NCBI GenBank assembly: GCA_014904985.1
Contig: MU129141.1
Span: 25,376 to 89,375, forward strand
Direction of reading: 5' to 3'
Source: Hydnum rufescens UP504
Taxonomy: Eukaryota > Basidiomycota > Agaricomycetes > Cantharellales > Hydnaceae
Length of the DNA stretch: 64,000 nt
Positions 1-64,000 of the stretch are shown piece by piece (position 1 is the first letter of the stretch; each line of letters begins with the position of its first letter). The position numbers were made by a program, and so were the translations under genes. The notes under the pieces were generated by a model. It was not told the origin of the DNA. It saw nothing but the letters and a program-made list of their open reading frames with translations, and searched no databases.

Positions 1-1290
1 AGTTCCTTGAGCGCCCGCGTGGTTTAAGGTTCCTCTCCATCCTTTCTCGTCTCAACGTACCACATCAGTGATCGCGATAGAAGGACAAATGTCGCTGGCT
101 GTTCTTTCTCAGGACTACTCCACTTCAAGCTTCTTCCTAAGTTCGTCCCAAACCGTCCATGACTTGAACGTCCGACCTGCACCACCGGATAGCGGTACGA
201 GTGGAAAGGCGTGGCCAGCGCCGGAATATTCATTGTCGTCCGAAACAGCGAAGATGGAAACCGTGGGTGACGGTGGTCATGACCAAGCTTTCTGTCATCC
301 GTATGATCGACAGGGTATCTCTAACCTTCACGAGTATGCCGGGTTCACCACGCTCAACTGCTTGTACCACGCATTAGTCTATGCCGGCCACTCTCGCTAG
401 AAGAGCATCGTGTTCTCCGCACCTCCTTGTTTGTTTGCCCCCTTATGATATTGCTTACGGAATCCAAGCGACTTTGGAAGAATTTGGATATCGGGTTGGT
501 TGACTTCCGCCCAGTCACATAGCTCTCCTCAGAGTGGACCTTGTCGTCGAGGGATGCTCGACGTAATTCTTCAATCCCGTCTGGACTGCAGTTACGTAAT
601 GATGATACGAGGGGTCATGGCACCTGTGGCATGAACCGAACATTGGATCTGAAAAAAAGATCAGTTCAGTATGTTAATGGGTCATAAATCTGAATGCACT
701 TGAAAACAACGAGAGACAAGCAATACAGATGCAATCTCAGTGAGATGTCAATTAGTCTCAAGACAATACGGAGTTCACGCCGCTGAAATTGTTCCTAAAT
801 CTTGTCGGCAGAAGTCAAAGCGTGTATTGCGATTCTTTAAATCCTTCAACCAAAAGTTGGCAAACACGGCGATCTGTCGTGTTCCTCGCTATCGAACAAT
901 GCTCCCTGAAATCAATTCGAGGGGTAATGGTCTATGATGTATATGCTCTCCTCTTCCCAGTGGCTGTTGCTTTGATATGTCCGCGAAGGTAGTGGCCTGT
1001 CGCGAAGTCGTCTTGTGAGGTTGTTGGGCTTCATGCGAATATTCGCCTTGTCTTAGATTTAAGGTCGATTTCTTCTCCGCACCGCTCCCGCCGTCTCTGG
1101 CGGATATCCAATGGTGGACGCGGCGTCAACCGTGCGCAACGAAGGTCTGGGTGACCATTTTGTCGGCGCCATCTCGATATGATCCCCACTTCCTTCAGAC
1201 TGCCGAGTCTGGGTGCCGCGGAGATTGCAGCGTTAAGGGTGTACAGTAGTGATAGCTGTAGCTGGAGACGCAGGTCAGCACCCTGTCAGA
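1..1290 (-). pseudogene. Decayed inverted copy of P4-ATPase 5' half
   Basis: On the minus strand this region matches the P4-ATPase gene from just upstream of its start (about 6580) to about 8145. It includes exon 1, the first introns and most of exon 4, up to the segment that encodes the DGETNLK phosphatase motif. Recognisable pieces are the N-terminal start region near 1200, the stretch before the first transmembrane block near 800, and the [10 protein letters not shown] region near 560. Indels break the frame every few tens of bases, so no protein can be made. Introns and exons are equally damaged. That fits a copy that was never under selection, or raw-read error. Confidence 0.8.
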
Positions 1291-3370
1291 AATCCTAAGA
1301 CATGAAGGTCAGCAATAAACTAATAATATCGACGAAGTGTGGTGTGAGGAGGTCGTCCGTATCGGGGGATTGTATTATATGCACACTATGAAGCATGCCC
1401 GAGAAGGTGATCCAATGGAGAAACCAGGACTCGCGCGGTTCCGCAATAACGGAATGTTTCAACGCTTCCGGTGCGCATACCGTGATGATGCTGAGTTTGC
1501 AGTAGCTTATCAAAGTGGTCGTCAAGAAATCCACTCTACAAAAGAGAGTTCGTAGAAGACATAATACTCGATATTTTGGTACTATGGTTATGGTCAGGTG
1601 CTGTGATCGGAGTAATTGTGCGATGGTCTAGCCTCAATACTTCTGCGCCCATGTGTTAAGGGTGTATAATCAGGTTCTGGTAGAGATAACTGTAAATCAT
1701 ATGTCAGTCCTTACCAGGGACTCCTTCCCAGGGTGCTTTCTCACTTGTTCCAATATAGGTTAAGTCTAATCGAATTTTGGATCTATTATAAAACGATATT
1801 AGTAACTAACAATCAGAAACTACTGTGTGCGATAATTCTGATAAAGCTCATAACGCCCCAAACGTGCACAATCTGAGAATAACGTAACAACCGAGGAGTT
1901 ACTTCTCGAGTCATGTAACTGCCTCAAATGAATTTATTAAGTGAGGAGAAAGTCTATTTTCAACTTTCTAAGAGCTGAGTACAAGGTGGAGTTTATACTA
2001 AATATTGAGACAAATAAGGGAGTGAGGTTGAAATTGTAGGAATGACAAGTGTGTATAACTGAGAGTAGTTGAACGTAGTGAAGAGCATTGTAGAGGTATG
2101 AAAGGGGCAAGAGTAGTATGAGGGAGTAACAGAGATGTGTGATATGTTGATCAAACAAGTGCAATGCATGAGTCAATAAGCATAAGGGAGATGCCTTGTA
2201 CATTCCTCCTTTTTTTTTGTTGTGACCCAAAGACCTCTCAGCCTCTAGAGTTTCCACTCCATTTGGCTGCTTGTGAAGTGAGTGTTGGGTGATGATATGA
2301 AGGCAGAGGTTCAAGTTGCGTTGTGAACCAATAGTGAATACTCACTGCTGTCTCTCATATTGTTGCTTCCTACAAACAGTGTGTTTTGACTTGCACTGGA
2401 GTAAACAACATATTGACAGCGTTGCCTAGGCTCCTGACAGTCAGGTCAGGCAGGTGACCTGCCAGTTCAGGTTCGTTGCAGGCCAGTGGCTCAGTGTTGC
2501 CTGCAGGTCTGACCTGGACGCAGGTCACGGTGGTAAATGCTCGGCACTCTAGTGTTTTTACTGTAGTTAGATGCAATAATGATCCCCCTTATTTGGCCAG
2601 AAGGCTCAATGGTTGACACGACTGCGCCCATCCGCTTTAGTCACTGCAAGGCAGACACAAAATTGCGAGATGAGTGCCTCTGATCTGTACACCTGATCAC
2701 CCCAAGAAAAGAAGCAGCAATAACTTCCCCATTAGCCGAAGCCCCTGTTTGCTTGTACCACAGTAACCTGGAAACCTATGCACTCAACCTGATTAACCCA
2801 GGCCCCCTCTGATTGCTCCTCAGGGACGATAGATGGCGCAGAAATTTACATTGTTTTCAAGCCTGGCAGGTAGAAGAGCTTATCTCGCGATATTACACCA
2901 GATGTTGTTAAGGTATAGATTGGAATGAAATAGGCCAAGTTAGCTCAATGGGTGTGCTTGTACTAGTATAGAAATGATGGAGCGCTGATGATGCATAATG
3001 TTTGACTCTAGCTGCTACTTGTTCCAATCAATGACTTAAAGCATCTGTTTTAAACTTTTAGCGCTGAATCCTTTATTGTATGATTCAGGGCTTAGACGTC
3101 TAGAAACACCTACACTGAGGGCTCAACATATCTAAAGCTTTCTCGTGCTTGTTGGTAGCCTTTCATTACTTGGCCACGTTGTTCTCACTTTCTACTTTTT
3201 CAAAGGGATCTGGTATCTAAAGTACCTAAACTACAAATTTGATCCTTATAGTATTTTCTGATGTCTGTGTATTTTCTGGCCAAATCTGTGATGTTTGAAT
3301 GGCTCCAGTTGTGACGTTTGGAGACTACGTCAGGCTGCTTCTTTCGTTATCATACAATACTTGTGGAGCC
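1..3370. repeat. Left arm of giant inverted repeat
   Basis: Read on the minus strand, this arm follows the sequence from about 8145 down to about 4080 in the same order. Anchor pairs are 1 with 8145, 1200 with 6700, 2560 with 5100, 3105 with 4395 and 3330 with 4130. The arm is roughly 15-20% shorter than its partner because of many small deletions, spread evenly over coding and non-coding parts. It still matches at base 1, so it may continue upstream, or the contig may start here. It is either an old inverted duplication or an uncorrected fold-back read. Confidence 0.85.
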
Positions 3371-4079
3371 TGGCCGGGTGTGCGGTTAGGCGAAATGCTG
3401 TCTGGCGCATGAAGGCAGGATGGTGTGACACTGTGAGGGGGGGCTTGTTATTGGTTGTCTCGAATGGTGTACACTGGTTCCGGTCGTATCTTGGGGTGTG
3501 CGAGCATAGTGTCCGAACAGCGCGCATAGCAGGGGAGGTGGGCATAGGTCTGAGGGTGCCAGCGCCTCAACTAGTTTCGATCTGCCAGTTATCCTCCAAC
3601 TGGCAAAAGGAGAGTGCGGCCGCGTGACCGGTAAATCTGCAGAGGACAGACAAGTGCGGTACACTTTGCATAACTGAACAAAGGAAGGATCGACCCGTCA
3701 GGAACTTCCAGAGCTTACCTGCTTTGATGCTTGGGAGCACTTTGTGAGAGATTAGGGGTGATGGTTTTGGTGGAAGGTAAGGTCACCAGAGATCGCGCTT
3801 TAGAATCCCTGGGACTGTGCCATGGAGTGGAGAGGATTGAAAGGATAACATCTTAGGCCTAGTTATCTGGAAGGACGTGAGTTTGGAGTGCTCTGACCTT
3901 AGACCTTGATCAATGATCTGTTGGAGTGTTTAGGACCACCTTGTCTTGCTACAGCCCAAAGATATCAAGGAAACTCAGTTGAAATAACTCCATTCGATGA
4001 ACAAAATAAAAAGTTTTCTACATGTCAAAAAAATATGCTTATGTAAACCAAGATTTGTAATCAAAAACCCGGACTCAAA
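3371..4079. other. Non-matching spacer at centre of inverted repeat
   Basis: The two arms stop matching here. The left half is GC-rich and the right half AT-rich, and neither resembles the reverse complement of the other. No convincing gene or known element is seen. A clean fold-back read artefact would normally show almost no spacer, which is a mild argument for a real duplication. Confidence 0.5.
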
Positions 4080-7000
4080 AGTATGACAAAGCTATTTGTA
4101 TGACTAAGCAAAAGATATGACTCAGCCTGATTTAGTCATCCAAACGTCCCACAACTGCGCCATTCCAAACATCACACAGACTTTGGCACAGAAAAGTACA
4201 CAGACATCCAAAAATACATATAAGGAATCAAATTTTGTAGTTTTAGGTAGCTTTTAGATAAGACTCCCCTTGAAATAAAGTAGTTACAGATGAGAAATTC
4301 AAGTGGCCAAGTAACTGAAAGGCCTACTCAGAGCAACAACGAGAAGTTGTAGATAGTTGTAGGACCCTCAGTGTAGGTGTTGCTAGACGTCTAAGCCCTG
4401 AATCATACAATAATAGGTTCTAGCCCATAAAAGTTTAAAATCAGAAATAGCTTCTAAGTTTCAATTTGACAATCGTGATACAAGTAGTCCAGCTAGAGTC
4501 AGAAACATTATGTCATATCAGAGTCATCCATACCATTTCTATACCTAGTAAGCCAATCAACCCATTGAGACTAACCTGAGCCCCTCCCATACCTTTTCAT
4601 TCCCAATCCCTATAACCTTAACCAACATCTGGTGGTGTTAGTAATTTCTGCAGAGCAATAAAGCATCTTCTACACTGGCCAGGCATTGAAAGACAGTGTG
4701 CATAATTTCTGGCAGGCCCATCTTCGTCTCCTGAGGAAGGCATATCAGCCATGGTGGGGGCCTGGGGTGTCAAATCAGGTTTGAGTTGCACTATGGGTTC
4801 TTCAGGGTTACTGGTGGATATCACATGCAAACTGGGCTTCGGCATAATGGTGGGGATCAGTCTATTAGTGCTTGCCTTCTTCTTCTTTGGGGTGGGATCA
4901 GGTGTATCAGACTCAGATGGCACATCATCTACTGTGCACTTTTTGTGTTTGCACTTGCCAGTGACAATAAGGGATGGGTCAGGGCAGTCGTGTTCACCCA
5001 TTGAGACCCTTTGGTGCCAAATAAGGGGGAAGTTCAATTTAATTTTGCATCTCTATATCTATACAGTAGCAGCTCTGGAGTGGGCCGAGCCTATGTACCC
5101 AACCTGTGGGTCACCTGCAGGTCTGCAGGTCAGGACCTGCAGGTCAAGACTTTCTGAGGGGGCCAACTGGGACCTGCAACCTGCAACCTGACTGGGCAGG
5201 TCACCTGCTCTGACCTGACCTGTCAGGAGCCCTAGGCAAGCCTGTCAAATTCTACGTTGTTTTACTCCCCAGTGCAAGTCAAAGTAACACACTGTTTGTA
5301 GGAATGCAACAATATGAGAACCAAGCAGTGAGTATTCACTATTGGTTAATCTACTAACAGCTACCATCTTAGGAAACCCTCTGCCTTCTATCCATCACCC
5401 AACCACTCTACTTCCACATGAGGCCAGGCCAAATGGGAAGTGGGACTACTATCTAGCCAGGCTAGGTAGGGTCTTTGGGTCAGTCAAACTGAGGACATGC
5501 TACAAGGCATCTCCCTTATGCTCTTCTGGAACTCATGCATCTGCACTTGTTTGAGTTGCACATATCACACATCTCTGTCTACTTCCTCTCATATCCTACC
5601 ATCTTGCTCCCCCCTTTCATACCTCTCTACATGCTTCCCTTCACTACATGTTCAACTACTCTCAGTTTATGACAGTCTACTTGTCCAATTCCTAGCACAT
5701 TATTACACCTCCACTCCCTTATTGTCCTCAATCTTAGTATATAAGTAGCTCCACCTTGTACTCTAGCTCCTTAGAAAGATTGAAAATAGGCACTTTTCTC
5801 CCCTGCACTTTTACTAAAATTCATTTTTGAGGCCGTTACACTGGACTCGAGAAGGTATGAAGCCCTCCTCGGGTTGTTACGTTATTTCTCAGATTGTTGC
5901 ACCGTACTTTTGGGGCGTTATGTTACGCTTTCATAGACTTATGGCGCACACAGTATTTCTGACGTTGTTAGTTTTACTTAATTTCCGTTATTAAGTAATA
6001 CAGATCCAAAATTTCGGATTTAGGACTTAACTCCTATATGTGGAGACCAAGTGTGAAGAAAGCCACCACTGGGAAGGAGTCTGTGTAAAGAACTGACAAT
6101 TTCATGATTTTTAAGTTCTCTCTACCCAGAACCCTAGATATATACCACCCTTAACTACCATGGGCCGCAAGAAGTGAAAATTGAAGGGCTAGAGGCATCG
6201 CAGCAATTACTCGATCACAGCACCTGACCCCATAACTCATAGTACCATATCAATATCGAGGTTGTTTATTTTCTTAGAATTTCTTTTGTGAGAGGATGGA
6301 TTTTTGACGACACCCTTGATAATTTACGATGTCAACTCAGGCCATCATCACGGCATATGCCGAAGCAGCCTTGCACAGCGTTGCAAAACTATCTCCCCGC
6401 GTTTATTTGCTGGAACGCGCGCGAGTTCCTGGGCTCCTTCTCCCATTGGATCACCTTCTCTGGGGCAATTGCTTCATAGTGTGCACTAGTAATAAGCATC
6501 CCCGATAACGGTACCGCACCTCCTCACACCTCACCCTTCGTCGATATTATTAGTTGTATTCGCTGACCCTCTCATGTCTTAGGGATCTTCTTGCTCCAGG
6601 GCGTGCTTGACTCTGCCTCTCCAGCTACTAGCATTATCACTACCTCTACACCCCTTAGACGCATGCCATCTATCTTCCGGCGGCACCCAGACCTCGGCAG
6701 TCATGATAGGGAAGATGGGGATCATATCGATGATGGCCGCGACATGGTCGACCCAGACCTTCGCTTGCGCACGGTTCGTACGGCTGCCTCCACCATTGCT
6801 GAATCTATCCGCTCAGAGAACAGGCGGGAGCGGTGGCGGAGAACGAAATCGACCCTTAAATCTAAGAACAATGCTGGGCGAAATTTATTCGCATGGAAGC
6901 CCCAACAACCTCAACAAGAGCCCGATCCTCGCGACAGGCCTACTACCGCTTCTGCGGATCATATCAAGCCACAGCCAACTGGGAAGAGGAGGAGCATATA

Positions 7001-8145
7001 CATCAATATACCATTACCCGCCTCTGAAATTGATTCCAATGGGGAGCCAGTTGTTCGATATGCGAGGAACAAAGTCCGGACGAGTAGTACGTCCGGTGTT
7101 TTGCCCAACTTTTTTGGTTGAATATGGGATTTACCAAGTACTCGGCAGAATACACGCCTTTGACCTTCCTCCCGAAAAATTTAACGGAACAATTTCAGCG
7201 GCGTGTATAGCTCCGTATTGTCTTTGAGATCTAAGTTTTGACATCTCACTGTAGAATTGCGAATCTGTATTTCTTGGCTCTCGTTGTTCTTTCAGGTGCA
7301 TTCAAGATTTATGACCCACTTAACCATACCTGCATACTGAATCTTTTTTTTTCCAGCATTCCCCATGTTCGGTTCCACTGCCCCACAGGTGGCCATGCTA
7401 CCCCTCGTCTTCATCATTACTGTAACTGCAGTCAAAGACGGGATTGAAGATTATCGTCGAGCATCCCTCGACGAACAGGTCAACAACTCTGCAGTGACGA
7501 AGCTAGGTGACTGGCGGAACGTCAACCAACCCCGAGATCCCCGAAATTTCTTCCAACGTCTGCTTCGGATTGGTCCCGTACCAGGCAAGATCACTAGAGG
7601 GGTGCGCAAACTACGAGACAAGGATGGTGCGGAAGGAAATCGGATTGCTCTTACTCGCGAGAGTGGGCCGGGCATAGACTATGCAGGTGGTACAAGCATG
7701 TCGAGCGTGGATTTGACACCGCGGCATACTCGTGATCAGAGTTTAGATGATATACGCTCTGTCGGATCTACGGATACAGAAAGACTTGGTTCGACTGGAC
7801 ACAGCTACCCCCCGACGCGTTCCTTCCCATCTCTTTCCGCCTTTTTCCCGGACGACAATGGGAATATTCCGGCGGCTGGGTCCCAGTATGCTCTTTCCAC
7901 TCGTACGCGCTATTCCGGTGGTGTCATGGATTGGGACCGTCAAGTCACTGGGACTGCTCATTGGGAACGAACGTTATGGAAGAAGCTTGAAGTCGGAGAT
8001 ATCGTTCTCCTTCGAGAAGACGAACAGGTTCCAGCCGACATCATTGTCCTTTCTACGTCGGATGCCACTGGATTGTGTTACGTTGAGACGAAGAATCTGG
8101 ATGGAGAGACGAACCTTAAACCACGCCGGGCGCTCAAGGCAACTT
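4080..8145. repeat. Right arm of giant inverted repeat
   Basis: This is the better-preserved arm. It contains repetitive sequence (4080-6590), a cluster of palindromic CCTGCAGGT-type motifs at about 5100-5235, a TATA-like TATATAAG at about 5739, and then the P4-ATPase promoter and first exons. No intact gene was supported between 4080 and 6590. The 5320-5900 stretch could be a long terminal repeat of an unclassified element, but its ends were not found. Confidence 0.8.
5100..5235. repeat. Clustered CCTGCAGGT palindromic motifs
   Basis: Short palindromic motifs of the form CCTGCAGGTC/GACCTGCAGG recur several times in about 130 bp, interleaved with GACCTGACCTG. A diverged inverted counterpart lies at about 2430-2530 in the left arm. 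Function is unknown. It is a low-complexity repeat. Confidence 0.5.
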
Positions 8146-11100
8146 CGTCCATTATGTCTGAAGAGGACCTGGAACATGCATTGTTCATGCTCGATTCCGA
8201 ACCCCCTCATGCCAATCTTTACTCATTCAACGGCGTTATCAAATATCTTTCGAAGCCATCGATTGTAAATCCGACGTCATCATCTGCGACCGAAAAGTTA
8301 GAGCCTGTGACTATCAACGAGATGCTTCTCCGTGGCTGTGCGGTCCGAAATACGCCATGGATCATCGGACTCGTCGCTTTCACCGGTGCTGATACCAAGA
8401 TCATGCTCAACGGAGGGGCAACCCCTTCGAAGCGTAGCAAGATCGAGAAAGAGACGAATTTCAACGTGATCATGAACTTCGTGATCCTCCTTGCCATGTG
8501 TCTTACCGCTGGGATTGCGAACGCGTTTTATTACTCAACAGAGGCAGCAGCGGAGACTTCTTCGAGGGTGGGTCGGCGCCTTCAACGATAGCCTTGGTTA
8601 ATGGCATTGTCACGTTCGGGTAAGGTTTTCTTGTCTGCTGAGGACTCTGGAATCTCACTTATTGAGGTTTCAATAGTTCAGCATTGATTGCCTTCCAAAA
8701 CATCGTCCCCATATCTCTCTTCATCTCGATTGAAATCGTCAAGACGATACAAGCATACTTTATCAGCCAGGACATAGATATGTACTACGGTACATTGGAT
8801 GCCCCTTGCATCCCCAAAACATGGAACATCTCCGATGACCTGGGGCAGATCGAGTACATTTTTTCCGACAAGACTGGTACCCTTACACAGAATATCATGG
8901 AGTTCCAAAAATGCTCTGTCCAAGGCATACCGTATGGTGACGGGGTAACCGAGGCGATGCGTGGTGCCGCAATGCGGGAGGGCAAGTCTCAATCCATGAC
9001 GCCCCAGGAAGAAGATGAGCACTTAAGAAATCTCAAGGAGAAGATGATCCAAATCATGTCCCGTTCTTTCAAGAATCGGTATGGCCAGAAAGACACTCTC
9101 ACATTTATTTCCCCTCAACTCGCTAGCGATCTAACTGATCATAATTTACCCCAACGCAAGCACCTAATGTCCTTCTTCCGTGCGCTGGCCCTTTGTCATA
9201 CCGTCATGGCGGACAAACCACTTCCTCGTGAACGTCCTTTCTATGTCAACTACAAGGCGGAATCGCCGGACGAAGCCGCTCTTGTGGGTGCTGCACGTGA
9301 CGTTGGATTTCCCTTCATCTCGCGGACTAACAATGCTGTCGACATCGAGGTCCTGGGACAATCCGAGAGCTATATCCCATTGCGGGTGCTTGAATTCAAC
9401 AGTACACGGAAGCGAATGAGCGTTATCCTGCGGAACCCTGAAGGGAAAATCATCCTGTACTGTAAGGGGGCCGATAGCGTCGTCTACGCTCGACTTGCAC
9501 CCTATCACGATGAGGAGGTCAAGGAAGCGACTACTCGCGACCTCGAGGCCTTTGCGAATGGTGGTCTGCGGACTCTGTGCGTTGCATACCGAATTTTAGA
9601 GGAACAAGAGTACCTAGAATGGTCTCGAGCGTACGACGCCGCCACCACTGCGGTCCAAGACCGAGAGGTGGAAATAGAGAAGGCGAGCGAGCTCATCGAG
9701 CATAATCTCACCATCCTAGGGGCTACAGCATTAGAGGACAAGCTGCAGGAAGGAGTTCCCGAGGCCATCGAGGTTTTACATCAGGCTGGCATCAAGCTAT
9801 GGATTCTTACCGGTGACAAGGTCCAGACTGCCATTGAGATTGGTGGGTGTCGTGATCTGTAATGGGCACCAGAAGAGTATTCATCCTATGTTTTCTTGGC
9901 TTCCCGGCAGGCTTTAGTTGTAATTTGCTAAAAAGCACCATGGAGATTATGATCTTAGCTGCGGACACGCCCGAGGATGCGCGATTACAGATCGAGGCTG
10001 GGCTTAACAAGATTGCCTCAATGATAGGTCTGGATACGAATGGACGAACAAAGTCCACTCATTTAGGCGGGTTTGCCGTTGTCATCGACGGTGATACCCT
10101 CCGATATGCCTTAGATCCGTCTCTCAAGCAGTTGTTCCTCAATCTTGGCACACAGTGTGATACTGTGGTTTGCTGTCGCGTTTCCCCGGCCCAAAAGGCG
10201 TTGACTGTCAAGCTTGTATGTGATGTCCATGTGGGTCTCTTCGTGGCCTTCTCTTTGATACTTGATTTATATAGGTCAAAGAGGGGAAAAATGCGATGAC
10301 GTTATCGATCGGGGATGGTATGTGTTCTTTCCCACTCTCGCCCTTCGATCGTCTTACGCTATTACTCTACAGGTGCAAATGACGTTGCCATGATCCAGGA
10401 AGCGAATATTGGTTGTGGTCTGTTTGGGCTTGAGGGCTCACAGGCCGCAATGTCTGCCGATTATGCCTTCGGTCAATTTCGATTCCTCACCAAATTGTTA
10501 ATAGTCCATGGTCGGTGGTCATACCAGCGGATAGCCGATATGCATAGTAATTTTTTCTACAAGGTAGGTCGTGTTTGTCGTAGCTCCTTTTTCCTTCAGC
10601 TAATCCATCACACAGAACGTCATCTGGACATTCGCGATGTATTGGTTCCTCATCTTTTGCAAGTAAGCCTTCATTTGTTGTTCAGTAGTGCGACTGAAAG
10701 AATTCTGAGGTTCGTTGCTTAGTTTCGATGCGACCTATTTGTACCAAGTCACTTTCATCCTTCTATATAATGTTGTGTTCACGTCCTTACCGGTTGTTAT
10801 TCTTGGCGGTGGGTTCATCTTAATGCCTCATTGGTAAACCCAGTCTAAGAACCTTTGTAAAGCGTTCGACCAAGATATCAACGCAAAAGCCTCTCTGGCG
10901 TTCCCACAGCTGTACCAGCGAGGGATATTAGGCCTGGAATACACCCGTACCCAATTCTGGATATATATGGCTGATGGACTGTATCAATCCCTAATTGTGT
11001 TTTGGGTTCCCTATTTTGCATGGACCTTGGGTCTAGCCGCTTCTCACGATGGTAGAGGGATTGATTCCTTGGCCGACTTCGGTACCACAGTCGCAGTGGC

Positions 11101-12042
11101 TGCCATGTTCTCTGCCAACCTCTTTGTCGGACTGAATAACCGATAGTGCGTAACCGTCTCCTTGACGGCAGCCTCGCCATGGCTAATTTCCTCGATTTCT
11201 GATCAGCTGGACCGTTCTGACGTGGGTCGGTGTCATTGGTTCTATGCTATCCTCGATTATCTGGATAGCGATATATTCTCGGTTTACAAGTATTGACTTC
11301 ATCAACGAAATCAACTTGTTATTCCCCACCATTAATTTCTGGGCCGCCATCTGCCTTAGTGTGGTGCTCGCCGTTGGTAGGCAAATTTCCTGATTCAAGT
11401 CACAGCTATGATCTAACTACAGTTAACTGTAGGCCCAGGTACCTCTCAAAAGCCATCTCTCAAATCTATTTCCCTCTCGATAAAGATATTATACGTGAGG
11501 CTTGGGTTGCCGGGGATCTCAAGGCGCAACTTGGCATTCGGCATCGCTATCAGAAAAACAAGGAACCCGAAGACGCGAACCTATTCCAGACCGGCCACAG
11601 TGCCGAATCACATAGTGAAGATGGCTCACGCGGGGGCTATGAACCCATAGGGCATCGCAGCCCGCTATCGCGGCCCATGTATTCATCTACCCAACTTCCT
11701 GAAGAGCAGCCGTCCCCTGGTTCTGAATCGCGACCCCCATCTACCCTGGCCACCTCCCAGTCATATCTTTCAAATTATTCGCCCTCGGATTTACCTCATA
11801 TCTCCCCTCCACCTATCCCCTATATGCGTTCACTGGGCTCATCCACTCAACCACCCTCCCCTTTACATGACAACCATGGGCGCAACCCAGAATCTTATGA
11901 GATGCAAAATGTGACTTTTACGATGACACCACCTAGTCATAACGCTCCTCTTGATGATTCACACGCGGAACAAGTAGGGTATGATTATCGGCAGCATGAT
12001 CGGCCTTCGTCAGTATATTCAACCGCCCCTAGAGTGATGTAG
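6663..12042 (+). CDS. P4-type phospholipid-transporting ATPase (flippase), Dnf1/Dnf2-like
   Basis: It flips phospholipids from the outer to the cytosolic leaflet at the plasma membrane or endosomes, driven by ATP, with a Cdc50-family partner. Thirteen exons can be traced: 6663-7086, 7149-7200, 7255-7295, 7357-8619, 8677-9842, 9911-10215, 10275-10317, 10373-10563, 10616-10662, 10723-10808, 10863-11145, 11207-11376 and 11423-12042. The product is about 1563 residues, normal for fungal Dnf proteins. Visible motifs are DGETNLK near residue 420, the PISL motif of transmembrane segment 4, DKTGTLT (phosphorylated Asp near 658), GDKVQTA, and GDGANDV across an intron. Ten-segment topology and a disordered C-terminal tail fit the family. 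The start is the ATG giving [12 protein letters not shown]; an in-frame ATG 24 codons upstream (6591) is possible. The second intron reads best with a GC-AG pair. One base appears to be missing near 8540-8552, between [10 protein letters not shown] and GDFFEGG. This is either an assembly error or a real frameshift. The 5' half is duplicated, inverted, at 1-1290. Confidence 0.93.
8523..8560 (+). other. Apparent one-base frame break in P4-ATPase exon 4
   Basis: The reading frame through [10 protein letters not shown] runs into a stop at 8589-8591. The conserved continuation GDFFEGG...NGIVTF, followed by the transmembrane-4 PISL segment, is encoded one frame over, starting at about 8552. No GT-AG intron joins the two frames. 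Adding one base in the GCAGCAGCGGAG stretch restores the family sequence. Confidence 0.65.
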
Positions 12043-12557
12043 TCCTGCTCTATTTGTTGTCTTCGTTTATTGTTCGTATTGGTATTCACATGGACTTCAT
12101 GATCTGGACCCTCAGCCAGTTCCCTCCTTGCGCGCAATTGGGTATTATATTCCGTCCGGCTGCCGGCATTTGATTGATACTGGTAAAGCCAGCCCCAGCA
12201 GAACACATTCCCTGAGGATAGATAGCGTGAAGGGAAGGGGAATTGTTCAATAATTAGAGGAAATAAACATCTGAGCGCGCAGGACAGTGAGTATAAAAGA
12301 TGAACACCACTAATCGATCAACATCCGTCTCTCGGTTACTGCTACTGGAACGGGTCCATTCCTTCTGAATTTACTCGAGATACCCTTCATATAATGCCCA
12401 AAAGGATCCTCCCCAGTCGTTTCGTAGTTGCCTTGCGTCCCAGGGTATGGGGTCGAAGAGTTGGAGCTGCCGGAGGAAGGAAGTGCAGTCCTTGCGCCAT
12501 CGGGGTTGCCGATTTCAGCGGGACTGGGGTCTGACACCTTTATGCTCTTTGGTTCTT

Positions 12558-14991
12558 TCAACTCCCTTTCCTCGCTCGTCTTGGCCCCCCGTGTCCCTCT
12601 TGTTGCTTTCGACGGTTCCTTGACCATGGGAAAATGCTCTTCTTAAGTTTGACAGATGATACATATGCTCCTTGATCGCCATGGGAGGGGATAGGCTTGA
12701 CGGTTGGCGGGCGCACTATGGGGATGACCTTGAGGGGTAATCCAGGCTGGTCATTACCTGGAGGAGGCACGGAAACGTCCTTAGACGATGGAGAAGCGCC
12801 CGGTGCATGGATGAGTACCCATGGCCCAGTAGAAACGTCATCACTCGCACGTACGGTCATGGGAACGTCGACCGTTGGACGATATCCGCTCTTTGCTAGG
12901 ATCTCTGCTGCTCCTGCCACCGTCGTAGGCCGCTGAAGAGGATACTCCTTCGCTTTTGCTACATCCTTCCTCCCCTCCATATTCTCCACAGCGGGCCCTG
13001 GGTGGGCAGAAGCAAAGCCGACCAATGGCCCCTCGCCTGGTCTCTGTCCTGGGTGGCTGGGATGACCCAGATCGGGCTTGACACGCTTCGGTGATCGGGC
13101 AACCCCATCGTTATCAGTTTCAGCAATTGGGAATTCGTGAATGGTTCTCTGTCCGCTCTTTTCTGCCCAGACAAAGTGGTCCAACAGTTCCGATGGTGTG
13201 GCAAACGATTCTTCTGGAGTTCTGGCAGGTGAAGCGATCGATGTATCCCGGAATGCTTCCAGTAGAAGGTCGCTCGGATCGTTATGGTTACTGGAGGGAA
13301 GGTCGCTGTGAGTGTTCCAACTTGTACGCTTTCCGGGATCAGGAGGGCGGACAGGAACATCGATTGGGAAAATAGGAGGATCCCATGGAATTCTCGCGGG
13401 GGAAATTTGGAATGCACTAGAAGGCACCTGGCGATAAACTGGCTCCTGCGGTCGAGAGGTAGAATATAATAGTTTCGGGCTTTCACCAGGCATGTAATCA
13501 GCCGGATACAATCGCACAGCGTGTGAATTGGGAGGATAGGTAAACTCAGATGGCGGACACGTGTGGATAGACTTGGCAAGCAGAGCTACTGGGGGAGAAG
13601 GCGTCGACTTCTCTCGAGATCTGACTTTCTCTGGCACCGCGGATGGTCCCACAAATGGATCTTCGGCGTGAGTTGGGGTAATCGGCCTGGGGGATTCTTT
13701 GCGAAGGACATGGGGGTCATCACCAAGGGCCACATGTCGGGAATGCGATACTGGACCTGGCCATTCTGGCGGACTTTGAGGACTGGATCCCGAACGTACG
13801 TGCCGAGATAGAGGCTGAACTGGGAGCGAATTGGGTAGACCCTTCTTGGGTGAGATATCCCTCTGTGGTATAGAGAGAGTATTCGAGGAGATGGGTACTG
13901 GGGGTTGAGAGACTCCTTGCTCAGTTGACTTCCACATTAAGTGCTCGCCAACTCCAGGAGAGGATGATGTTGATGTTGACTTCTGCGGCGCTGGCGCGCT
14001 GAAAATCCAAAAGTCCCGGACTCGTGATCGTTTCCCCAGGACAAGAGAAGTAACAAGTCGGAGTCCGTGTGCATCCATCGCCCTCAAGAGAGCAAAAATA
14101 TGTGTCATCGAATTTCGTTCCAAAGTGGATGGCTTGAAGACTGCAAAGCGAAGGGGATGTCTTCTACGTAGTTGTATCACAAATAAGTCGAGAACAAACG
14201 TACAAGAATATCTCTACGAGAGGCCATATTCAGCGAGGCATGCAATTGTCAGGGGTCGATCTCACCTTCAGCTTAAATGTATAAGATCCTTCATTATCCC
14301 ATTTCTCATTGACAACACCATGGGGCCATGTTGACCTAACCACTTGCAGTATTGCGGGTGTTAACGACAATGGAGGAGAGACCACCCTCAAAGAGGAGGA
14401 TGAGACGAATGAAATGCCAAAAACAATTCTACGTTCAGGCTGAGGTGCACTGCGCGGAATTAATGCGCGACTGAACACTAAGGTAAGTTTATCGAGCTTT
14501 AGGCCGCAAGTGATTAGTGCACATATATTTAAGACAAAGCAGTTCACAGACATAAATTCGGCCATAATCGATTGGCGTCACCAAGAAATAATGCTGTGAA
14601 AGAATGGCAGAGATCGCATCGAGGGCGATATGTTCTTGTCTTGAGAACGTATGCACAAATGAGCGAAGGAGATACAGAGTTCCTGCCACCACAATTTTCT
14701 TGACTCTTACCTCACCGAACGGCCAGAAAAGGGCCTGCCAGCTAGGAGTAATTCGCATACCGCAAGGTCGGCGTCTTCTCGAAAATCGCGAATTTCATCC
14801 CAAAGGGCCCTCCGAACGGCTTGGGTGACGTTGACTGAGAAATTAGCAAGACGGAGGATTCCACTACCATTGAAACTGACGAGTCCAAACGCGTGAGGAA
14901 CAATGGGTGCCTTGACAAACTCTTGTCGGGGTGTGAAGTTTGCAGTAGGGGAATCACGAGGACTTGCATTGTTCATTGCAGGATGCGCCAT
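12558..14991 (-). CDS. Uncharacterised basidiomycete protein with disordered C-terminal half
   Basis: I do not recognise the family. The gene runs right to left. The likely start is the ATG at 14991 (MAHPAMNNASPRD); an in-frame ATG 29 codons upstream lies inside a repeated upstream element and is less likely. Exon 1 contains FGLVSFNGSG and ALWDEIRDFREDAD. It joins at a GTAAGA donor (about 14710) to an exon reading RQEHIALDAISAILSQHYF, then to an exon with FGISFVSSSSLRVVSPPL and WDNEGSYTFKLK. The last 500 codons (12558 to about 14180) are Pro/Ser-rich and low in order, with SPKRVKPD and a basic end. The junction near 14170-14000 was not resolved, and an alternative C-terminus running to 12310 is possible. 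It converges with the P4-ATPase, with about 500 bp between the two stop codons. Confidence 0.6.
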
Positions 14992-15049
14992 GTAATGTGG
15001 GTAAAAGGCAACTGTCACATTGCAGGTGGGGCGGAGTTGGGCAGCATCC

Positions 15050-15150
15050 GGAAGTAAAAACCGGAAATTCGGCGCCACAACTCAACGCCGGCCAAGGTGA
15101 TGGGCGTGTAAGTCCGTAAATACGGAGTTTAGGCCCATAACATACACAGA
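15050..15150 (-). promoter_or_regulatory. Repeated ~100-bp gene-start element, copy 1
   Basis: Read on the minus strand, this lies just upstream of the 14991 start. It contains GGCCGGCGTTGAGTTGTGG and GCGCCGAATTTCCGG, followed by CTTCCGGATG. The same block, about 80% identical over about 100 bp and in the same orientation relative to the gene, lies upstream of Hook at 32327-32424. It may be a promoter module, a transcription start region, or a small mobile element co-opted at two genes. Confidence 0.6.
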
Positions 15151-16007
15151 AGTAGATTACTAGTTATAATTTAAAGTTAGTCGAGAGGTCCCGGGAAAAC
15201 TTGAAGATAATGTGAATTTCCATAAAAGGAAATCTCTGACTTCTCACGCGTGCAAGGGTGGTTCATATATGGGGAGTGGCTATAACACCTGGGATACACT
15301 AAAAGGAGACTTGCCAATCATCCTGCATGCTTCATGCCAGAGCATCAGGTTGAGTGCTTAATTTGATCTCTTGCCTTGTACAGGTTTCAAACTTGGGCAA
15401 TGCGAGAGACAGTGTACTAATTCAATGCACACTACCACCTACCTACAATTTACAATTCTGCTCACCTCCCCTCAACAAGTGAGTTTTTTGTGAGTCACAA
15501 CTATAAGATTTCCAGGGCACCTTAGGCAGCCCTATTTCAGTACCTAATTAGATAGTGTTTTCTTGGCAAAATAGTGTGTCTAATAGGCCTATGTGCATGT
15601 GGCCCCACATGTACTCAGCACCTGGCATGGGCCCCCAGTCCCACCTACACCATTAGGTCTCATGGAGCCCTTCCAGACAATTTCTTAGACTCTGGCCCCA
15701 TGGAAACATGCTCCCAGCTTGGATCCCTGCCAGCAATCATCCAACTCCTTTTTTGTACAAGTGCCAGCATTGGCTTCCTTTATCTCTGCCATAGACTTTT
15801 TTTTTCTAAGTCCAGCAGTATCTTTTTCCATATTCTTCCCAACTCCATATGCAGCAATTACTCCAATCAAAAACTTTATGAGATTTCAAGCAGGCTAGTC
15901 TAAACTGAATGTGGGAAGGGCAAAGTATCAACAGGAAAGGGGGTGGTGAGGGGATTGTGATGTGATGTGGATTATGATGACATGGAAATTATAATGACAG
16001 ATCAGAA
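15151..16007. other. Intergenic, no gene seen
   Basis: AT-rich sequence without a supportable gene. Short open frames here lack any recognisable domain or splice structure. Confidence 0.5.
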
Positions 16008-16300
16008 GTACTGTACAATTTCAACCAAGAGTTCACAATTTTGGAGTGTGACACAGGGATTTGCATCTGGCACCCCCCAAGACAGTTCACAAGTTGATGT
16101 AACACATGACAGCCAGTGAGTTTGTTCACTGTTGGCTGCCACTGGGGGTAACAGCCTCTCCTTGGGCCCCCACCAAGTGTGACCACACCCCCAGAAGCCA
16201 GTTCACAACCTTGTGTGATGCGTGACAAATTCCAAGTTTGGTTCAGTTCACAAGGGTGTGTGACAGTGTGACTGAACTCTTGGTCAAAATTGTACAGTAC
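16008..16300. mobile_element. MITE-like element with 28-bp terminal inverted repeats
   Basis: The left end GTACTGTACAATTTCAACCA is repeated in inverted orientation at the right end, ending GTACAGTAC. The inverted match covers 28 bp with two mismatches and bounds a 293-bp non-coding segment. There is no transposase, so it would be non-autonomous. No clear target duplication was found. Confidence 0.6.
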
Positions 16301-17005
16301 ATGACATGGGAATTTGACATGAGAAGTACATCAGGAAAACTGATTTGCTCCCTGAGATTGGACTCATCTCTGAAGGCTTCTGAAGGCTTCCAAAGGCTTC
16401 CAAAGGCTTCAAAGATCTTAGAAAACACTTGGAATGTGGAAGCTCAGAGAATATATAAATTTAGGAAAGGGCTATTATTGACTATTGGAGGCATGCATAA
16501 TCACTTTTACTTGAAAACTGATTGATATAAAATGAAGAAATTTTTGCATAACTATTTGTACCATTTAACACAGAGTCACAAGCACCATCAATAACAGGTG
16601 CAAGGGGGCAGTGAGAAAGGATAGAAGATAGTGGGACAACACCACTGGCATGAATTCCATTTGCCCACATCTGCTTATGAATTCGATAGAGTTTGAGAAA
16701 GCGAACTGGTGAGGGAGGGATTGGGCAGAACCAATGAACATATGCCAGGGTGGGCTGGCCTGGTCCTGAACGAAAGATGAGATGCAGCTCACCAACACAG
16801 CAGTCTAAATAATTATTATGCAATGTGGCAACTTGACATATGATTCATTGCATACCTTTGAGAGTGAAAATATCACCAGTACCCCTTATGCATACAAGAA
16901 CTGGGTCAAAGAGATCACCTGATGTTGCAGAGGCAGGTTTGCAATGTATTGTAAAAGTCTCTGCTTTGTAAAATTCATTTGGTGGTGCAGGAGAGACACA
17001 GAAAC
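16301..17005. other. Non-genic, with GAAGGCTTC repeats
   Basis: A short tandem run of GAAGGCTTC-type units lies at 16373-16412. The preceding ATCAGGAAAACTGA is shared with the hairpin at 49343-49440, which suggests a related repeat family. No gene was supported. Confidence 0.5.
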
Positions 17006-17293
17006 TGAGAAAGGTCTACAGCGGAATCACATGAAGGGTGATATCTGGAGTTCAGAGGAGTCAAACTGGGAATGAAGATATCCACATGAGTGACAAGAAA
17101 AGAGACATACCTGGAGTTCGGAGGAGTCAAACTAAGGGACTGCCTCCAGAGCTCCAAGGTATATAAAGGGCATCCGGTCCGAGATCACCAGATGCCATAC
17201 ATGGTGCTAACCAAAAAAGGAAATAGGGGCAAATAACAAATGTGTGAATCAGGGAAGAGAAATATCAAATGGGATACCCGTCACATCTCAGCA
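17006..17293 (-). mobile_element. Copia LTR, family 1, copy A
   Basis: A 288-bp LTR. In minus orientation it starts TGCTGAGATGTGACGGG and ends ACCTTTCTCA, giving TG...CA ends. It carries a TATA-like CCTTTATATACC and two copies of a GGAGTTCNGAGGAGTCAAACT block. No 5-bp target duplication was found. Confidence 0.8.
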
Positions 17294-17319
17294 CAAAACA
17301 ACTAATACAATGGCAACAA

Positions 17320-18010
17320 CTCAACATTGGGCTTGTGACAAAGAAGCGTTCCCATGACCTTTCCTTTTGCACCTTAAAAACAATTACAATTTTCGGACAT
17401 GTGCCTTTGCCCCCCACAAAATCACATGGGATGAATGGGGATGTGAAAAGTGGATTGAGGCAAGGGAGTTGAGACAATGGACATGGGGATGCATGAAAGC
17501 CTTCATGTAAGGCATTGGTCAACCTTGGCCTTGGGAAGTACCTGCCAGAACAGTGGTAGCTCTTGATAGGATCAAGGCACCATGAACGGAGGGCCATATG
17601 GCCAGTTCCTCATCAAAGGATCCATTGGTGAAGTTCTGGATGGAGACCGTGACACACAGAGGGCATCACAACTCGACCAGAGAAGTGCAACAGACTCATC
17701 AGGACCATTCGGAGGGAAGGAGAGAAAGGCAAGAAGCGAGAACCAGCAGATTTGTCCATGATGGAGCGAAGAGCATCCACATCTTCGAGGTCCCCTTTGT
17801 GGGGATAATATTCCATGGCTCGGCCACAAGCAAGGAGGTTGGCACGGCCAGCTCCAAGCTTGTCAAGGTAGTTCAAGCTCCTTTTCCATCACAGGGAGGT
17901 GTAGGATGGCTTGCATCATCTCCAGGCACCAATGGGTGCGAAGTAGGCCTCCATTGATCCTGCCCATATGACAAGTTGGTATTTCCGTTAGGGGAGGAAA
18001 AGAGAATTTC
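17320..18010 (-). pseudogene. Decayed copia gag
   Basis: Read right to left, the segment parallels the Gag coding sequences at 18330-19075 and 26970-27365. It has the same order of blocks: the TNYRQW region near 17970, the aspartate/glutamate helix region, then the DSFDEE region near 17610. It is riddled with frameshifts and stops. It sits next to LTR copy A. Confidence 0.6.
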
Positions 18011-18123
18011 GAGAATCAGAAACATGGGAGTGAGGTGTTGACGACATGGGAGAAAGTGAATGAACCTAGAATGGAGAGAGAGAAGTCTGAAACTGTATTG
18101 GTAGTGGCTAGAGGGGGGGATGG

Positions 18124-18328
18124 GCTATTTGTTGTTTTTGCTTCCTGTTTATGGTTGTTGTGATGGAGGCAGATATGGCTTAACTCTTGCTACATCAAGT
18201 CTTAAGCCAATCTACCTCAGGTTAGTTAGATGCTCAATATAACTCTTGCTACATCAAGTCTTAAGCCAATCTACCTCAGTTCCACTCTGGGTGTCTGTGT
18301 AGGCCTTTCCCATTCCTCCACTTGAACA
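18124..18328 (+). mobile_element. Copia LTR, family 2, 5'-truncated
   Basis: It matches the family 2 LTR from the TTGCTTCCTGTTTATGGTTG block to the CACTTGAACA end. A block of about 50 bp around ACATCAAGTCTTAAGCCAAT is duplicated internally. It abuts and truncates the Gag zinc-knuckle region to its right. Confidence 0.75.
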
Positions 18329-18329
18329 G

Positions 18330-19075
18330 TACCAATTGCAGTCAGTTTGAACATGACTGTTTCCACCACAGAAGACACAGTGGAGGGAGGATGGAGTGGT
18401 GGCAGCAGGCACAGGAGTTGGAGGAGGCATGGAAGAGATGGCTTTGAGGGCAGATCCTGACTTGGACTTCTGTTTGGCCATTTGAAGGAGTTCCTCATTC
18501 TTGAAGGCAGTGATCACCTAGGCCTGTGTGAGTGTGTCATGGGACAGGAGGGCAGTGGTGAGGTGAGGGTAATGCTTGGATCCACCATGGAGGAGGACCA
18601 TGGTGATCAGTTCTTCATCAAAGGCATCCATGGTAAAGGATTCAGGACAGAGGTCCTTAACAACATGGATGGCATTGGTTGCTCAATCAACAAAGTCCTG
18701 CACAGACTCATCAGACTCCTTTTCGACAGAGAGGAGAGTCAAGTAGGTGACAAAGCAAGAGCTGGCATTCTTGGAGTCGTGATGAGCCTGGAGGGCCTCC
18801 CACATTTTGTTAGGATTGCCAAGATGGGGCAGGAGGATTCCTTGCTGTTCAGGCTCCACAGCAAGGAGGATGGCACCAGCAGCAGCATCAATTTTGTTGA
18901 GGTACTCATCAAGCTTGTCTGGGTCACATGGGCAAGAAAAAGAGGATTGCATGCGACACCATGCCCCAATGGTCTGGAGGTAGGCTTGCATGTGGCAAGC
19001 CCATTGGCGATAGTTGGTGTTGTTGAGGAGAGGGAAGGAGAATTTTCCAGAGTGATTGGAATCCTTGGAAGTCAT
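18330..19075 (-). pseudogene. Copia Gag (capsid) with zinc knuckle, broken
   Basis: The ATG at 19075 begins MTSKDSNHSGKFSF, followed by NTNYRQWACHMQAYL and the long helical Gag core of the UBN2/retrotran_gag type. After a frame break near 18680 the C-terminal part continues to a zinc knuckle, CVFCGGNSHVQTDC (C-X2-C-X4-H-X4-C), near 18340. The end is replaced by LTR2 sequence, and pol is absent. The LTR and primer-binding site lie directly upstream (19171-19467). Confidence 0.75.
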
Positions 19076-19170
19076 AGTGAAAAGAGGGAGATGACCAGGA
19101 GATGACCAGGAGAAGAAGTGAACTCGAGATGAGTAGATGCTGAAGACAATATTGGTATGGCTAGAGGGAT

Positions 19171-19182
19171 GGGCCCATAACC
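19171..19182 (-). promoter_or_regulatory. Copia primer-binding site
   Basis: GGTTATGGGCCC lies directly against the inner end of LTR copy B. The same 11-12 bases abut LTRs at 20064-20075, 26815-26826 and 27500-27510. The sequence resembles the copia-type site that is complementary to the anticodon arm of initiator tRNA-Met. The tRNA assignment is inference. Confidence 0.65.
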
Positions 19183-19467
19183 TGAGAAGCATCTAGAGCT
19201 GGATCACACAAAGGGTGATATCTGGAGTTCAGAGGAGTCAAACTGAGGATGAAGATATCTACATGAGTGACAAGAAAAGAGACATACCTGGAGTTCAGAG
19301 GAGTCAAACTAAGGGACTGCCTCCAGAGCTCCAAGGTATATAAGGGGCATCTGATCTGAGATCACCAGATGCCATACATGGTGCTAACCAAAAAGGAAAT
19401 AGGGCAAATAACAAATGTGTGAATCAGGGAAGAGAAATATCAAATGGGATACCGTCACATCTCAACA
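19183..19467 (-). mobile_element. Copia LTR, family 1, copy B (5' LTR)
   Basis: A 285-bp LTR with TGTTGAGATGTGACGG at its outer end and TTCTCAG at the junction to the primer-binding site. It is the 5' LTR of the Gag remnant to its left in the plus coordinate. Confidence 0.8.
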
Positions 19468-19571
19468 AGTTCCCTTCGATGTGCTTTTAGAAGTGGGACA
19501 TTTTACAGCAATGATCAAATCATCCACTAAGCCTGGAATGGATGACCTTGACATCCGTCTTAGCCAGATCC

Positions 19572-19804
19572 TGTTCAAGTGGAGGAATGGGAAAGGCCTA
19601 CACAGACACCAGAGTGGAACTGAGGTAGATTTCTTAAGACTTGATGTAGCAAGAGTTATATTGAGTATCTAACTACCTGAGGTAGATTGGCTTAAGTCTT
19701 GATGTAGCAAGAGTTAAGCCATATCTGCCTCCATCACAACAACCATAAACAGGAAGCAAAAACAACAATAGCACAAACACTAATACAAGGGCACAACTTC
19801 AACA
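19572..19804 (-). mobile_element. Solo copia LTR, family 2, with 5-bp target duplication
   Basis: TGTTCAAGTGGAGG...CTTCAACA is flanked on both sides by the same five bases, GATCC (19567-19571 and 19805-19809). This is a clean target-site duplication around a single LTR, as expected after LTR-LTR recombination. It is inserted into the internal part of another family 2 element. Confidence 0.85.
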
Positions 19805-20075
19805 GATCCACAACAGTGGTCAGAGGCACATCTTGAAAAATCACTTCACAAAGGTAGAGTGCGCTTTTATACCAGTCTTTGGGTGGCAAGGGCCTATGCC
19901 CATGTACAAAAAGACAATTCACTTCCTTCAGCCTATCCAGGAAGTGCATCATTCCTCAAGAACCACTGGATGGAATCGGCTGAAAATTAGTGTGGATAGC
20001 CAGGACAATGTGTAGAAGGCGTGTGCACAGTTTCAGGATGATTGGAGCTAGGCCTGGGGCGATGGGCCCATAACC

Positions 20076-20253
20076 AACACAAGTGGAGGAATGGGAAAGG
20101 CCTACACAGACACCCAGAGTGGAACTGAGGTGGATTGGCTTAAGTCTTGATGTAGCAAGAGTTAAGCCATATCCACCTCCATCACAACAACCATAAACAG
20201 GAAGCAAAACCAACAATAGCACAAAACAACTAATACAAGGCACAACTTCAACA
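20076..20253 (-). mobile_element. Copia LTR, family 2, with adjacent primer-binding site
   Basis: A 178-bp LTR ending CTTCAACA on the plus strand. GGTTATGGGCCC abuts its inner end (20064-20075), and 19810-20063 is internal sequence that matches 26705-26814. It is the 5' end of a deleted element. Confidence 0.75.
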
Positions 20254-20370
20254 CTGCCCCCCTGACCTCTCGTCATTTCTCCATCCCTGAGATGAATCCT
20301 CCTCCCTTCTCATACTACCCCTGCCAGTACTCTTTCTGCCTCCTTTTCAATACTGAACACAAATGCCACA

Positions 20371-21305
20371 TTGAATCTTGCAGTACCCTCAGCCCCAATC
20401 AGGACAAATGGAGATGGGAGTGATGGTGATGGTGAAGAGGCAGATGGTGCTGAGGGCAATGGTGCTGAGGGCAATGGTGCTGAGGGTGACAGTGCTGAGG
20501 GTGATGGCAATGAGGGTAACAATGACGAGGGGGGTGGTGATGATGAAGGTGGAGGTCATCCCCCCAATTCTGTGCAATTCCACCAGTTTCAGCCTTCAAC
20601 TTCTTCCCAGTGGGCCCAGAAGGGAAAACCAGATTACCCTAGTGCGGATGTGAGTAATCATTTGGGTATTTTCTTTGAATTTGTGTTGATACTCTTACAA
20701 TTGAAAGATGGATTCACTGGGTGACACTTGGCCTCAGACCAAAAAGGAATCAGAACTGCAGGATCAACTCTCATTCTCTCAATGGCAATGAATCTCCAAT
20801 ACCTGATATGTTGGCTTGAAGTCCCCAATTTGGCACTCTGTCACCACTGAAATTTGCTGCAGCCTGGGATAATTCCATGCCCCACACATCATCCAACATT
20901 CTCGGCCTATCCAATGAAGATAGTGATGAAATTCTCCACCACCTTCCTGATACATTCGGCTCACATGGTGGATTGAGGCAAAATCAGTTGCCCTTGTCTG
21001 GTGTCTCTGTTCATGAAGTTCAAGAGCTGCCCATGGTAGCTAATTCAAAACAGCATGGGCTTGTCTCAAACGCTGCCACTCATATTGTGAATATAGCACC
21101 TGACATTATCAACAATTATCTTGATCCCAACTTCTGGCCTGACAATCCTTCCATTTCATCTTCCCTTCCCTTCTTCAACAGACCAGTCCCTGAGGCTGTC
21201 ATATTGAGAGCTCAGTTGCTCAGGGATCAATTTCTTGAAGATCTCAGCACACCAGCAGAGAAGAGCCGATATCCCTGGCTTAAGCTTCTTATGGCCACTG
21301 AGGTC
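20371..21305 (+). pseudogene. Unrecognised gene fragment cut by LTR copy C
   Basis: Two open stretches run in the same direction. 20371-20724 encodes an acidic low-complexity stretch of GAEGN/GAEGD repeats (15-18 nt tandem units at about 20445-20525), then QFHQFQPSTSSQ. 20877-21305 encodes NILGLSNEDSDEILHHLP and NRPVPEAVILRAQLLRDQF without a stop until the LTR at 21308. I do not recognise the family. It may be an ORF of a larger transposon or a host gene destroyed by the LTR insertion. Confidence 0.4.
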
Positions 21306-21307
21306 AG

Positions 21308-21529
21308 TGAGAAAGGTCTACAGCGGAATCACACGAAGGGTGATATCTGGAGTTCGGAGGAGTCAAACTAAGGGACTGCCTCCAGAGCTCCAAGGTATAT
21401 AAAGGGCATCCGGTCCGAGATCACCGGATGCCATACATGGTGCTAACCAGAAAAGGAAATAGGGGCAAATAACAAATGTGTGAATCAGGGAAGAGAAATA
21501 TCAAATGGGATACCTGTCACATCTCAACA
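21308..21529 (-). mobile_element. Copia LTR, family 1, copy C (3' LTR)
   Basis: A 222-bp LTR, shorter than the 285-288 bp copies. The missing piece lies exactly between the two GGAGTTC...GAGGAGTCAAACT blocks seen in copies A and B. The polypurine tract AAAGTGGGAG sits against its inner edge, so this is the 3' LTR of the pol region to its right. Confidence 0.8.
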
Positions 21530-23060
21530 CTCCCACTTTATTTGCCTCCTAGCCTAACCAATCCCAATCTCTTGCAGCATTCCTCATGCTTCACTCGAAC
21601 CAAGCCTTTTGTGAAGATGTCTGCTGTCATCTCTGTAGTAGTAGGAACATATTCAAGTTGAATAGTCCCCAGCTCCACTTGGTCACGAATCCAGTGATAG
21701 GACAGGAGAAGGTGTTTCATTCGTCCATGGTGCTCTGGATTTCTAGCAACAGCAATTGCAGATTGGTTGTCGGCATAGATAGTTGTTGGCCCAGTTGGGG
21801 GGTAACCAAGCTCTTGGAGGAATTGCCTCAGCCAGATGGCCTCAGCTCCTGCATGGTTTGAGGCAATGTATTCAGCCTCTGTAGTTGACCGGGCAACCAC
21901 TGTTTGCCTTTTGCTGCTCCAATTAACACAGCTGGACCCAATGAAGAAGGCATAGCCATTTGTAGAACGCCCACTGTCCACATCCCCACCATGGTCTGCA
22001 TCTGAGTACCCAATGAGCCGAGACCCAAAGGAAGAGGGACCATATTCCAAGGCAAGATCTGAGGTCCCACAAAGGTATTGGAAAACTCTTTGGACAGCTC
22101 TCCAGTGTTGGGGTCCTGCACATGAGTTGAACCTGCTCAGTACTCCCACTGCATAGGCAATGTCTGGACGAGTGCCAACTGCAAGGTACATGAGGCTTCC
22201 CACAGCACTGAGGTAGGGGACTCGTTTCATGTATTCAACCTCCTCAGGTGTCTTGGGGACATATCTTTGGAGAGGTGGATGTGGGACAAGAGGAGTGGAG
22301 ACAGGGCGAGCATTGACTGGTGGAAACGTTCCAGGATGTCATGGATGTGTTTGTGTTGGGAAAGGAACATTTTGCAATTAGGCGGTCTCGAGTGATTTGA
22401 ACACCAATGAGATAAGAGAGATTGCCCAGGTCCCTCATCTTGAAGCGTTTCTGGAGCTCAGCCTTGACATGGAGTCGTGTGCCTGGTCATTGCAAGCAAT
22501 GGTGAGATCATCCACATAAACTGGAATGATGATTTTGATCTTGTCTGAGCCCACACAAAGAGAGAGTGCGATGATTCTTTTGAAGCCCAGACTCGGCGGC
22601 TCCACATGAAGCTCATTGATCTTGTACCCTGCGAGGGGGGGCTGCTTCAACCCATAAGGCTGAGACACAGACAAGCCTTCCTCCCCCTTTGGAAGAACCC
22701 CCTGGTGCCATGTAGCACCTCCTCAAATCACCATTAGAAGGCAAAGACACCAGGGTCAAGGCCACTTCAATGGCACAAGCAAGATGGCACGAAGGAGCAA
22801 ATTCAACAGAAACAAAGGTTTCTGTAGCAGGTTTGAGAAACCCCTGACACAAGACGACCTTGACCCTCAATGAGCCATCTGATGCCCCTTGATTGAAGAC
22901 CCAACGAAAACCAACCAGTTTTTTTTTTCACAGGCGTTTTTTGGAGTGAAGGGCAAGGCCCAGGTTGGCCATGAGGCCTGACCAAACGGCACGCCTCCAC
23001 CATTTTGAGAGCACAGACTGATTGCCCCTGTAAACAAGGTCAATGCACTGAAAGAAGAAA

Positions 23061-23061
<1 letters not shown>

Positions 23062-23100
<39 letters not shown>
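23062..23100 (+). repeat. 39-base poly(A) run
   Basis: Uninterrupted A run (poly-T in the copia sense) at the junction between reverse-transcriptase fragments and the GC-rich linker. It may mark a retroposed insertion or a collapsed or expanded homopolymer in the assembly. Confidence 0.8.
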
Positions 23101-23101
<1 letters not shown>

Positions 23102-23126
23102 AATACCAACATCTCCCAATGCAGGC

Positions 23127-23760
23127 CTGTGAAAATGGAGTCAGGAGGGATGGAAAGCCCCCCAGGGGGGGGGAGCATGGACGTGCAGGAAGCCAAAGGT
23201 TAAGCCCCATGAGGTCACAGACTGGGGGGGCAAAGCCAAAGTGGCGAAAGTGCCCAGGAGGGTGCATGTGACTGGGCCCCAAGCAAAGGCACGAAAGGCC
23301 CCAGTGAGGGGGGCACGTACTGGGCAAAACAAGGGCAAAGTCCCCCAGGAGGGTGCAATTACTGGCCGGAAGCAAATGAATACACCAGCCCAGCCCCACA
23401 TTTCGCCCCCTTGTTTCAGCGTGCCATCCCGGTATGGGAGAGGGCAGCCAGGACAGTCCACCTCCACACTCACCAGGAGGCACGGCCCTAGATTACCGAG
23501 AAGAGGGAACAGGAGGGGGGGCAACACAGGAGGGGGTGAACCAGATGAGGGGCAGGTGTCCAGGGTACGGGGGACCCTTCAGGATCCCCCCAGGGGGGGT
23601 GGACCGGGAGGGCCCAGGATCAGGGGCAACACTCGCCACCGAACAGGGAATATCAGGGAAAACAGGGGTCGTACGGCCCCGATTAGGGAAACCCAGGGGG
23701 AAGACTCAAAAAAAATCAAAATAATCCCCGACGATATGATACCCTTGGTGGTAGGGTTGT
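23127..23760. repeat. GC-rich imperfect repeats in copia linker
   Basis: Imperfect units of 45-55 bp around GAAAGTGCCCCAGTGAGGG and GCACATGACTGGGC recur here and at 25665-25830. They fall between integrase and reverse transcriptase in two copies of the element, so they belong to the polyprotein's low-complexity linker. Confidence 0.55.
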
Positions 23761-26700
23761 AGCACCTCCAGCCCTTGTAGTCAGGTGGGTAGCCAAGAAA
23801 GATGCATTTCATGGACTTGGTGCAAACCCATTCCTTTGGTCCTTTTGGACATGCACATAGGCTTGACATCCAAATACCCAAAGATGATCCACAGAAGGTT
23901 TCTTCGCATGCCAGGCTTCATAGGGAGTCTTCCCAGGAAGGGCAGATGTGGGGGATTGATTCAGAACATGGAGGAAGGTGGACAGGGCTTCACCCCAGAA
24001 GGAAGCAGGGAGATGGGCAGCAGTGAGCATGGAGGTGATTCCATTCTCTAGGATCCTGTTGGTGATCTCTGCTACTCCATTCTGCTGAGGGGTGGCCCTA
24101 GTGGTATGCTGATGGGCTATACCATGTTCCTGCATGAATGCCTCCCACTGCTTGGACATATACTCCCCACCCTTGTCATCTCTAAAAGCCTTGATGGTCC
24201 TTCCAGTTTGGTTCTCAGCAAGGGCCTTGAATTGTTTGAATGCAGCAAATGTCTCATCCTTAGTCTTCAACAAGTAGACAAAGCGATAACGAGTGGCATC
24301 ATCAATGAAGGTGACCCAATACCAGTATCCAGAGGAGGTTCGAACAGGGGTAGGACCATGAAGATCAGAGTGGACAAGTTCAAGGGGTTTGGAACGATGG
24401 GAGGTGGCCACTTTTGGGAAGGGGTCTCTGTGCTGCTTTCCCAGGATGCATGCCTCACAGGTAGGGGGGAAAGGAGCAGAGTTGTCAATTTTAAGGCCAG
24501 TGACAAGATCCTTCCCAACAAGTTGATTTAGCCTGTCATGGCCAATGTGGCCTAGATGATGATGCCAGAGTTCCAAGTCCTTAGCCACTTTGACAGAGTA
24601 GGCACTCTCCTGGGAGACAGTGCTTCCATCCAGGTAGGCCACATTGTCCTTTTGGATAGTGGCTGTGAAGACGAGGGTGGAACCATGTTTAAAATCCAAG
24701 TGCCCTTGGTGGATGGTGACAGTAAAGCCATGGTGCCGAGTGAGAGTGAGGACAGACAATAAATTGTTTGCAAGGGAGGGAACATGGAGTACTCGACTAA
24801 ACAGAACAGATTGAAGGGGACATCCATCCTTCACAGGCCTAAACTCCACAGTACCAACTCCAGCAGCTCTAATGACCTCATTGTTTGCAAGACGAATGGG
24901 GATATTGCAGGGGGAATATGACACAAACCAGTGACGGTGTGGTGTCATATGAGACGTGGCCCCTGTGTCTGCATTCCAAGAGTCAGAGGCTGGAGAGGAG
25001 GAGGAGGGAGATTGACGACTTGCACTTCCAGCAAACTCAGTGGGGGTGTCCTCTGCCTTGGCCACATTGGAGTTGGCTGTTTTGGGCTTGTGACGAGAAG
25101 AACGTTCCTCATGAGCCTTTCCCTTGGCAGCCTTGAAACGATTGCAATCGTTCTGGACATGGCCTTTGCCCCCACAGAAATCACATTTGGGGGATGATGA
25201 TGTGGGAGGTGGTGGAGGAGTGGTGACTTTGAGGGCAGAGGATGTGGAGGAGGAAGTGGGTCACGGGTGGCAGCACGAAGGAGCTCTTCATTTTTGAAGG
25301 CATTGGTCACCTTGGCCTTGGTGAGAGTATCCTGGGCCAAGAGAGCAGTGGTGAGCTCTTGATAGGTATCAGAGGCACCACGAAGGAGGGCCATAGTGGC
25401 CAGTTCCTCATCAAAGGAGTCCATGGTGAAGGTTTCTGGACAAGAGAGATTAGGTCCCTTCGGCTGCTGGACTGCCTCTCTGTCTCAATCTCATTATCTC
25501 GTTCTTGCCTGGATTCTCCCGGACTTAGCCAGACTCACACCGGACTTAGTTGGAGTTATCTGTGTTTATATTTGTTTGGTGCTCTTGTTGCAGCGTGGCC
25601 CTGACAGGCATACTCAATCATCTCCTCAGTGCTGAGGCCCTTTGGGATGAATTGAGGTTTTCAAGTTGGAGGTGAGGGGAAAGTCCCCCCAGGGGGGAGC
25701 ATGTAACTGTGCTGGAAGCAAATTGTGTGAAAGTGCCCCACTGAGGGTGCACATGACTGGGCCAGAAGAAAATTGTGTGAAAGTGCCCCCAGTGAGGGCA
25801 CATGTGACTGCACTGGAACCAAATTATGTAATCCACCAGCCTCATGTTCCTCTGCATGTTCTGCCCCTTCTGGTGAGTTGCCATCCTCTGGTTCAGGGGT
25901 AGGGGGTGCAGCCTTGACATGTCCACCTTCCACCATTCACCAGGAGGTGCACATGCACATGTGGACCAACACAGTGGGGGTTCAGCAGGGGGTCCCAATG
26001 TAGGGGGGGAATGGCTTCCTGAGTATGAGGCAGAGGGGGGGATAGTGGATGAGGGCTCCCTGATGAAGGGACAGTCCCTGGGGACTTAGGAGAAATCCCT
26101 GGGGAATCTGGTGGAGGTGGAGGCCCTGGGGCAGTGGGTTGAGATGCTCCCACTGAACTTGGGGGCAGATCAGGGGGAATAAACTCAGGAGTATACTGGC
26201 CATTCTCTGAGGTGAGAGAGGTGCCTGGCAGTAGACTCTCATCAAATATAACATCCTACTGATCACAATGCCTTGGTTGTAGGGTTGTAGCAGCGCCAGC
26301 CCTTGTAGTCAGGTGGGTAGCCAAGGAAGATGCACTTCAAGGACTTGGGAGCAAATCCCTTCCACTGGTGACTCCCTAGAGGATTTCATGGGATGATGTG
26401 TACAGATCAGGCTGTAACTTGGTACAGTGGTGGGGGCACTGGCGATGATAGTGTGTGTCAAATATAGGATGAATTGGATGAGAGGATGATGAGATATTCA
26501 CAATTTCAGGAATGAGGTAGGAGGAGCAGGTGACCACAGTAGTGATGACAAGACAACCAGTGGACCAAATTGCCTGAAAATTTGATGGAATGTAGGGGGC
26601 ATATGGGTGAGGCTGTGTGCAAAAAAGAGCAACGAACGGCCAGGAATTGAGTGAGATATAGGGGATTGATGGAATGAGGAAAAGCAGCCAAAGAAGGATG

Positions 26701-26826
26701 AATATCTCAAGAACCACTGGATGGAATCAGCTGGAAATTGGTGTGGACAGCGAGTATGATGTGTAGAATGCATGTGCACAGTTTGAGGATGATTGGAGCT
26801 AGGCCTGGGGCAATGGGCCCATAACC

Positions 26827-26944
26827 TGCTCAAGTGGAGGAATGGGAAGGCCTACACAGACACCCAGAGTGGAACTGAGGTGGATTGGCTTAAGTCTTGA
26901 TGTAGCAAGAATTAAGCCATATCCACCTCCATCACAACAACCAT
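26827..26944 (-). mobile_element. Copia LTR, family 2, cut by gap
   Basis: TGCTCAAGTGGAGG through the ATCACAACAACCAT block, then Ns. The primer-binding site at 26815-26826 abuts it. Confidence 0.75.
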
Positions 26945-26969
26945 NNNNNNNNNNNNNNNNNNNNNNNNN
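26945..26969. other. Assembly gap (25 N)
   Basis: Run of 25 N inside the family 2 LTR. The true missing length is unknown. Confidence 0.99.
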
Positions 26970-27365
26970 AAGGAGATCTTGACAGCACGGAGGGCATCAT
27001 CAACTCGACCAGAGAAGTTTTGCACAGACTCATCAGGAGCCATGCGGATGGAGAGGAGGGTGGAATAGGCAAGGAAGCGAGAACCAGCAGATTTGGTCTC
27101 ATGATGGGAGCGAAGAGCATCCCACATCTTCCGAGGGTCCCCTTTTGTGGGGGGATAATGATTCCATGTTGCTCGGGCTCACAAGCAAGGAGGATGGCAC
27201 CGGCTGCAGCTTCAAGCTTGTCAAGGTAGTCGTCAAGCTCTTTTCCCGTCACAAGGGGAGGTGTAGGATGGCTGCATTCGTCTCCAGGCACCGATGGTGC
27301 GAAGGTAGGCCTCCATTGATTGTGGCCCATTGACGATAGTTGGTATTGTTGAGGGGAGGAAAAGA
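26970..27365 (-). pseudogene. Copia Gag N-terminal part
   Basis: Downstream of LTR copy D the same Gag blocks appear: NTNYRQ near 27340, MEAYLRTIGAW near 27300, DYLDKLEAAAGAILLACEPEQ near 27200 and SVQNFSGRVDDAL near 27000. It carries frame breaks and ends at the gap. It is probably the 5' part of the element whose pol is at 21538-25436. Confidence 0.75.
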
Positions 27366-27510
27366 GAATTTCCGAGAATCAGGAAGACATTGGGAGGAGG
27401 TGGAGTGTGAGAAATATGAGTGGTTGGAGAGTGAAGTGAACTCGACAGATGGAGAGAGGTAAGCGCTGAAAGACAGTATTTGGGTATGGCTAGAGGGATG
27501 GCCCATAACC

Positions 27511-27798
27511 TGAGAAAAGGTCTACAGAGGAAATCACACGAAGGGTGATATCTGGAGTTCGGAGGAGTCAAACTGAGGATGAAGATATCTACATGAGTGC
27601 AAGAAAATGAGACATACCTTGGAGTTCAGAGGAGTCAAATAAGGACTGCCTCCAGAGCTCCAAGGTATATAAAGGGCATCGGTCCGAGATCACCGGATGC
27701 CATACATGGTGCTAACCAAAAAAGGGAAATAGGGCAAATAACAAATGTGTGAATCAGGGAAGAAGAATATCAAATGGGATACCCGTCACATCTCAACA
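27511..27798 (-). mobile_element. Copia LTR, family 1, copy D (5' LTR)
   Basis: A full-length 288-bp family 1 LTR with a primer-binding site at 27500-27510. Together with copy C it would bound one element of about 6.5 kb that later received the insertion at 25450-26969. Confidence 0.8.
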
Positions 27799-28142
27799 TA
27801 GACCTACAACCATGGCCCCTGTGGGCTAACCTGCAAACTGAACTGAAACCAATACTGTACCCTGAAAAAGTTACTGACTTGTATTGTGGCTTGACCCTGC
27901 ACCCCATAACCCAAACCCATGACTGTAATCCATAACCCCATAATGGCTATTACACCCCATCTTTTCACCTATCACAATGCACACCCTCCATTCCTTTGTA
28001 CCTGCCAGTGCAGATATCCCTTATGTAACCAGCCCACACTCTTTTTTTTTCATTTGTTCCTTGGTGGAACTTTTTTTCTATTCTGAATTGAGACCTGTTG
28101 TCTGCTGTTTGGGATTGGATCAGTCTCATCTTGATATGTAAA
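27799..28142. other. Unclassified, no gene seen
   Basis: About 340 bp without coding signal. It contains loose repeats of CCATAACCC. It separates LTR copy D from a 66-bp family 2 LTR fragment at 28143-28208. Confidence 0.5.
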
Positions 28143-28830
28143 TACCATAAACAGGAAGCAAAACAAAGAATAGCACAAAACAAGTAAAACAAGGGCACAA
28201 CTTCAACATGTCTGGTTTCAGAATTTCATGTCTGAGTTAGGATATCCTCCAAGTGGTGCAATGACTTTGTGGCTTGACAATCAGTCAGCTATCAGAGTTT
28301 GGGAAGAACCCAGAGCACCATAGCCAAATGTGGCATCTGCTGCCTAAGTACTAGGGTATTGCACGGGGTTTTGAAACCCGCGGGTTTTGACCCCATGGGG
28401 GAGATCCCCGTGGGGCAGGAGGAACAATGTGGACCCATGGCTAAAACCCACCAAGAACCCGCCAACCCCGGCAATATGTACCAAGGGTTTGAATCAGTCC
28501 ATGCCGTAGATTGATAGTTGCTATGGTGCAGTTGTATTACACCAGAACTGCTAAGTTACTAGCTAATATTTTACCTCTGTGCAGTAACTTACTGTTACCA
28601 TAACTATGTCATTATTTATCACTATTTACTATTATATATACATTGTATAGCAGTAGGGGCTCAGGGAGCTCAGGATGTGGTTGGTTGTTCAGGGGGGGGG
28701 AGGTTCTAGTATGGGTTTTCATTGTTGAGGGTTTGGTTGGTTGTTCATTCGGGACTTGAGCCAGTCTCTGTCTCATGATCTGGGATCAAAGATATATACA
28801 TCAGATTGAAAAATGAAACATACATTCTAG

Positions 28831-29896
28831 TACCACACACCCGCCCAGTGGGTGTGTGGTACCTCGTTTTATTTTGACGGCAGGGTCTGTACGGGCTTGT
28901 GCCCGGTTTTTTGTATGGGGTCTTGCAGGTGCAGGGGTTCGGCGGGTGGTGTCAGTCGGATGATCTAGAATAAGTCAAAAGTGACGCAAAAAGGGCAGCT
29001 TGCGCTGCCCTTTTTGCACCACTTACATATAGAGAATTAATTTAAAAAAAAAACCTTTTAGTACCACACCCGCTCTAGTGGGTGTGGTACTCGTATTGTG
29101 CTGCTCGTGTCAATCGAGGGGTCCGTATGGGCTCGTGTCCGGTTTTTCATATGGGGGTCACAGGGGTTTCGTTCGAATCGATTCACGGGGGCGGGAGATG
29201 ATACCGTGGTCTCACGCGGATTAGGAACATCTAGAGTTTTAAAAAAAAAATGTTAGTTGCTTAAGTCGTAAAACCGGCACAAAAAGAACCACTTTCGCTC
29301 TTTTTGTGTGGGTGTATCTACCGAGGGGGGGAACTCACCTTATATAGTACTGCACACCCACCGCAGCGGGTGTGTGGTATTCATTTTTGTTTGGGGGTTT
29401 TCATTTACCGGGCGGGTGTTCGTTTTGTGGGGTGCCGCAGTGTGGGCATTGGGTCAGGTGTTTGCTCGGGGCTCATATGGATGATGGGGAGACCTATCAT
29501 AAAGTAATATGTTAGTTAAAAATAATAATAATAATGGCGCAAAAGAGCAGCTTTTGCTGCTCTTTTTGTGCCACCATAGGTATTGCAATCAAACGAAAAG
29601 TTACCTATGTTACCACACACCCGCTGCGGCGGGTGTGTGGTACTCGTTCAGCAGGCCATCGTTTGGTGGGTTATCGTCTTGAAAACCGCCATTTGGCGTG
29701 TTCTCGTTCCACGGATTGTTGTTTGGGGGGTGTTCATTTGCCGGTTCTGGTTCAGGCGATGACCTAGGATAATGTCAGTTAAAAATTAAAACCAACGCAA
29801 AAAGAGCAGCTGTTGCTGCTCTTTTTGCGTGGATGTATGTAAAGGATAAATACTTACCTCGTATGACCACACACCCGCCACAGCGGGTATGTGGTC
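28831..29896 (-). repeat. Left arm: alternating palindrome units (5 P1, 4 P2)
   Basis: P1 palindromes (ACCACACACCCGC, four loop bases, then its complement) start at 28831, 29061, 29347, 29611 and 29866. P2 palindromes (AAAAAGAGCAGC, loop, complement) start at 28983, 29277 (degenerate), 29536 and 29794. Repeat pitch is 230-294 bp. On the minus strand each P1 is followed by a GTAAGT-like donor, then P2, then a CCTAG-type acceptor, mirroring the right arm. Confidence 0.85.
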
Positions 29897-29954
29897 CTGC
29901 TTTCTGTCGTTCGATCCCTCGGTGGTTGTAGAACGACTCTCGATGCCGGCAAAT

Positions 29955-30232
29955 GCCGATATCAAGACCAAGGAAAGTGACTTCAACCAGGCACGTATTG
30001 ATGCGTGGAATTCACCTGATTACAACCTTCCTATCTATGAGCCTGGTCAGGAGGACATTGTCCGCCAAGCTCGCGGTCGCAACCTCTTCTCCACTAATGG
30101 AGAATCTCCTCGATTAATGCACTTTCGGCCATTTGTGAAGCCACGGGTGCTAATATTGATGAGACTTCCAATGCCATTGGCATGGATTCACATGTGGGGC
30201 CCAAATTCCTGGGTGCTAAGCTTACTGTATGT
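29955..30232 (+). pseudogene. Captured exons of UDP-glucose 6-dehydrogenase
   Basis: Two separate parts of UDP-glucose dehydrogenase are joined. 29970-30103 encodes FNQARIDAWNSPDYNLPIYE and DIVRQARGRNLF from the NAD-binding domain. 30109-30232 encodes [18 protein letters not shown] and [15 protein letters not shown] from the central dimerisation helix region, which lies about 200 residues further on in the normal enzyme. The two parts are in different frames, and the catalytic Cys region is absent, so there is no enzyme. A donor-like GTATGT follows at about 30232. Confidence 0.85.
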
Positions 30233-30366
30233 TTTTTTTTCTTTTTTCTTTTTTTACTAATGTATTTATTATTCTAGGTCATCGCATTACGCTCGATCGA
30301 CAGACCCACATGAACCCCCACCAGCACCCGCCAGAACTGATGACGATGATACCGGAAAAGAGGAGG

Positions 30367-31221
30367 CACCACACACCCGCTGCGGCGGGGTGTAGGTAAG
30401 TGTATTTTTTTTCATTCTTTACTAATGTATTTATTATTCTAGGTCACACTCGATCGACAGACCCGCACGAATCCCGCACTGGCACCCGCCAGAACCGACG
30501 ATGATGATTACCGGGGCGAGATACGCGAGCGCACACAGCCACACAAGACCCCAACGATCGACTATCTGCCACTAATAAAACGAGGCCTCAAATACGGTGC
30601 CACACACCCGCTTTGGCGGGTGTGTGGCAATATTAGGTGAGTATTTTCTTCATGGGGTGTACCACGACGCCAAAAGAGCAGCACCAGCTGCTCTTTTGGT
30701 GTTGCTTGTATTATTTTTTTTACTAACATATCCACTATTTTAGGCTCTTTCTCCCTCCCCGAAACCCTGCCCCAATCAAAGCAGAGACAATGCCTACAGC
30801 AAAATATGGAGCGCGCAGCCACCCAGACCCCAACCCCTGAGTATCAGCGAGCTATAACATGACGACAAATCAGATACAGCACCCACACACCCGCTTTGGT
30901 GGGTGTGTGGTGACATCAGGTATGTCTAATCCACCGGTGCCAAAAGAGCAGCAGGAGCTGCTCTTTTGGCACCCCTCTGTTTTCTTCTTTTTACTCATAT
31001 TATTTTATCATTGTTCTAGGTCCTTTCCCTAAGCGAAAACCCGCCCAACAAGGACACGCACGAGCCCTCAACACAAAATTCAATGCGCAGCCGCCCAAGC
31101 CCCAAGTCTTGAACACGACAATGGACTTAATCTCATAGCACACACCTGCCGCGGCGGGTGTGTGGTAATAGTTGTAAGTTCAATGGCGCCCAAAGAGCAG
31201 CAGTAGCTGCTCTTTGGGCAC
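30367..31221 (+). repeat. Right arm: alternating palindrome units (4 P1, 3 P2)
   Basis: P1 palindromes start at 30367, 30598, 30881 and 31136. P2 palindromes start at 30667, 30936 and 31186. Each unit reads P1, a GTAAGT/GTGAGT/GTATGT donor, P2 (absent from the first unit), a pyrimidine stretch with TACTAAY or similar, and TTCTAG or similar. A divergent 100-200 bp 'exon' follows, and then the next P1. The order is the mirror image of the left arm. Confidence 0.85.
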
Positions 31222-31896
31222 TACTTCTGTTTTTTCTAAAACTAATGTATTCTTAATCATTCTAGGTGTCCTCTCGATCTATGAAACCCCACGACAAGAA
31301 CAGAGCTGAGGTCCAAGGTGAAACACGGACCTGCGCAGCCACCTGCAACCCGATATGAACACCCAATCAAAACCCGTGTGAATGCCACCCTATCCTTGCA
31401 GCCACACATCCTGTTGCCCCTCCTTGCATGAAAACTCACCCAATGAGAACATGGCAAGGCCCCCACATGAAATCTGACTTATATTGTATATAATTATAAT
31501 AAATAAATAAATAAATGTTAAATAATCTTCTGGCCTCTTACTATGGGCCATATACAGAATAGGATGAGGATATTGTCCCATGGGTTTCCCATGGGTTCTC
31601 CTCGGGTTTTTCAACCCTGTCATGTATCCACGGCTTCTACCCCCGTGAGTCACGGGGGCGGGTTTTCAACCCCGCGGGGTGGGATGTCCTAAATTCCCCT
31701 GTGGGAACCCCGTGCAATAGCCTACTAAGTACCCTTGGCTTTGGGAACAGGTGGAGGACAAGGTGTTTTCACTTGAATATGTTTCAACTTCTTTGATGAG
31801 GGCAGATGTTCTTACAAAGCCCCTTGAGACAGTAGCCCATTCATGAGTACTTTCACTTCTTGGGCTTGTTTCTGACTCTGCTTTGTAAAGTGGGAG

Positions 31897-32076
31897 TGTT
31901 GAAGTTGTGCCCTTGTATTAGTTGTTTTGTGCTATTCTTGTTTTTGCTTCCTGTTTATGGTTGTTGTGATGGAGACAGATATGGCTTAACTCTTGCTTAC
32001 ATCAAGACTTAAGCCAATCCACTCCAGTTCCACTCTGGGTGACTGTGTAGGCCTTTCCCATCACTCCACTTGAACA
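31897..32076 (+). mobile_element. Copia LTR, family 2 (3' LTR)
   Basis: TGTTGAAGTTGTGCCC...CACTTGAACA, 180 bp, preceded directly by the polypurine tract AAAGTGGGAG. It is the most complete family 2 LTR in the window. Confidence 0.85.
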
Positions 32077-32326
32077 TATTTTCACTTGGGATTCAATCTG
32101 GTGCACTCCCTAATACACTTTGCTATACAGTATGTAAATTCTTTTGTGAATTTTGAAAATTAGGCTTCAATATTAGGTGGATATGGGCCAAATACAATAT
32201 TTCAAAATGCTGTTCATTGGGCCAAAACTGGGCACATAAGGTTGACATTTTGCATATTGTGGCAAAATCCGGCGGCAACTCGTGTTATGAAACCGAGAGT
32301 AAAATATTTAATCTCCTTTGCATGCA

Positions 32327-32424
32327 TTTTACGGGCCTAAATCCCGTATCTCCGGGCTTCCGCAACGTCGGCCGGCGTTGAGTTGCGGCGCCGAATTTCC
32401 GAATTTTGCTTCCGGATGTCGCCA
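32327..32424 (+). promoter_or_regulatory. Repeated ~100-bp gene-start element, copy 2
   Basis: GGCCGGCGTTGAGTTGCGG and GCGCCGAATTTCCGA followed by CTTCCGGATG, 55 bp before the Hook start codon. It is homologous to 15050-15150 in the same orientation relative to its gene. Confidence 0.6.
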
Positions 32425-32478
32425 ACATTACGGTGACTTCCGATTTTCCCACGACCCCACAATCACCTCTTCCAACTG

Positions 32479-35400
32479 ATGGAAGCCGAGTCCAAAGCCT
32501 TCATTGCCTGGCTTAAAACATACGGGTTATCACGGCCTGTGCGCACTGTGTCAGATCTTAGTGACGGTGCTGCGTTATTTGACGTTCTCTCTGTGGTGTG
32601 CGTTCTCCCTCAATATGAAGTTATGCGGAAACAACTGAGCATGGATTTCTATTCGATAGCGATGAAGAATACTTCAGGCATCCCACGCGTGGAGCCATTC
32701 AAGCTTCAGAGAACTGGGTTCTTCGACTGGCTAATCTCAAGCGCCTCTTTCGCTTGATCACCCAGTACTTCGCGGACGTCCTGCACCAACCTGCATCCGC
32801 TCTTGGGATCCCTGACCTCCAAGCTATCGCCGAGCATCAGGATATTCCCCAAACACTTGAACTATGTCGCCTCACACTCGCCATTGCAGTCCAAGGCGCT
32901 CAAAACAAAGAGGTCATTGAGCGCATCCAACAACTTGACGAGGAGGACCAGCGAGCTCTAATGCACGCTATCGAGGAAGTCCGTATCCATCCCCACAGTG
33001 TATTGTTGATGATGTCCGGAGGCTGAAGTGTATCTCTAGGTGATGGAAAAAGTCCCAAAGCATGTGGATGCTGCACGGGAGATCAGTATGACGGAGTAGG
33101 TCTCTCTCATTATCCGCCCCGGCAATCCCCCCTCATTCCCCCAATATTCAGTGATGACCACTATTATCGGATTCAAAGTGAACTCAGCCGCGTGATCTCC
33201 GATAAGGAGGTATTGGAGAATGTCTACCAAGCCTTGATCTTGGAGCACCGAGACCTCCAAAGCAATTTCGTGAGTATGATACGAAGTACATTACATAGAT
33301 CCTGACTCAGCCAGCCAAAGGCCAACGCATTATCTGATACGGCAGATCTGTCCGCACGCATGCAAGAGGTAGAACGCAAGGCAGACGAACAACGAAACAA
33401 CAAGACAGACTCTTTGCTACGCGGCGAGATTGATCGTCTCCAGAGAGAGTTGTGCGTCAAACTTCGCCTTTCCTTGTTACTTTGACTCAGTATTTCAATT
33501 CATAAGGCAGAAGAGTGAAGATCATCTGGGTTCTACAGAGGCTGATCTGGACAGACATGTTTCACTTATTACGGACTTGACCAAAAAGGTTGCCGACATC
33601 CATAATCCACTTCTCCCTTGCTCATGGATATTGTTCAGGTTGAGGATCTCCAAATCCAAGCCAACCAGGCCATCAAGCTGAAGGACCAAGTGGATGAGTA
33701 CGTACTCTACTGCCCCCTTTGGTGTAGGTAAGATGGCCTAATATTCACTTGTCCAAGATACAAGCACGCTGCAGAAAAGGTTCAGAAGATTGAGAATGTA
33801 ATGGAAAAATATAAGAAGAAACTGGAAGAGAGCGCTGATCTTCGGCGCATAGTGAAGGTTAAGCCTTATTTCTCTGCCAGAAGTGTCTTATTGAATCCCC
33901 AATATACCCTTAAGACCCTTGAAGAGCAAAATGCTTCTCTGGTCGACAAGAATGCCGCCCTGGAAGAAGAGTATCGCAAAGTTTCTGCCTTTCGCCCTCT
34001 GATGGACTCGTACAAAACTCAAATAGCGGAACTGGAGAACAAGGCTGCCAGCAAGACAAAAGATTTCGAAAGAATTCGGTTTGAACTCGAGCAAGCCCAG
34101 ACTCGTCTTGATGTCTTGGCGCAAGAACGCGCTCAGGATATCGAAGCCCTCGAACTGTATCAGGAACGAGTAAAGGAACTCGAATTATCAGATCCCCGTG
34201 CGCGGTCTCGGGCTCGAAGAAATACCGCGGAAGGTGGGCCGCTGGGTGAAATGGTGGACGTCGATCTTGCTGAAGATTCAAATCTGGGTGGAGAGTTGGA
34301 TGATGCTGTCACGGGAAGAACAACTACAGATCTCAAGCTCCAAATCCGCCAATTAAAACGAGATCTCCAAGATGCCAGATCCGACTCCGCTGATACTACG
34401 AAGGCTCTGATTCTCGAGAATCTACTGGATGACGCAAACCGGATGAAATCACGATATGAAGCTGACTACCTCGCTACTCATCGCGAAAAACTATTGTTAC
34501 AAAGTCAACTAGACGATATCCGAGCAGGAAAATCGCATGGCGATGGGTGAGTCCCAATCTTCGTAATTGCATCCCGTTATGTTCAGTCCTTCGTCAGTCC
34601 CGAAGCTGCAATTGCACTACGACAACGATTGAATGAAATCATCCAACAGCTCGACGCTCTTCGGGAGGCGCATGTTTTGTTGCAAGTAGACCACGAAAAC
34701 CTAACTCGAGAACTGACCGTTGCGAAATCGGATCGTGCGTGCGTCCCTTAAGTTCTTTGGAGGATATTGACCTGTCCATCCCGCTCCAGTCAACTTGGTC
34801 AACAAGGATCAGCTTGATATTTTGGCAAGCCTTCGCGATTCGGTGAATGAAGACAAGGCTGGTCTCGAGGAAGAGCTTCAGAAGATGCGGTTACACATAA
34901 AGGAATTCAGAGAGAAGAACAAGATGCAGCTTGAACAGATAAATGAGTTATTGATGGAGAAAGTTCATCTGCAAAGCGACAATATTGGTCAACGAGAAAA
35001 AATGTTGGAACGAGAACGTAATTTTGCGTATGTGCTGTGTAGCCCTCTGCTGTTCTTGATTATAACGCTCCTCGCCAGGGATTTGCGAGCCTCTTTCTCT
35101 GGAAAAGATCTTCCCGAGGATACGAAGGCCAAATTTCTCACAATACACGAGGAGAATATCCAGCTGAAAGAGCAGTTGCAGACTTCTCAGAAAAGTTATT
35201 AAAAGCGAGACAGGTATGGTGATTCTGTAGAAAATAGTTCGGAATTACGTCTGACGTGGTCACGTCGGTAGTTTGTCAAAGAGCAGGACCGTTTGATTAA
35301 AGAGAAGAGTCAACAAGCGCAAACTGGTGTAAGTTCATAATTCTCTCAAATCGCGCTTCACTCAAAGAACAATACACGGACATGGTTCGTCGATTAGTCT

Positions 35401-35718
35401 ACATTCGAGGAAGCCCAAGAGAGCCTCCGTGGCAAGATCAAGAACCTAGAAGAGGATACCACAAGGCAGAAGGTTCGATTACACTATCGTGCCAGTGATG
35501 TCACGCATTTGCTGACGGGCCCTGTCTAGCACGTCTTAAAGGAACTGGAGACACGATACCGGAAAGAGCAAATCCTGATGCTCAGTTATGTACACTCACT
35601 GGGGATGCAGAACATCCGTGATCACCAAAGAGGTCCTCGGCGGATACCTGGCGGCAATATCCCACCCTCGAGCTGGTTGGCACAGCAACGGAAAACCGCA
35701 CGATCCCTTTATAATTAA
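32479..35718 (+). CDS. Hook-family microtubule/dynein adaptor
   Basis: Hook proteins link dynein-dynactin to early endosomes through the FTS-Hook-FHIP complex. The start MEAESKAFIAWLKTYGL gives an N-terminal Hook (calponin-like) domain with SDGAALFDVL, then DEEYFRHP and SENWVLRLANLKRLFRL. Exon edges deduced are 32479-32597, 32660-32978, 33040-33095 and 33152-33269; more small exons follow. From about 33040 on the protein is almost continuous coiled coil (for example ADLSARMQEVERKADEQRNN and LENLLDDANRMKSRYEADYL). It ends at 35718 with SSWLAQQRKTARSLYN, like the C-termini of fungal Hook proteins. It converges with PDE1, with 229 bp between the stop codons. Confidence 0.88.
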
Positions 35719-35947
35719 TCTCTATCTCATTGGGATCACTTAGCAGTCTTTGGTCAGTCAGCAGACACCTATATTTGAACTCATTTCTAGCCATAACGGA
35801 CAGACTGGGTTTACTGTTTTCACGTTGGGCCAGATTATATTTAGCTTGATAGAATCCCGATTGCCTAGGAATACAGTCACCCGATGTTAAATAGTTACAA
35901 TTGAAAGTCAAACATGGCGAAAGTTCAGAACTCTTCAGGCACCCAGT

Positions 35948-37277
35948 TCAGCCGACATTGAAGTTAAGTTTCAAGCAAACACACTCACGAAGACGCATTC
36001 CTTGGTGAGCTGCGATCACATTCACGCCCAGACATTCTACTCGGAGCAACTCTCTGATTTCTCCAACTATCACATCAATGATGTTACTGCTTGGCTCCAA
36101 ATGTTCCATGGGCTCCTTACAATGTATCACCACCAATGTTACACCAACGAGGACACCCACAAGATCACAGTCTTCAGCTAGCCCTGCATTAATAGAAAGG
36201 GAACCTTGTCTGGCAATAGCAACTTCCCTAGCCAGTGCCTTCATTTCATCCACTACATGCGGAGGGGAAAGGTGTCCGTATAACTCTGCCGGTGGACGCG
36301 ATTTCCTCCACGAACATTCAAGGAAAACGTGGGTCAATCGGGCTGCAAGGATTAGGGGTGCTGCTGATCTCCAAACGGCATGGGTCTGAGGATTTGCGGA
36401 TATGGAATCAGGTTCAACATCGCCAAAGAAAAGAAATTCTTGAAAAGTCGTCTCGTTGCGAACGAAGAAGGCTGTGCTCTCATAGACGACTTGACCGACC
36501 AAGCCATGAGAGATTGGAAAAAGGCGAGCAGATAGATTTGGGGCGACACCACGATATGGTCCAAAGGCCTCCATCCTAACAGGAGAAAAAGAAAGTTCGA
36601 GCCCCTGGATCACGCTGAGAAATGAATACTTACGAGTCGTAAACATATCCGTGTGAGAGAACCAGCTCCTCCTTCCTGCGAGCGAGGCGTGGCCAAAGTT
36701 TCTGACCATCGAATACTGACTCTAAATCGCGGATTACACTCTCCAAAGCAGCAATATGCCGTGGTACGGGGCTGGCAGTTGCACCGGCACCAAGAATGAG
36801 GCCATTTACGTGGTCAAGGTGCGCATGGCTCACTAAGAAAGTTCTATTCCGATTGCTCAATTTTGACCGAAGGTCTCCCAATGAGGCACGAACCGAATCC
36901 ACGAATAAATTCGACCGGCTCGCAATGATGGAGCGTCGTTGTCCTCTAGTGATTCTCCTTTCACGAAGGGATCCAATGAATCTTCCTTGAAGATGGATGG
37001 ATCTCGCACGAGAAGCTCTGTTAAAGCTCCCAGGCCCGATCCTATGTGGAACAATTAAGTGCAGTGGGGTGGGTGAGGGTGAGGGTTAACGTTTGAACCA
37101 ACCTGCTTCCACAGCCAGTATACCATCCATCCAGCGAGATTGTTGGGTTTTGAAGAGATACCTTCGATTGCAGCATAAGCGCTACGATTGGCAACAGGAT
37201 GATTTAATTACAGACGAAGAAAGGTTACGCTCGTCTGGACCTCCGCCACAACCGAGAATAACAAGATGGAAAGACAT
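35948..37277 (-). CDS. Class II cAMP phosphodiesterase (PDE1 type)
   Basis: It hydrolyses cAMP to AMP in the cytosol, damping PKA signalling. Five exons close in frame: 37277-37216, 37161-37103, 37041-36903, 36855-36634 and 36575-35948, giving 369 residues. The N-terminus reads MSFHLVILGCGGGPDERNLS, the family's glycine-rich opening. VEAGSGLGALTELL follows, then the metal-binding SHAHLDHVNGL (His97, His99, Asp101, His102) of the metallo-beta-lactamase fold. Later blocks are STAFFVRNE, FLFFGDVEPDS, HVFLECSW and ELYGHLSPPHVVDEM. All family landmarks are present. It is head-to-head with RRP17, 97 bp between start codons. Confidence 0.93.
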
Positions 37278-37374
37278 CGCGCGGTGCAAGGTGCTTGAGC
37301 AGGGGACTTGCCGGTCACACAAAGGCAACCGTTACACCCTTCAGGTGCTGATGATTGTGATTGCCAATATTCTC
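37278..37374. promoter_or_regulatory. 97-bp shared divergent promoter, PDE1/RRP17
   Basis: The only sequence between two divergent start codons. It must hold both core promoters unless the transcripts overlap. No clear TATA box was seen. Confidence 0.6.
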
Positions 37375-37897
37375 ATGCAGCAGAAAAGGGCCAGTGCTGC
37401 TAAACAGAAAACAAAGCACAAAGATGAAGTGAAAGAGATTGTATTCGATGACAATGCCAGGCGGTATGTCAATCCTAGACCCCAGGCGCTCAGCGACTTA
37501 CACGCTTTTTCTTCAACAGGGAGTTTCTGACAGGTTTTAACAGGCGGAACCTGCTTAAGGAGGCCAAAATAGCAAGAGCCAAAGAAAAACAGCGCACTGA
37601 ACGTCTAGAATTGCATCGCCAAGTGACAGCTCCTTATTCCCAACTGTTGTATAACACTCTCACGTCGCAATCTTCTTAGAGGCGCAGAGAACTTACGGAA
37701 AGGGCTATTCGAAATCACGAAGCAGTAGAAGCCTCATACTGAAATGTGGACAAAGGTTGAGATTTACGTTTTCCAGGTGATGCATTTAGGACTGGGGACC
37801 AATGTCTCATCCTCAAGATGAACAAGTTGCCTTTGAAGATGAGGATCACCTTGCTGCTGTCACTGTTGTCCAAGGCTTCAATCTACAGGAGGGTTAG
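37375..37897 (+). CDS. Nucleolar protein 12 family (Rrp17) ribosome-biogenesis factor
   Basis: Rrp17/Nol12 proteins act in large-subunit pre-rRNA processing in the nucleolus. Four exons close in frame: 37375-37463, 37520-37622, 37680-37724 and 37790-37897, giving 114 residues. The diagnostic stretch KEIVFDDNARREFLTGFNRR crosses intron 1. A Lys/Arg/Glu helix follows (LLKEAKIARAKEKQRTERLE), and later FEDEDHLAAVTVVQGF, which matches the conserved acidic C-terminal block. The protein is shorter than most family members (about 180-220), so the 3' end may be spliced further, past 37897. Confidence 0.8.
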
Positions 37898-37899
37898 GA

Positions 37900-38739
37900 T
37901 CTAATGACTGGATTATCGACTTCCAGCTACCTTTTTGGTTCTTTGAAACTGTGAATTCTTAAATCACTAAGAATTGTTGTGAGCCCTATGGATACCTGAT
38001 GTGATCTTGCCACTCTTTCCATCTCCTGTCCTTCATAGCAGAATCAGGAATATACATAAGGAAGAGAATAAACCTAAAGTCTGAATGTGTCCAAACAACC
38101 AAATTTGAGATATAGCTTGATATGAGATGATACATAATTCTTTTTCTTGCTATAATTTAGTATAATGTAAAAGTTAACACAGTAACAGCCATAAGTGCTA
38201 TAATGGCTATAATGGTTGTTTTCAATATAGTTTGCATGAAGGTTGTAATGGTTACATTAATAGTACCTGAGAGTTAAGGATACAGCACTTACAAGATAAT
38301 AAGCATTACTGGCACCAAAGGCATACCTCCACCCCCCTGGGCTTCAGCCCAGAATCCTTTCAGACCTTAACATCACTCATATCTGCTTACTAATTCCCAT
38401 TGTCTCATTTACCTTATCTAATAACCTTATTTAATGCTAGTCTCATTCATAAACTCATTGTTCTGAAGGCAAATTGAACTTCTGCCTCTTCAAGTATATC
38501 TCATGTTTCAGATAACACTTACAGCAATATTAACTAGCCTTTTAGCACTTGGTCATCCAAAAGGGGAAGTATGACCAGTAGCTCAGCTAAAGCAAATCCA
38601 AGTGGCCCAATCCCTCATTTGAATGTCTGGCCAAGTGAAGTGGCTCCAGAAGTTGCCCTAAAGCCCAATCTCCAGCTGAATGGACTTTGGCTAGAGCTGA
38701 CCAGATGGCAGAAGCCATCTGGGAGCTGGCTCAGCTGAG
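37900..38739. other. AT-rich intergenic, no gene seen
   Basis: Low-complexity stretches such as repeated TATAATG and GCTATAATGG near 38160-38260. No supportable gene. Confidence 0.5.
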
Positions 38740-39021
38740 TGAGAAGCATCTAGAGCAGGATCACATGAAGGGTGATATCTAGAGTTTGGAAGAGTCAAAC
38801 TGAGAACAATGATATATACACAAGTGAAGGGAAAAGAGAGATACCTAGAGTTTGGAGGAGTCAAACTGGGGGACATCCTCCAGAACTCCCAGGTAGATAT
38901 AGGGCACCAGGCCCAAGATCACCAGATGCCATATATGGTGCTAACCAAATATGGGAATAGGGGAAAATAACAAATAGATGAAACAGGATATGGAACATCC
39001 AATGGAATACCCAATTTGATG

Positions 39022-42000
39022 CAATAAACCCCTCAGAAAAACTGAGGCAGGTGAGTTTTTGGAAACACCCTGGCACTTCAGAGACACCTGGATTGCCTTT
39101 TTTCAGCACTACACTATGTCAAACATTCAGCAGTGCTCTGAGTGCACATATAAGGGCCCTAGTGACACCTTTCCTCTGAAGAAAAGTGGTAAAGGCCATA
39201 CAAAGATGTGCTTGCACTGCAATGATAGGAACAAACTCAAAATTGCAATGGCCTCATGCACATGGAGGGATAACCATGCATCTCAGTCTTCTGATGCCCC
39301 TAAGTATCATGGGGGAGGTTGGTCATCTATCTCTGATCAAAAGAATTTGAGCTGGGATGAATTGACTACAGAACTATTGCACCTTGGCACATTGGCCATT
39401 GCATTGGATCATCTTGTAGATATCTCAACATTTGCATTGGCTGGAGACTGGAAGGAACAATCTGATGCTCTTCAGAAAGAGGTATCATTGGCTTGTGGGT
39501 GGAGATTCATGTAGGTTCTTGTGTAACTGACGACCATGCATAATACTACTAATAAATCCCATTCAGTTATCACAGTCACATTGTTTCTGCCTTTGATTCC
39601 AACACCTTTGTATATAATTGTGCCCAAGCTGAGGGTATTCAAAAGAAGAAGGTGCTAAATCCAAATCCAGAGCTTCATCAGGACCACTGGTGTATGGATC
39701 AGTTTAATTGTAATGGTATGCTTCGGCTTACTATACATGATTCACACCAGGACATAGTATGCTTAACTTTGGCACATGATGTGCATCACATTCCATATTG
39801 TAAAATATCCTTAACTGATATGGTCAAGGACCTGATTAGGAATCACAAGAATTCTGTGCCCCAAGAGGTGAGAGAAGGATTATCTTGGATGACATTAGCT
39901 TTTCTGACCATTCCAGTTTAGATTTGGAAGGAAATTATGCAGTCTGAGGTGGGAGCAGAGTTTACACATGCCCAGGTCTACTCAATTGGTTAGGATTAAT
40001 CAAAATTCTTGGCAATGTGATAACAACCAAGTAAAGTTGGGAAAAATCTATCTCAAGGAGAGGAATGGGAAAGAAGTTGAAGTTATCCCCATTTGAGATG
40101 AACCAGGGGTTAGTGTGATTGCTTTCACACTGAAATATCCCATTGATAATTGGGGTGAGCATGTGACTGAAATTGCTCTGGATGGAACTTGTGAGTGGTT
40201 ATGAAGCATGCAAATATCAAACTAACAACACTAAGTATAGTCAATACAAATGCTGTGGGTTATGAGGTTTCTGCTATAATGGGTGAGGCAAGTGGACAGG
40301 GAATTCCTCTTGGGTTTTTCTTGCATGTTTCTACTGATGGTACTGCGACCCCTGGTGCCAAAGAGCACATGTTGGGGGATTACCTCAAGTACTTTGCTAA
40401 AAGGTGTCCTAATGTCAGGTTTACACTCTTGGACAAGGAGTCAAGTGAAATCAAGGCAATGTGTACTGCTTTTCCCAACACAAAGCACATGTGCTGCTTT
40501 TGGCATGCCCTAACTTGTGTTGAAGAGCAGCTGGCAGAGAATTGCCCACCTCCTCTTTACAGCCCACAAGAAGCTCATTGTGTGTTTGACTTCATAGATC
40601 CGGCATGGGCTCCAGGGGTCCATGCCATAGGGAATGATGCCGAGCTTGACCTTAACAGAGGAAGAGTTCAACCAATGACACAGACTGATGAAGATGATAA
40701 TCTTGAAGATGATAAGAAGGTATATGATACAAAATCAAGGAATCTGGGGGTTGGGGCCTTATTTTCTTTCCCCTAACTATTAGATTGTCCTACAGTCATG
40801 CCGACATCCAATTATCTTGGTTCTACACAGTGGAAAATGTCTCCCCATATGGCCAGTACCACCAACCCCTAGAATCAAGATCAAGTCATCCACTTTCTGC
40901 CTAAAGAGTACTGCTGAGTTATCATTGAAAAATTCCATCACCATGCTTGCCAGCATCCACTGATTCCACTAAATGATGATCAGAATATGAGACTCACTGC
41001 AGCTGAGATTCATGAGGGAGCAGTGAAGAATATGTATCTGTATTGTCGGGAGAATGGGCTTTCACAGGTGTGGGCATACCTTTGGAATTGCTGGTATTGT
41101 CCAGATAAGTGGCCATTATGGGCACATTCAGCTGCTGATACTATATCTGTCTTGCGCACAACTATGATCATTGAGGGCTTCTGGAATAAACTTAAGCATT
41201 CAACACTCCACACATTCAATTGACCTTGTCTCGACCTTCTTATCCATCTCATCATGACACAAGTCATTCCTGTTGTCCATAACAAGCTTGATTACCACCT
41301 CGACCGGCAGTGAATTGGGTGACCAAAACAGCTTGCACCATGGCAGGCTGATCTAAAGAAGATATGGGCAGACTATTCAAAATCAGACAAGGCTCACCAT
41401 ACCAAAAAGGAATGATTAATAATTGGGAACATACAAAAATCCAAAGCATGGTGATCTGAACATCTTGGCTGTCTGTGTGAGGAAGCAGAGCAGGAGGCTG
41501 GCCAGTATCACATGTCAATTGTGGATTGGACCTGTAGATGTCCATTGTACTTGGTCAGCCGCTTCCTTGTGTGTAAGCATCTTGTGTGATGCACCAATGT
41601 ATTACTTGGCACCAATAAACATGGTCTTCAATTTTTCTACAACCTTCACTGGCATTGCACAACTCCCTTTTACCATATTCCTGGCATCCATGGTGACACA
41701 CTGATGGCATCCCCTTCTGAAGCAGTTGTGGATGCTGAGCTAGATTCAGAGAATGATGTAGACATGGATACTCCTCCCTCACCCCAACCTTCACATTCTG
41801 GCAGCTCCACATGCTCCCTTGGTGACAAAAGGAATGGGCAAGTACATGAGAGTCCATTTGCTGACATTGATGGGCTTAATCAGGTAATTTCCTTCATAAT
41901 AATAATTCTACATCAAGGCTAAGTACCTTTTCATCCAGGCACGCTTCAAAGCCAGTTATATTCAATCCCTGAAAAGAAACTTCAATGAAATTACACAGAA

Positions 42001-42241
42001 ATCACAGGCAAGGGGATGGATTTTCATCCAAAGCACATTGAAGGGATTCAGAGGTGATTAGATGGAGTCTTTAAGTTAGGAGATGCCATAGGAAAAGAGA
42101 AGCACCAAAAGACAATGAAGAAAACTTGGGGAGACTCACCCTGCAAGACATTCTATATGTAGATACAAGTGGGTGCCTCTGATTATGTATCTGGGCATTC
42201 CTGGAAACTCACGTGCCTCAGTTTTTTTGAGGGGTTTATTG
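39022..42241 (+). mobile_element. TIR DNA transposon, MULE-like, 3220 bp
   Basis: The left end is CAATAAACCCCTCAGAAAAA continuing into ACTGAGGCA. The right end is its inverted copy, TGCCTCAGTTTTTTTGAGG then GGTTTATTG. The inverted match extends with gaps to about 48 bp. It encloses a decayed transposase. The flanking 14-bp near-identical block is longer than the 8-11 bp usual for MULEs and stands a few bases away from the TIR tips. Confidence 0.75.
39115..41300 (+). pseudogene. Decayed MULE-type transposase
   Basis: Blocks in order: a Cys-rich N-terminus CSECTYKGPSD...KMCLHCNDRN (39130-39230); ELTTELLHLGTLAIALDH; TLLDKESSEIKAMCTAF followed by KHMCCFWHAL (40430-40510), the DKD/E...CFWH signature of basidiomycete Mutator-like transposases; and later KWPLWAHS and TTMIIEGFWNKLK (41110-41200). 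Several stops and frame changes (near 39530, 39920, 40775 and 41223) make it inactive. Confidence 0.75.
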
Positions 42242-42271
42242 TGGCAATAGAATACCCATCACATCTCAACA

Positions 42272-43600
42272 ATATTCAAATTACAATCAAAGAGAGAAAT
42301 AAGGAATGAAATGGCTGTGCCTCCTTCTCCTATGGATAGATTCCCTTGAGGAATGGTGGAATAAGTTGTCCTGAATGTCCTCTCCTTTGGATATAAGACT
42401 ACTGGAAGATACTCAACATTTGAAATTGGAAGGGGGAATGATGTTCTCTGAGACATGGGGGGAATTTGCATGTAGAATGCCAAGTTCTTCATCATTCAAG
42501 ATGCCCTTCATATTGCTGGATAGGAAAATTCAATACTTTTCTGGGCACAGTCATTGCATGTGAATTAAATAAGAACTGGCAGAGAGAATTGAAAAATGCA
42601 TCTCCAGATTATGAATCAGATAATAGAATCATTCCAGAGGCTTCAATTTTCATCCAATAAATGCATAATTGGTATTATTTGATAGGTATTGCTCATAGCC
42701 TTTAGGGCACTGTTTGAGCAAATGAATCAGATCAAAACTGATAGAGAAAGTGAGGAAATGCCCCTTAAGAATACCACAGTGCCCCTGTTTGACCATGTGA
42801 CCAGTCCATGAGTTGGAACCACAGGAACAGGAGTCAATCCAGATTACATAACATACATCCACCAGATTGCCCCTAAGGCAACAGGACATGTATGAAGAAT
42901 TAAAGGAAGGGCAAGTTGAATTGCCATGTCCACAGTAAATTGAGCTTGTGGTAAGATGCACATGAATACAATCCCTGTGGCCTGTTGAAGGCCTTGCAAG
43001 TTTGCTTCCTGGATTTCAAATTATGGCAATATACCAGTGGTCCTTTACCAGGCAATAAAGGTGTCCAGGATGACTAGTTCAACAATTCTTAATGTGATTC
43101 CCTTATCTCTCCACCTAGTCCAGATATCATTTCAGTTGGCCAAAACATATTCAAAGAGATGGAGCAGAAAAATTGAATGTCTTCCCCCTCCTCCTGGTCT
43201 GGTGCAGAAATGTCCTGTATTTGTTGGTGTTTTGGGCTCATAGAATCCAGGCTCTTAGGGGAAAATGAAGAGATTGAATATATTGGTGTATTGTGGCACA
43301 GGATAACTTTGTTTATTAAGGAGATTCACTATGTGGGGACTCTCTAGGTAGGGGATTATGCCTCCAACAACAATACTTTGTAATACACAAAAAGCAGTCA
43401 GCACAAGTGGGATTTCAAAACTGTATTTATGCATATCTACAACTAATTAGTAGGGGAAAGACCAAGGTTCATGAACATGGTTAAGGGCTTTGAGTATGGG
43501 GTTAGGATCCGTGAATGCAATACCTATGCAGTCCATGACTTAGAGATTCGTTCCAAAAGTATCACGTGGCCATGGTCACGAGATCGCTAGAGTGCCCTCT
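42272..43600. repeat. Dispersed repeat R3 and unclassified sequence
   Basis: 42285-42440 (AGATTCCCTTGAGGAATGG and neighbours) matches 62565-62700 in direct orientation. No gene was supported. 43600-44100 is likewise non-genic, with a tandem of GCAAAGATATGTG at 43708-43742. Confidence 0.5.
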
Positions 43601-44134
43601 CAAGTTCAGGGTGTGGGACGGCCTCTAGAGCCCTGAAAACACATTTTTTGGGCTATGGTAGTTGTACGGAACGATTGGTGCACAAATGGGGCAATTTCAA
43701 AATTTGACGCAAAGATATGTGTGCAGTCGCAAAGATATGTGCGCTGTCGGAAACAAACATGTGCAAAAGGAATTTTCCGTACTTTGGAAAACCATAGGAG
43801 CAGGTGTGCACACCTCGACTCCCATTGCACCAGACTGTGGTGTCCGCAATCTCCCGAAATGACGACGGCATGCCTTATGTAAAATTCTCTCATTGGCCAC
43901 CCATATCCACTTGACACGAGGACTAGACGGCTAAAGACGACTGACCTAAGTCAGTCTAGATCTAGTTACCTAATTACAATGTATACATGCACACCCCACA
44001 GCCCAGTGTCGGGGTGCTACCTAGCAGGTTCACACCTAAATTCTTGAGGGAAGCAAGCCAGGTCGACTGGAAGCGGAACAACATCATGGACAAGGGTTGA
44101 CTGAACGTACTATCTATATCTACAGTTTAGCAGA

Positions 44135-47100
44135 TTAAGTCCCTATGCTGTACAACAGTGATGACGCCGACGGTATTGAGGGCTCTGATGGGCTCCGGTT
44201 GTCGTGTTCCCCGTTTGCTGGGGCAATCTTTCGCCGAACGGAATCGTGTTCCTCTGCCCGTGGCACAGTGTCTGAATGGTCCGCCGAGGCAACACTAAGA
44301 ATGGAGGCAGATTGCACAGCGTTTAATGAATTGCAGTTAGAATTATCCATGGCAAGGGATGCCTCGGTCGAGACGATATTTGGAGGCTGAACCGATCGAG
44401 ACTGAAGCTCGGGGGGAATCCAGGAATCTCGTGGCCATGGCACGCTGTGCGATATCGGGGGTTGATATGAGTTGGAGTATGGCATGGGGGCGTACTGCTG
44501 AGAGTGATGTGGATACGAGTAGGGCGCAGAATGATAGGGCAGGGAATGGTACGATGTATGAAGGGGATTGACATAAGGGCGAGGGACATGAGGATACGGA
44601 GGCTGGTTGGATTCCGCATGCCACTTTGGTACGGACGGCTTCGGGATAGGTGGACGAAGTTGCTTGGGAAGGCGAGGCTTACGCACTGAGATTTGGGTAG
44701 GAGCACTCGGGGTCCCACCTGACACCAATGCAGAGTGCAAGGGCAAATTCGAGGCTTCATTTTTAGAATCGTCACTAACTTCAGATGGATGAGAAGCCGG
44801 AGACGTGTTCCATACAATACTCCCCCATTTCAATTCGCGTCTCACCCTACATGACACTGGAATATGACCACTATGATCGTCGAGATGCAAAATTCACCGG
44901 CTTACCCATCGCCCCACAACACTGTAACGCTATTGGATTGTTCATCCACGGCCAGAAGCGTGACCTCAAATACACCACTGGATACCCGTACGCGAATTCT
45001 TGACATTAGCGGTAACGCCAATAAATCACTCTTCGCTTTCGCCAGTCTTTGCAATCTCCGTTGTTCCTGAATAACCTACAGAAGGCCCTTGAGCTTCCTT
45101 TGCTCAAGAAGAGATTTCTCTGACCAACCGGATTGTGTTGCGAGCAGAGCACGCTGACAAGATACTTGCGCACGATCTTGACCATTCTCGTTGAAGATTC
45201 TGGGATCGACGGAATATGCCCACTGGAATTGATAACAGAAAGATCATCCGAACTTGACGGATTGCTGAGGGGCAAGTCTTGCGTGCTGTCAATCACAACT
45301 ACCTCCGATTCAGTTTCTTCGACAACTTTATAATCTACCTCTTCCTGTTCAATAGCGCAGGAAACATGAAATGCCTTGGAGCACTTCCCCCGCGTACATT
45401 GGATCTTGGCGCCGTGTTTCTTATGTGCTATCTTGACACACACAGAACATTTCTAGAGGACTGATGTCAGAAAGTGGACAGGGGAAAACCAAGAGACAAA
45501 CCAAATTCCAGCGATCCTTGACAATACAGTCGACCCCAAATACCATTTTCTCACCCTCCACAACATCTACCCAAGTTTCAGGTATGACCATGGCACAATG
45601 CTCATGAGCCATCCATCGATCCTCCGAGACTACGTAATTCGAGACACCATTTTGATCCATTTTCTTTGGAACAGGCTTCATTCCAGTATACGAAGGAGGA
45701 CCGTTTACGCAGGGCAAAAGGGTTGAATCGCGTGATACAGATGTTGACGTGCATAAACAACATCGCATTCGCGGATCCTCTCGTTTGACGATTTTAATTG
45801 TGAGGACCGAGTCCTTTGCCGCTACAGGGCTCGCAAGGGAGGATGGAGGACAGAGGGTTGTAGGCGGCGGATTCACACGTTTACGCTTTGGGCCTGTCGG
45901 CGCATCAGATTCGGGGGCTTCCGCTTCAGCCCAAGCTTTTCTTGTTCGTGAATCTGTGCTGATTCAGCGATGAGGGCATCGACATCAATTCGAACGCTAA
46001 ACAATTATTGATCAGGAATGACAACCATCTGGGACATGTATTCGTACCTATCAGGAACGCATTGGCAAAAGCCAGCTTTCCTGCCAAGCTCAACCCAATT
46101 TTCGAGGGCGAAATTAACCGATTCCGCGCAGTTGAGGCCGAGATTGAATCCTGCATGATAACCTCTCGGGAATGTGATCACAAACTCCCCTTCGTGCTGA
46201 ACAAGAACATTAGGGCGACAAGCAGATTCGGCAAGGAGAGTGGGTGAGGCTAGATAGGACTTGTGACGAAGAAATTCAGGACAAGACGAAGTGTCCGCGG
46301 GAAAATAACCTGAAAGTTCGTGGCCAATGTAGAAGACCGTGTTTCCGGGAAAAGGATACTCACCTCGCATAATACCCTCAAATGCAGTACTACGTTCGGC
46401 CGGAACAGCGTACCAAAATTTGGGTGCACCCCAATGAATGTAGTTAATCGAGTAAAGGTCCATATCCTCAACGTGCCACGCAAAAGTTGCACGCCACATC
46501 CCAAAGTAGAGGTATGGCGTGTTGACCCCCGGCAAAGGTTTGCTCAGTTTGAGGCGGGTCAAGAGAGACGGAAGATGGGCCACGTTGAACGTTGTTGTTG
46601 TGTCAGTGAAGAGGGAGCCTTGCATATCGGCCCCATACCATGCAGGGGTCCCGATGCCGCATGTCCGCCAAAAATTACGTTCCAAGTTGCGGCACGCTTC
46701 AGGAGTGTAATCGGAGGGATTCGTCTCTGGAGGAAGCCAGGAAGAATGCGGATCGAATGAGCCATAGAACGCAGATTCTCCGAGAGTTAGTGACCCCAGA
46801 TCGAGGGGACTATGGCTCAGGTTTGGAGGTCTACCACTCTCGGGATTGCCACCGCCAACGTCCGAATTGTGGTGGAGAGCCCGCGTCTCACTGGAATTAA
46901 CGCGAGCCCCACGAACGGCTTTATTTGGGCTTGGAGATTTAAGAGATGGCCTGTCGCACATGTTAACCCAATCCATGACTGATAAGATCTTGCGTTTCTC
47001 GATATTTTGTTGGCGGAAAAGGCCACTTCCTCCTTCCATGCGTTGCTCAATGGGACTTTTGAGTTTTATTGCAGGAAGAAGGGGGAGCGTGGAAGGGAGC

Positions 47101-47413
47101 GACTTGGTCCTGGAACGAGGCGGAGGTTAAAAGGGACAGGGTGCCACCTTGAGACCGCTTACCACTCAGCAGGAGGAATAATCTTTACAATCCCACTCTT
47201 TCTTCCCCATACTTCCACCTTCTCCATGTATCCCTCAAAGTCTTTGAACTCATCCATCGTCGGGCGGAACACAGGAATGCCCCGGGTGGCGAATGGGTCC
47301 TGTTCTGGATCATAAAGAGTGCCAGGATCGTCCTTTCTGACGTTCTGCACGCCCGTTGGGTAAAAGTGGTCCGGTTGCACGCATGTAATGTCCGGGGAAG
47401 ACCCGCGGGACAT
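44135..47413 (-). CDS. KDM4/Rph1-like JmjN-JmjC histone demethylase with ePHD
   Basis: A chromatin-bound Fe(II)/2-oxoglutarate oxygenase, probably acting on H3K9 or H3K36 methylation. Seven exons close in frame to 980 residues: 47413-47163, 47109-46048, 45996-45877, 45829-45502, 45452-45076, 44998-44906 and 44846-44135. The start MSRGSSPDITC precedes JmjN at residues 45-84 (GIPVFRPTMDEFKDF). The JmjC core has FAWHVEDMD (His about 295, Glu about 297) and FPRGYHAGFN (His about 401), so the iron triad is intact. An extended PHD follows (CCLC, AHEHC, CSVC, CTRGKCSKAFHVSC). Then comes a short Tudor-like strand set (VSSGVFEVTLLAVD, VTVLWGDG, KWGSIVW) and a Pro/Ser-rich tail. The 45876-45830 intron was chosen over a frameshift because it closes the frame. 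The Tudor assignment is weaker than the rest. Confidence 0.9.
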
Positions 47414-50145
47414 CACTTCGCAGAGGTGTTGAGAGGTAGGGTGAAAATCCAAGGTCGACTGTTGGGCGAGCAAAGGCAACGCCCGGTTTTGTTTCCAGAC
47501 ATGAGTGCTCCACCCGATTATCTATCGTGGTCATGGAATATTTAGTACGGGTAGATTGTAGCACATTATACATGTGGAGCTCAGCCAGTGAGAACTACAG
47601 TACCCTATGAGGGTGTGGAATGTTTGGACTATGCGGATTTTTCCGACCAACACAACACAAGACAATTGAACCTGCTGAAATCCTTCTACAAATGAGGCCT
47701 ACAATTCCTTACCGGGTTATTGCCGTGAAGTGAATAATTGGAGAAATTGATCATCTTCCTCTGCTCTGATGGGGCTGAAACTTGGTAGCTGCATAGAAAA
47801 TAACTATATCTACATATCTGAAAAATTATGAATGATTCTATGCAAAAATGAGGGAGAAATGAGGGATCCGCACCAAGGTCCCATTTTGCTTTTGGCAAAT
47901 TCCTTCACCTAGCTTTCCCACAACCTTATATCATACTTGCATCAAGCAGATTTATTGCTATGGCTTCATGGCTGGTCCCCTAGTCCCCTGTGGGCTCTGC
48001 CATAAGAAGTGGATGGGGTGAGTATGTGGCCAGTCTAATTTTGTTCACATATCATAAAACCATTCCTCACATGACACCAGATGTCAATGTCCTCCTGCAT
48101 GTCCTCCTTGGACCAACCCTGTATTTTGGGGGCATTCTATTGCATATGATGGAGGTGGGGGTGTAGAGAAGGGCTTTCTTTAATTCTTGTGTTGTAGTAG
48201 ATCAAACTCTGCCACCTCAATGCATGGTATGGTCTGTTCTCTTTGTTCCTCTTAGTGTGCTTTTATATTTCCCACAATCACATAGCAGACCTCCCTTGTG
48301 TATATAAGCCAGATTGAGGCTACTAATAATCCATGTCACTGTGCATCCTAAGTCCACAACATCTTGTGGTTTGCTTGGCCCAAATGCTGACACTTGGACT
48401 GCCTTCATGCTCAGCCTCAGCCTATAGAGAGTTGGAATTTTGCACAGAGGCAGTCAGTATCCTGGTCCACAACATACAAGCAGTTTTCCCATTGCAGAGT
48501 GGCTACATGACTCATGAATGCAATTCTGAGGATTCAAAGTTACCAAATTTGGCAATTTCCAGCAATAATTTGCCTCATCAGGGAGCACTTTGCATGTTTC
48601 TGCAGAATCCTAGATACATCTCCCATACAGCTGCCTCAAAAATTTGGTGGCTCCTGGACAAGAATTGATGGCACTGGGAGGGAAATGGCAATAACCCAGT
48701 GGTGGCAACAGACCTGGTAAGGAATAGTAGTGATTCATTTCACCCATTGTTTGTCCAGTAATCATTACTCCTGGTTTATATTGGTATGGTTTGTGAAGGA
48801 GATCCAGTGCATATGATGTGCTGATTGACTGCCTGGTCTGGTGTCTGGGCAGGCTTTTCAGCACACTTGGCCAGTTATAATATTCTCAGTTCATAAGAAT
48901 TGAAAATCTTTCCATAGTGTAAACCTTTGGGATTCTCCAATGATGGATGAGTAATCTTAGCAGTGTGGTTCCTGCTTGAGTGATGCCTTGGCAGGCTACC
49001 AAAATACTGTGCAGTTGTGGACAGCCAAAGTCTGATAACTTTTCTGGGGTCTGAAATCATGCAACAACTATGTATTAAACCCTCAGAATATATCTGGCAG
49101 CCCAATAAAGCTCCCCATGGGGTTAGTTTCCTGTAAATGACAATTTCTTTCTTGGTGACAGCCCAAAAATTGGCTGGTGACCAAATTTTAAGCACCCAGG
49201 GCCAGTATGGGCACCAAAATGTAGGTGAAGTGCCATATATTATGATTCTGGCATCCCCCAGTGGCCTTCACTGGCCTGGAGCCCATAAATGGGCAAATTG
49301 TTCTTCAGGCTTCAGCCAGAAGAAACATTGGCAACACCCAGGCATCAGGAAAACTGACTTTGCTTCTGAAGCCATTGAAGGGCTCTGAAGGGCTTCAGAG
49401 CCATTCAAAGGCTTCAGAAGTAAAGTCAGTTTTCCTGATGGGGGTCCTATCCACTAGGCCTTGCTGGCTATGTGGTTGCAACACTTAGTATTGGGGTTAT
49501 GCAAACTATTAATATGAAGTCTTAATGATTGTTAAAAAACAAAAAATATTAAAAGATGTGGTTGGCAGGTGCTGGATCCATTACATAAGATCCATGTACA
49601 TGCAGAGTATAATTAGATGTGAGCATAGGTTAAATGCCAATTGGACTTGGCTGTGGACCCAATCCACTGACAAAAAAGGCATCATACCATCCAGCAAGCC
49701 ACACTTGCCATAGAATCTATCTTTGGCATACACATTCACAAGTATATACAGTATACATGGCACACATGGCTAGAACATGTTTATACTGTACATACAATCA
49801 CATAGGACCCTCCCAAAGCTTCTGCCTCACCCAGGAAAACATACAAAATTGTAAAAATTTGGCCTCAAAAATTTACTGATCCAAAAAATGGTCACATGAC
49901 CTCATCTTGGGCATTTGAGATCCTGGGAGCAAGGAGAACCCAAATTTGATGTTTTCAAGGCCCCAAAGCTAATGGATCAGCCTCCAGACAAATTATCAGA
50001 CTTTGCTTGTCCATGACTCAGACTGTATTAGGTCCATTTGGAATCTTCATACATCCCAGAAATGTTTCCTTGAAATGCATTTCTCAATTTTAAAAAAATG
50101 GTGAACTGACCTAAATTTTATATTGAGAAATGTGCTTTGAGGCAA
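47414..50145. other. Intergenic repeats, no gene seen
   Basis: Non-coding, AT-rich, with scattered repeat fragments. Structured parts are the hairpin at 49343-49440 and an inverted pair CCTTGAAATGCATTTCTCAA / ATTGAGAAATGTGCTTTGAG at about 50071-50142. Confidence 0.5.
49343..49440. repeat. 98-bp near-perfect palindrome
   Basis: Two 48-bp arms, beginning CATCAGGAAAACTGACTTT on each strand, differ at three positions and are separated by 2 bp. The arms include GGCTTCAGAGCC-type motifs also seen at 16373-16412. It is probably a short fold-back MITE. Confidence 0.8.
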
Positions 50146-50400
50146 TAGGGGTGTTCACACTGGGGAAAGTTACTGTAAAACAAAAGTGAGACAAAAGTGG
50201 AGGGACTCTTGGCCTTGACTTCCACTTTACTTTGACTTTTGCTTTTTCCAAAGGGTGTTCATGCAGAATAACAAAACTAAGATCAAAAGTGAGGTTGAAA
50301 ATGTGACATTGGAAAATTGTGCAACCTCTGGAGCTGTTTCATAGAATTTGTGGCACTTTGCTTCACTTTTACTCCACTTTCATCAGTGTGAATACCCCTA
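50146..50400. mobile_element. MITE with TAGGGGTGTTCACACTG ends
   Basis: A 255-bp element with 17-bp terminal inverted repeats: TAGGGGTGTTCACACTG on the left, CAGTGTGAATACCCCTA on the right (one mismatch). Non-coding. The TAGGG-type tip is hAT-like, but no 8-bp duplication was found. Confidence 0.75.
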
Positions 50401-50579
50401 ATGTTTCTGGGGTATCCAAACAGGCCCTTAAGATACAGTAGTGTGGAAGGTGTAGCAGTATGTTCTTGCATTAATACAGGGCCAATCTACCCTTTCAATT
50501 TCAAGCCAGCAGAAGCCCTCTTGTAATATAGTGTATTATGTAATTCAAGTTAGGACTCAAAAGTTATGTATATACAACA

Positions 50580-51090
50580 GATTCCATGGAATCAATAGTT
50601 AACCTTTGCCCAGATCTTTGTCACCTAGTGAGAAACTGTGAACCTCTGTCTCTACTCTGCTTCTATCTTGTTATATGCTTGGCCTGTCTAGTAGCCATCA
50701 ATACTAGGCCTTTCTCTAGCCTGGGCTCTGCACCTTTGGATACCAGTAGGGAATGCAGTAAGCAGGAGTGTACCTTCCTCTTACTGATCCCCCATCCTCT
50801 CCTTAGATAGTGACTGTGCCACTTGGCCAGTCACTACTTTATGTCTTTCACCATGACCCCCACTCCCTCACACTCTTTTCCCCTGGACTCAGAGTGAAGC
50901 CAGTGTTTAGCTCTGTGTCCAGCTCCTCTGTCCAAAGCCAGTGCTGAGGGCAGTGTGATTACCTCTTCTCCCCTTCCCCTCATTCCTGCTCCCAACCTGT
51001 CAACTCTGCTTTGTCCAAGTACAACAATGAGTGCCCTCCTGAATCCAGGAGGCACTTCATTACACCTCTACTTATATACAGTCTTTCACC
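50580..51090 (+). repeat. Dispersed repeat R1, copy 1
   Basis: About 500 bp matching the reverse complement of 63050-63545, for example AGTGACTGTGCCACTTGGCC and the block around CAACTCTGCTTTGTCCAAGT. Class unknown. Confidence 0.7.
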
Positions 51091-51389
51091 ACTTAATGAG
51101 CCAGAATTTGTATTTCCAGTCTCATTCATGGAAATATTGGAGATTTTGCCTCAAATTTGCACCAGCATGTAGAGGAGGTCCTTGTGCATTACTCCATGTA
51201 GTAGCATAGTAATAGAGTGGGAATTGAGGGGGGATGAGAGAAATTACAAAGTAGGGGCCATTTTGGCCATTCCCAGTCCTTGAGCCACCTGGTTGTGTAC
51301 CAACCTACTGTTCATCAATGTTGCTCTCACCTTCTGAACTTCTGCCATAATGAGTAGGCAACTAGTTAAGGAGCAGTATGTAGAGGTTT

Positions 51390-51900
51390 CTTCTAGATAG
51401 TGTGTGAGAAACCAAAGGGAGGATTTGAGTTTGGAGCTCAAAACCTTGCCTTAATATGCCAAGCTGAAACAGGTACTTCCCTCCCTATTCAGCTGGGAAT
51501 GCCTGTAGGCTTTTTAGAACAGTACTAAGATAGATAGCTATCTGTACTGGCAATGGGAGTGTTTGAGACAAGCTGTCTCAGAGCTAGTCAAATGGGTAGG
51601 GTTCAGAAGAGAGGATTATACTGTCCTCAAGCAGTTGCCAGTTGGTAGATGAGAGGAGCTGCCAGTCCTCAAGATGGGTATGAGTCAGAAACTGAGGGGT
51701 TTGGCTATCCTCAGATTTTCAGGTAGGTGTCAGGTGTGTCTCAGAGTTCAGTCATTCCTGTGCCAGCTGGTTGTTAAGCTGAGTCTACAGAATCTTACAA
51801 GGTCTAGGTGTTGACCAGGGAATACCTTCACACAGCTTCACAAAAGCTCTTTTGGCTTGTAGTGGTAAGAGGGAAAGAAATATTATTGTTGGGGGTGTAA
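51390..51900 (+). repeat. Dispersed repeat R2, copy 1
   Basis: Matches the reverse complement of 59800-60240 through blocks such as GAGGAGCTGCCAGTCCTCAA and CTTCACAAAAGCTCTTTTGG. A partial copy lies at about 58380-58600. Class unknown. Confidence 0.7.
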
Positions 51901-53029
51901 TGTACAGGTTTTTATATGCTAGCCCAGAACTCCTGAGTAGCACATGGTGTGGATTTTTATTTTTTAGATGGGTTCCAGACCTGGCTGGCCTCTTCCTATT
52001 ATGGAAAGCTCCATCCAGCCCAGAAGGTCCTTGATCTATTTATGGAATTTGCTATGGAGTCTAGACAATGACATGTTTCAGGTGATGTAATTTCCTTTAG
52101 TCAATGACTCATAGGTTCTTAGTCATCCTGGTTTCTGTCCCTTGTCTGTCTCCAAGTCTGCTTGTGTATATGGGTGGTCTATCTGAGGTAGCTGAGGACT
52201 TAAGGTCCAAATAACAAGAATTTGCATTTTCTTACCCTAAATTTCCTACCCTTCTACACAGTGAGTGGGTGCAGGGGCAGTGGAGGCTCAGGGAGGGGAA
52301 TTGAGATGAAGAGATTGAATGGTGATTATTACTGTGTTTATCCAACAACATGTTTTGGTATTAAACAGATAATGAAGCTTCACATTAATAAGCAAAATTC
52401 TTCCTTTATGTGCCCTTAAGGACTTCAATATGTTCTGGGGGCTTTGTAGGCTGCAGGGAATAAGGGAATAAGAAAAGCCTGTTGAGGAATTGCATCTTGT
52501 CCAAAAATGGCTCAATTCAGCCTTAATGCCTAGCATGCAGATTTTCTGTGCATCCATTTCACTTCAAATTTGGCACAATGATTCCTTACATGTGTCCCTC
52601 TAAGATGCAAAAAAAAAGGGAAGGATATCTTTTAAATTGAGGGAGATATAGGGAGATGGCTCATTGACCAGTGTGGCTCATTGACCAGTGTGGCTCATTT
52701 GAGTGGTGAAAGACTGTATATAAATGTACCAGTCAAAATGTGCTAGGAGTGCTACCTCATCTGTAGTTAGTCCAACCATAAGCTACAGGAAAAGGCCTAT
52801 CTTACACATGGTGACAATTCATTCAGAATTCTTTGCAACCTCAAAACCCCATGACCATTTCAAGGTATATTGCTTCATCATATTACCTAGGTTGGCACAC
52901 AGGCAGGTAGGGTGAACAGATCAGCGCACTATGGGCTCATATAGTTGTTTTGAAGAACACAGTTGGGATAAAGTAGGATATGGTAATGGGGAGGGTGGCA
53001 TGGCAAGCATGGGTAAATATATACATTTA
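51900..53029. other. Non-genic sequence before E2 gene
   Basis: No gene supported. A tandem of CTCATTGACCAGTGTGG occurs at about 52660-52700. Confidence 0.5.
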
Positions 53030-54004
53030 TCACAATGCATAACGTTTGAGCTGCTCCACAAAGCCTACTCAAGGACGGATTATACATTGCAAACAATTCA
53101 TATAATGGGAAAAAATGATCCCCGTACCTTTCTTGTCAGTCCAAAGTTCGGCAGCCTCAGTATTCAGGGGAGAATCATTGTTAGGTTCTTTGCTCACACA
53201 AGGGTCAATCCGAGATTGTGTGGAGTGAATAATGAACAACTGACCTCCGAGGAGCGATTGGATAGATAATAGAATAGTATGGACGCTGTAAATGGCGCTC
53301 CATTTCTCCTGGAGAAACAAGAATTCCTGAATCCGCATTATTAAGGATACAGAAATGATCTAGACCTTCAAAATGCTACAAAAACCGCGTCAATACAATG
53401 TCCTGGGATACTGTTAAGGCACCTACTCTAGACATATTTGGCCACCAGGTAGGGCGACGTTCGGATGGAAGCAAGGCGAAATGAAGACAACTGCTGGTGC
53501 GACATAAGGATAAGTTTCGGGGAAGTTGATGGAGAGCTTGAATCTTTGTCCCGCGTAATACTGTGTCATGGGTAAGCGTTGAATGTGATCAGAAGTCGAG
53601 TAGAAAAATCAGACCGTCTCTGGAGGTCCATCAATAGTTGCAATCCACTCGAACAAATTTGAATCTGACTTTGGAAATGCAGACTGATAGCGAAATTGGA
53701 ATACGCGTCAGAGAGGCAGTAATGTGTTCAGGGGAAGGTGGCGACTCACAAGACCTGGTGTACTGGCCATCTGTGTGGGCAAATTGAAAAGGGTATTTAT
53801 AACTAGGTAATTTCATACCGCAACGAAGGATATACCGTAAGTTGCATCAGTTCGTTACTAAGACTTAAGGCCAAGAAGAGTAAACACCATCTTCTTGAGC
53901 CAGAATGGTATGACTGACCGTTTCGTGACACTGCCAGATGCAACGCTAGAGGTCGCCCCAGATGTGACTTTTATGGGCTCTGGGCGAGGAATGGAAGCCT
54001 GCAT
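53030..54004 (-). CDS. Ubiquitin-conjugating enzyme E2, UBE2C/Ubc11-like
   Basis: It carries ubiquitin as a thioester and, if the UBE2C assignment is right, serves the anaphase-promoting complex. Nine exons close in frame to 169 residues: 54004-53919, 53863-53836, 53770-53750, 53683-53615, 53560-53427, 53375-53366, 53308-53245, 53187-53128 and 53067-53030. [13 protein letters not shown] opens a short N-terminal extension, then [14 protein letters not shown]. The core runs [34 protein letters not shown], then CFHPNV...GGQICL with the catalytic Cys. DILK is encoded by a 10-nt exon, and [20 protein letters not shown] and [16 protein letters not shown] follow. The unusual AL between HPNV and PGGQ is noted. 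It is head-to-head with the MARVEL-like gene (132 bp). Confidence 0.93.
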
Positions 54005-54136
54005 AAAATACGAGTCGATTCAAATGTTTGAAAGATCGAACCAAACAGACGTCAACAGGGGACAGCCTTGGGTACTTAGCCTGAGCGATCTGCGGGACCC
54101 ATCCCCGTTCTCTTCTCTCTACCGTTCTCGTTTCTG
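54005..54136. promoter_or_regulatory. 132-bp divergent promoter, E2/MARVEL-like
   Basis: The sole sequence between two opposite start codons. No clear TATA element was seen. Confidence 0.55.
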
Positions 54137-55699
54137 ATGAGTATTCCTTACGTGATTATCTCTCGTGTCTTCCTACTTGGTTAGTTGCCCCCGCATTTGG
54201 TTGCGCCTGCCTCTTCATACCTCAATTCTTTTCACCTCAAGGACTTCTATTCTCATCCAATGCTGTTATACTCGTCCTATCGGCAATCGTGTTCTCCCTT
54301 TCAGGTCGTTTCTTCATGTGGGTTATGCCAACAACTCAGGCTGACTCGCATAGTTGCCTCAGATCAGCATAATAGATATGCGTCCATCTTTTTGTACTGG
54401 ATATTCCTTTCATGCTTCACCTTGATTTCTATCCTCTTTCTGTGAGTGGGGGTTCCCCGGGGAATAGCTGATAACACCTAATTGTGTTTCCATAGTGTCC
54501 TCGCCGATGTTGCGAGGCAAGGGGCACTTGCGTTTCGCGTCATATTCGAAGTTGCATGGCTTGTGGTCTTCTGGATGATGCACTTAGGTCAGTATGACAA
54601 CTTGATAGAGTCACAACTAAGCTGAAATTCCTCCTGTTCAGCTGGAGCTTCGGCTGTCACCGCAACAGGCAAATGCCAAGTTTCTGAAGCTTGCTCGTCT
54701 AGTCAGAGGTCACTTACGGCTTTTTCCTGGTTGTCTGTATGCAATCGTGAGTGGTTTCGACGTGCAGTTCTGGGGAAGCCGGCGGACGCTATTCATGCAT
54801 CATGCACAGTTCTGGCACATCTCGGCATGCTACTATTTTCTTCCATCGCCCATGTTGATGTCCAACCTAATGTTTGGATCATGGGCGTCCGCGAGGTCCC
54901 CTGGTTCGAACATCGCCACGTAGCTCCTTCGACAGCCTTCGGGAATTCAGTGAAGTCACCACCCGACGAGGGGCCTCAGCCACAAGTCGAGAATATCCCA
55001 GCTATTCCTTTGTTTCCAGAAGAAAACTCATGGCACCGCGGTTTCCTTGATGACTCCGCCGCCAGCCCTCGCCATCAGAATTCAGCGTACCCTTTCCAAT
55101 CGAGGGGCAGCATGCAACGAAGTGGATCGCTTAGACAGAAATTTATGCCACAATGGCATCAACATTTGCAACCGATAGCTCGACCAATTCCCCAGCGTCT
55201 GCCACCTAGTGTTCCGTTCGCGATCCAACGTCTCGTTCCTATACAAGAAAATCACCTCACGAGCCCACTTCATCCGGAGGATCAGCCTTTCCCCCGAGCG
55301 AACAGTCCAGTAACAAGCACTTCACCGTTTCCTGAACCGCAAAGCCTAGCTCCAGTTTCTTCTCATGTTCTTAACCCCGTATCCAGAAACATTGAGGCGT
55401 CCCCCCCAAACGACCCGGGAACACATTCCACCCTTTACAGCTATCGTTACCCCCAACAACGGCTGTATCAACCGCCATTCTCTACCATTCCACCGCCACC
55501 ATCACCCTCACATCGTTCCTATCCGCGTCCCCTCTTGCAATCCTTAAAACCATTATCGTCAGAAGTCCGTGACGTGAATGAATTCTATTCCGCGCACGTA
55601 CAATCTGTTCTACGAAATCATTCACTGTTCCCTCAGGGTCGAGAGCGGGATCGACATGCGGACCGAGAGGCATTTTTAGTGGATGGTTCCCCTGACTAA
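54137..55699 (+). CDS. MARVEL-like four-transmembrane protein with long tail
   Basis: Six exons close in frame to 423 residues: 54137-54179, 54242-54304, 54363-54441, 54496-54587, 54642-54746 and 54810-55699. Four hydrophobic segments lie at about residues 6-34 (VIISRVFLLGLLFSSNAVIL), 42-60 (YASIFLYWIFLSCFTLISIL), 73-92 (FRVIFEVAWLVVFWMMHL) and 117-140 (SWLSVCNLLAHLGMLLF). That layout and the CQVSEACSSS loop before segment 4 resemble fungal MARVEL-domain proteins. The remaining 270 residues are Pro/Ser/Gln-rich and predicted cytosolic. The MARVEL assignment is by topology, not by strong motif. It converges with CDC50. Confidence 0.75.
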
Positions 55700-56036
55700 A
55701 GGGGGGACGCCCAGCTCAGATTGATGCCATGGTGTGGAGTAATGTAGTTTTATTCCGTATTTTTTGGGGGGCGAGTCTTTGCGGAGCTCTTTTTGGTCCC
55801 CCTTGAATTGTTTTTGACCTATGTACTACAGTACTGTAAGGCTCCGCTTCCTTGCCAAGCAAAGCAAAATTGATTAGGACGCCCTCCAAAGGGACTCTCG
55901 GTGGGGGTATGAAATGACTCCACTGCCTCAATCATATATTCCCACAAGGCCTGTGCAAGTAAAACAGGGTGACTAGGTAACAATTCTTGTACGATACAGC
56001 AGCAAACAAAACAGGGAAAAGAGTGTCATCAGGGCC

Positions 56037-57456
56037 TTATGATCTAGCTAACGATTGGGGCGGCGCCTGGTTCCACGAGAGCAACGTCATATCTCCAAGT
56101 TTCCTAAAGGATCACAAGCATGAACTGATTGTCAGATCAATAGCGAATGCAAAGAGCAGAGCAGACCGGGGTGATAACAGATGCCTTGCCGTTCCAGCAA
56201 GAGCCAAAAACACGAATAGGCACGCCGCGCCCACATATGCCCAACCCATGAATGGATTTTTCCCTCCAACCCATGATACGGTCGATATTACAATGGATTT
56301 GGTGCCCCCATATTTCGTCACTGGAAAATCTAGATACGACAGCGCGAGAATTAAAAGGAAGCTCCGAAGGATAAGAAAGGGGGGAACTCGCTCATAAAGA
56401 CAGATATCTCATAATCCCCCTTACTCATGACATCGTGATCATTACGGAAGTAGAGTTTAGTGAATGTCGGGAGGCCAGCAGTGCGCATCCAGTTCTGAAA
56501 ATGTTCATCATCGCGGAGTTGAGGGATGTTGGTGGAATTATATCCATTTGGGAACCGGAGGGCCCAGTTCGGTGGAGGAATTATCTCAGACAGATTCTTG
56601 TATCCGGGTGTGTTGACGTATTTTTTGGCTTCACCGGGCCATGCAATCCCCTTATCAGTGAAGTTGTACGTGCTGTTCTGAGACGACCCGATCAGCACAG
56701 GCTGCTGGAATGTGTCTGACATGAAGGCAGCTCAGGAAAGACGATTCCCATGAGAGAAAACCACACACCATTGAATAAAGAATTCGCAATCAGACCACAG
56801 GGATAGACGGCCCTGCCATTTACTTGAGCCAGCGGCTTGCAATTCCCACCATTCAAGCTGCTAGCCGAACGATAGTGCCCTGTGAGTTGCGAGGTATCGA
56901 GGCTCTTAACGTATCTCCGGTGATTCTGGTAAAATTTGGTCAATTTGTAGTACAGGAAGACGGGGGGTTTCAGGTCCGCCGGGAGATTGAAACGGATGCG
57001 ACAGTGGTTTTGTTGACCCACGGGGGATGAGGTGTCGTTGATAAAAGCCCATTGGGGGGTAGTGGTAGGCAAACCCTTGTCCGAGGACCTAAGGTCATAG
57101 GAAAAGTGGGGAACGTCGGAAAAGGCGACAGAAGCCTTGGTGTCGCAGTCGGTGTAGTCGATGGTAAGCTTGGAGACCTTGTTGCTTCCCCATATGAGAA
57201 GACCTCCGATGGGAGCGAAGAGGAGCCCAATAATGAACAGTGTTGGAAGGACCGTCCGTGGGGTGAGGATAGGCTGCCATGCCTTGAGACGCTGTTGCTT
57301 GAAAGCGGTGTCTGGGGACACTGGCTCAACGTCGGGAAACGGAAAGAAGGCATCGCATCACTCACTAGCAGGTCTCTTCCATGCTCCCTTCCCCTTCTTG
57401 GCTTCTGCAGTGGCCCCGTCCTCGCTCGCTGCCTTCGTTCTCCTGAAGAGCGCCAT
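56037..57456 (-). CDS. Cdc50/Lem3 family flippase beta subunit
   Basis: It is the obligate partner of P4-ATPases, needed for their exit from the ER and for lipid flipping. Exons: 57456-57366, 57320-56769, 56715 to about 56420 (see below), 56329-56167 and 56103-56037. MALFRRTKAASEDG is followed by FKQQRLKAWQPILTPRTV and transmembrane segment 1 (LPTLFIIGLLFAPIGGLLIW). The ectodomain has DYTDC, YYKLTKFYQNHRRYVKS, YPCGLIANSLFND and LYFRNDHD. GGTKSIVISTVSWVGGKNPF then leads to segment 2 and KLGDMTLLSW. The 56420-56330 junction is ambiguous. A GTAAGG donor closes the frame but removes a KGDYEI strand that looks coding; keeping that strand leaves a one-base mismatch. Confidence 0.92.
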
Positions 57457-57530
57457 AGTAAGTGAGTGACACCGTGACGCGGAGGTCCGGCGAGTTCCGG
57501 ATCGGAGACCAACGCCGTTCAGAATCTAAG
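57457..57530. promoter_or_regulatory. 74-bp divergent promoter, CDC50/TMA7
   Basis: Only 74 bp separate the two opposite start codons. Both 5' UTRs and promoters must fit in or overlap here. Confidence 0.55.
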
Positions 57531-58018
57531 ATGTCAGGTCTGCACTATTATTGTACTCCTTTCTCCCTCCGGAGTACTGAGAATGAGCCCCAGGGAGAGA
57601 GGGTGGAAAACTCAAGCCCCTCAAAGCGCCAAAGAAGGAAAAGAGGGAACTCGATGAAGTACGCATCTCCTGGGCAGTCTACCAGATTGTAACTCACCAT
57701 TCGTCCCTATGCCACGACAGGAGGATATGGCGTTTAAAGAACGGAAGAGGCAGGAAGCGGCTGCCCTGAAAGAAGCTCAAGCGAAAGGTAGCCCTCCCTG
57801 TTATGTAATGCGGACCTGGTGGCATAAACTGATTTCTATATTACATGTGCCCAGCTGCAAAGGGTAGGTCAGCCTATCTCTGAAATTTTATAGTGGCTAA
57901 TGGATATCGTCGAGTGCAGGAGGACCCCCGGGGGAGGTATTAAGAAGTATGTCCCCATATGTCCTATCTAGTTCAGCGGGTGCCTAACATTTATCTCCTC
58001 AGATCTGGGAAGAAATAG
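57531..58018 (+). CDS. TMA7: TMA7 translation-machinery-associated protein
   Basis: A small, highly basic ribosome-associated protein. Six exons close in frame to 64 residues, the normal family size: 57531-57537 (7 nt), 57594-57658, 57721-57787, 57855-57867 (13 nt), 57920-57946 and 58003-58018. The reading is MSGREGGKLKPLKAPKKEKR, ELDEEDMAFKERKRQEAAAL and KEAQAKAAKG, ending GGGIKKSGKK. The 13-nt exon gives GRRTPGGG before the tail. An alternative 9-nt exon would need one extra G at 57931-57935 but would give the more typical GGPPGGG. Confidence 0.93.
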
Positions 58019-58893
58019 ACACATTCCCACCCCAACTTGAGTGTATGCTGCATAATGTACAGAATGCAATTTTGGTTTGCCTCTTCTATGATGTATGAGA
58101 TCCAAAACTACATGTGCATTTGATAAATGAATTTCCTATACTTTTTCTCATACATGCCCAACCGGTCCTTGATATGTGTCACATAGCTGCTGACACCTGT
58201 TCCCAAACCTCCAGGACCTCAGATGATTTAGGCACCTAGTAGCCAACTTCAGATCTGTTCAGGATCATATCTATAATTAGACATGAGATGAATCCCAGTG
58301 ACAAGAATGCTGATGACAACATCAAGAATTACAATAACCCACTTAGCTGGGGAGAAGAGGGGCAGGAGTATAGAAGTAGGAGGCATCAGTGATAATATTG
58401 ATGGAGGATGGAAAATCTGCTGGGTGGTGTGGGGGTTTCTGCTATATGGTGTATGAGGAACCAAGGGCAAGTTTGAATGAAGTTCAGAAGAAAGGATTAT
58501 ACTGTAGTTGCTGGATGATAGAAGAGAGGAGCTGCCAGTCCTCAGATTTCCAGGTGTAGAAGGGTAGAAAATTAAGCCTATAAAAACCCATTTTCTTACT
58601 CTTTGGAGCTTAAGTCCTTTGCTGTGGCTTCAGCAGGTATACATCTGACTTAGCCACAGGTTGCCAACAGTGACTAAAGGGCTATGAGTCACCAAATAGC
58701 ATCTGGACCATATAGAACTGTCTGTATCTGTCCATTGGAAATTCTTGGAAATCTGGGTAGGCTTCTGGACTCTTTGGAGCCTTCCATAATAGGCAAGTCA
58801 AGGCCAGTCTGGAACCTTCTAAAAAATAGATTCTGAAACAAGGTGTCACTCAGATTTCCAGGTCACCATATAAAAACTTGTAATTGACCAAGC
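58019..58893. repeat. Repeat-rich, partial R2 copy
   Basis: 58380-58600 matches R2 blocks in the same orientation as 51390-51900. No gene seen. Confidence 0.5.
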
Positions 58894-59705
58894 TTGCAAG
58901 GTCTTTATTTCAACTTCCACCCTTTGTTTATTGTGCAAAGTCCCTCAGACCAAACATGGTCACCCCATGGGAAAGATGGTCACCATGTGGGAACTGGTGC
59001 TTTTGGTTCTGTAGAGCCAACTTTGGATCCAAATTCAGTAGAACTGGCCATGTACAGTAAGCTGTATCAGTATATATATATACATCCAATCCAAAGTATG
59101 GCCCCTGGAGCCACTGGCCCCACAGTGGATAGAATTTGGAGTGCAATGCAATCAAGGCTGGAAAATACCAAAAAAAATGAGGTTGACATTCTCATTCAGT
59201 TTCCAGGATATACTGGTATATCATTTTGTTTTATGCCAGTGTATGTGATCCAAAAAAACTTGTATATGTTTCTAGGACCAGTAGATGAACAATGGCAAGA
59301 ATTTAAATCCTCAGACCACAATGACCTTATCATACCCATCCCTGCATTCAAAACAACATGGGACAAAGGAAACAGCACTTGCTCTTGACTTCAGTTCTCC
59401 TTGACTTTGGCCTATGCTATCACAGTTCATAAGAGCCAAGGTTTGACTCTTGAACATGCTGTGTAATTGACCTTGGTGCAAAGGACTTTGCATTAGGTCT
59501 TTCTTTTGTGGCCATTTCAAGGGTGAAGACTATAGCATTTCATTCTCCATTTCCTGTTTCCCACCTCAGAAATCTTCCTGATGACCACCCAGGTAAAATG
59601 TCTGTGAGGGAGCACTTGCAGGTGGATAAAGACCATGGTGCCAATCTTTCATATGTATGGGAGACTTATAGACAAGACTTGAGCATGTACACATTTGTGG
59701 ATTAA
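58894..59705 (+). pseudogene. Helitron PIF1-like helicase remnant
   Basis: 59395-59540 encodes, across frame breaks, LTLAYAITVHKSQGLTLEHA, then DLGAKDFALGLSFVAISRVK, the C-terminal motifs of Helitron/PIF1 helicases. Upstream, VELAMYSKL and EVDILIQFPGYTG fit the same family more loosely. Stops near 59390 and 59467 and several frame shifts show it is dead. No Rep domain or Helitron end was identified. Confidence 0.65.
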
Positions 59706-59799
59706 CATTTGGATATAATGTGCCATTTTTTTTTTTACAAATCCAAGGGGATACCCAAAGCTTGGACCCAAATTATGAGGGGACCTCATAATTAAGCCT

Positions 59800-60240
59800 G
59801 GTTACAACTTCACTAAAATAACAACTCTTTCCCCCTTGCCACTACAAGCCAGAGAGAGCTTTTGTGAAGGTGTTGCCTGGTCATTGACTAGACCTTGTAA
59901 GATCTCTGTGGACTCAGCTTGGCAATGACCAGCTGGCACTAGAGAAGTGAACTCTAAGACATATCTGACTCATACTTGAAATCTGAGGGCAATCAAGCCC
60001 CCTGGCTTTCTGACATGAACTGACATATACTAACCATCTTGAGGACTGGCAGCTCCTCTCTTCTATCATCCAGCAACTGCTTGAGGACAGCTAGTCTATC
60101 TTAGTGCTGTATTAAAAAGCCAGTGGGACTCACAACTAAGTCTAGGAGGAAGTACCTGTCTCCCCTGTAATATTAAGGCCAGGTTCTAAGCTCTAAACTC
60201 AAACTTGCCCTTGGTTTCTCACATCCCACATAGAAGAAAC
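59800..60240 (-). repeat. Dispersed repeat R2, copy 2 (inverted)
   Basis: Reverse-complement match to 51390-51900 along most of its length. It follows the helicase remnant, so R2 may belong to that element. Confidence 0.7.
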
Positions 60241-63049
60241 CCCTACACCAGGTCAGAGTCAGATATGTCTCAGAGCTCACTTCTCTAGATGAGTTCACAA
60301 AGATCTTACAACATCAGCAAACTTGCTGAGCAGTTCCATAGGTCAGAATGTGAAGACAAGGTTTTGGAACATTACAACCACCTTGATCACTGACCTCCAA
60401 AACTCAGTCCTTAGTCATATTGTGTGCTATGCATGACATGTTTCATTGGTCCCCTGGGTCAAGGGGGTTGTATTTTGGGCTACAGTAATTCTATCAAAGT
60501 TGGCAGTAATTGTTATGACTGGCAAATGCATTGATGTGGAAAGAATTAAAGGTATCATAACAGCTCTCATGCATACAGTTAGGAGGGCATGGTCCTGAAA
60601 TACTTGGTGCAAGGGGGCAGTGTTGAGCAATTTATTCCAGGAGGACTATTCCACTCTGTCATACTCTGGAAAGAGAGATGTCCTTTTCAATGCAGTACAA
60701 TTTGATGTCATGCCCTAGTGTCAGAGGAATTACAGTATACCATAGCACATGTGCATAAAAGGGCTGCTCAGCATCAGGGTTCTCTAGATCTTTGAAAGCC
60801 TGGAAAACAAGGCACAGCTCAGCAACCTGATATCCTTCAAGTTCAGAATCACCATCAGTCAATGAAGTGAGCACAGTGAACACTTGAAGTTATACACACT
60901 ATGAATATTGGTCACCAATGGTTGAACCACAACTAAAATGGGGTCAAATTGTGTGGGAGCCCTGCCCTGGGGTCTGCATCATATGGTGTCAGTTTCTGCT
61001 ATAGAAGAAGTATTGGGAGCTCTGATGACTGTCAAATCAAAATCTGGTTCAGCCAGGTTGTGGATGGGAGACTGTATTTCTGTGGTTATTCAATGGGCTG
61101 GTTTGCTCTGATGGTTGATCACTCTCTGGAAAGATATGTATGGCATTCAATGGAGAATGGAATGATGGTATAGACTAGCTGGAGTCAATGATATATTGTA
61201 GGATGCTTATAGAAAGGCTTATACATGTTGTGTTGGCTCATTGACTGATATTTGTGTGTGCTTATTTATGTTCTTCTGGTCAAAATGTGGATATCTAGAG
61301 GATTCTAGACTGGTTTGTGCTTGGTTAGTGTGTTAATGTGTTTCTTTCTTCTTTCTTAGAGACTTGACTTGTACTTTGTTATTGCTTACTTTTCCTTGGA
61401 TGTCCAGCAACTCTAACCTTAGGTCCTGCAACTATCCTTGGCATTGGTGATTTGGCTTTGTCTCAACAACCTTGAAGATGACTTAGCTCCAGATGGCCTT
61501 AGATAGACTGTTCTTTAGAGGCAAGCAGAAAAGTTGACAGTGGTTGATTTCCAGAGTGAGGAGATGGGGGGATACAAGAAAATCTACCAGCTTTTATACC
61601 TTTCCAAGGTGGCTGTGTTTAAAGAGAAATGACTCACTCATAGGTGAGAACAAAAGAGAAAATGAAGATGTGAGTCATATGTGAGTCATTCATAAAGTGG
61701 TTGCAAGGTAGGCAAGTCATTCATAAGTGGTTGCAAGGTGGTGAGTTATTCATTAAGAGAACAAAAAGAATCATAGGGGGAGTGATGTCATCAATTTTCT
61801 GAGCATGTGGAGCATGATGGGAAATGAAATTAAAGGATGTCTCCAGGTTTTGGAGATTAATTTTGAGCATAGTCCAATGGTTAAGGTGTTTTGTCATTGG
61901 TTGATGATGGGGACAAGTGTATGGGGTGAGATTTGATGCAGAGACAGCAGTATTGGTACCATTTGATGTGGATTTTTAACAGCTTTCTAGGTGTGGTGGT
62001 ATTGAGTGGATTGGATGCAAACTGATGGAGAAATTTGTAAAATACTGAAAGATGTGGATTTCAACAGTAAAATCAGTCTGGAGAGTGCAGTTTTGATCCA
62101 TTGTAAGCAGGATGGTGATGAACCAATCCAACTACTGTCCACATCATTGAGGAGAGGACAAATGAAGGGAGCCACAGGGACAATTTGAATATTCAGGTCC
62201 AAGAGAAGGAAGGTCTTTTTGAATTGTAGAAAATCCCAATGAACAGTTGCTCAAGGGAATGAATCAGTGTCATAGATAAAGATGTCAAGGTCACACCCTG
62301 AAGTTGTCCTCTTGACTATTCAGTCTTAATGTGGCCATACACAGTCTTGACAAGTGGGAAATCTCCTCCAGACAGTGGCAATACTTCAGTGCCTCAAACT
62401 GTGATGGGGGGAAAAACCAACTATTTACATGCACCCTCTCCTTTATATATGTTCCAAACCACAATTAAGAATTCCACAGGAAAAGCAGAGATAAGGGAAA
62501 CACAATGAAAAAGAAATGAAGCTAAAAGCTTCAAAACTGGTGGAGATATTCAAGAATCAAGTCAAAAAGGGGAGATTAACACTTTACAAGCCACTCCTCC
62601 CCTGAAACTGGATAGGTTCCCTTAAGGAATGGTGTAATAGGTCTCCCTAAAGGTCTTCTCCATCAGACATAAGAGGGCCAGAAGTAATTCATTATTTGTG
62701 ATGGTGGAGTAAGGGGGGAGTCATGAGGAGGGTGTTGTCTTGTGAAAAATGGAGTTCTTATCCAATAATTTTTCCCTTGGTACTGTTTGATGTGCACTTT
62801 CAACAGCTTTTAGGGTGTGGCAGTTGTGAGTGAATTGGATAAGAATTAGCTTCAAAAATCAAGAAATACTCCTTCAGAGGATGAATCATGGAAAGATAAT
62901 GGTACAGGGACTGCATTTTGATCTGTTTGTTTTTATTTGATACTGTTAGATAGGTATGATTTTTATCTTTCTAGGCATGGTTATTCCAAGTTGATCCAAT
63001 CAAAACTGACAGAGAAATTTGAAAAATACTCTGAGAGTAGTGTAGCCCC
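60241..63049. other. Non-genic repeats
   Basis: No gene supported. About 33-bp tandem units around GTCATTCATAAGTGGTTGCA lie at 61680-61750. Related blocks around GACAGAGAAATTTG...AAAATACT occur near 62030, 62850 and 63010, and R3 recurs at 62565-62700. Confidence 0.5.
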
Positions 63050-63545
63050 TTTCTGTAACAAAGTGCCTCCTGATTCAGGAGGGCACCTGTTGTCATACTT
63101 GGACAAAGCAGAGTCAACTGGGGAGGGAGGAGGAGGAGGGAGAATAGGATAAGAGGTAATCACACTTCCCCCAGCACTAGCTTTGGACAGAGGAGCTGCA
63201 CACAGGGCTAAGCACTGGCTTTGCCCTGAGCACAGGAGACAAGGTTGCAAGGGAAAGGGGGTCATGATGAAAGTCATAAGGTAGTGACTGGCCAAGTGGC
63301 ACAGTCACTAACTAAGGAGAGAGTGGGGGTCAGTGAGAGGAAAGGACTGTCCTACTCACTGTCCTAGGAGTTGTCTGGGAGCCAACCACCAGGAAGTCCA
63401 GACAGAAGACTGGGGCTGGCTGTTAATGGCTGCTAGGGGCCAACAGGATAACCAGATAGACAAAGCAGAGACTGAGGCAAGAGGGTTCATGGTTTCTCAA
63501 TAGGTAATGAAGATCCAGGCAAAGGTTACTTAGGACCTGTTTGGA
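63050..63545 (-). repeat. Dispersed repeat R1, copy 2 (inverted)
   Basis: Reverse-complement match to 50580-51090, placed so that R1-R2 and R2-R1 pairs bracket the 53-58 kb gene island. Confidence 0.7.
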
Positions 63546-63859
63546 TGCTTGAGAAATGTTTCTGGACCCCATTTCTGGGACTCATTGCTGAAACCATTTT
63601 TTGGAAGCAAACTTGCTGAGAAATGCTTTCAGGAAACAACTTGTCTCTGCATCACTTCTGTAATTCCAGCCTGATTCTTTGCTTACTTTCCTCCTTGACT
63701 GGGTGAGATGCAGTCTATAACTGTGTTGAGCCATAAGTGAGGTCACCTGGCCAGATTCCAAAGTAGAAAAAAGGCTATTGTCATTGCTGCTGCCTCTGCT
63801 GCTGTTACTGCAGTTCTAGAATATGCCCAAGGTCACACCTAATGCACCCTCAAAATAGT

Positions 63860-63937
63860 ACCTCTTAGGTGGTTTGAGTTTGCATCTGCAAACCACCTAA
63901 GAGGTGTTCTGAGTATAGGTGTGTCTAAGACACACCT
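63860..63937. repeat. Two adjacent perfect hairpins
   Basis: ACCTCTTAGGTGGTTTG (63860-63876) pairs perfectly with 63889-63905. AGGTGTGTCT (63917-63926) pairs perfectly with 63928-63937. Probably part of a MITE that continues past the window end. Confidence 0.75.
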
Positions 63938-64000
63938 GAGGGGAATTTTTGGGAATTTTTTTTTTCTAAGTTCACTATATAGACATGTCTAAAATAGCCC

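Follow-up and report, generated by a model that had tools for sequence, protein, structure and literature searches.

The window (the whole stretch of 64,000 nucleotides of Hydnum rufescens UP504 analysed here) contains a copia gene interrupted by a hAT-like element, which itself encloses a fragment of a host gene. The features of the insertion are the following.

28344-28351, + strand: left 8-bp target site duplication, CTAAGTAC, single in empty sites
28352-31724, + strand: non-autonomous hAT element of family F1, 3373 bp (10 full-length copies; empty sites)
28352-28370, + strand: left terminal inverted repeat, TAGGGTATTGCACGGGGTT
29979-30211, + strand: captured UDP-glucose dehydrogenase fragment, two host pieces joined (Pfam, PDB, host donor)
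31706-31724, - strand: right terminal inverted repeat, TAGGCTATTGCACGGGGTT
31725-31732, + strand: right 8-bp target site duplication, CTAAGTAC

The 3373 bp were measured between the duplications, so the terminal repeats are counted in that length. The initial annotation had placed the insertion in copia to the base, between two copies of an 8-bp duplication and with 19-bp terminal inverted repeats carrying one mismatch. All of this is borne out: CTAAGTAC stands on both sides, the two terminal repeats differ by one base, and 9 of 11 other copia copies align through the flanks joined at a single CTAAGTAC, as empty sites (the search gave more copia matches than the 11 compared). The insertion is thereby confirmed as real. 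The remaining two copia copies, L063 and L065, keep CTAAGTACCATTG and then continue in different sequence. In the relative L059, copia reverse transcriptase and RNase H frames, recognised by eye, flank the insertion site. The different sequence in L063 and L065 begins TGTTGGAATA and interrupts copia a few bases past the same CTAAGTAC.

Copies of the family and relatives with a hAT transposase

The initial annotation had suggested looking for second copies with the same ends, for empty sites and for a transposase-bearing relative, and all three were found. Full-length F1 copies, 3373-3415 bp long, number at least 10 in the 63.2-Mb genome of 539 contigs, counts from the genome search being lower bounds. 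The pairwise identity of 10 full-length copies is 94.3-97.3%, and seven of them (the window element and six of the nine others) have an exact 8-bp duplication. The strict F1 end pattern has 52 exact matches in the genome, and its reversed control none. The preferred target of hAT elements is nTnnnnAn; this fits CTAAGTAC and TTGGCAAT and, judged by eye, does not fit most other duplications of F1 copies.

The three full-length copies without an exact duplication are L025, L027 and L035. The first two lie ~11 kb apart in inverted orientation on one contig and have the flank TCCTTGGC in common, at opposite ends, as would result if copies had recombined; their remaining two flanks do not match. Elsewhere, at L038:667-3078, an element of 2.4 kb carries two left ends, its left 1.2 kb being present as an inverted duplication.

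When the 10 copies are compared with their majority base, 724 of 4182 CpG cells carry a C-to-T (or G-to-A) change, against 43 of 12,713 other cytosines. All remaining substitutions come to 0.32-0.44% in each of nine copies and to 1.35% in that of the window. F1 is, to judge from these alignments, a young family. After insertion its copies decay mainly at CpG, in the way that methylated CpG would decay, which hints at DNA methylation of recent insertions.

The earlier statement that the element contains no transposase stands. Pfam was run on 21 of the 23 listed frames of the element region and found no transposase in any of the 21, of which 20 were without a match and one was the UDP-glucose dehydrogenase; blastn of the element against the transposase part of L043 gave no match. 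The hAT-like assignment is upheld by the 8-bp duplications, the terminal inverted repeats and the hAT transposase in relatives with the same ends. One relative, L043 (6.04 kb), has both F1 ends, with decayed hAT-like frames on the left side and one array on the right; another, L049, has the F1 left end and transposase pieces. The first long frame begins ~181 bp inside the left end in L049 and 194 bp in L043. The hAT dimerisation region of Pfam (Dimer_Tnp_hAT) is matched above the curated cutoff in L049 (E = 2e-10) and in L051 (3e-10), and below it in L043 (0.041). A complete transposase-bearing copy with a duplication was not seen, because the right end of L049 was not found within 7.3 kb, no end was found in L051 and L043 has no matching target duplication.

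Behind the hAT transposase pieces lie fragments of CRM1/exportin-1 repeats, at L049:2474-2869 and L051:5283-5627 (Pfam E = 5e-16 and 7e-16), possibly a second host capture. The best PDB match of the CRM1 piece is 4fgv, which we take to be the Chaetomium protein, with E = 6.5e-22, the next being 1.8e-12; this match and the short introns point to a fungus.

Predicted exon-intron arrays and their hairpins

Both arms of the window element are arrays directed outward from the centre, with two kinds of hairpin, P1 and P2, as listed here.

28780-29857, - strand: left array as a whole, five predicted introns
29857-29764, 29604-29494, 29338-29231, ~29054-28965, 28823-28780, - strand, read outward: predicted introns of the left array
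near 28832-28862, 29062-29091, 29350-29379, 29612-29641, 29866-29895, - strand: P1 hairpins of the left array (28832-29895)
near 28986-29017, 29278-29312 (decayed), 29538-29570, 29793-29832, - strand: P2 hairpins of the left array (28986-29832)
30227-30277, 30396-30442, 30637-30743, 30920-31019, 31174-31265, + strand: predicted introns of the right array (30227-31265)
near 30368-30395 (cut short), 30599-30628, 30882-30911, 31137-31166, + strand: P1 hairpins of the right array (30368-31166)
30667-30702, 30936-30973, 31186-31221, + strand: P2 hairpins of the right array
31266-31520, + strand: predicted terminal exon of the right transcript, AATAAA-rich near 31498 (from sequence only)

The initial annotation had described a fold-back layout, with two inverted arms of palindrome-bearing units around host exons. 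The layout holds; of the exons, the UDP-glucose dehydrogenase piece stands, whilst the other exon-like blocks have no coding signal. Going beyond that description, we predict the arms to be exon-intron arrays with a hairpin at each exon end and another in most introns; we also find that the arrays are not confined to F1 and that the hairpins number thousands in the genome. In the left array the donor of the intron at ~29054-28965 is decayed, the outer three P1 are shortened or decayed and the outermost intron is without P2; in the right array only the last three introns have P2, the two inner ones having none. Hairpins with arms of at least 10 bp number 10 in 3389 bp at the element, compared with 13 in 60,000 bp elsewhere in the window. 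Outside the element, at 19688, 20136 and 26886 of the window, are three imperfect hairpins of 34 nt, nearly identical to one another and each with 14-bp arms.

The match of the dehydrogenase fragment has E = 7e-4 in Pfam (below the curated cutoff) and 1e-8 in PDB. Its probable donor is C35:71254-72060, where the two pieces are 572 bp apart and 92% and 95% identical to the captured ones; this locus was assumed to be an intact gene, the comparison being made from the two pieces alone. The element holds a piece of a host gene inside its ends and the probable donor locus lies elsewhere in the genome, as in Pack-type gene-capturing transposons. The element L068, on C354, has the same outer capture boundaries and a different internal deletion, so that a longer capture was probably trimmed twice. 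In L034:2125-3530 the captured piece is interrupted by an insertion starting TGTCAGGG.

In the window element the dehydrogenase piece comes after a GCCGGCAATTGCCG-like edge and runs into a predicted intron, the captured fragment being apparently the inner exon of the right predicted transcript. Edges like GCCGGCAATTGCCG are shared by the cores of L041, L042, L052 and L053, where long palindromes and TATA-like sequence were recognised by eye; we infer that the centre may be a two-way promoter.

The order of the module is T-poor exon, P1, ~8 nt, 5' splice site, P2 within the intron, branch point and 3' splice site. P1 has 13-bp arms and P2 arms of at least 12 bp, both with a 4-nt loop; the donors are of GTAAGT, GTGAGT or GTATGT type, the branch point is CTAAY-like and the acceptor YAG. 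This was determined from 160 oriented P1-P2 units in 23 of 26 scanned loci (L038 had no P1-P2 pair, and L049 and L050 no hairpins), 90 of the units coming from F1 copies or pieces; the units are kin by descent and the counts are therefore not independent. A donor follows P1 in 124 of the 160 on the sense strand and in 1 on the antisense strand (shuffle mean 10.4, maximum 21), and a branch point with acceptor follows P2 in 123 and 0, respectively (shuffle mean 26.6, maximum 38). Of the 149 units with a donor, 126 have it 6-12 nt downstream of P1, and 78 at exactly 8 nt. Intron length, where measurable, is 87-120 nt (127 of 132), and the branch point precedes the 3' end of the intron by 14-25 nt in 124 of 141.

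The exons contain 7-19% T, and no coding signal was detected in the 28, of 59 measured, that are outside redundant copies. We rejected coding exons, and with them a protein-coding repeat gene, because exon lengths modulo 3 are evenly divided (8/10/10) and open frames show no strand preference (20 sense and 19 antisense among the 28). With E up to 1, Rfam gave 8 matches, none of which reached the gathering score.

In the whole genome there are 3375 exact P2 and 2891 exact P1 palindromes, with none for the reversed-pattern controls, and a P1 arm is followed by GTRAGT at 6-11 nt in 1576 places (control 2). Among the first 50 P2 places of the list, from C1 and part of C2, an exact P1 stands no more than 300 bp away in 32. 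An exact end, either of F1 or of a second family called F2, lies at most 6 kb away in 41; the exceptions are eight places at C1:89-105 kb and the site C2:7607. For the F2 end, CAGSCTGGTCAGYCA, the genome gave 826 matches (control 0). One F2 element, L066:3073-6718 (3646 bp), has GAATGCGT on both sides and an array inside; the F2 duplication is known from this one element, and F2 has no assigned transposase. L052 starts with the F2 end at 611, the point at which the repeat homology changes. Both F1 and F2 carry arrays, so that two families or more with 8-bp duplications share the module. L066:450-2400, which lies between the F2 element and an F1 right end, contains coatomer gamma-like frames, recognised by eye.

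Outside the source genome, P2 was found in 5 stretches of viral_contigs and in at least 119 of genome_contigs, nearly all of the matches listed being a single site in a bacterium; our guess is that these are transcription terminators or chance. P1 had 0 matches in viral_contigs.

Hairpins as RNA or as DNA

Between units of different loci the identity is 0.88 in the P1 arms and 0.91 in the P2 arms, with 0.48 and 0.58 in the intron flanks (shuffled 0.41 and 0.54) and 0.62 in the exon (shuffled 0.59), as calculated from 500 sampled pairs and 54 units. The stems covary more than in either control. In P2 there are 63 double-change cells (shuffle mean 27.7, best slide 14) from 69 of 70 rows, the dropped one having run off its locus. 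P1 has 34 (shuffle mean 11.6, best slide 13) from 62 of 70 rows, the eight with shifted or damaged arms having been dropped, a choice that favours pairing. The P2 loops contain 147 A and 18 T on the sense strand (70 units, 24 distinct loops). The same bias is seen beyond the analysed loci, with 33 A and 5 T at 15 of the 30 listed sites outside L052 and L053, the 15 being those with P1 at the right distance. GNRA loops occur in P2 14 times in sense and 0 times in antisense. The P1 loops show no clear strand bias, UNCG-type loops numbering 15 in sense and 9 in antisense. RNA hairpins are favoured over DNA sites because hairpins and splice signals are conserved together, the stems covary and the P2 loops are A-rich in sense. 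We read both P1 and P2 as RNA hairpins, P2 more firmly than P1.

Two other comparisons speak against this reading. As a test of strand, stem mismatches gave no signal, G-U and A-C numbering 29 and 23 in P1 and 28 and 33 in P2, without RNA-like bias; CpG decay may hide such a bias. In silico folding gave a donor access of 0.33 (0.34 with the hairpins scrambled) and a branch-point access of 0.57 (0.61 scrambled), and the idea that the hairpins expose splice sites was rejected, the hairpins having no effect on either.

The best of the alternatives, though an unlikely one, is that P1 and P2 are DNA sites, either targets of a dimeric protein, for instance the transposase, or cruciforms that aid transposition or replication, with the splice signals a by-product of the multiplied unit. 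Both arms of the palindromes are indeed equally conserved, the mismatches are without strand bias and the hairpins are located within elements with hAT-like ends. A DNA site does not, however, account for P2 loops that are strongly strand-asymmetric, or for a distance from hairpin to splice site that stays fixed while the neighbouring sequence drifts, and a dimer site needs no complementarity in the outer, variable part of P2. Moreover, no P1 or P2 was found in 7.3 kb of L049, or in the 3.8 kb that follow the left end of L043; the hairpins are therefore dispensable at that end of transposase-bearing relatives.

It is rather less probable again that the arrays are passive and without function, having arisen when slippage multiplied a spliced 3' region belonging to an old transposase gene, and with their palindromes kept perfect by template switching at hairpins. 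Palindromes in general are prone to duplication and self-correction, the array of L043 follows the transposase frame in the same direction, and L038 is itself a 1.2-kb inverted duplication of its left half. Drift, however, would not hold the arms at 0.88-0.91 while introns and exons are near background, and would keep neither the donor distance nor the A-rich loops. We give very little credence to the idea that the P2 introns are introner-like elements, spread as introns and gathered in transposons by chance: many introns here do share a hairpin, and fungal introner-like elements have internal symmetry or stable predicted structure according to the part of PMC8469720 available, but P1, which is outside the intron, is copied along with the P2 introns, 41 of the 50 P2 places listed lie near F1 or F2 ends, and C2:7607 is the sole fully isolated P2 among the matches listed.

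Proposed explanation and known systems

With a probability of about 0.6, we propose that a hAT carrier mobilised in trans bears two divergent, non-coding spliced units, whose hairpin module acts as RNA and is kept in at least two families. The element most likely encodes two divergent, spliced, structured non-coding RNAs, as far as can be judged from its sequence. Relatives that share its ends would have supplied the transposase for its movement in trans. The two transcription units of the element would start near the centre and be spliced outward, with P1 staying in the spliced RNA and P2 leaving with the intron, and a sequence-specific factor would read both RNA hairpins during transcription and splicing. 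At least two hAT-like families would have retained the module and increased its number, and the captured dehydrogenase fragment would have become the inner exon of the right transcript.

A broader claim, towards which we are slightly more doubtful than not, is that this is a new class of transposon-encoded structured spliced non-coding RNA, with phased hairpins in exon and intron (the intron hairpin with an A-rich or GNRA loop), a dedicated factor and ~3000 units in several hAT-like families, perhaps serving as a shield of transposon transcripts from splicing-linked silencing or as a control over the splicing of the element out of host transcripts. The notion of a splicing shield against silencing draws on reported work on stalled spliceosomes in Cryptococcus. 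If transcribed, the arrays would be a natural library of variant introns for the action of exon and intron hairpins in splicing, and would allow one to ask whether a transposon uses splicing against silencing. It also appears that a hAT element has taken a captured host exon into the transcript predicted for it.

As a carrier, the element belongs to a known kind of transposon; its cargo is of no kind known to us. In its 8-bp duplications, short terminal repeats and lack of a transposase of its own, the element resembles the Ds-like non-autonomous hAT elements, and its relatives share the left end and have hAT transposase; it differs in that its interior consists of two outward arrays of predicted introns with paired hairpins. 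We know of no hAT element of such build, nor of a transposon family with hundreds to thousands of hairpin-phased introns in non-coding sequence, and no element of such build was found in the accessible portions of the open-licence literature.

Galileo, a fold-back element of the P superfamily, likewise has large inverted arms round a middle and rearrangements between copies, as described in the available text of PMC4168063, whereas the window element has 8-bp duplications, hAT relatives and arms that consist of predicted exon-intron units. Pack-TIR elements and transduplication also involve a host fragment captured between ends and multiplied (PMC8277862, PMC3538342, in the parts available); in the window element the captured piece takes up little room next to the hairpin arrays, to which a splice donor apparently joins it. 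Introner-like elements and symmetrical stwintrons are, from the same portion of PMC8469720, alike in their many related short introns with internal symmetry; the arrays here differ in being multiplied mainly as whole exon-intron arrays in transposons and in having a second, exonic hairpin.

The P2 at C2:7607 lies without a listed P1 or an exact transposon end within 100 kb, and is a candidate for an intron outside the arrays.
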